This document shows, piece after piece, positions 1 through 24,295 of a stretch of DNA of 24,295 bases (within the stretch, counting starts at the first letter, position 1; each line of letters starts with the position of its first letter). The translations under genes were made by a program, and so were the position numbers. The notes below the pieces were generated by a model that was not told the origin of the DNA, made no database searches, and saw nothing but the letters and a program-made list of their open reading frames with translations. This stretch comes from a virus, in IMG/VR virus record IMGVR_UViG_3300013126_000238, positions 1-24,295 of that record. One strand, written 5' to 3'.

Positions 1-1
1 A

Positions 2-232
2 CTTATTGTTAAAGAACCTGCAAAGAATCAAGTATATTATGGTTTGAATGCTGGATTTAACAAAGAAGATTATGTATCAGCAATTGGAGCTGGTGTAATA
101 CTTAAAACTAAGAAGGATAAAATTTACCAGTTAGGATTGGGTGTTAATAATAGAACTACCGATGGAACTAATGGAGCATTCTCACCTTATGTTGGATTTG
201 GTACTTATTGGAAAATCAAAGTAAAAAAATAA
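2..232 (+). CDS. C-terminal part of an unrecognised protein, beta-barrel-like end
   Basis: The frame is open from the left edge and ends with TAA at 230-232, so the true start lies outside the window. The TTG at 44 lies inside this open frame and is probably not the start. The visible 76 residues alternate hydrophobic and polar residues with many glycines (YYGLNAGF, AIGAGVIL, YQLGLGVNN, PYVGFGTYWKIKV). This pattern suits amphipathic beta-strands such as those of small outer-membrane-like barrels. I do not recognise the family. It ends one base before the first capsid-cargo-like gene. A lysis-related or virion protein are both possible, but nothing visible decides. Confidence 0.6.
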   Translation, partial: LIVKEPAKNQVYYGLNAGFNKEDYVSAIGAGVILKTKKDKIYQLGLGVNNRTTDGTNGAFSPYVGFGTYWKIKVKK

Positions 233-233
233 T

Positions 234-992
234 ATGATATCTTTAAAAAAATTATTAACCGAAGGAACACTAAACGAAGATATCAAAAGAGATATTGATA
301 AGTTTATTGATAAGTTAAACAAACAATTTCCAGACCAAGAATATACTATATCTTCTGGTGGTGGTAAGTATGCAAGAATTACTCACAAAAATAGAAAAGG
401 TGGACAGGAATCTGCTTGGGGATTTATTGCATTAGTTGATAACCCATCTAAAGGTTTTCAAAAAGGAGACCTATTAAAAGCAGCAGGATATAATACACCT
501 GCTAAAACTGCTAGAGGTAATATTCTAAATGGTACTGCAAAATACGATAAGTATTCACCTAAATATTTGAGAGAGGAATTGGTAAATGAAGAAAAGAAAT
601 ACAAAAAAGGTGATAAACTTAAAATCAAATTAAAAAACGGAAAAAAGATTGATGTAGTATTTGATATGTATTCACGTACAAAGGGAGTAGCATTGGGTAA
701 GTTTAAGGATGGAAGTGGAGGATATGATATTAAACCATTTAGTTTAGATACTGTTGTAGAATCAGTAAACGAAGGTAATTGGTCAAAGATTATGGCAGGT
801 GTTAAGAAAGGTTCTCAATCAGGACCTTGGACTATCGTAATAATCCGAAACAAAAAAGTAATACATCAGGAGCCTGTAAAGTATAGAGATGCAATTCCAG
901 CACACTACGAAGATGTAAAGAAGCAATTCAGAAATGGATTTTTAGCAATCGAAGATAATTCAGGTAAAATTGTATATCAAGAAAGAATCTAA
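234..992 (+). CDS. putative internal head protein with capsid-targeting leader, three modules
   Basis: This 252-aa protein is lysine-rich and basic. Its N-terminus MISLKKLLTE-G resembles the capsid-targeting leaders of T4 internal proteins, which gp21 cuts after (L/I)-x-E; that match puts a likely cut after Glu10. Two more sites of this type are visible, LVNE (Glu119) and SVNE (Glu180, followed by Gly). They would divide the mature protein into about 11-119, 120-180 and 181-252. The middle part (KKGDKLKIKLKNGKKIDVVF) looks like a small SH3-like or KOW-like barrel. The last part (WTIVIIRNKKVI to IVYQERI) is a compact alpha/beta segment. It starts one base after the previous stop and overlaps the next gene by one base (TAATG). 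Head localisation is inferred from the leader; no enzymatic function is recognised. Confidence 0.72.
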   Translation: MISLKKLLTEGTLNEDIKRDIDKFIDKLNKQFPDQEYTISSGGGKYARITHKNRKGGQESAWGFIALVDNPSKGFQKGDLLKAAGYNTPAKTARGNILNGTAKYDKYSPKYLREELVNEEKKYKKGDKLKIKLKNGKKIDVVFDMYSRTKGVALGKFKDGSGGYDIKPFSLDTVVESVNEGNWSKIMAGVKKGSQSGPWTIVIIRNKKVIHQEPVKYRDAIPAHYEDVKKQFRNGFLAIEDNSGKIVYQERI

Positions 993-1828
993 TGATACTA
1001 TTAAGAGATATAATGGCCGAAGACCTTCGTAAGTGGTTTGGTAAAGGTAAGACTGGTTCTACTACTGGTGGTGGTTGGGATAGATATAACTCTAAAGGTG
1101 AGAAGGTAGGTAAGTGTGGTGATGGTAAAGCAGGTGATTCATATGCAGCTTGTTTATCAAAAGAAAAAGCAGCTAAGTTAGGACCTGATGGTAGAGCAGC
1201 ATTTGTAAAAAGAAAAAGAGCAGCACAATCTAAAGCAGGAGATGCTAAGAAAGGTGGTGAACAAAAGAAAGGACAAAAACCTACATTTGTAAAGACAGGG
1301 GCTAGTGAGGGTATAAAAGAATCATCAAAAGAGGATATTATAAAAGATTTAGATAAAGTAAAAAATAATTTACTTAAAAAGGTAGACGTATTAGTTGCTA
1401 AGAAAAAGAAACTGTATTCGAATATAGATATAGAGACTCCTATGAGTTCCGATGAAAAGAAATTGGATAAAGATATTGCTGATTTGTTTTCTCAGATAAA
1501 TCAATTGGTTCTTCAAAAAAGAAGTTTAAAAGAAGATTGGTCACAAAAATATAAGAACTCAATTGATTGTAATAATCCAAAAGGATTTTCACAAAAAGCA
1601 CATTGTGCTGGTAAAAAGAAAAACGAAAATATGGCAAGTAAATTAACATTAGAACAAAAAATGGAATTATTCTTAGAAAAGAATTGTCCAACTGACCCAG
1701 CTAAATGGTCAGCATCAAAAGCAGCAGCAAAAAGAAAGTTTGATGTATATCCATCGGCTTATGCAAACGGCTGGGCTGCAAAAAATTACAAATCAAAAGG
1801 TGGTGGCTGGAAAACCTGTAAAGGATAA
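992..1828 (+). CDS. putative internal head polyprotein, DUF5872-like N-terminal module
   Basis: This 278-aa, very Lys/Gly-rich protein starts MILLRDIMAE-D, a capsid-targeting-like leader with a likely cut after Glu10. Residues 11-80 (KCGDGKAGDSYAACLSKEKA, then a basic helix FVKRKRAAQSKAG) resemble the DUF5872-type modules I recall from other phage proteins. Internal gp21-type sites GIKE (Glu110) and SLKE (Glu181) bracket a coiled-coil-like part, 111-181. After these come a Cys module (SIDCNNPKGFSQKAHC, 190-205) and a C-terminal module (KFDVYPSAYANGWAAKNY, about 249-266). Both look like short motifs recurrent in phage virion proteins. I infer a processed precursor giving several small basic peptides inside the head, possibly DNA-binding. 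The start is fixed by the TAATG overlap at 990-994, and the gene overlaps the next one the same way. Confidence 0.72.
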   Translation: MILLRDIMAEDLRKWFGKGKTGSTTGGGWDRYNSKGEKVGKCGDGKAGDSYAACLSKEKAAKLGPDGRAAFVKRKRAAQSKAGDAKKGGEQKKGQKPTFVKTGASEGIKESSKEDIIKDLDKVKNNLLKKVDVLVAKKKKLYSNIDIETPMSSDEKKLDKDIADLFSQINQLVLQKRSLKEDWSQKYKNSIDCNNPKGFSQKAHCAGKKKNENMASKLTLEQKMELFLEKNCPTDPAKWSASKAAAKRKFDVYPSAYANGWAAKNYKSKGGGWKTCKG

Positions 1829-2187
1829 TGATAAAACTTGTAGATATATTAAAAGAATTAAGTATCACTAACTATGTTGGTGAAATTGGTTATTTGTGGC
1901 CATTTGCCGATTCTGAAAATGAAGCTGAAGCTTGGGAAGAATCTAGATTACAAAGCCTATTTAAAGGTTCTTTAAAAGATTGGTCTCCACATCCAACACA
2001 TCCACACAATACTATATTACATCAACATGATATACATCAAACAAATCATTTTAAAGCAGGCCAAGCAAGTGATGAAAAAATAAAAATATCAAAAGGACAT
2101 AAAGTTGTAAAACATTTATATACGCCAAATGAAGTTGATATTTATTTAAACGTAGATTATCAGTTAGACCCTCTAAAAAAATATTAA
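1828..2187 (+). CDS. small protein with capsid-targeting-like leader, His-rich
   Basis: This 119-aa protein begins MIKLVDILKE-L, matching the leader of its neighbours; a gp21-type cut after Glu10 would leave a 109-aa product. The body is not recognised. It has an acidic stretch (ADSENEAEAWEESR) and then a histidine-rich stretch (HPTHPHNTILHQHDIHQTNH, about 52-71) that could bind metal. The C-terminal part, VVKHLYTPNEVDIYLNVDY, is beta-rich. The start codon shares a base with the previous stop (TAATG), so translational coupling is likely. Packaging in the head is an inference from the leader. A motif identical to the candidate late promoter lies inside this gene at 2138-2146. Confidence 0.65.
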   Translation: MIKLVDILKELSITNYVGEIGYLWPFADSENEAEAWEESRLQSLFKGSLKDWSPHPTHPHNTILHQHDIHQTNHFKAGQASDEKIKISKGHKVVKHLYTPNEVDIYLNVDYQLDPLKKY

Positions 2188-2188
2188 A

Positions 2189-2422
2189 ATGATAACCTTA
2201 AAATCGCTACTTAAAGAAGAAAAAGAGTTCATTATATGGGGTGTTCCTCCTGGCGAAAGAGATGAAGTTGTAGCATATACAAAAGCTAAGAGTATGCCTG
2301 AAGCTAAGAAGGTAATGGATATTCTTAAACAAAAGCATGGTTTGACAAAACTAAGAGTACAGGTTATAGACCTTTCACAAACATACGATTTAAAAAAAGC
2401 ATTTAGTAGTACTGTAAGATGA
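2189..2422 (+). CDS. small protein with capsid-targeting-like leader
   Basis: This 77-aa protein begins MITLKSLLKE-E, almost the same as MISLKKLLTE-G of the 234-992 gene. A cut after Glu10 would leave a 67-residue domain. The rest (FIIWGVPPGERDEVVAYTKAKS, then EAKKVMDILKQKHGLTKLRV and QVIDLS) reads as beta-alpha-beta, like a small ferredoxin-like or single alpha/beta domain. No family is recognised. It starts two bases after the previous stop, and its TGA overlaps the next ATG (ATGA at 2419-2422), so all five cargo-like genes form one coupled string. Confidence 0.65.
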   Translation: MITLKSLLKEEKEFIIWGVPPGERDEVVAYTKAKSMPEAKKVMDILKQKHGLTKLRVQVIDLSQTYDLKKAFSSTVR

Positions 2423-3231
2423 TAAACGAATGTATTATTGTATCAAAAGAAGTTGGTGATAAATTTATCCTTGCTAAAAATAGGGATAGAATGTATAATC
2501 CAGAACTTGAAATTGTACACACTATTATAGATGGTGTTGAAGTTGCATATCTACATGATTTAATTACCGATTGGAGTGAAGGATTAAATGAGCATGGTAT
2601 TGGTGTAGTGAATTCAGCATTGCTTGTTGGACATGATGAAGCAGAAGCTAAGATAGTAAAGAAAGGTGGTAAGCCGGGTCCTGATGGTAATAAGATGAGA
2701 AACATTATAAAGCAACCTACACTAATGAAAGCGGTTAGAGCTGCAATATCTTATAAAGGTAGTAGTGGTTTATCTCTTAAAGGTCACACTTTCGTATCAT
2801 CGCCAAAACATTTAATTAGTATTGAAACTACATCAAAACATAAACCTGATGTAAAACTACAAAACTCCGAATCACCAGTTGTTCGTACAAATCATGGGCA
2901 TATGTTCACCGATGCCGGATACACACATGGTGAGAAATACCTATCATCAAAAATGAGAAAGATATCAGCTGAAAAATCAGTTGATAGAGTTGAAGATTGG
3001 AAAGAGATAGCGGCAGCTATGAGAAAAGAGTTTTTCCCAAAAAGACCTCAATTAAATATGAAAAGAGATACATCTGAAATGTCAACATCATCTCAGACAG
3101 TTATGAATCTTACCGATAGAATATTACAAATTACTATTTTTAGAAATAAAATTAAAGAATTTAAAGGTATTACAAACAAACTACCTAAAGATTATCAACC
3201 AAAGATAAAAATTGAAGTGGTAGAAGAATAA
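2419..3231 (+). CDS. putative Ntn-hydrolase (C45/choloylglycine-hydrolase-like)
   Basis: This 270-aa protein carries the pattern of Ntn hydrolases of the C45 acyltransferase and choloylglycine-hydrolase clan. It has a near-N-terminal Cys (Cys5 in MINEC), an NRDR motif (21-24) about 17 residues later, EGLNEHGIGVVNSAL (54-68, like the usual GxNExGL element) and VVRTNHGHMF (154-163, with the TNH typical of C45-like proteins). Such enzymes use the free N-terminal Cys to cleave or transfer amide bonds. Here four residues precede Cys5 and must be removed. The bond Glu4-Cys5 lies in I-N-E, a gp21-type cleavage context. The start is well defined: ATGA overlap with the previous gene and an in-frame TAG at 2407-2409. 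The substrate is unknown. Other readings are a C59 or TANGO2-like protein, or an inactive relative. Confidence 0.6.
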   Translation: MINECIIVSKEVGDKFILAKNRDRMYNPELEIVHTIIDGVEVAYLHDLITDWSEGLNEHGIGVVNSALLVGHDEAEAKIVKKGGKPGPDGNKMRNIIKQPTLMKAVRAAISYKGSSGLSLKGHTFVSSPKHLISIETTSKHKPDVKLQNSESPVVRTNHGHMFTDAGYTHGEKYLSSKMRKISAEKSVDRVEDWKEIAAAMRKEFFPKRPQLNMKRDTSEMSTSSQTVMNLTDRILQITIFRNKIKEFKGITNKLPKDYQPKIKIEVVEE

Positions 3232-3251
3232 AATCACTTTTTTCATTATAC

Positions 3252-3260
3252 ATATTTATA
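3252..3260 (+). promoter_or_regulatory. candidate late promoter element ATATTTATA
   Basis: The 9-mer ATATTTAT[AT] lies in the 50-base gap before the 3282 gene, ending 21 bases before the ATG. The same 9-mer occurs in four other gaps before gene starts. I see no convincing -33 TTTG at the right distance, so a phage-modified RNA polymerase or phage sigma factor is a plausible reader. This is inferred from recurrence only. Confidence 0.5.
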
Positions 3261-3281
3261 GACATACAAAAATGATATAGT

Positions 3282-3674
3282 ATGTCAACAGATTTCGAAT
3301 TATTTAAAGGAAAAAATCTCAGTTCACTATTTGAGGATATTTACAACAATCAGGTATCCAAAAAAACAAAAATAAGTGGATTAATAGAGGAATTAAAGAA
3401 AATGGTAAAGCACGCAGGTGATGTTGCTACCATAGGACCTGTTATACAGGGCTTAATTGATAGCTCAGTTAAAAACGATGACCAATTAGTAAAGTTAGCT
3501 ACGATTGCTCAAAGAATAGTAGCATCCGAAAAGAAATCAGAAGGCCAAGATGGGTTTTTGACAGAGTTTGAAAAAAATCAACTTCTTAAAGAATTAGAAG
3601 AAACAAAACAAGAAGTAGAAAGAGTTGATGATTTAGAATTCGAATTGGAAGAATTAAAAAAATCAGTTAAGTAA
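3282..3674 (+). CDS. conserved-looking T4-like phage protein of unknown function
   Basis: This 130-aa, mostly helical protein is first in its transcription unit. The N-terminal block (FELFKGKNLSSLFEDIYNNQ) is followed by a helical region (IGPVIQGLIDSSVKNDDQL, then VKLATIAQRIVASE). The C-terminus is a charged coiled coil (about 95-130, ending in Glu/Lys repeats). The pattern resembles small proteins I recall near hub or packaging genes of marine T4-like phages, but I cannot name the function. It overlaps the gp5-like spike gene by one base (TAATG), which suggests a role in central tail or hub assembly. A small structural or chaperone protein is possible. Confidence 0.7.
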   Translation: MSTDFELFKGKNLSSLFEDIYNNQVSKKTKISGLIEELKKMVKHAGDVATIGPVIQGLIDSSVKNDDQLVKLATIAQRIVASEKKSEGQDGFLTEFEKNQLLKELEETKQEVERVDDLEFELEELKKSVK

Positions 3675-4897
3675 TGGCAAGAACAACGGATAATTTTACA
3701 AATAATTCAAAAACAGCCGTAAATTATGCTGTGGTTTATAGTGTTATATTAGATAACACTCATCCACGTTATAATAATCCAAGTGATATAGGTGCGGTTG
3801 AATTTAGAAAATGGGATGATTTTAATACACCTGAAGAAAAACTACCATTGGCATATCCATCTAATAAAAATTTTATTGATTTACCACTAAAAAATGAAAA
3901 AGTTGAAATACGAACAATAGAGGGTGTACATTGTTATAGTAGATATATTAAAGATGTTTCGGGAAATAAAAACATTAGTAGTGCTGTAAATGAAATTATG
4001 GCTAGATTTGGAAATGTTACGGATGAAAGAAAAGATATTTCTGAAAGGGATAAGGCCAATCATTTTGCAAACGTAAGTGAAACTCAGATTCCAAGAAGCA
4101 CGTTAGATGGACCAACTGGTACAAATCATAATGGATACGGAAGATTGTTTGTACCTGCAAATATACACCACTTATCACTTAATGATGGTGATACTCTTAT
4201 AGAATCAAGATTTGGACAAAGTATAAGATTATCGGCGTATAATAACCCAAACAGAGCATTTGCCCCAACTATCATAATAAGAAATAGAGAAGCATCATCA
4301 ACACAAATTTTTTCAGCTAAATCTGGTTCTATTACCGAAGATATTAATAGAGATGGTTCTATTATATTTTTAGGTTCAGGTGAGCATGTATTACCATTTA
4401 TTCCTGGTACAATAGATGAAAAAGGAGGAACTGATTTTGCTCAAACTCCAAATTCATTTAAACCGTATCCAACCGAATTAAAGGGTGACCAAATGTTGTT
4501 AAGTAGTGGAAGAATTATTCTATCTGCAAAAAACGCTGAGATGATGTTTTACTCCAAAGGGAATTATGGATTTATATCAGATGCGGGAATGTCAATAGAT
4601 AATAAAGGTGGTATAAATGTAAACGTTGGAGAAGATATACATGTGGTAACAAACAATAGGAACGTAAATATTGTAAGTGGAAATGGTTCGATATTTTTAG
4701 GAAGTAAGGATTTAGAACCTATGGTAAAGGGACAAAAATTAGTTGAAATATTAGCGGAATTAATTGACCAAATAGGTTCGATGATTTTTCTAACCCCATC
4801 AGGTCCAAGTGCTGAAGGTCCAAAAAATTTACCAGAATTTGGAAAAATAAAATCAAAATTAAATGATATTTTGAGTAAAATAAATCAAACAGCATAG
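3674..4897 (+). CDS. baseplate hub spike, gp5-like without lysozyme domain
   Basis: This 407-aa protein looks like the central spike of T4-like baseplates. The N-terminal part (about 14-110) is beta-rich and fits an OB-fold. GDTLIESRFGQSIRLSAY near 172-189 matches the typical GDxLxExRFGxSIR element of T4-like hub proteins. After residue about 270, short beta repeats (LLSSGRIILSAKNAEMMFYS, then FISDAGMSIDNKGGINVNVG, VVTNNRNVNIVS) fit the trimeric beta-helical needle. The C-terminus is a helix plus a Pro/Gly segment. T4 gp5 has a lysozyme inserted between the OB-fold and the helix; no such domain is seen here. Separate muralytic genes lie 0.6-2 kb downstream. It is joined to the gene before by TAATG and to the gene after by a one-base gap. 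Confidence 0.8.
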   Translation: MARTTDNFTNNSKTAVNYAVVYSVILDNTHPRYNNPSDIGAVEFRKWDDFNTPEEKLPLAYPSNKNFIDLPLKNEKVEIRTIEGVHCYSRYIKDVSGNKNISSAVNEIMARFGNVTDERKDISERDKANHFANVSETQIPRSTLDGPTGTNHNGYGRLFVPANIHHLSLNDGDTLIESRFGQSIRLSAYNNPNRAFAPTIIIRNREASSTQIFSAKSGSITEDINRDGSIIFLGSGEHVLPFIPGTIDEKGGTDFAQTPNSFKPYPTELKGDQMLLSSGRIILSAKNAEMMFYSKGNYGFISDAGMSIDNKGGINVNVGEDIHVVTNNRNVNIVSGNGSIFLGSKDLEPMVKGQKLVEILAELIDQIGSMIFLTPSGPSAEGPKNLPEFGKIKSKLNDILSKINQTA

Positions 4898-4898
4898 T

Positions 4899-5456
4899 AT
4901 GGCGGAACAATTAGATAAAGCAAAACAGGCAGGACAAGGACAAATTAAAGGAGCTCTAGGCCAAAATGCTGCAAAAGCAGAAGGATTAGTTAAGGGAGGA
5001 TTGGAAAACGCTTTTAATGGAGGTGCAGCGGCTATTAAACAATTATTAAATGGATTAAAAGATTCATTGGGTATTCCTGATTTACCAAAAATACCAAAAA
5101 AACCAAAATTTCCAGAATTAAAAAAATTTGAACCGAAGAAACCACCAACACCAAAAATTTACGAAAAAGAAGAAAAAAAGTTTGATTACGCACCGGCACC
5201 TGCAGTTCAAAATCCAGTACCAAGAAAACCGGTAACACCAAAGGGAAATTTATCATATAGATATGAATTCACCGATGGTAGAAAACCTAGAATTTCTGTT
5301 TTGTTTTATGAAGGTGATAGATACGTTGATGCAGTAGGTTCATTGGCATTTACGAGTCCAATTAGTGAACAACGTGCGGTAGAGTTATTTATAATAAATA
5401 ATAAGGCAGAGCATCCAAACTTAGAAACTTGGGGAATGCAAAAATTAACTAAATAA
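4899..5456 (+). CDS. Pro/Lys-rich hub-region protein, unknown function
   Basis: This 185-aa protein has three zones. Residues 1-45 are Ala/Gly/Gln-rich and helical (KQAGQGQIKGALGQNAAKAE). Residues 58-105 are a Pro/Lys-rich extended linker (IPKIPKKPKFPELKKFEPKK is typical). Residues 110-185 are a small folded domain (SYRYEFTDGRKPRISVLFYE, then RAVELFIINNKAEHPNLETW). I do not recognise the family. Its place between the spike and the CHAP hydrolase, with one-base spacing on each side, suggests a hub or tail-tip component. The flexible linker would suit an adaptor. It overlaps the next gene by one base (TAATG). Confidence 0.68.
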   Translation: MAEQLDKAKQAGQGQIKGALGQNAAKAEGLVKGGLENAFNGGAAAIKQLLNGLKDSLGIPDLPKIPKKPKFPELKKFEPKKPPTPKIYEKEEKKFDYAPAPAVQNPVPRKPVTPKGNLSYRYEFTDGRKPRISVLFYEGDRYVDAVGSLAFTSPISEQRAVELFIINNKAEHPNLETWGMQKLTK

Positions 5457-6895
5457 TGTCTTGGGAAACTTTTAAACAAAATATACTAAGAGTTGCTAAT
5501 AATCCTGATGGAATACAAAACATTGAAACAATAGCAGATTTATATGCTAATGAGTATGATGCCGCAATAAAAAGAGGGTTCGATACAGTTAATGGTACGA
5601 AGGTTAGAAGTGGTGATGTTGCAACTATGAAACAATTTTTTCTTTCCGCATTACAAAAAGGTTTAACTTCATCTCAACCTTATGATTTAGTTGGAGAAAT
5701 GGGGCAAGGAGTTATAGCGTATTGGAGTACTGCAGTATTAGGTAATGAAGTAGTTCCAGTAACACCAGCAATAGGAGCAACTTCAAATGTATCAGTTATA
5801 TCAAATCTGGTAACAAATCCTGGTATTTGGCAAAGACCCGCAACACAATTGGTGACATCGTTTGAACTAAAACCTAAAGAAAGAATTGAATATCAAGAAA
5901 AATTAGAAACATCTACAGAAAAATATGAACAAGCGGTTGAACAAAAAGAACCAGTAGTAGCAAGTACACATTTAGATGAGATAAATAAATATCAATCAAT
6001 TCTTGAACAAAATGAAAAATATAGAATTGATATACCATATATTCCATCGGAATCATCGAACACAGCTCCTACACAAACACCAACACCTAATCCAACACCA
6101 ACACCTAATCCAACACCAACACCTAGTCCAACACCAACACCTAGTCCAACACCAACACCTAGTCCAACACCAACACCTTCTACAACCATTACAACAACAT
6201 TGCCACCAATAATTGATGCGATAAGAGAAGGAGAAGAAGATGATGATGTAAGAGTAAGTTCTGAAGAAGATATTGTAGTTCAAGGACAATTTAGTGAGGG
6301 CAAACCTTGGAACATAGGATTTAGAGGAGGTCTTGATAGTGGTGGATTTGGAAGTGGTGGGTATAATGTAGCATATGTGCCATTTCCAAATAATTTCCCA
6401 GCAAACGCAAGTTTAGGAACAAAAGCAGTAACAATTGCACTTTATGATTCAGCACAAGGTGTTAAAGAAGTACCTAAAGGTAGTGATACTGGTCATGATA
6501 GAATTAAACAAATGCAAAAAAATGGAACAGGAGGAAGTAAAACAGGATTTCCATGGTGTGCATGTGCAGTAACAACTTGGTGGCAGGAAGCTGGAGTGGT
6601 AATAGCAAATCATGAAAATAAAGCGTATGTTCCAACTTGGGTTACTTGGGCGGTTGCAAATAATAGATTTGTTGATAAGAGAGAAGGAGCAAATCCAACC
6701 TATTTACCAAAACCAGGCGATGCAATAGTTTATGGATGGGGAAGTTTAAATAATGAACATAATGGATTTGACCATATAGGAATGGTATGGAAAGTTGAAA
6801 ATGGTGTTGTATATGGAATTGATGGAAACTTTTCGGATGCGGTTACTACGCATGTTGCGAATCCAAAAACAATAAGGGGATACATTTTAATTTAA
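5456..6895 (+). CDS. tail-associated cell-wall hydrolase with C-terminal CHAP domain
   Basis: This 479-aa modular protein has an N-terminal domain of about 130 residues, typical of a virion protein and containing EMGQGVIAYWSTAVLG. A Gln/Glu-rich helix (150-190) follows, then a Pro-Thr repeat linker (205-243), a 27-residue tag shared with the next gene (266-292), a Gly-rich hinge and a C-terminal CHAP-type amidase/endopeptidase domain (about 320-479). CHAP hallmarks are FPWCACAVTTWW (Cys368 candidate nucleophile), the KPGDAIVYGW strand, GFDHIGMV (His440) and GIDGNF (Asp456 or Asn458 as third residue). It would cut peptidoglycan peptide or amide bonds during DNA entry. There is no signal peptide. 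Location within the hub operon argues for a tail enzyme rather than an endolysin, though an endolysin role cannot be excluded. Six bases separate it from the lysozyme gene. Confidence 0.85.
   Translation: MSWETFKQNILRVANNPDGIQNIETIADLYANEYDAAIKRGFDTVNGTKVRSGDVATMKQFFLSALQKGLTSSQPYDLVGEMGQGVIAYWSTAVLGNEVVPVTPAIGATSNVSVISNLVTNPGIWQRPATQLVTSFELKPKERIEYQEKLETSTEKYEQAVEQKEPVVASTHLDEINKYQSILEQNEKYRIDIPYIPSESSNTAPTQTPTPNPTPTPNPTPTPSPTPTPSPTPTPSPTPTPSTTITTTLPPIIDAIREGEEDDDVRVSSEEDIVVQGQFSEGKPWNIGFRGGLDSGGFGSGGYNVAYVPFPNNFPANASLGTKAVTIALYDSAQGVKEVPKGSDTGHDRIKQMQKNGTGGSKTGFPWCACAVTTWWQEAGVVIANHENKAYVPTWVTWAVANNRFVDKREGANPTYLPKPGDAIVYGWGSLNNEHNGFDHIGMVWKVENGVVYGIDGNFSDAVTTHVANPKTIRGYILI
6080..6178 (+). 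repeat. 18-bp tandem repeat coding for a Pro-Thr linker
   Basis: The unit CCAACACCAACACCTAGT (or ...AAT) is repeated head to tail at 6092-6109, 6110-6127, 6128-6145, 6146-6163 and partly 6164-6178, with a degenerate copy before. In the reading frame each unit gives Pro-Thr-Pro-Thr-Pro-Ser/Asn. The length is a multiple of three, so copy-number change would lengthen or shorten the linker between the N-terminal domain and the tag/CHAP half without a frameshift. Confidence 0.92.
6251..6331 (+). repeat. 81-bp dispersed repeat, copy 1 (shared hydrolase tag)
   Basis: This segment of the CHAP gene matches 7220-7300 of the lysozyme gene at 78 of 81 bases by my alignment. It codes for residues 266-292, with the core SEEDIVVQGQFSEG followed by PWNIGFRGG. 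A Gly/Ser-rich stretch follows in both genes. Confidence 0.92.
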
Positions 6896-6901
6896 CAAAT
6901 T

Positions 6902-7885
6902 ATGTCAGCAATTAATCCAACTCAGAATACGGGTCTAATAGTAGATGAATTTATCAGATATGCAAATGAACATCTTTTAACAATTCAAGGATTGGTTGAT
7001 ACAACATCTATTTTTCCAACTGTACCATCTCCAGTAATTTTACCTGGTAAACTATTTTGGAAAGGATATACGGTTCAACCATCTACTCCATCTAAAGAAT
7101 TGGGAATAGATGATTTTCCTGCAAAAGAAAATGTAGAACCTCAATTTTCAAAACCAGCCACAACTGAAGAACAGGTGTTTGTAGATGGAATACGTGAAGA
7201 TGAAATGGATGAAGAAATTAGAGTAAATTCCGAAGAAGATATTGTAGTTCAAGGACAATTTAGTGAGGGCACACCTTGGAACATAGGATTTAGAGGAGGT
7301 GGAGGTGGTTTTTCGTCTGGATTTACCGGAGCTGTAAATGTAGATTTAGGTAACTTAGATTTAAGTGCAGATTGGATTACACTATCTGCACAATTTATAG
7401 GAAAAAAAGAAGGATTTACTGATAGAGCAACTTGGGATGTAAATGCATATAGATTAGGATTTGGTACTGAAAACATTGTTGGTAGTGATGGTAAAGTAAG
7501 AAAAGTTTTACCAAACCCAGAATATTATAAACAAACTGGAGAAAAGCAACCAGCTAATGGTGATAGAACTACTGTTGAGGCGGCCCTTAAAATGTTACAA
7601 TTTGAAGTTGCTGACACATTTAAGAAAAGATTAGTTGGAAGCGAACCCCAACAAATACCACAGGCAACTTTCGATGCTTTAAATAATAAACAAAAAGCTG
7701 CATGTATAAGTTACGTTTATAATGCTGGTAGTCTTAGATTAGGAATTGCCGATGCAATAAAAGCAAAAAACTTTGCTCTTGCTGCTGCAAAAATTAAAGA
7801 AGGACCGATTACCGATAAATATGGCACGGTTTATAAGGGATTAATAAGAAGAAGGGCTGAAGAAAGTACTATGTTTTCATCATAA
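6902..7885 (+). CDS. tail-associated GH24 (T4-type) lysozyme
   Basis: This 327-aa protein has an N-terminal part (1-100) of unknown fold with Pro-rich stretches. The 27-residue tag shared with the CHAP protein (107-133) follows, then a Gly/Ser hinge and a C-terminal GH24 muramidase domain (about 150-327). The domain has KKEGF with Glu170 in the place of T4 lysozyme Glu11, and Asp179 nine residues later, as Asp20 follows Glu11 in T4. AYRLGFG matches the YYTIGIG strand but carries Arg184 where T4 has Thr26. KAACISYVYNAGS and YKGLIRRRAEESTMF match the usual SFxFNxG and GLxxRRxxE elements. It should cut the glycan backbone of peptidoglycan locally as the tail penetrates. It is last in the hub operon. 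Confidence 0.87.
   Translation: MSAINPTQNTGLIVDEFIRYANEHLLTIQGLVDTTSIFPTVPSPVILPGKLFWKGYTVQPSTPSKELGIDDFPAKENVEPQFSKPATTEEQVFVDGIREDEMDEEIRVNSEEDIVVQGQFSEGTPWNIGFRGGGGGFSSGFTGAVNVDLGNLDLSADWITLSAQFIGKKEGFTDRATWDVNAYRLGFGTENIVGSDGKVRKVLPNPEYYKQTGEKQPANGDRTTVEAALKMLQFEVADTFKKRLVGSEPQQIPQATFDALNNKQKAACISYVYNAGSLRLGIADAIKAKNFALAAAKIKEGPITDKYGTVYKGLIRRRAEESTMFSS
7220..7300 (+). repeat. 81-bp dispersed repeat, copy 2 (shared hydrolase tag)
   Basis: This is the second copy of the 6251-6331 segment, in the same frame, coding for residues 107-133 of the lysozyme. Differences are three single bases, two near the start and one in the codon before the PWNIGFRGG core (Lys in copy 1, Thr in copy 2). Confidence 0.92.
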
Positions 7886-7906
7886 ACCTAAAAATAAAGA
7901 CTTTAA

Positions 7907-7915
7907 ATATTTATT
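7907..7915 (+). promoter_or_regulatory. candidate late promoter element ATATTTATT
   Basis: It lies in the 47-base gap between the lysozyme gene and the baseplate wedge operon, ending 17 bases before the ATG at 7933. It is the second of five gap copies of ATATTTAT[AT]. Confidence 0.5.
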
Positions 7916-7932
7916 TACATAACAAAAGATAT

Positions 7933-8400
7933 ATGAATACTGATAAACTTTTAGAAGCTATACAAATCCTTGTTAAAGAAGAACTAAAAAAACAACTTCC
8001 TATCGTTATAAAAGAGGTAGTAAAATCGGAATTAAAGAAAACTCTTTCCGAACAAAAACAACTTAAAAACACAGGATTAAGTATGGCAAAAGCTATTTTG
8101 GGTGATGATGAATCTCAAGTAGTTGAACAAAAAACCTATACAAAAAACCCAATGATTAATCAAATTCTTAATGAAACTAAAGCTGCAGTATCAAACGATG
8201 GTGGTTTTAGAACAATGAGTTTTGGACAGGGTGATATGGGTTCAATCGTAGGTAGAACTGCAATAGCTGAAAAAATGGGTTATGGTGAATTCGCTGGTGG
8301 AGCTCAAAAGACTGGATTGGGAGTTCAAACTGGTGTAGCTGAATTAGATAAAGCTTTTAATAGAGATTATTCAGAGCTTGTTAAAAGATTTAAGAAGTAA
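7933..8400 (+). CDS. unknown protein heading the baseplate wedge operon
   Basis: This 155-aa protein has a long amphipathic N-terminal helix (about 1-40, LLEAIQILVKEELKKQLPIV) likely to form a coiled coil. A linker follows, then a Gly-rich C-terminal half (SFGQGDMGSIVGRTAIAEKM, then GYGEFAGGAQKTGLG) and a charged final helix (YSELVKRFKK). No family is recognised. It sits directly before the gp25 homologue with a one-base overlap (TAATG), so a wedge assembly or structural role is the best guess. It is first in its unit, 17 bases after the promoter-like motif. Confidence 0.7.
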   Translation: MNTDKLLEAIQILVKEELKKQLPIVIKEVVKSELKKTLSEQKQLKNTGLSMAKAILGDDESQVVEQKTYTKNPMINQILNETKAAVSNDGGFRTMSFGQGDMGSIVGRTAIAEKMGYGEFAGGAQKTGLGVQTGVAELDKAFNRDYSELVKRFKK

Positions 8401-8837
8401 TGGCAATTATTTTAGGTAAAAAACCTCTAATTGAAACTAAACAATATGAAGATTATGCAGTTGGACTACAAATACCAATTCGCATAACAAATGTTGCTTT
8501 TGCTCAAAATTTTACTGTTTTAGAACAATTAAAATCCAACATAAAAAATCTTTTATTGACTAAACAAGGTGAGAGATTAATGAATAATGATTTTGGTGCG
8601 GGTATTGAGACAGTTTTGTTTGAACCAATAACTGATGAATTTGAAGAAAAGATTCAAGATATAATAAATGAAGCTGTAGAAAAATATCTACCAAATGTTT
8701 CGATAGATGAAATAAATGTAGACATGAGTGATGAGAATAAGGATAAAAATACGGTAAATATTTCTTTAAAATTTAGGAATAATTCAACCAATCAATCCGA
8801 TGTTCTCTCTATGAATGTAACACAAATAGCACCATAA
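8400..8837 (+). CDS. 25: baseplate wedge protein gp25 (GPW/gp25 family)
   Basis: This 145-aa protein is close to the length of T4 gp25 (132 aa). Residues 36-75 carry the family signature: NFTVLEQLKSNIKNLLLTKQ followed by GERLMNNDFGAGI. An amphipathic helix then precedes NVSIDEINVDMSDENKDKNT and a final beta-strand. Despite the old lysozyme-like name, the family is structural: gp25 joins the wedge to the inner tube-sheath region and is thought to nucleate sheath assembly. It is joined by overlap to the gene before and lies one base from the gp6 gene, the usual gp25-gp6 order. Confidence 0.93.
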   Translation: MAIILGKKPLIETKQYEDYAVGLQIPIRITNVAFAQNFTVLEQLKSNIKNLLLTKQGERLMNNDFGAGIETVLFEPITDEFEEKIQDIINEAVEKYLPNVSIDEINVDMSDENKDKNTVNISLKFRNNSTNQSDVLSMNVTQIAP

Positions 8838-8838
8838 T

Positions 8839-10875
8839 ATGAGTTTAACACCGCAAAATACAACATTTACTAATAGAGGAAAGGATATAAAATATCTCAA
8901 TAAAGATTTCAATGCTTTCAAAGCAAATCTTGTTGAATTTGCTAAAACATATTTTCCTAAAACTAATACTGATTTTTCCGATGCATCACCTGGTATGATG
9001 TTTATCGAAATGGCATCTTACGTTGGTGATGTGTTATCATATTATGTTGATGATACATTTAAAGAATCTTTATTAACAACTGCTGGTGATTTTGGAAATG
9101 TAGTTGCACTTGCACAATTTATGGGATATAACCCAAAAGTTACTTCTCCTGCAACTACAACTATGTCCGTATATCAAATATGTCCTGCAATTGGTACTGG
9201 TGTATTTAATAGAGCTGATGAAAGATTCATGCTTAAAATAAAGCAGGGTATGCAAATTGAATCTAAAACGGATGGTATTGATTTTATAACTACTGATGTT
9301 GTTGATTTTGTTGATATAACAAATAGAGAAATAACAGTTTATCAAAGAGATTCTATAACAGGTGAGCCAACACTTTATTTATTAAAAAAATATGTTCAGG
9401 CAATTTCTGCTACAATTTTAGAAGAAGATTTTTCGTTTGGAGTGTATGAGCCGTATAGAACTATTGATTTAGCTGATACAAATGTTATTTCAATTTATGA
9501 TGTAAGAGATTCAAACGGTAATAAGTGGTACGAAGTTCCGTATTTAGCACAGGAGATGGTATTTTTAGATTATCCTAATACTGAATTAAATGATCCAGAT
9601 TTAGTTCAATTTAAAGATACGGTACCATACGTTTTAAAAACTTTAAAAACTCCAAGACGTTTTACAACAAAAATAAATCCAGATAGTACAACAACAATTC
9701 GTTTCGGTGCAGGAGACCCAACTGCATCTGATGAACAATTAATTCCAAATCTTAAAAACGTTGGATTGGGATTGCCAAATTCAATAGCCAGATTAGAAGA
9801 ATCATTTGACCCAACTAATTTTTTAAAAACAAAAACTTATGGCACTTCTCCATCTAATACGGTTTTGACTGTAAAATATTATATTGGTGGTGGAGTGGCA
9901 TCAAATGTTGAAGCTGGTGAGTTGACTAGAATTACCGGCATTCAGTATGAAGATGATTTTTCATCATTAACCGTTGCACAACTTGGTACTTATAATAGTT
10001 TAAAAAATTCAGTAGCAGTTACTAATGAAATTCCAGCAACAGGTGGAAGAGGAAGTGAAACCATAGAAGAAATACGAGAAAACGCATTGGCAAATTTCAA
10101 TGCTCAAAACAGAGCAGTAACATCCAAAGATTATCAAGTAAGAACATTATCAATGCCCGCAAAATATGGAGCTATAGCAAAAGCGTTTGCAACCGCAGAT
10201 GGTAGTTTAGATAATAACTCACCAGCTTCTATTTTAGCTTCTCCAAATAGACTTCAAGAATTTGTTGATATTGTAATGAGATTTATTGATACACCTAATC
10301 AACAAAAACCAACGAGACGTATAGTTGAAACACAAATTGAAAGATTTTTATTAGGAAAAGCCTCAAACCAAAATGAAAAAAACAATCCATTTGCAATTAA
10401 TATCTATATGTTAGGATATGATGTAAATGGAAAATTAACTTCACTTAATAGGGCAGTAAAAGAAAATCTGAAAACTTATCTTAATGAGTATAAAATACTT
10501 ACGGATGGTATAAATATGATTGATGGGTTTGTAATCAATATAGGTATTGAATTTGAAGTTTGCTGTTATGATACCTACAATAAATCAGAAGTTGTTGCTA
10601 AATGTATAGTTGATTTGCAACAATATTTTAATATAGATAGATGGACATTTAATCAAACTATTAATTTAAATGAAATAGAATTATTGTTGGCAAATGTTGA
10701 AGGAGTAAAATCAGTTTCAATGTTAAAAATAGTAAATAAATGTGGTGGTAGATATTCAAATAATTCTTACAATATAGAAGCAGCAACTAAAGATAAGATT
10801 GTTTATCCATCTTTAGACCCATCGGTTTTTGAAATTAAGTTTCCAGATTCAGACATAAAAGGCAGAGCAAAATAA
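8839..10875 (+). CDS. 6: baseplate wedge protein gp6 (baseplate J-like)
   Basis: This 678-aa protein is close to T4 gp6 (660 aa). The N-terminal block has YLNKDFNAFKANLVEFAKTY, then FSDASPGMMFIEMASYVGDV (about 46-65), typical of gp6 and J-like proteins. The J-like core appears at about 400-440: GGRGSETIEEIRENALANF followed by NAQNRAVTSKDYQVRTLSMP. The C-terminal part (after about 480) has alternating helices and strands (FVINIGIEFEVCCYD, LLLANVEGVKSVSMLKIVN). gp6 forms the inner ring of the baseplate that dilates on contraction. It overlaps the next gene by one base (TAATG). Confidence 0.93.
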   Translation: MSLTPQNTTFTNRGKDIKYLNKDFNAFKANLVEFAKTYFPKTNTDFSDASPGMMFIEMASYVGDVLSYYVDDTFKESLLTTAGDFGNVVALAQFMGYNPKVTSPATTTMSVYQICPAIGTGVFNRADERFMLKIKQGMQIESKTDGIDFITTDVVDFVDITNREITVYQRDSITGEPTLYLLKKYVQAISATILEEDFSFGVYEPYRTIDLADTNVISIYDVRDSNGNKWYEVPYLAQEMVFLDYPNTELNDPDLVQFKDTVPYVLKTLKTPRRFTTKINPDSTTTIRFGAGDPTASDEQLIPNLKNVGLGLPNSIARLEESFDPTNFLKTKTYGTSPSNTVLTVKYYIGGGVASNVEAGELTRITGIQYEDDFSSLTVAQLGTYNSLKNSVAVTNEIPATGGRGSETIEEIRENALANFNAQNRAVTSKDYQVRTLSMPAKYGAIAKAFATADGSLDNNSPASILASPNRLQEFVDIVMRFIDTPNQQKPTRRIVETQIERFLLGKASNQNEKNNPFAINIYMLGYDVNGKLTSLNRAVKENLKTYLNEYKILTDGINMIDGFVINIGIEFEVCCYDTYNKSEVVAKCIVDLQQYFNIDRWTFNQTINLNEIELLLANVEGVKSVSMLKIVNKCGGRYSNNSYNIEAATKDKIVYPSLDPSVFEIKFPDSDIKGRAK

Positions 10876-11945
10876 TGGCATATTATTTTTTAACAGCATC
10901 AAAAGATGCAACGGTTTATTTACAACAACCAAATCAAAATACTGGTTTAGATGAGATATTAGAAATTAGTAAAGTTTTTTACGGAAACGTAAAAGATGTA
11001 TCTCATACTTTAATAAAATTTGATTTAGGGTTTTTATCTTCTTCAATTACCAATAACACAATTGGTATGAGTGAAGCTAGGCTTTTAATAAAAGAAGCAC
11101 AAACCGAAGAAATTCCGTTAGAATATACCATATATGCAAATCCAATATCTGGTAGTTGGGAAATGGGTATAGGTACAAGATATGATGCTATAACAACAAA
11201 AGGGGTAACGTGGAATTATAGAGAAGGTGATACAAAGTTATATTGGTTAGAAAATGATTTTAATTCGTTTACAACTGCAAGTATAAATGATGGTTCTGGT
11301 GGAACTTGGTGGATAAATTATAGTTCATCACAAAATTTTAATTATCAAAAAGGTGATATTAATATGGATATAAAATCCTTATTAAGAACTTGGATGACAG
11401 GTTCTATACCTAATGATGGATTGATGTTGAGATATGATTTTGAAAAAGAAAAAGATACTGAGGATTACGGTATCGTAAGATTATTTAGTAAAGAAACTTT
11501 TACAATTTATCAACCAAAAATTAGAATAGGTTGGAATGACCAGTCATTTATAACAGGTTCATTATTACCATTAACTGCTAATGAAATAAAAATAGGAATA
11601 AAAAATCTTAAAAAAGAATATAAAAAAGAAACTATACAAAAATTAAGAGTTTTTGCTAGAGAATTATATCCTTTAAAAACTTTTACAAATTCTTTTTCAT
11701 ATAACACTATTAAATACCTACCAGAAACGTCTTATTTTCAAATTAAAGATTTTGCTTCTGATGATATAATAATTCCGTTTAGTGAATATTCAAAAATACA
11801 TTGTGATTCCGATGGAAATTATATTAAAATTGATTTTTCAAATTGGGAAGCAAATAGAATCTATAAAATAGAATTTAAAATAGATAATAATGGTAGTATT
11901 CAATATTTTGATGAAGATTATAAATTTTTATTAGTAGCAAACTAA
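10875..11945 (+). CDS. virion protein with N-terminal jelly-roll (DNRLRE-like) domain
   Basis: In this 356-aa protein, residues 1-220 show the pattern of DNRLRE or carbohydrate-binding jelly-rolls. That pattern is KDATVYLQQPNQNTGLDEIL near the start, then HTLIKFDLGFL, a strand with SEARLLIKEA, a Trp-rich middle (SGSWEMGIGTRYD, GVTWNYREGDTKLYW), DIKSLLRTWMTG and a closing YQPKIRIGW. The C-terminal part (230-356) is beta-rich and unrecognised. Such folds often bind sugars or act as adaptor domains. Here the gene lies between gp6 and the gp7-like giant, so it probably decorates the baseplate periphery. Glycan contact is inference. It is separated by one base from the next gene. Confidence 0.72.
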   Translation: MAYYFLTASKDATVYLQQPNQNTGLDEILEISKVFYGNVKDVSHTLIKFDLGFLSSSITNNTIGMSEARLLIKEAQTEEIPLEYTIYANPISGSWEMGIGTRYDAITTKGVTWNYREGDTKLYWLENDFNSFTTASINDGSGGTWWINYSSSQNFNYQKGDINMDIKSLLRTWMTGSIPNDGLMLRYDFEKEKDTEDYGIVRLFSKETFTIYQPKIRIGWNDQSFITGSLLPLTANEIKIGIKNLKKEYKKETIQKLRVFARELYPLKTFTNSFSYNTIKYLPETSYFQIKDFASDDIIIPFSEYSKIHCDSDGNYIKIDFSNWEANRIYKIEFKIDNNGSIQYFDEDYKFLLVAN

Positions 11946-11946
11946 T

Positions 11947-12981
11947 ATGGCATATAATGATAATAACATATCTGGTTTAAAAAATGAAGAATTTCTCGCA
12001 GATTTAAATGTGAGTGGTTCCAGTATTATTTTTAGACCAACCGATGGAATAGTTGTTTTTGAAGAGGCTAATATTAGAGATGGTGTTGTATTTGGAAAAG
12101 TTGCTAAACCAAAATATAATGAGGGAGAACTTTTAAAATCAGTTGATACAAGAATTTTTGAATTGATACCAATAGAGCCTCCACCACCAAATGATGATGT
12201 TCCAAGACCTGTTTATAATGAAGTAACGCAATCAGTAATTGATTTAACTGCTGAAGTTGTTAGATTAAATACAATCGTTGAAGATTTAAGAGCAAAAGTA
12301 AATGAATTACAAATTGTATCTGAAAGTTTAAGAGTTGATGTAGATGCTCAGAAAATACGAGTTGCCGCATTTGAGAATCAATTAAATCAATCTAATTTAA
12401 AAATATCAACAATTGTAACTGATTTACAAAACGCCATTCAAAAAGGAACAGCAGAAGCAATTCAAAGAGTTTCTTTAACTGCAAGAAATCAATCATTAAA
12501 AGAACAAAACGATAATTATAGAGAAATTCTTGAAGGTAAACAGGCAAAACAGGCTGAAGGTGCAAAAGTGAGTACCGAGTTCTCAATTAAAGTTATGCAA
12601 AAAGGAGAAGCGGCACAAAATGACCTTACATTTAGAGGTAGAGCAAAGGATGATGGCAGAGGTACTTGGATTAATGGACCTGATTTAGAATTTTATAACT
12701 TTTCAAAAGAAGATATTACAATAAGCTTTGAAGAAAAGGGTGATACAATCGGTTCATTTAAAAAGATTGCAGAATTTGTATTAAAACCAAAACAAACCAA
12801 ATTTATAACTTTAGAAACTATTCAAAATAAAATTGATGAGTTTAGACCTACTGCGGGAGTTAATTTTTCTTCTGATAGGTCATATAAAGGAAGTATAATT
12901 GCAAAAACAAGTAAATCAAATATTTCACTTTCAGTTTCGATTCAAAAACAGTCCGGTGATAAATGGACAGGAGGTAACTAA
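11947..12981 (+). CDS. coiled-coil baseplate or fibre protein, unknown
   Basis: In this 344-aa protein, residues 1-75 are beta-rich with SGSSIIFRPTDGIVVFEEAN. A Pro-rich break (EPPPPNDDVPRP) leads into a long heptad-bearing coiled coil (about 92-200, for example LTAEVVRLNTIVEDLRAKVN). The C-terminal domain (210-344) is a beta-sandwich-like module (FSIKVMQKGEAAQNDLTFRG, then TWINGPDLEFYNF and KFITLETIQ). This shape suits a trimeric or dimeric fibre-like connector on the baseplate. No family is recognised. It lies one base after the jelly-roll gene and two bases before the 448-aa gene. Confidence 0.7.
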   Translation: MAYNDNNISGLKNEEFLADLNVSGSSIIFRPTDGIVVFEEANIRDGVVFGKVAKPKYNEGELLKSVDTRIFELIPIEPPPPNDDVPRPVYNEVTQSVIDLTAEVVRLNTIVEDLRAKVNELQIVSESLRVDVDAQKIRVAAFENQLNQSNLKISTIVTDLQNAIQKGTAEAIQRVSLTARNQSLKEQNDNYREILEGKQAKQAEGAKVSTEFSIKVMQKGEAAQNDLTFRGRAKDDGRGTWINGPDLEFYNFSKEDITISFEEKGDTIGSFKKIAEFVLKPKQTKFITLETIQNKIDEFRPTAGVNFSSDRSYKGSIIAKTSKSNISLSVSIQKQSGDKWTGGN

Positions 12982-12983
12982 GT

Positions 12984-14330
12984 ATGGCAGCATCAGGATT
13001 AAAAAATTTTAAAGAAATAGTTCAAAACAAAGCTTATCGTGTTAATTCAACGGATAGAAAACTTTTTGAACAAGGTGATATGCAATCCTTTTTTGGATTG
13101 AGTGAAGATGATTTTATTGAATTTATAATGTATGATGCAGCGGAAAATCAACTTCCACAAAGAAATCATGGATTGGTTAGATATATACCTTTAACAACTT
13201 TTAACATAAATGATTATTTGTTAATTGCAGAAGGAACTGTAATGACAGCTAATAATCTACCAAAAGAATTTTTTGTTGATGTGGAAAGATTAATTAAAGA
13301 AGCTGGTTATGCAAATGGTATATTTAAAACACAAATATCTTTATTAAATAAAAGATTTGGTTCATATAAAGAAAATGATAAGGCTTGGATAGGAGAAATA
13401 TCACCTTCGAGAACCGAAGTAAGATTATTTCCAATGCTAAATAGTCCAAATGCAGATGATTTAAAAAGTAGGTTTAATATATTTTATACAAATGGTAATT
13501 TTAAAAGTGATGTAATATATAATGTTTTTAAAATGATTGAAGCTACAACTCCAAGTGTTATTATTGATACTATAAAAAAATCATACGGAGAAAGTTTTTA
13601 TAACAAACTAAAGAGTGAATACAACATACAAAATTTCGATGTGTTTGCAGCTAACATTCATAAAAAATTTATAGAATCTGCACAATACGAATTTACAAAT
13701 AGAATTTCAAATATAAAAGACCCAAATTACGGAAAACCTAAAACAACAAAACCACCTTTACAATTATCGGAAGATACAATTATGAAATTGTTAGAAATAT
13801 TAATAGTTAATTCAATTACATTCTATCTTCCACCAAAAAGTGAACAATTAGAGCCTTTAGCAACAAGAGCTACGGATAGTAGTATGGATGATGCTGCTAA
13901 GATATTGCAAACAAAAGCAACGGATATAAAGATTGATACAAAAGCACCAGAACAAAAAGTTACATACAAAGAGAATCCAGATGTATCGGATAAAAGTTTA
14001 GAATATAAAAGAAAGCTAAGAAAAGAATTACCAGTAGATTTAGGACCTATAAATCCTAATTTACCAACACCTGTTGATGATGTTGGGCCAATTATAAGAG
14101 TACCAGTTGAAAAAGAAAATCCTACAACTGGTGAGATTATAACTTATGATGATGTTGTAGTTCGACCATTCAAACCCGCTGATGAAAAGCCTATAATAAT
14201 TGAAACATCAATAGGTGGAGGCGGTGGTGGAGGAAGCAGAGGTGGACAGGTTGTGGAACGAGATTTTGGAACTGGATTTGGTAGAGAGCAAACATTTACT
14301 GAATTTGAAAGACCAGATAACCAAAAATAA
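12984..14330 (+). CDS. baseplate-region structural protein with disordered Gly-rich tail
   Basis: This 448-aa protein has a folded N-terminal part (1-230). It contains FFGLSEDDFIEFIMYDAAEN, then RNHGLVRYIPLTTFNINDYL and a helix-rich part ending NKRFGSYKENDKAWIGEISPS followed by TEVRLFPML. This pattern is one I associate with virion proteins lying just before the giant wedge protein in T4-like phages, but I cannot name it. After 260 it becomes Pro/Lys-rich and probably disordered, with a run of seven glycines in SIGGGGGGGSRGG near 411-423. Ten bases (with no promoter-like 9-mer) separate it from the giant gene, so both are probably co-transcribed. Confidence 0.72.
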   Translation: MAASGLKNFKEIVQNKAYRVNSTDRKLFEQGDMQSFFGLSEDDFIEFIMYDAAENQLPQRNHGLVRYIPLTTFNINDYLLIAEGTVMTANNLPKEFFVDVERLIKEAGYANGIFKTQISLLNKRFGSYKENDKAWIGEISPSRTEVRLFPMLNSPNADDLKSRFNIFYTNGNFKSDVIYNVFKMIEATTPSVIIDTIKKSYGESFYNKLKSEYNIQNFDVFAANIHKKFIESAQYEFTNRISNIKDPNYGKPKTTKPPLQLSEDTIMKLLEILIVNSITFYLPPKSEQLEPLATRATDSSMDDAAKILQTKATDIKIDTKAPEQKVTYKENPDVSDKSLEYKRKLRKELPVDLGPINPNLPTPVDDVGPIIRVPVEKENPTTGEIITYDDVVVRPFKPADEKPIIIETSIGGGGGGGSRGGQVVERDFGTGFGREQTFTEFERPDNQK

Positions 14331-14340
14331 TATTAAATAA

Positions 14341-17300
14341 ATGGAAAGATTTGAAAATAATTTTAGCTTACCGTCATTTGATACTAATTCATTTGAACAA
14401 ACTGGTGCTGGAATTATAATTGGCGGTGGTGGCTCATTTTTTGGTGATGGTGGTATAACTTCTGGTACTACCACTAATATTCCTGTGTCAAATACTCCAA
14501 ATGCAAATGGTACTATAAATCAAAATCAAAATATTATTGTAAATGTTAAATCAAATGTTGAGGCACAAATTCTAGTTAATTCTGAAAACACATTTAAACT
14601 TACTACTGATAAATTTGATGTTAGTTTTGAAGATTTGCAAAAAAATGGAGCAAAAACTTTTACCGTAAATAAAGATGGATATGTAAGTGATGAAAAATAT
14701 GTTGTTACATTAGAGTATAATCAAAATTTTAACTTTAATGTTATTAATAACATAACTGTTGGAGATAGTCTTTTTGGATATCAAACAAGATTATTACCAG
14801 ATTTTAATATACCTTTTAGTGATACAAATCAACCAATATATTCTTCCGTATCACCATATACATTTAAAATTTATTATTATAAAAAAGAACAATTAATTTC
14901 AGTTATTGATAATTCTACTAGTCAAATTATAGATTTTAATTTTAATTTAGAACAAAAAACACAGGTAGTAACACCAGATGATACAAAAAAAGAAGTTACA
15001 ATTAGAATAAATGTAACGGGTCAATCTGATTCGGTATCTTATATAGGTAGTGATATTAACGCAATATCTCCACTTACTATAAATAAAACATATACCATTA
15101 CCGAACTAATTGGTACTAAAATTAGTATCGCATCAGTAGATAAGAGTAAGTATTTGGTAACAAAGATTGTTGTAACCGATTCAACTGGTATTTCGGAAAC
15201 ATTTACAAATTCAGATAGTGGTATTAGACTTTCGCAGACTGGTAATTCAAGTGCTGTATTAAGTTTAATTGCAGATGATGATTATAAAATTGAAGTTGAA
15301 ACCATAGTTTCTCCGCAAAATACCGTTAAACCTGAAATATCTTTTATAAATCCTGAAATTGGTAAGGAAAAATTTAATATTAATGCAAAATCATCATTAC
15401 CAATTGGTATTAATAAAAACCCCTTAGTTAGTGACCTTTCGGTTTATATAGGAAATGATGTTTTTAAATTTTCTAAATTAGATGATGGAAAAGCAACCGC
15501 AGTAATTGATATACCATTTGATGCTTTTACTAAAATTGGTAGTTATAGAATTATTTTAGTTCCTTCAAGACAAAGAAGAACTGGACAGGCTTTAATTAAC
15601 TTTAATGGACAGGGAGATGGTGATTCTATTGAATTCAATCTAAATGTAGTATCTCAAGCTTGGGTAGGAATACCAGATATAAGAAATATAACTTACCCAT
15701 CTCAATTAGTTGGACCTGATTTTAAAGGTACTGATGTTGATTTTGAAATTTCCTATGATTCGGTTGATACGGATTTTGTTAGAATTTATAACGGTCAGAA
15801 ATATACACAAATTTCAGCAAATGGTAAAGTTAAACTAAATGTTAAACAACTTTTAGAATTAGGTGGTGAAAATATTTCAGAAGATAAAGTAAATATTGTT
15901 TTAAATTTAAAATTAGTACCTTTCAATACAAGTGGGTATGAGACGATTACTGGAAAAGAAGAATTTATAACAATTAAATTTGTTAAAAGTAATTATACAA
16001 TTCCAAGATCAGTTGCAGTAAATAGAATAGCACAGGCTTTAACTTCTCAATTTAATAAAAGTATTTTAAGAGAAGAAAGTTCTAAATATTTATCACATCT
16101 ACTTCATTTTAATAACGGTGATAATAAGTTAGTAACAACATGGACTGGTTCTCAAAATTCAATAATTTTAAAATTATATGAACCACTTCCAACATCCGTA
16201 CAAGTAAATCAACAAGTTTGGATTTCTAAAGCATTAGCAACTCCAATAATTGATACTATACGATTGGTTGGTGATAATATTATTGGATGTAAACCATTAA
16301 AAGGTCCAAACTTTGGCGTAGAGCCTGACAACGGAATAGGGTTTCAAGTCTTTGATGAATTGTTATCTACGGGTTCGTATTCAACAAATTTATTATACAA
16401 CCGATATGTTCAGGATAGTGGAATTGATACAACAAAACTTAATATAACGTATGCTAGTGGTTCTACTTACACATGGGAAAATTTTGTAAACTTTAGTTCG
16501 GGTGAAGAAAGAGTTAATAATTTTCTTTATAAATTAGAAATTTTACAAACTTATATTGAAAAATATGAATTGATAAGTGGGCAATCATATAATGTAGGAA
16601 ACATATTAACGGAAGATGCATTAGGAGCATTGACACCTGAAATTGATGGTGATGAAACTATTATAACCGAAACAAATAATTTTGATATTCAATATGAAAC
16701 TCCAATTTTTTATGGTCAAGATACTATAAATGAACGAGGCACTCTATTGAAAAAAATAAATACAATCATTCAAAACTTTGATGGATTTGAAAGATGGTTA
16801 TACACTTCAACACATTCGTTAGCATATCCAAAACTTTTATTAGAGGGTGAGGATGGTATTTACAGATATTCTTTATACAAATATGATACTGCCCAAGCTG
16901 TAAGTTGGTATAATACGATTTTAGCTTCTGCGGAATATTACGATAGATACAATACAAATTATTTATCTAATAACATTCCACTTTATATTCAAGAGGATTA
17001 TGAAAATAATGATTTCATAGTTTTCTTAGATATGATAGGACAGCATTTTGATATTATTTGGGTTTATATAAACGCATTAAAACAATCTAAAATAATTGAA
17101 GAAAAGCAATATAAAGGAATTGTAGATTCTATTGTAGAACCTGTTTTATCTTCATTTGGTTGGAATCCTAAACGTGCATTTAACACAAACTTCCTTTGGG
17201 AGTATGTTTATGGTACAAATAGAGAAGGTACATCTTTATACTCTATGCCACTTGAACAAGCAAACAACCAAGTGTGGAGAAGAATATTAAACAACTTACC

Positions 17301-19575
17301 GTATATATTAAAACACAAAGGAACGAGTAGGGCCCTAAAAGCTGTTATGGCTTGTTATGGTGTACCACAATCCATGTTAACAATTATGGAATTTGGTGGT
17401 CCGCAAGACCCAACTAAGGGTGGTTCTACTAAATTTACTTTTGATGACAGAACTGCGGCAATATTTTTGACAGGAAGTTTAAATCAAAATGGAAGTTCTA
17501 ACATAAAAGTTCCTTGGCATATAACCGCACAAACAGGTGAACACCCAAATTGTATTGAATTTAGAATTCTTCCATCAAAAATACCAACAAATTATGTAAC
17601 ATTAATTTCGGGAAGCCAATGGGAATTAAATTTGTATAAAACAACTGGTTCTTTTGGAAAATTAGAATTGAACTTTGGGGGTAACGTTGGTACAACACCT
17701 TATATATTGAGTGGAAGTGGTGCGGGGTATCCATATTTTACTTCTTCAATTGAATATGTTTTTGGACCAGATTTGGTGACAGGTAGTATTGATTTTCCAA
17801 TATCAACTGAAAATTATTCAAATGTTTGTATTAACAGGTATAACTATACTGGTGAAAGTTCATTATATGAAGTGTGGTTAGCAACAAGTGATGGTAGACG
17901 AATAACTACATCAGTTAGTATGTCACTTTTAACAATTGACAGTGAATGGGAAAGTGGTTCAACTTTACAAATTGGTGGTAATGGATATGAAGGAAACGTT
18001 GATGAATTTCGTTTATGGGAAGTTCCTTTACAAAGAAGTAAATTTGAAAATCATACATTATTTCCAGATGCAATTAATGGTAACTCATATACTGCATCAA
18101 CAGCGGATTTGGTGTTTAGATTAGATTTTGAGTATCCAAAAAATAGAATCGCAGACCCTTATATTAAAAACGTAGCAATAAATGAAAGTTATGGAGAACC
18201 TTATGCTAGTGCAAGTAATATGTATTCGGCATCGGTTTATCCTTATCAATACACCCCTTACGATAGGACTGTAACGGCTACTGTACCATCTTTGGGATTT
18301 AACTATTCAAACAAAATTAGATTTGAAACACAAACATTAAAAACAAATCTTTCTCACAAAGTTAGAGCAACTGAAAAATCTTTTGATAGAGCTCCAATCG
18401 ATTCAAATCGTATTGGGTTATTCTTCTCTCCAATTAAAGAGTTGAATATGGATATATTAAAGGCGTTTGGTGAGTTCAACATTGATAATTACATAGGAAA
18501 TCCTACGGATGAATATAGAGAAAATTACAAAGATTTAGATGTTTTAAGAAATTATTATTTTGAAAGACTTGAAAGAAACATTTATGAATATATTCAACTA
18601 ATAAAGTATATTGATAAATCTTTATTTGAAGTATTAACTGAACTTACACCAGCAAGAGCGAATGTATCTAAAGGTTTATTAATAGAACCACATTTCTTAG
18701 AGAGAAGTAAAACAAAATGGAATAGACCAGAATCTTTGAGAAATGATTATGAAGTTTATATTGATAATAGACCGAATGATAAAATAGAATTAGAGTATGT
18801 GGTAAAAGAAGGTGAATTAGACGCTAAAAATGTAACAATTTTAAATAGTGATTTAAATAACTATGATGGTGAAGTGGATGCTGAATCTATTACAATATTG
18901 GAAGGAACAAATCCTACTTATGGTGGTACTATCAATTATGATGTTTCAAATATAGCAGAAACTGAATTTCCTACATATCCAAATACGGGTTCGATTAATA
19001 TAGAATGTCCTACTGGTGCTAGTTTATATGGTGAAGTTGATGCATTTTCGGTAGAACAAATTGGTATGGAAAAAAATTCATTAGCTAATTTAGGATATGG
19101 ACTTTATGCAAAAAGAGGAAATTCTATTTTTAGAAGATATGATGAAACTTTTGGAAATTTAGAAACAACTGGTAGTAGGGTTAGTGCTTTCTTAGTTAAA
19201 GAAACAAAAGCTAAAAAGAAAAAAGTACAAACAGGTGGGTATCCAGCAACAACATCTGGTCCTATAAAATATTCTACTTTAACAACATACGAAGATAAAT
19301 ACTATGTATCGTTGCTACCTTTTAGTGGTAGTATTTCAGTTGGTAATGATATAGTTCAGGTAACTGCTATACATGGTTATCTTCCTACACACTATAAATT
19401 TGTAAATGGATTGGGTGAAGGATTACAACGTTCATACTTTAAGGGTTCAAAACAAACTGCAGCAACAACACCAGATGGTTTGGATCCTGTAGAAACATTT
19501 ACAACTAATCCTAACATTCTTAGAGTGGCTAAAACAGGTAGAGGTAGTGGTGAACCAATACTTGAAGTTGACTAA
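14341..19575 (+). CDS. giant baseplate wedge protein (gp7-like by position) with LamG-like domain
   Basis: This 1744-aa protein is far longer than T4 gp7 (1032 aa). The N-terminus is Gly-rich (GAGIIIGGGGSFFGDGG). Residues 50-540 are serial Ig-like or other beta-sandwich modules. A conserved-looking core follows, 554-1010, including LSHLLHFNNGDNKL, WNPKRAFNTNFLWEYVYGTN and NNLPYILKHKGTSRALKAVM then ACYGVP. The latter resembles the KHKGTxxA element of wedge or tail-protein-I-like proteins. A LamG/concanavalin-like domain sits at about 1030-1260 (FRILPSKIPTNYVTLISGS, then NVDEFRLWEVPL). Short internal repeats occur near 1490-1570. I infer a wedge initiator with added surface domains, perhaps glycan-binding. 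A gp10-like or fibre-anchor role is possible. There is no frameshift or stop through 5.2 kb. Confidence 0.75.
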   Translation: MERFENNFSLPSFDTNSFEQTGAGIIIGGGGSFFGDGGITSGTTTNIPVSNTPNANGTINQNQNIIVNVKSNVEAQILVNSENTFKLTTDKFDVSFEDLQKNGAKTFTVNKDGYVSDEKYVVTLEYNQNFNFNVINNITVGDSLFGYQTRLLPDFNIPFSDTNQPIYSSVSPYTFKIYYYKKEQLISVIDNSTSQIIDFNFNLEQKTQVVTPDDTKKEVTIRINVTGQSDSVSYIGSDINAISPLTINKTYTITELIGTKISIASVDKSKYLVTKIVVTDSTGISETFTNSDSGIRLSQTGNSSAVLSLIADDDYKIEVETIVSPQNTVKPEISFINPEIGKEKFNINAKSSLPIGINKNPLVSDLSVYIGNDVFKFSKLDDGKATAVIDIPFDAFTKIGSYRIILVPSRQRRTGQALINFNGQGDGDSIEFNLNVVSQAWVGIPDIRNITYPSQLVGPDFKGTDVDFEISYDSVDTDFVRIYNGQKYTQISANGKVKLNVKQLLELGGENISEDKVNIVLNLKLVPFNTSGYETITGKEEFITIKFVKSNYTIPRSVAVNRIAQALTSQFNKSILREESSKYLSHLLHFNNGDNKLVTTWTGSQNSIILKLYEPLPTSVQVNQQVWISKALATPIIDTIRLVGDNIIGCKPLKGPNFGVEPDNGIGFQVFDELLSTGSYSTNLLYNRYVQDSGIDTTKLNITYASGSTYTWENFVNFSSGEERVNNFLYKLEILQTYIEKYELISGQSYNVGNILTEDALGALTPEIDGDETIITETNNFDIQYETPIFYGQDTINERGTLLKKINTIIQNFDGFERWLYTSTHSLAYPKLLLEGEDGIYRYSLYKYDTAQAVSWYNTILASAEYYDRYNTNYLSNNIPLYIQEDYENNDFIVFLDMIGQHFDIIWVYINALKQSKIIEEKQYKGIVDSIVEPVLSSFGWNPKRAFNTNFLWEYVYGTNREGTSLYSMPLEQANNQVWRRILNNLPYILKHKGTSRALKAVMACYGVPQSMLTIMEFGGPQDPTKGGSTKFTFDDRTAAIFLTGSLNQNGSSNIKVPWHITAQTGEHPNCIEFRILPSKIPTNYVTLISGSQWELNLYKTTGSFGKLELNFGGNVGTTPYILSGSGAGYPYFTSSIEYVFGPDLVTGSIDFPISTENYSNVCINRYNYTGESSLYEVWLATSDGRRITTSVSMSLLTIDSEWESGSTLQIGGNGYEGNVDEFRLWEVPLQRSKFENHTLFPDAINGNSYTASTADLVFRLDFEYPKNRIADPYIKNVAINESYGEPYASASNMYSASVYPYQYTPYDRTVTATVPSLGFNYSNKIRFETQTLKTNLSHKVRATEKSFDRAPIDSNRIGLFFSPIKELNMDILKAFGEFNIDNYIGNPTDEYRENYKDLDVLRNYYFERLERNIYEYIQLIKYIDKSLFEVLTELTPARANVSKGLLIEPHFLERSKTKWNRPESLRNDYEVYIDNRPNDKIELEYVVKEGELDAKNVTILNSDLNNYDGEVDAESITILEGTNPTYGGTINYDVSNIAETEFPTYPNTGSINIECPTGASLYGEVDAFSVEQIGMEKNSLANLGYGLYAKRGNSIFRRYDETFGNLETTGSRVSAFLVKETKAKKKKVQTGGYPATTSGPIKYSTLTTYEDKYYVSLLPFSGSISVGNDIVQVTAIHGYLPTHYKFVNGLGEGLQRSYFKGSKQTAATTPDGLDPVETFTTNPNILRVAKTGRGSGEPILEVD

Positions 19576-19596
19576 GATTGAAAATACTAAATGGTT

Positions 19597-19605
19597 ATAT
19601 TTATT
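19597..19605 (+). promoter_or_regulatory. candidate late promoter element ATATTTATT
   Basis: It lies in the 60-base gap after the giant wedge gene, ending 30 bases before the ATG at 19636. It is the third of five gap copies of the motif. No hairpin terminator is seen between the giant gene and this motif. Confidence 0.5.
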
Positions 19606-19635
19606 TTAGAAATAAAAGCATAAAAACAATATCAA

Positions 19636-20259
19636 ATGGCATATTTAGATAATACCGAAATTACCGTAGATGCAATCCTTACCAAAAAAGGTAGACAAAA
19701 ATTGGCATCTGGTCAATCTTTAAACATCACCAAATTTGCTTTGGGAGATGACGAAATTGATTACACATTATATGAACCAGCGCACCCAAAGGGTTCTGCG
19801 TTTTATGATTCTGCAATCAGAGCAATTCCTATTACAGAAGCATCACCAGATGAAACTCAAGTATTGAGATACAAATTGGTAACTCTTCCAAAAGGAACTA
19901 CTCTAATCCCAACCGTAAGATTGGGTGTACCTTCAATCTCTGTAAATCAAACTGAAGGTGGTGTTGCATTGTTACCAACTACATCGCCAGCTGGAAACGG
20001 AAATGCTGGATACACTGTTGTATTAGCAGACCAAAGAGCTGGAACATTGACAGTAGTAAGAGGTGCTACTGCAACTGGTACAGTACCTGTATTCTTAGGT
20101 GAAGAAATTACAACAACTGCACAAGTGGTTAGTGGTTTAGAATTCAGATTCACTCCAAATCCAAACTTAACAATTAATGTAGCAACTACATTGACAGTTT
20201 ATGGTAACGAAACCGGAGGGTCACAAACTATACCTGTGACTGTAACTTATAAAGCATAA
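19636..20259 (+). CDS. conserved phage virion structural protein
   Basis: In this 207-aa protein, the N-terminal 60 residues (AYLDNTEITVDAILTKKGRQ, then KLASGQSLNITKFALGDDEI and DYTLYEP) match a widespread pattern of T4-like structural proteins: a DAxLTxxGRxxLA helix followed by a FALGDDEIDY segment. Residues 90-207 form a beta-rich, Gly/Thr-rich domain, probably Ig-like (RAGTLTVVRGATATGTVPVF, then TINVATTLTVYGNE). The exact role in the virion is not known to me. It leads a unit with the next gene, 13 bases downstream. Its codons look less AT-skewed than those of the giant gene, which would suit high expression. Confidence 0.75.
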   Translation: MAYLDNTEITVDAILTKKGRQKLASGQSLNITKFALGDDEIDYTLYEPAHPKGSAFYDSAIRAIPITEASPDETQVLRYKLVTLPKGTTLIPTVRLGVPSISVNQTEGGVALLPTTSPAGNGNAGYTVVLADQRAGTLTVVRGATATGTVPVFLGEEITTTAQVVSGLEFRFTPNPNLTINVATTLTVYGNETGGSQTIPVTVTYKA

Positions 20260-20272
20260 AAAGAAATAAAAA

Positions 20273-21514
20273 ATGGCACTAATTAATGACCCTAACGTAA
20301 CCGCCCAGATAGCCGCATTAGCTAATTCTGGTACGGTTGATACAAATCAGATAGTATCACTTCTTAATAGTGTATTACCTGCAGGCCAACAAATTGCAAC
20401 AAATACTTCTGGTATTACAACCGGTATTTATAAAAGATTTGGTGATTTTGATAAGGTGAACGCAAAAATAGAAGTTGTTACAACTGGTCTTTGGACTGGA
20501 GATTCTGGTTCTTTAACACAATTTTTTACATCATCTGCACAATCAATTGCACAAAGCGGATATTACTATGCTAACGTATATGATTATAGTCCAGCAACGT
20601 ATTCAGATTCAGCAGAAGTTCAATTTGCAATTGCATATGGACATCTAAATGGAAGTGGTTCTATGAACTTAGCAGATAATGATTCTGCTCTTTTAGCAAC
20701 AAAAGCAACATACGCACAATATAAAGCTATGCTGTTAGAACCAACTGATACTAAATTTTCATTTGAAAATTCAGCTGGTACTTTGACAGACGCAAATTCA
20801 CTTTATTTTATTAACATCGCAAGAGGCCGTTATAGAGAGAAAATGGATCCGGGTAACTGGTCATTGAAACTACAAGGTTCAAACGGTACATTCACATTTA
20901 TTGACAATAGTGGTAAGAAATTTGGTGATGATTTAGGATTGAGTGGAAGGACATTTAAAGTTGTTTCTGGTTCTTTAAACTTAGGAACTGAAAACGAAGC
21001 AACTATTAAAACCCCAACTGGTTCTAATGGAGAAGGATTAGGATTATTTTATCCTGATAGAGGAATTATCGTTCTTAACGCAGACGCAGTTGCATCGGTT
21101 GTAGGAAACTTAGTTGCTACTGAAACTATCTACACTAAAGATGGTAACTATCTAATGAGTGGAAGTTTAGCTGGTAATTTGGCACAAGATAGAGAGCAAT
21201 TCAACCAATATAGATTACTTTCCGCAATAAAGTTTGGTGGCGATTTTGAAGCACGTAGAACTGAAAATATCTCTACTCAACATTTCTTTGTTAGAGCAAC
21301 AAATAGAGAGTTTAACTATTCAAACAATCCTACTTATGTGGATACTGATGGCGCATTTGTAGAAACAACATTTGAAACTGACCCACAAACTTACGTTACA
21401 ACTGTAGGTTTATACAATGATTCAAATGAATGTGTTGCAGTAGCTAAAACTTCTCAACCAATTGTAAAATCATTTGATAAAGAAATATTAATCAAAGTTA
21501 AACTTTCATTCTAA
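20273..21514 (+). CDS. virion structural protein, paralogue of the 21602 gene
   Basis: This 413-aa protein is beta-rich. N-terminal helices (1-50) are followed by repeated strand-turn units (ANVYDYSPATYSDSAEVQFA, RGRYREKMDPGNWSLKLQGS). The C-terminal third holds blocks also present in the 21602 gene: LFYPDRGIIVL, FVRATNREFNYSNNP and VTTVGLYNDSNECVAVAKTS before QPI. I recall this kind of ending in T4-like phage structural proteins but cannot assign sheath, tube or fibre with confidence. It is followed by a strong intrinsic terminator, so the 19636-20273 pair is a discrete unit, as expected for abundant virion proteins. Confidence 0.75.
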   Translation: MALINDPNVTAQIAALANSGTVDTNQIVSLLNSVLPAGQQIATNTSGITTGIYKRFGDFDKVNAKIEVVTTGLWTGDSGSLTQFFTSSAQSIAQSGYYYANVYDYSPATYSDSAEVQFAIAYGHLNGSGSMNLADNDSALLATKATYAQYKAMLLEPTDTKFSFENSAGTLTDANSLYFINIARGRYREKMDPGNWSLKLQGSNGTFTFIDNSGKKFGDDLGLSGRTFKVVSGSLNLGTENEATIKTPTGSNGEGLGLFYPDRGIIVLNADAVASVVGNLVATETIYTKDGNYLMSGSLAGNLAQDREQFNQYRLLSAIKFGGDFEARRTENISTQHFFVRATNREFNYSNNPTYVDTDGAFVETTFETDPQTYVTTVGLYNDSNECVAVAKTSQPIVKSFDKEILIKVKLSF

Positions 21515-21543
21515 TTAAAAGCTAATTAAACCTTAAAATAGAT

Positions 21544-21566
21544 AACCCCCTGATGAAGGGGGTTTT
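21544..21566 (+). terminator. rho-independent terminator
   Basis: The seven-base-pair stem AACCCCC/GGGGGTT has a seven-base loop (TGATGAA) and runs into a T-rich tract, 29 bases after the stop of the 20273 gene. It is the only clear GC-rich hairpin of this kind that I see in an intergenic gap here. Because the flanks are A and T runs, it may also work weakly on the other strand. Confidence 0.92.
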
Positions 21567-21577
21567 CTCTTTTAGGA

Positions 21578-21586
21578 ATATTTATA
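21578..21586 (+). promoter_or_regulatory. candidate late promoter element ATATTTATA
   Basis: It lies 11 bases after the terminator hairpin and ends 15 bases before the ATG at 21602, which is where a promoter for a new unit would be expected. It is the fourth of five gap copies and the best supported by context. Confidence 0.6.
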
Positions 21587-21601
21587 CAAAACTCGCTGAT
21601 A

Positions 21602-22471
21602 ATGTTAAAGGATATTCCAAAATCAGATATTATAACCAGACCATTCAAAGTCTACAAAGAGTGGACATTAGACGAAAATGATATTAAACCAATTTTCGCT
21701 AAAAGTGGTAGTTTTGGAAATTACGATGAAGAAATAGAAGAAAAATCGTATGGGATTTCAAAACAGGCATTATTTCGTTCTATTAAAGCACAATTTTATA
21801 GAAATGCAGCAACCGCATCAGTAATAACTGAAGTTGGTAGAAGAAAATCTTATGCTTCAACTGATGAAAGAAATCTTGAAGATGAGTTGGTTGTATTACC
21901 AATTCTACAATCAAACTATGGAGAGGGTATTAAACCTGGTACTGTTGTATTTACTAACGAGTCAACCTCAAAAACTTTCACAGATGATGGGTACTCTAAT
22001 CTTTTAGATTCTGGTAGTAATGTAGCTGGTAATATTCTTTATGATAGAGGTTTAGTTGTTTTGACTAGAGATATAACAAGTGGGTCTGGTGTTGGAGATT
22101 TGACAAACTTTACTTTAAGTTTTCGTTCAACAAAAACTATATATGAAAATGAAATATTCATATCAGTATTGGAAAATGAATTCAATGTATCTCAAAACCC
22201 ATCGGCAATAGATTTTAGCAGTGATGGTACATTTAAAAAAATTAAATTAACATCTTTTACATCCTCTTTAACCCCAAATAAAAAAGGTGGATTTGCTGAT
22301 TACGAATATAGTTCATCAATTGATAGAACGGGTTCTTATTTAGCACCTTTTATTACAACAATTGGTTTATATGATGATGAATTAAATATGATTGCGGTGG
22401 CAAAACTCCCACAACCAATTAAATCACTTCCTGACTATCCTGTTAATTTTATTATTCGTTTTGATACATAG
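21602..22471 (+). CDS. virion structural protein, paralogue of the 20273 gene
   Basis: In this 289-aa protein, the N-terminal segment contains ISKQALFRSIKAQFYRNAAT and a Glu/Asp-rich stretch (STDERNLEDELVVLPILQSN). The C-terminal half carries the blocks shared with the 20273 product: ILYDRGLVVLTRD, FISVLENEFNVSQNPSAIDF and ITTIGLYDDELNMIAVAKLP followed by QPI. It is shorter and lacks the long N-terminal part of the paralogue. I infer duplication of a tail or baseplate structural module. It has its own promoter-like motif and lies just after the terminator. The function is otherwise unknown. Confidence 0.75.
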   Translation: MLKDIPKSDIITRPFKVYKEWTLDENDIKPIFAKSGSFGNYDEEIEEKSYGISKQALFRSIKAQFYRNAATASVITEVGRRKSYASTDERNLEDELVVLPILQSNYGEGIKPGTVVFTNESTSKTFTDDGYSNLLDSGSNVAGNILYDRGLVVLTRDITSGSGVGDLTNFTLSFRSTKTIYENEIFISVLENEFNVSQNPSAIDFSSDGTFKKIKLTSFTSSLTPNKKGGFADYEYSSSIDRTGSYLAPFITTIGLYDDELNMIAVAKLPQPIKSLPDYPVNFIIRFDT

Positions 22472-22474
22472 GTT

Positions 22475-22483
22475 ATATTTATT
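22475..22483 (+). promoter_or_regulatory. candidate late promoter element ATATTTATT
   Basis: It lies in the 32-base gap before the 22504 gene, ending 20 bases before the ATG. It is the fifth gap copy. The 22504, 22746 and 23166 genes are probably read from it. Confidence 0.5.
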
Positions 22484-22503
22484 ACTATATAAACAACATT
22501 GAC

Positions 22504-22746
22504 ATGTCAAAAATTTTAGAACTTTTACTTAGTAAGAAACCAAAAGATTCTCAAGCTAATACAAAAGGTAAAGATAAAACACCAATTGGTGTAGAGTTCC
22601 CTTTTCCGGGTTCCAAAGACTTAATGAAAGGTGATTTGAAAAAAGATAGATATGGAGCATTAGGCGCAAATCAGTATGCACCCGCTAATGCGGTACCTGG
22701 ATACAATCCTGGTAAAAAATATACTGATGTTGTAAAAGCAAAATAA
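22504..22746 (+). CDS. small basic protein, unknown
   Basis: In this 80-aa, lysine-rich protein, a short N-terminal helix (SKILELLLSKK) is followed by a low-complexity, probably disordered body with many Gly, Pro, Lys and Asn (VEFPFPGSKDLMKGDLKKDR, then YAPANAVPGYNPGKKY). I do not recognise it. A minor virion component is possible, judging by the motif upstream shared with structural operons. It overlaps the GIY-YIG gene by one base (TAATG). Confidence 0.6.
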   Translation: MSKILELLLSKKPKDSQANTKGKDKTPIGVEFPFPGSKDLMKGDLKKDRYGALGANQYAPANAVPGYNPGKKYTDVVKAK

Positions 22747-23153
22747 TGTCTTGGAAATTTAAGGGAAATACGGTTACGGAAGAAAACACTCCAGAGGGTG
22801 CTATTGGTTTTGTCTATAAAATTATACATATTCCAACGGGTAAATTTTATATTGGCAAAAAATCATTAAATCAAGTTCGTAGATTAAAACCGCTAAAGGG
22901 AAAGGTTCGTAAAAGAGTAGTTCGTAAAGCATCAGACTGGGAAAAATACTATTCATCAAACGAATGGATTAAAGCGGAGATAAAAGCTGGTAGAGCTGAG
23001 GAATTTGAAAGAGAAATTATTCAATTCTGCTTCAGCAAAAAATCACTTACATATTGGGAAGTTTGGTGGCAGTTTAAATTAGATGTTTTATCTGACCCAC
23101 AATCTATTAATGAAAATTTAATGGGAAAATTCTTCCGAAAGGATATATATTAA
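22746..23153 (+). CDS. GIY-YIG family endonuclease
   Basis: This 135-aa protein carries a single compact GIY-YIG domain. GFVYKIIHIPTGKFYIGKKS (21-40) holds the GFVY and YIG halves of the motif, 14 residues apart. A basic stretch follows (VRRLKPLKGKVRKRVVRK), then SDWEKYYSSNEWIKAEI. LTYWEVWWQF supplies a likely catalytic Glu105, and INENLMGKFF ends the domain. The fold cuts one DNA strand with a single metal ion. In T4 it occurs in the homing Seg enzymes and in endonuclease II. No extra DNA-binding domain is attached, so it may be a free-standing homing nuclease or a repair or recombination nuclease. It begins TAATG-coupled to the gene before and ends 12 bases before the next. Confidence 0.85.
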   Translation: MSWKFKGNTVTEENTPEGAIGFVYKIIHIPTGKFYIGKKSLNQVRRLKPLKGKVRKRVVRKASDWEKYYSSNEWIKAEIKAGRAEEFEREIIQFCFSKKSLTYWEVWWQFKLDVLSDPQSINENLMGKFFRKDIY

Positions 23154-23165
23154 TAAACAAACGTT

Positions 23166-23369
23166 ATGACACTTACTGAAATTGGTAAAAAATACGGCAT
23201 TTCCGATGCATATTTAAATTCAAAGGACGATGCACACTCCATTGCAGCTGCATCACTTTTAGACCTAAAAGGTATGGTTTTAAACAACCAACCAAGAGAG
23301 CAAATAGCTAATAAACTTCAATTTTTAGCAGATTTTCTTATTGATATTAAAAATTCATACGGTGGTTAA
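23166..23369 (+). CDS. small helical protein, unknown
   Basis: This 67-aa protein appears almost entirely helical. The start TLTEIGKKYGISDAYLNS looks like the first part of a helix-turn-helix, with a later helix REQIANKLQFLADFLIDIKN. That could mean DNA binding or a coiled interaction, but the similarity is only visual. It is last in its unit and is followed by the 68-base region holding the primase promoter. Confidence 0.55.
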   Translation: MTLTEIGKKYGISDAYLNSKDDAHSIAAASLLDLKGMVLNNQPREQIANKLQFLADFLIDIKNSYGG

Positions 23370-23376
23370 TTAAAAA

Positions 23377-23408
23377 TTTGGATATATCCTAAAAATGTTG
23401 TATATTTG
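23377..23408 (+). promoter_or_regulatory. Bacteroidota-type promoter (TTTG-N20-TATATTTG) for primase
   Basis: TTTG at 23377-23380 and TATATTTG at 23401-23408 are 20 bases apart. They match the -33 TTTG and -7 TAnnTTTG elements known for the primary sigma factor of Bacteroides and Flavobacterium. The ATG of the primase follows at 23438, leaving a leader of about 25 bases. No other gap in the window shows this pair, so the primase is likely read by unmodified host RNA polymerase. Confidence 0.65.
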
Positions 23409-23437
23409 TATAAGTTTTTGTGGATATAACCTAAATT

Positions 23438-24295
23438 ATGCTATCGGGTAAGAACAAACTAAAAATAATAACAATATTAGATTCGGCATTGGGTGTTGGT
23501 TCTTCGTTAAAGGGGAACGAACAGGCACACTACTGCCCCTTTTGTAACCACCATAAAAAGAAACTACAAGTAAACTTAGATACTCAAAGATGGCATTGTT
23601 GGGTATGTGATTCTAAGGGTAGAAGTATTACATCACTACTTCGTAAACTAAATGTAGACCTTAGAGATATATCGGTAGTAAAAGATGTATATGGCGATGA
23701 ACCTGAATATGATTCCAAAGAGGAATATGTAGCAAAACTACAACTACCAAAAGAGTTCAAACAACTTTACTTCAAACCAAAGGGTATTAGTCCTTCCTAT
23801 AATCAGGCAGTACACTATTTAAATAAAAGGGGTATCACTCAAGCTGATATTGTAAAGTATAACATCGGATATTGTGAAGATGGACTTTATGGTGGTAGAG
23901 TTATTATACCTTCTTACGATGATAATGGTGACCTTAATTACTTCGTAGCTCGTTCATTCTATGAAGATGATAAGATGAAGTATAAGAACCCACCAATTAG
24001 CAGAGATGTAATCGTATTTGAGAATATGATAAATTGGAACGAACCAATTACTTTAGTTGAAGGTGTATTCGATTCATTCTCGGTAAAGAGAAATGTAATT
24101 CCTTTGTTGGGTAAATTCTTACTTAGCAAACTTAAAAATAAAATATTAGAGAAAGGTGTTAAGGATGTAACGATTATGTTAGATTCGGATGCCGTAGAAG
24201 ATTCCACTAAACATACCGATTGGTTTATGAAGAATGGTATCCGAGTTCGTAATATCATTCCAACTGATAAGGATGCTGGAGAAATGGGGTTTCAG
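23438..24295 (+). CDS. DNA primase, DnaG/gp61-like, 3' end cut by window edge
   Basis: The frame is open from ATG 23438 to the right edge (286 codons seen), with an in-frame TAA at 23432-23434, so the start is secure. A CHC2-like zinc ribbon is clear: YCPFC (Cys33, Cys36) and WHCWVC (Cys54, Cys57). The catalytic core follows, with GRVIIPSYDDNGDLNYFVAR (153-172) and then a Toprim domain: LVEGVFDS with Glu208, MLDSDA with Asp249 and Asp251, and DKDAGE at 277-282. It makes RNA primers for lagging-strand synthesis, normally together with a gp41-like helicase. It marks the start of replication genes after the structural block and has a host-type promoter instead of the late motif. Confidence 0.92.
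   Translation, partial: MLSGKNKLKIITILDSALGVGSSLKGNEQAHYCPFCNHHKKKLQVNLDTQRWHCWVCDSKGRSITSLLRKLNVDLRDISVVKDVYGDEPEYDSKEEYVAKLQLPKEFKQLYFKPKGISPSYNQAVHYLNKRGITQADIVKYNIGYCEDGLYGGRVIIPSYDDNGDLNYFVARSFYEDDKMKYKNPPISRDVIVFENMINWNEPITLVEGVFDSFSVKRNVIPLLGKFLLSKLKNKILEKGVKDVTIMLDSDAVEDSTKHTDWFMKNGIRVRNIIPTDKDAGEMGFQ

Follow-up and report, generated by a model that had tools for sequence, protein, structure and literature searches.

According to a review of L. Black's work (PMC9026906), the first ten residues of the internal head proteins of bacteriophage T4 are enough for targeting to the head; targeting depends mainly on residues 4 and 7 of this leader and processing on residues 8 and 10, and L/I-x-E is the motif behind which the prohead protease gp21 cuts. 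The internal proteins IPII and IPIII both start with MKTYQEFIAE|A (T4 record; the bar marks the cut), and among the T4 cargo of this position are IPI, an anti-restriction protein, and Alt, an ADP-ribosyltransferase. In phages phiKZ and SPN3US, many head-interior proteins are cut after a short x-x-E motif by the gp21-like protease gp175/gp245, as described in passages of PMC10052503. Polyvalent proteins of phages and conjugative elements are a further system with comparable features; Iyer et al. (2017, PMC5512222) attribute the separation of their domains to a metallopeptidase domain embedded in the chain.

The window, that is the whole stretch of DNA analysed here, is a 24,295-base IMG/VR fragment of an uncultured freshwater phage of the contractile-tail T4-like type, in which five small genes are followed by baseplate and tail genes. 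In genes 1 to 4 the stop and start codons of neighbours overlap or abut, and the start of gene 5 overlaps the stop of gene 4. About 300 loci came from searches of viral contigs that used genes 1, 2 and 5 and the gp6-like baseplate protein as queries; the reading of long sequences covered nine contigs or genomes, among them G001 (168 kb) and the genome of the Microcystis phage Mel-JY01 (190 kb). By the baseplate protein, Mel-JY01 and the Flavobacterium phage immuto are cultured relatives at about 40% identity. Cyanophages and Methylophilales phages likewise contain cargo modules of the window, Bellamy having MKSFKQFQESWSNKYKKSIDC, for example. We regard it as likely that the five genes form a head-cargo locus of a T4-like phage, with targeting to the prohead, cutting inside the head, activation of gene 5 and delivery to the host as successive steps. 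Judged by the defining sequence features, which are present, the locus would work like the internal-protein cargo of T4, cargo polyproteins being the difference.

The original prediction was that four consecutive genes share a leader resembling the T4 capsid-targeting sequence (CTS), and the four leaders were recovered exactly, all on the plus strand: MISLKKLLTE (234..263) in the open reading frame at 234-992, MILLRDIMAE (992..1021) in that at 992-1828, MIKLVDILKE (1828..1857) in that at 1828-2187 and MITLKSLLKE (2189..2218) in that at 2189-2422. For the first of them, the reading frame and the leader statistics place the predicted cut after E10 and before GTLNE. Among the 23 plus-strand genes called in the window, the pattern M-x2-[LIFVM]-x2-[LIFVM]2-x-E occurs in genes 1 to 4 only, and across the window and more than 300 related sequences it was found at 117 of 2,727 gene starts versus 15 of 12,721 internal methionines. 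The odds ratio is 38 and p is about 1e-71, a nominal p-value, the sequences being related.

The window leaders have the length and register of the IPII and IPIII leader, with hydrophobic residues at positions 4, 7 and 8 and Glu at position 10, and they precede otherwise unrelated bodies, as in T4; the resemblance to the T4 signal is thereby borne out at the positions that matter there (PMC9026906). The two differ in that the window leader is of the MIKLK type as opposed to MKTYQ, and that at P1' the leader genes often have D, E or L, hence a frequently acidic residue, where IPII and IPIII have A, which may mean slower cutting. In addition, the window group has several modules per protein, internal cut motifs and many more cargo families than the T4 proteins. 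The protease and capsid genes are absent from the 24,295-base fragment and are deduced from relatives, among which Peptidase_S77 (gp21) was found in 9 of 19 records and the Gp23 capsid protein in 5 of 19. A single 61-kb contig of the close relative G005 carries tagged genes (4354-6501), the protease gene (55408-55881) and the Gp23 gene (60329 to the contig end); this capsid gene ends with the contig, and the capsid cut site is taken from other relatives, whose capsid proteins have Q[LI][LIV]xE|A at residues 60-61, aligned to FLTE65|A66 of T4 gp23. The relatives also keep the T4 order of portal, protease, scaffold and capsid protein. Comparison of the tagged proteins with the prohead protease and the capsid site thus agrees, at the level of sequence, with a gp21-type system, S77 and Gp23 being present in relatives and [LIV]xE|A standing at the capsid site. 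An experimental link that is indirect, one step away from the window proteins, comes from the cytidylyltransferase T4-GC190, a tagged protein starting with MKKFSAFLNE|AERS, which a passage of PMC3037559 gives as found in the S-SM1 virion by mass spectrometry.

Behind the leader, genes 1 and 2 (all features on the plus strand) divide into modules whose borders carry the same motif. In gene 1, module A (residues 11-119; 264..590) ends with LVNE at a predicted cut E119|E120; it has a weak DUF7717/phrog_5014 match and is about 93% identical to relatives up to LVNE, where a different module comes next. Module B (residues 120-180; 591..773) ends with ESVNE at a predicted cut E180|G181, and module C (GNWSKIMAGV...; 774..992), whose predicted folded part begins at about residue 183, exists in relatives as a tagged gene of its own (MIKLKQLLTE|GKWSKIM, MISLQSLLME|GKNWSKMM). 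The structure model of gene 1, built from only 8 sequences with a pLDDT of 56, is ordered at residues 13-83 and 183-252, while 1-12 and 103-181 come out disordered, with low confidence over 103-181; this hints at a joint at 180|181 and at disordered leader and joint regions. Gene 2 begins with a DLRKWFGKG... module (1022..1321), widespread in phages and stand-alone with leader in relatives, which ends with SEGIKE at a predicted cut E110|S111. It is followed by the module SSKEDIIKDLDKVKN... (1322..1534), which ends with RSLKE at a predicted cut E181|D182 and stands directly behind the leader in L256 (MIKLKNILKE|ATTSDIIKDLDK), and by the module DWSQKYKNSIDCNNPKGFSQKAHC..., continuing into the DUF5872/phrog_27331-like KFDVYPSAYANGWAAKNYK (1535..1828 together), which stands directly behind the leader in L249 (MIKLTDIINE|KWSQKYKRSIDCNNP). 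Seven homologues of gene 2 modules (L302 6001 and others) start with MNE|DLNKWFK, keeping M-x-E without a targeting leader.

The window joints SVNE|G in gene 1 and GIKE|S and SLKE|D in gene 2 belong to a general pattern. A comparison of the 60 residues next to the leader with all proteins showed that bodies which follow the leader in one phage recur inside longer proteins of others, giving 100 non-redundant internal joints from 15 module families and 77 proteins. Glu directly precedes the module in 82 of these joints and [LIVMF]xE in 70, at least one LxE joint being present in 14 of the 15 families, while at offsets other than the module border [LIVMF]xE occurs in 0-11%; because the sequences are related, p-values for these counts are nominal. 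As a control, the N-termini of proteins without leader were searched in the same way, and of 314 places 17 had Glu and one had LxE. Glu is missing from about 18% of the joints, which come mostly from a single merged zinc-ribbon/CWxGYKQVG cluster whose border is hard to place, and a strict leader stands at the start of only 33 of the 77 proteins with joints.

The bodies past residue 10 had been described as unrelated, which holds for whole proteins, but genes 1 and 2 are put together from modules also found elsewhere; likewise, the row of small unrelated products is indeed tagged, but two of the four are multi-module proteins with internal cut motifs. Genes 3 and 4 have single bodies, of 109 amino acids with no family match (1858..2187) and of 67 amino acids starting with EKEFIIWGVPPGERDE... 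(2219..2422), respectively, for neither of which Pfam, PHROGs or NCBIfam gave a function; the gene 4 body is an internal module in L020, after TITLKSFLKE. Pfam found no peptidase domain in genes 1 to 4, and cutting of genes 1 and 2 would probably be in trans, inside the head. On sequence grounds, both genes thus appear to encode cargo polyproteins that the prohead protease would cut in trans. They share with polyvalent proteins the presence of unrelated small domains on one chain, a place among phage late genes and likely delivery with the DNA (PMC5512222), and, with 15 module families, 100 joints and 77 proteins, also the recombination of several unrelated domains per chain between phages; they differ in that their joints bear the prohead-protease motif and that the Pfam search of genes 1 and 2 returned no peptidase. 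In SPN3US, by contrast, the mapped cuts remove propeptides, and the passages of PMC10052503 do not describe a separation of functional modules.

Multi-module architecture is most pronounced in relatives, where giant proteins of 800-1566 amino acids lie near the head module (G001 90097-94569; G002 16030-20730; G003 17269-20433; G005 45764-48580). They have a tag-like start xLxxFLVE and contain cytidylyltransferase/NMNAT-like, GNAT-like, zinc-ribbon-like and further modules with LxE joints, and they are an extreme case of multi-module joints. A tagged 469-amino-acid protein in L020 (1589-2998; MIKLSNLLNE...) has a weak match to the DHH-family phosphoesterases (E 4e-4, below the Pfam cut-off) and is a candidate for a packaged nucleotide-cleaving enzyme.

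Packaging and cutting could also serve the head itself, if the tagged proteins were core or scaffold parts like T4 gp67, gp68 and gp22 and not effectors delivered to the host. Some tagged proteins do lie in the head module beside the protease and scaffold genes (G002 4264-6980), and cutting of the T4 core proteins yields multiple fragments (PMC9026906). However, the slot upstream of gene 5, which holds tagged genes with differing bodies in 39 of 64 loci, has a content that is hypervariable between close relatives, unlike structural cores, and bodies in relatives that include cytidylyltransferase, GNAT-like and DHH-like domains, together with the adjoining Ntn-hydrolase, look like enzymes. We therefore consider a purely structural role unlikely and favour delivered cargo.

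The locus had been proposed to consist of four genes; these are as claimed, but one more gene belongs to it (gene 5, 2419-3231), which lacks the ten-residue leader and has the cut motif MINE|C. Its MINE prepeptide (2419..2430, plus strand; predicted cut INE|C) precedes a predicted Ntn-hydrolase of the C45/NAAA/AAT-like type with Cys5 as nucleophile (2431..3231, plus strand). The gene 5 model has a pLDDT of 85.4, and among its Foldseek matches acyl-CoA:isopenicillin N acyltransferase comes first (E 7e-9); a second structure alignment gave CV2077 (Z 19.7), NAAA (Z 19.4) and bile salt hydrolases, with residue 5 placed on the catalytic N-terminal cysteine of these enzymes. Gene 5 is thus predicted to be an Ntn-hydrolase, the modelled fold bringing its cysteine onto the N-terminal nucleophile. 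With 25.3 bits against a cut-off of 85, it is a distant relative and not a filed member of the NCBI family NF040521.

The residue C5 is invariant in an alignment of 23 sequences, and the cysteine is preceded by [LIVM]xE in 43 of 44 distinct gene 5 homologues, the remaining one having M|C. Homologues start with MINE, MKLSE, MKLKE, MKKILSE and others, so that the length and sequence of the start vary but the motif before the cysteine stays constant, which fits activation that depends on a protease. The motif and the modelled fold together suggest that a cut by the prohead protease could activate gene 5. From the described C45/NAAA/AAT enzymes, with which it shares the fold and the position of the cysteine in the model, gene 5 differs in its very short prepeptide ending in [LIVM]xE, its low NCBIfam score and the proposed activation by a phage protease. 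Self-cleavage is common among Ntn-hydrolases of this class, and the INE|C cut may be autocatalytic.

The gene 5 motif also bears on the view that the leader is an uncut docking tag to another part of the virion, such as baseplate or tail, and that the LxE found at module borders is no more than a usual feature of linkers. The baseplate and tail genes lie directly downstream of the locus, as would suit such a tag, but LxE|C is the rule in a hydrolase that needs a free N-terminal cysteine, [LIV]xE|A in the capsid proteins points to a cut, and LxE was seen in only one of the 314 control joints. Conservation moreover falls sharply past E10: for 85 distinct starts of the MI type, with the consensus MIKLK[DNS][IL]L[KN]E, the information is 1.2-3.9 bits at residues 2-10, 0.9 at residue 11 and 0.3-0.7 beyond. 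An uncut tag is improbable on this evidence, which is better explained by a leader that is removed.

Positions 3, 5, 6 and 9 of the leader are conserved too, although they lie outside the selection pattern, and the bodies behind it fall into about 41 clusters. For 67 distinct MI-type leader peptides there are 86 distinct DNA sequences, and since synonymous changes occur at conserved residues, the leader peptide is under selection and not freshly copied DNA. That the shared start simply reflects recent gene duplication or a translation-initiation element, as adjacent genes with overlapping or abutting stop and start codons might suggest, is scarcely credible given unrelated bodies, synonymous differences between leaders, conserved positions that keep the register of the T4 signal and a cut motif that recurs internally at joints.

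For the head-cargo reading, we infer targeting, cutting, polyprotein processing in the head, gene 5 activation, injection and any anti-defence role. Going by the exact register match, the ten-residue leader would serve as a capsid-targeting sequence and bind to the scaffold core during prohead assembly. A gp21-type S77 protease would then cut after [LIVMF]-x-E, removing the leader and, at the internal motif copies of genes 1 and 2, releasing several separate small cargo proteins from each translation product, as the motif, the capsid site and the protease gene in relatives suggest. The same protease would trim MINE off the neighbouring Ntn-hydrolase and expose its catalytic N-terminal cysteine, so that the enzyme would be active only in the maturing head; position, conserved motif and predicted fold argue for this step. 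If it behaves like T4 IPI and Alt, the cargo so released would leave the head with the DNA and act early in the host, and the cargo slot would be rapidly re-stocked through module swaps at the cut sites.

A search of the open literature, with subscription papers mostly outside it, returned no description of trans-processed cargo polyproteins or of prohead activation of an Ntn-hydrolase. The wider proposition, that freshwater T4-like phages carry modular cargo polyproteins cut in trans in the prohead into host-delivered proteins, with the cut also activating a packaged hydrolase and with quick module swapping, seems to us evenly balanced between true and false. If true, the [LIVMF]xE rule would allow candidate injected proteins, each with its predicted mature N-terminus, to be listed from genome sequence for an abundant and almost wholly uncultured phage group, including many families without function today. 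It would also mean that a DNA phage can produce its cargo as polyproteins for the capsid protease to process, and that it can hold back the activity of an enzyme until the enzyme is in the head.

Several related N-termini were observed beside the main leader type. A conserved gene of 90 amino acids in the same slot (e.g. L016, L020, L021, L036) starts with MIKLTQLNE|AxE, a nine-residue leader variant, and a gene of 104 amino acids in the slot upstream of gene 5 starts with MIKLMGIVTGKP, without Glu. Other recurrent N-termini on unrelated proteins occur in immuto (L307, e.g. 4294, 4880, 15188) and in the head modules of G001 and G002; MKKSQLRxIIKE, MKITKxxxKxIVREVLTE and MENFDLKKFLVENK may be further leader types. 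In Mel-JY01 (W01, 60276-62718), three nearby genes combine a leader of the MIKLxSLLxE type with a related SDRVWHxT body and adjoin DNA polymerase and helicase genes, not head genes. By eye these proteins (SDRVWHLT...) had been considered as ADP-ribosyltransferases, for which family and structure searches gave no support, the weak PDB matches (E 0.016 or worse) being to an unrelated kind of protein and taken as chance.

Sharing of sequence between genes was also seen further downstream in the window, where the CHAP endolysin-like gene (5456-6895), which has a long PTP-rich repeat as well, and the lysozyme-like gene (6902-7885) have in common a near-identical block, RVxSEEDIVVQGQFSEGxPWNIGFRGG, at about 6227-6356 and 7169-7312, followed by unrelated catalytic domains.

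Follow-up and report, generated by a model that had tools for sequence, protein, structure and literature searches.

A predicted Ntn-type hydrolase of large T4-like phages carries a short leader ending in a prohead-protease motif directly before its nucleophile

Introduction

What exposes the nucleophile of a predicted Ntn-type hydrolase whose reading frame begins Met-Ile-Asn-Glu-Cys? This question is raised by a gene in the 24,295-nucleotide stretch of viral DNA analysed here (the window; IMG/VR record IMGVR_UViG_3300013126_000238, positions 1 to 24,295). The original prediction, made from the letters alone, placed an enzyme with a C45/choloylglycine-like pattern at the end of a string of cargo genes and proposed that the prohead protease could free its Cys5 during head maturation. 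We have followed this idea through the predicted fold, the relatives of the gene, their leaders, their neighbourhoods and the proteases of the phages that carry them.

Results

A Cys-branch Ntn hydrolase by fold and residues

The features of the gene are as follows.

2419..3231, + strand: gene of an Ntn-type cysteine hydrolase, 270 aa, C45/NAAA/choloylglycine-like (NCBIfam NF040521, AF2 model, Foldseek)
2419..2430, + strand: leader MINE, which closes with the I-x-E motif of prohead proteases and whose removal is predicted (invariant P1 Glu; low pLDDT)
2431..2433, + strand: codon of Cys5, first residue of strand 1 and predicted to be the nucleophile at the mature N-terminus (invariance and model)
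2479..2490, + strand: NRDR motif, residues 21-24, probable active site (invariant)
2587..2589, + strand: Asn57 of GLNE, probable active site (invariant)
2890..2892, + strand: Asn158 of TNH, probable active site (invariant)
3064..3066, + strand: Arg216 of LNMKRDT, probable active site (invariant)

The coordinates, strand and motifs given in the original prediction proved exact: the frame reads MINECIIVSKEVGDKFILAKNRDR...EGLNEHGIG...RTNHG..., with M-I-N-E-C5, N21-R22-D23-R24, E54-GLNEHGIG-62 and T157-N158-H159, and closes with a stop codon at 3229-3231. The ATG overlaps the stop codon of the preceding gene (ATGA) and, since the frame upstream of it is open for three non-start codons (YCK) only, ATG 2419 is the sole possible start. 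Cys5, whose conservation had been put forward as a check, is unchanged across 33 representatives of the family, as are N21-R22-D23-R24, N57, E58, TNH and R216. Asn57 presumably has an oxyanion role, by analogy with the choloylglycine hydrolases, and Asn158 and Arg216 are given probable active-site roles in line with the family.

The NCBIfam model C45_proenzyme (NF040521) matched residues 13-234 of the window protein (E 9e-6) with 25.3 bits, which does not reach its curated cut-off of 85 bits; 24/33 relatives matched it at E<=0.01, and Pfam AAT was matched weakly by 10/33. PHROGs gave no match for the hydrolase, and sequence searches of the PDB, with the protein and with a profile as query alike, returned noise only. 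A TANGO2/NRDE identity, prompted by the NRDE-like motif, was rejected (Pfam TANGO2 in 1/33 members, at E 0.058; 8sv7 at TM 0.41).

The AlphaFold model, built with 32 sequences in the alignment, has an Ntn-hydrolase fold (pLDDT 85.7, pTM 0.87), in which strand 1 comprises residues 5-12 and hence begins at Cys5, and residues 1-3 have a pLDDT <50. A Foldseek search with this model, again a check proposed at the outset, led to Ntn hydrolases: acyl-CoA:isopenicillin N acyltransferase (2x1c) was found with E 1.4e-9 and probability 1.00, and CV2077 (3gvz, TM 0.63), NAAA, choloylglycine hydrolases and penicillin V acylase were also among the best solved structures. Judged by its fold and residues, the protein is a Cys-branch Ntn hydrolase with a predicted enzymatic activity, in line with the C45/choloylglycine-like assignment. 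A viral protein of 944 aa in BFVD (A0A1B1IVH7) aligns with the entire fold of the hydrolase (TM 0.92, 39% identity), and a fused or polyprotein form therefore exists.

More than 400 stretches in IMG/VR are related to the hydrolase, and two cultured Chryseobacterium phages, MA9V-1 and MA9V-2, encode it at 43-44% identity. By its sequences this is a compact family of about 265 aa that belongs to large T4-like phages, several of the records being 130-290 kb long. No cellular relative emerged when bacterial and archaeal genomes were scanned twice, and so cellular genomes offer no clue to a host-side substrate.

An invariant glutamate before the nucleophile

An I-N-E directly precedes Cys5 in the window protein, which the original prediction had taken for an I-x-E site, and every leader-bearing relative turned out to have [ILV]xE↓C (the arrow marks the position before the nucleophile). 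Of the 233 N-termini that are complete, 34 have the start Met immediately ahead of the nucleophile Cys, 192 the Glu of [IL]xE, 7 the Glu of VTE and none anything else, and the loci collected later followed this rule without exception. As many of these N-termini are near-identical, a tree of 53 mature sequences outweighs the raw count. On this tree, P1 changed 0 times, compared with 19 changes at P2, 13 at P3 (among I, L and V only) and 18 in the length of the leader, and the class switched between M↓C and xE↓C about four times. The 40 distinct leaders, 4-12 residues long from the nearest start codon with a mode of 7, all have Glu at P1 (40/40); ten residues occur among them at P2, and P3 is always L, I or V. 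Counting longer forms, [ILV]-x-E before the Cys is kept from the shortest leaders, with 4 residues, up to those with about 19. The codon for the P1 Glu drifts between GAG (65) and GAA (56), and hence the constraint at P1 acts at the protein level. A chance origin of MINE-C is ruled out by the tree together with the codon counts.

Methionine aminopeptidase favours small second residues and should expose the Cys in the M↓C forms, giving an ungated enzyme in a few lineages. Two ideas about these phages were refuted: that they are without the protease, since a prohead protease of the gp21 type (S77) is encoded in M↓C lineages as well, and that they are without tagged genes, which fails for G006. 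Because the M↓C lineages too have the S77 protease, gating of the enzyme is not essential.

The prohead proteases and their sites

In T4, gp21 cleaves after L/I-X-E, and the leaders removed from its virion substrates range from 7 residues, in Alt, to 65 (PMC9026906). The length seen in Alt is also the most frequent one in the set of 40 distinct hydrolase leaders. A Cys at P1′ is, to our knowledge, unusual for gp21-type sites. The protease itself was present in 10/10 of the related records >130 kb that were searched; Peptidase_S77 was found in 17/26 records in one search and in 4/15 in another, the misses being shorter fragments. The 24.3-kb window record is itself a fragment, within which the prohead protease was not seen and no head-shell genes were recognised, and which contains baseplate genes. 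In these related phages, the major capsid proteins have a short N-terminal segment ending in LxE with a variable x (KLME, SLLE, ILAE, ILNE).

The cultured phages allow the hydrolase site to be compared with other sites of the same genome. The protease polyprotein of MA9V-1 has 21 [ILVA]NE[SAG] sites (shuffle mean 0.6, maximum 4), and head-region genes of this phage begin MKTFTCFINE↓A and MKNFFSFINE↓A. The hydrolase has FLNE↓C at the end of its leader in MA9V-1 and FINE↓C in MA9V-2. Thus, in a distant phage in whose protease sites Asn is the preferred P2 residue, the hydrolase has Asn at P2 too, in agreement with the phage's own protease, the cleavage specificities of these proteases being those that we infer from sequence.

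Several other observations were made in these genomes. The prohead protease domain of MA9V-1 lies inside a polyprotein of 1347 aa (L377 28501-32544; MA9V-1 126501-130544), which has the look of a protease fused to a scaffold and divided into many pieces by its own cleavage. Another protein, of 889 aa and encoded a few genes upstream from the hydrolase, has 8 [ILVA]NE[SAG] sites (L378 1053-3722; MA9V-1 148053-150722), and the gene at 150903 begins MSNYINE↓A; each of the two resembles a protease substrate. For the MA9V hydrolase (L081 8956-9801; L082), translation from an in-frame ATG further upstream yields MLKTFTNMTSADNNAFINE↓C, like MKTFTCFINE of the same phage; the GenBank start is probably too late, and the leader (MLKTFTNM...FINE) is longer than MINE.

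Cargo string and gene neighbourhoods

Four genes stand directly upstream of the hydrolase gene in the window.

234..992, + strand: cargo-string gene, leader MISLKKLLTE (234-263; T4-layout leader)
992..1828, + strand: cargo-string gene, leader MILLRDIMAE (992-1021), with Met at P3 here and Leu/Ile in relatives (phrog_27331, 1.6e-7)
1828..2187, + strand: cargo-string gene, leader MIKLVDILKE (1828-1857; T4-layout leader)
2189..2422, + strand: cargo-string gene, leader MITLKSLLKE (2189-2218; T4-layout leader), stop overlapping the hydrolase start

The published capsid-targeting leader of T4 has 10 residues, of which hydrophobic positions 4 and 7 serve targeting, and position 8 and Glu 10 serve processing. 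In all four upstream genes, the leader is 10 residues long, has hydrophobic residues at 4, 7 and 8, and ends with Glu as its tenth residue. Hence, the cargo string of the original prediction stands as a probable one: 234-2422 holds four consecutive tagged genes with unrelated bodies, which we take from their sequences to be internal-protein cargo. Similar strings occur in other related phages, for instance with MIKLKSLLNE and variants of it (G007 139784-143151). At the related loci, by raw counts that ignore relatedness, the T4-layout tag was found in register in 66/529 non-redundant upstream ORFs, in 0-6 when the register was shifted, at an internal Met in 8/4988 (control) and in 0/79 around M↓C genes. 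MINE itself has the processing half of the T4 leader without the targeting half and does not have the 10-residue layout, and packaging may thus rely on the folded domain or on a partner.

The neighbourhoods differ from phage to phage. In L144 (266 kb), the hydrolase gene lies between those of the head maturation protease (phrog_207, 1.6e-52) and the major head protein (phrog_138, 5.8e-72), in L255 it adjoins terminase and portal, and in L118 tagged genes stand on either side of it, which indicates that the gene has moved among several settings with its site kept. Some leader-bearing hydrolase genes have neither a tagged gene nor a head gene among their neighbours.

Other genes near the hydrolases also drew attention. 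Gene runs with MKLSELRQLIREEVRRVI-like amphipathic leaders surround the hydrolase in L118 (4111-7680) and G018 (65398-72932), and the cargo tag may have an extended form in these leaders. A 938-aa protein (G012 45764-48580) with the N-terminus MKGLAKFLVETILGE and a VVVYSGRF nucleotidyltransferase-like stretch, which has relatives of 779-789 aa near hydrolases in other loci, is possibly a large tagged head enzyme. In the window, 22746-23153 matches PHROG 447 (labelled NAD synthetase, E 2e-32) and is similar to homing endonucleases as well; the label seems questionable.

Discussion

We propose that the cysteine Ntn amidase would be synthesised in an inactive form, with a short leader that ends in [I/L/V]-x-E covering its nucleophile, and that the gp21-type (S77) prohead protease would cut the Glu-Cys bond during head maturation and so free the alpha-amino group of the Cys, which an Ntn hydrolase requires. 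The mature enzyme would then be carried in the virion with the other tagged internal proteins, be delivered with the DNA and, once inside the next host, hydrolyse an amide bond there. Packaging and delivery are suggested by the fact that such a protease site is normally cut inside the prohead and by the adjacent cargo genes; the assignment of the cut to the S77 prohead protease is likewise something that we infer. Taken as a whole, from the unmasking of the nucleophile to the delivery of the enzyme, we regard this explanation as likely. That a viral maturation protease creates an Ntn active site by cutting just before the nucleophile, with the injected enzyme switched on only inside maturing heads, is in our view fairly probable; the restriction to assembling heads would follow because the proposed cut there is what frees the alpha-amino group. 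Most of the comparative predictions of the head-maturation idea were borne out (fold, Cys, leader rule, S77 protease in the large relatives, head or cargo neighbourhoods in many of these, and the MA9V site match), the cleavage being predicted from sequences and model. The model places the scissile Glu-Cys bond at the start of strand 1, where it may be hard to reach for an outside protease. As to the substrate, analogy hints, weakly, at an N-acyl amide, be it a host lipid-amide, an acylated amino acid or a signal.

The main rival is autoproteolysis, in which the enzyme would remove its own short leader and the conserved Glu and hydrophobic residue would aid self-cleavage. Isopenicillin-N acyltransferase, NAAA, acid ceramidase and PurF remove their leaders themselves, and PurF likewise shows the dichotomy between M↓C and leader-bearing forms, with Glu before Cys; the P1 Glu alone is thus not decisive. 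The nearest solved relatives found by Foldseek are autoproteolytic. However, self-cleavage predicts neither a P3 limited to I, L or V with a free P2, nor the exact gp21 motif, nor the head and cargo neighbourhoods, nor the agreement with MA9V's own INE/LNE sites, and we consider it unlikely here, even though Ntn hydrolases are described as self-activating (PMC9140057) and self-activation is usual for those that bear leaders (PMC9140057, PMC7056826).

Two further readings accept less of the proposed route. A protease-cut enzyme that acts as a head component in assembly, and not in the next host, would suit L144, where the genes on its two sides are those of the protease and the major capsid protein, but the window and many relatives place the hydrolase among tagged cargo genes, and the M↓C forms occur away from head genes, which makes such a role improbable. 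The leader might also stay in place; Cys5 would then be no N-terminal nucleophile, and the Ntn fold would be that of a protein without catalysis or with another kind of it. This last possibility seems very remote: the Cys and the other active-site residues are invariant, and the alternative form, with about four switches between the two forms on the tree, has the Cys at position 2 after Met.

If activation by the prohead protease is correct, an Ntn hydrolase would here owe its activation to a separate protease, and not to itself or to methionine aminopeptidase, and would bring a zymogen logic to phage-injected enzymes, among which an amide hydrolase would now take its place. Phages would thereby couple the onset of a potentially harmful activity to head maturation, the enzyme being inert when made and active once packaged for injection. 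The leader and the protease would provide a genetic handle for finding the substrate, and head cargo would be recognisable from sequence alone in these T4-like phages. In the open-access literature, we found no phage Ntn hydrolase in a capsid, in keeping with the original prediction, which knew of no such phage system, and no virion proteomics covering the hydrolase; the MA9V-1 paper reports SDS-PAGE, without mass spectrometry.

Comparison with known systems

The proteases of giant phages (phiKZ gp175, SPN3US gp245) also cut after the Glu of a three-residue motif and process ejection proteins. Their motif is, however, S/A-x-E or A-x-E, and the part of the published accounts available to us names no Ntn enzyme among their substrates. 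With choloylglycine hydrolase and penicillin V acylase, the phage enzyme shares the Ntn fold, its M↓C form being like the bile-salt hydrolases and its short leaders like those of penicillin V acylase, but structure-based identity is about 10-13%, and the phage family is compact and had no relatives in the scans of cellular genomes. C45/isopenicillin N acyltransferase and NAAA are alike in fold, Cys nucleophile and invariant NRD and TNH-like motifs, with a weak profile match whose score is below the NCBIfam cut-off; in contrast to their long alpha-chain, the phage leader is very short and ends in a viral protease motif.

As in the case of the internal proteins of T4 (IPI-III, Alt), the phage hydrolase has a short leader ending in L/I-x-E, a gp21-type protease in its large relatives and a probable place in the head cargo, and its neighbours in the window have the same 10-residue leader layout. 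Unlike them, the cargo here is a predicted Ntn amidase, its leader in the window has only 4 residues, and the predicted cut falls immediately ahead of the catalytic residue and would thereby create the active site.

Follow-up and report, generated by a model that had tools for sequence, protein, structure and literature searches.

Phage T4 carries its tail lysozyme within the spike protein, gp5. The locus described here resembles such T4-like baseplate hydrolases in that its two putative hydrolase genes lie after a spike-like gene and before wedge genes of the gp25/gp6 type, and in that the model of the second gene product has a T4-type lysozyme fold. It differs from gp5, however, in encoding two separate proteins, with N-terminal domains of their own and exchangeable enzymes. 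Cellulosome dockerins fold into Ca-binding modules, and their cohesin partners are known. As with the sequence tag considered below, a near-identical, lineage-specific segment is carried by different enzymes of one organism, but our tag is internal, predicted to be disordered, and without a known partner. Paralogs evolving in concert through gene conversion also have copies that are closer within than between genomes; in the present case, in contrast, a short segment of two otherwise unrelated genes is involved, and there are signs that old pairs have been kept matched.

Domain mosaicism and shuffling in phage lysins and tail proteins are well described (PMC10684548, Nat Commun 2023), and the exchange of enzymes behind constant N-terminal domains is in line with that work. 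The study quantifies shuffling between proteins; a search of it for the terms "same genome", "paralog", and "within-genome" gave no occurrence. In extracellular contractile injection systems (eCIS) such as PVC and Afp, payload signal peptides serve to bring different proteins into a contractile particle resembling a phage tail (PMC11495950, PMC10097599). Those signals are N-terminal, whereas the matched 27-residue core of our tag begins at residue 266 of the CHAP protein and 107 of the lysozyme protein, behind N-domains that look like anchors. In the open-access literature, and the few subscription papers covered, we found no report of matched segments or tags in two tail hydrolases.

Organization of the Locus

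The window, i.e., the whole stretch of DNA analysed, is a virus record of 24.3 kb; its genes include wedge genes of the gp25- and gp6-like kinds. By the gp6-like protein it is nearest, among annotated phages, to Flavobacterium phage immuto and Microcystis phage Mel-JY01 (38–40%). The features relevant to this study are the following.

3674–4897, + strand: putative gp5-like spike without a lysozyme domain, assigned from position and sequence character
4899–5456, + strand: gene 0, Ala/Lys-Pro-rich, with a swappable C-terminal domain
5456–6895, + strand: gene 1, ORF of 479 aa comprising N-dom1, a long linker, tag 1, and a CHAP hydrolase
5456–5830, + strand: N-dom1 (residues 1–125), conserved helical N-terminal domain, probable tail anchor of gene 1
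6063–6206, + strand: Thr/Pro repeat spacer of 18-nt units upstream of tag 1 (repeat family D1)
6215–6331, + strand: tag 1, with an acidic variable segment, GKPWNIGF core, and Gly hinge; positions 6251–6331 match tag 2 at 96% identity
6299–6322, + strand: tag 1 core, GKP[F/W]xxGF, from alignment; common to most relatives
6539–6829, + strand: CHAP domain, Pfam-matched part (PF05257)
6902–7885, + strand: gene 2, ORF of 327 aa comprising N-dom2, tag 2, and a T4-type lysozyme
6902–7099, + strand: N-dom2 (residues 1–66), conserved N-terminal segment, probable tail anchor of gene 2
7184–7300, + strand: tag 2, matched copy of tag 1, predicted to be disordered
7268–7291, + strand: tag 2 core, GTPWNIGF, from alignment
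7337–7882, + strand: T4-type lysozyme domain (AF2 pLDDT ~80–95 over most of residues 146–327)

Both adjacent genes thus have the same architecture: an N-domain, a linker tag predicted to be disordered, and an exchangeable enzyme. Assignment of gene 1 to the CHAP family by PF05257 (residues 362–458) was marginal, at 26.2 bits against a cut-off of 26; it was also supported by PHROG endolysin matches, and the domain gave weak Foldseek matches to CHAP amidases. Gene 2 matched Phage_lysozyme (GH24, PF00959) over residues 216–321 with 26.1 bits against a cut-off of 22.3, and its model matched phage lysozymes (Foldseek E 4e-6), including the gp5 lysozyme domain. The lysozyme therefore resides in its own gene rather than within the spike protein as in T4. 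The spike-like ORF itself had no Pfam or PHROG match. Helices were present in the AF2 model of N-dom1, and a search of the PDB gave no sequence relatives of either N-domain.

Two observations concern other parts of the window. Four successive ORFs (234–992, 992–1828, 1828–2187, and 2189–2422) share a similar leader (MISLKKLLTE, MILLRDIMAE, MIKLVDILKE, and MITLKSLLKE), and similar starts occur in 47 distinct ORFs of the fetched loci. In T4, the prohead protease cuts the capsid-targeting leader after xxE; the leaders at 234–2422 resemble it and, by analogy, these genes may encode internal head proteins. At 22746–23153 there is a SegE-type GIY-YIG homing endonuclease (PF19835, E 2e-26).

A Near-Identical Segment in Two Unrelated Genes

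An initial annotation of this DNA had claimed that an 81-bp segment is nearly the same in the CHAP and lysozyme genes while the rest of the two genes is unrelated. Positions 6251–6331 and 7220–7300 do differ at exactly 3 of 81 bases, and by a crude independent-sites estimate such a pair would be expected by chance at ~1e-29. Weaker similarity extends 5' to 6215 and 7184, giving 117 nt with 16 mismatches; the 3' edge, at the Gly hinge, is sharp, and the two copies contain long perfect stretches. Outside the repeat the proteins are indeed unrelated, the enzymes belonging to different Pfam families and the N-domains showing no similarity by profile comparison, so that N-dom1 and N-dom2 could be ruled out as relatives of each other. 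An assembly quirk was likewise ruled out, because relatives from independent samples have the same arrangement with different tag sequences.

Conserved N-Domains and Variable Enzymes

When IMG/VR was scanned with gene 2, with gene 1, and with alignments of the two N-domains, ~150 loci were obtained and dereplicated to 62 gene pairs. N-dom1 (125 aa) and N-dom2 (~66 aa) were conserved throughout, with identities of 47–64% for N-dom1 over seven divergent relatives with differing enzymes and of 40–53% for N-dom2 over relatives that also differed in enzyme. The C-terminal enzymes were of at least eight types: CHAP occurred in gene 1 only, T4-type lysozyme and GH19 in gene 2 only, and M15 and VanY peptidases in either gene, while further clusters had no Pfam match. 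With so many enzyme types exchanged behind them, the conserved N-domains are the more likely anchors. They would also be close together in the particle, since in L008 and L010–L014 N-dom1, N-dom2, and one lysozyme are fused in a single protein (L009 is the 3' part of such a fusion gene). The GKP motif was absent from these single-enzyme fusions (L008–L014), though both N-domains were kept.

Some loci departed from the common layout. In L085, L086, and L088, gene 2 consisted of N-dom2 alone (69 aa), without an enzyme. In eight others (L054, L069, L072, L078, L081, L084, L090, and L119) the two genes shared the linker and much or all of the enzyme domain, ~57–85% identical where shown, so that the reach of homogenisation or copying can include the entire C-terminal half. 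Gene 1 of L001, L002, and L006, and only gene 1, carried the partial start of a second tag (VDLGYFELDS) ~50 residues upstream of the tag.

Searches beyond these loci gave no counterparts: tblastn found the tag or the N-domains in no cultured phage, and bacterial genome contigs contained neither. Mel-JY01 lacks N-dom1 and N-dom2, although its gene order around a GH19 "putative chitinase" is comparable (L195, 154494–174353); among the proteins listed for immuto there was no counterpart of the two genes.

Tags Match within Each Genome

Within this group of uncultured T4-like phages, near-identical paired tags, strongly different from one phage to another, were found in CHAP+lysozyme phages and in some other enzyme pairs. 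We compared the linker of gene 1 with the gene 2 linkers of its own and of other genomes (those <85% identical in N-dom1) for the 56 pairs with usable linkers, placing the linker ends at fixed offsets. In each of the 19 dereplicated IMG/VR phages with CHAP and lysozyme, both genes had a shared linker tag, predicted to be disordered, and the gene 1 linker scored best against that of its own gene 2. The own linker was also best in CHAP/VanY and similar pairs and in same-enzyme pairs; for VanY/M15 pairs it ranked best in 4/6 and among the top three in 6/6. The same tag is thus carried by CHAP and lysozyme, and likewise by CHAP/VanY and VanY/M15 pairs. Genomes with GH19 in gene 2, in contrast, showed a matched tag in 0/17 cases. 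The tags of four CHAP+lysozyme genomes (L037, L041, L045, and L060) also matched but lacked the GKP core and belonged to a different class. Long homologous linkers had confounded an earlier ortholog-versus-paralog scoring of the linkers (62/152), in whose place the tags alone were then compared.

Where the tag has a GKP[F/W] core (15 genomes), its identity averaged 0.90 within genomes versus 0.37–0.38 between them; mean N-dom1 identity between these genomes was 0.75. Tag 1 and tag 2 identities over genome pairs correlated at 0.96, with permuted pairings peaking at 0.69. The copies were more alike within than between genomes in 19/19 genomes and 102/105 genome pairs. A nucleotide tree of the tags clustered by genome, not by gene, with 13 changes of gene label, at least nine of them forced by supported branches; the two tags of the window paired at 100/100.

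A tag profile matched exactly these two genes in each of 17 records of 8–61 kb, and no other gene in those records; a scan of all IMG/VR contigs with the core pattern found 29 contigs, mostly with two occurrences each. The initial annotation had reasoned that a tag confined to these two genes of one genome would point to a chance recent duplication. The high similarity of the window's copies (3/81 differences) would suit such an event, but the same design, with different sequences, recurs in all 19 CHAP+lysozyme genomes; we therefore rejected a one-off tandem duplication limited to this phage, which is extremely improbable.

Replacement as a Pair, Age, and Constraint

The clearest view of tag replacement came from L035 and L040, whose N-domains are 95% and 93%, CHAP domains 97%, and lysozymes 95% identical, while each tag is only 29% identical. 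Along the nucleotide identity profile of this pair, narrow, sharp troughs coincided with the two tags, and there was a third where gene 0 encodes its C-terminus. Troughs at both tags were also seen for L007/L046 and L046/L057, where the lysozymes differ too. The gene 0 C-terminus is a third hypervariable spot adjoining the two tags, with alternative, swapped domain types among relatives (4899–5456 in the window, about 1709–1907 in L158).

Pooled over within-genome tag pairs, dS was 0.34 and dN 0.054 (dN/dS 0.16), each pair offering only 19–24 synonymous sites and the genomes being partly non-independent. Some pairs looked recently homogenised (dS 0.05 in L057, 0.10 in L007, and 0.14 in L040), whereas others were old, with dS of 0.5–1.5, yet nearly unchanged as protein. 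In L002, 13/20 synonymous sites had changed against about two nonsynonymous changes, and this pair was older than the divergence of the L001 and L002 flanks (p 5e-5); the L035 pair (8/21 synonymous) was older than the L035–L040 flank divergence (64/348, p 0.03). At least some pairs have therefore not just been copied but have stayed alike as protein. From the clustering by genome, the drop of identity at the L035/L040 tags, and the dN/dS values, we conclude that the two tags of a genome undergo concerted evolution and replacement as a pair, under constraint at the protein level. Judged from few sites in few genomes, pair age and constraint favour selection over pure recombination.

Properties of the Tag and Candidate Partners

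In AF2 models the enzymes folded, whereas both tags were of low confidence (pLDDT mostly <45), which, the alignments being shallow, is weak evidence for disorder; these models gave no sign of a folded module. The variable part carried a net negative charge, from –1 to –8, in 30/30 copies. Several baseplate genes tracked the tag about equally (correlations of 0.66–0.74 for the spike N-part, gp25, and gp6; the spike N-part, at r = 0.69, was no better than gp6), and no unique co-varying partner was found among them. The spike at 3674–4897 is a possible partner. Gene 0 was excluded as an obligatory one, since its C-terminal type does not follow tag class (r = 0.11) and the gene being absent from VanY/M15 genomes with matched linkers.

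These results support only in part the two roles suggested for the tag in the initial annotation. The same tag does occur on different enzymes, but the idea of a docking peptide that plugs them into one tail site needs revision: the N-domains have the look of anchors, a 69-aa N-domain can be all there is of gene 2, and the tag is not an obligatory plug, because GH19 pairs lack matched tags and the fusions lack the motif. The second role, a recombination point for enzyme swapping, is partly right: enzyme exchange does take place behind the linker, but in the clearest pair, L035/L040, it is the tags that are swapped while the enzymes stay.

Possible Origins of the Matching

The matching suggests that the two tags evolve together and, probably, that they have one and the same contact in the virus particle; the tag would most likely be a linear motif, specific to the lineage, that binds a partner common to both enzymes or its own other copy. 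In the scheme that we favour, and to which we give about even chances, the N-domains would anchor the two proteins side by side close to the tail spike. The tag, which in most lineages runs from a variable and mostly acidic stretch into GKPFVxGF, would act as a linear motif that makes contact either with a single partner common to both proteins, in the virion or at the assembly stage, or with the tag of the other enzyme. Because both tags would serve one shared contact, a change in one copy would have to be matched in the other; such matching could arise through within-genome recombination between the two copies and be retained by selection. Against this stand the about equal tracking of the tag by several baseplate genes, which singles out no partner, the GH19 pairs, for which matching is dispensable, and the fact that purifying selection on each copy after homogenisation could also give a low dN/dS.

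The main rival is recombination-driven homogenisation, which we consider doubtful but worth serious attention. The tag would be an ordinary, mildly constrained interdomain linker whose copies, ~970 bp apart, are homogenised by gene conversion without any docking; its conserved ends would ease recombination, and matching would be an unselected by-product of replication-linked recombination. The long perfect stretches and sharp 3' edges fit conversion, as do the low-dS pairs, while same-enzyme pairs such as L078, L081, and L119 are similar over linker and enzyme, as with repeated copying. However, the old, high-dS pairs do not require conversion and are still matched as protein; genomes separated by an N-dom1 dS of just 0.2–0.35 have different tag classes, yet none of the 19 genomes is mismatched; and L035 retains both old tags while its flanks match those of L040. 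A purely homotypic contact, with the tags binding each other or occupying pseudo-equivalent sites in a mixed hydrolase oligomer, would make identical tags natural, and the tags are in fact identical and not complementary, the motif is missing from the fusions, where only one enzyme exists, and the same fusions imply proximity of the N-domains. Still, both tags are predicted to be disordered alone and GH19 pairs need no match, and we deem this arrangement improbable.

More specifically, the variable motif plus the constant GKPFVxGF might constitute a lineage-specific matching code, identical in both hydrolases for one partner or for each other, a suggestion that we offer tentatively and consider rather unlikely. 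If true, such a code would keep a phage's own enzymes together in co-infection and would let enzymes be exchanged without breaking assembly. The locus also shows clearly how a 100-bp segment can undergo concerted evolution within two otherwise unrelated phage genes. Mosaicism of tail hydrolases is known; the question is how exchanged enzymes remain compatible with the particle. Many natural tag pairs are matched behind constant anchors, with GH19 pairs, fusions, and an N-domain-only gene as natural exceptions, and the question of enzyme compatibility thereby becomes directly testable.
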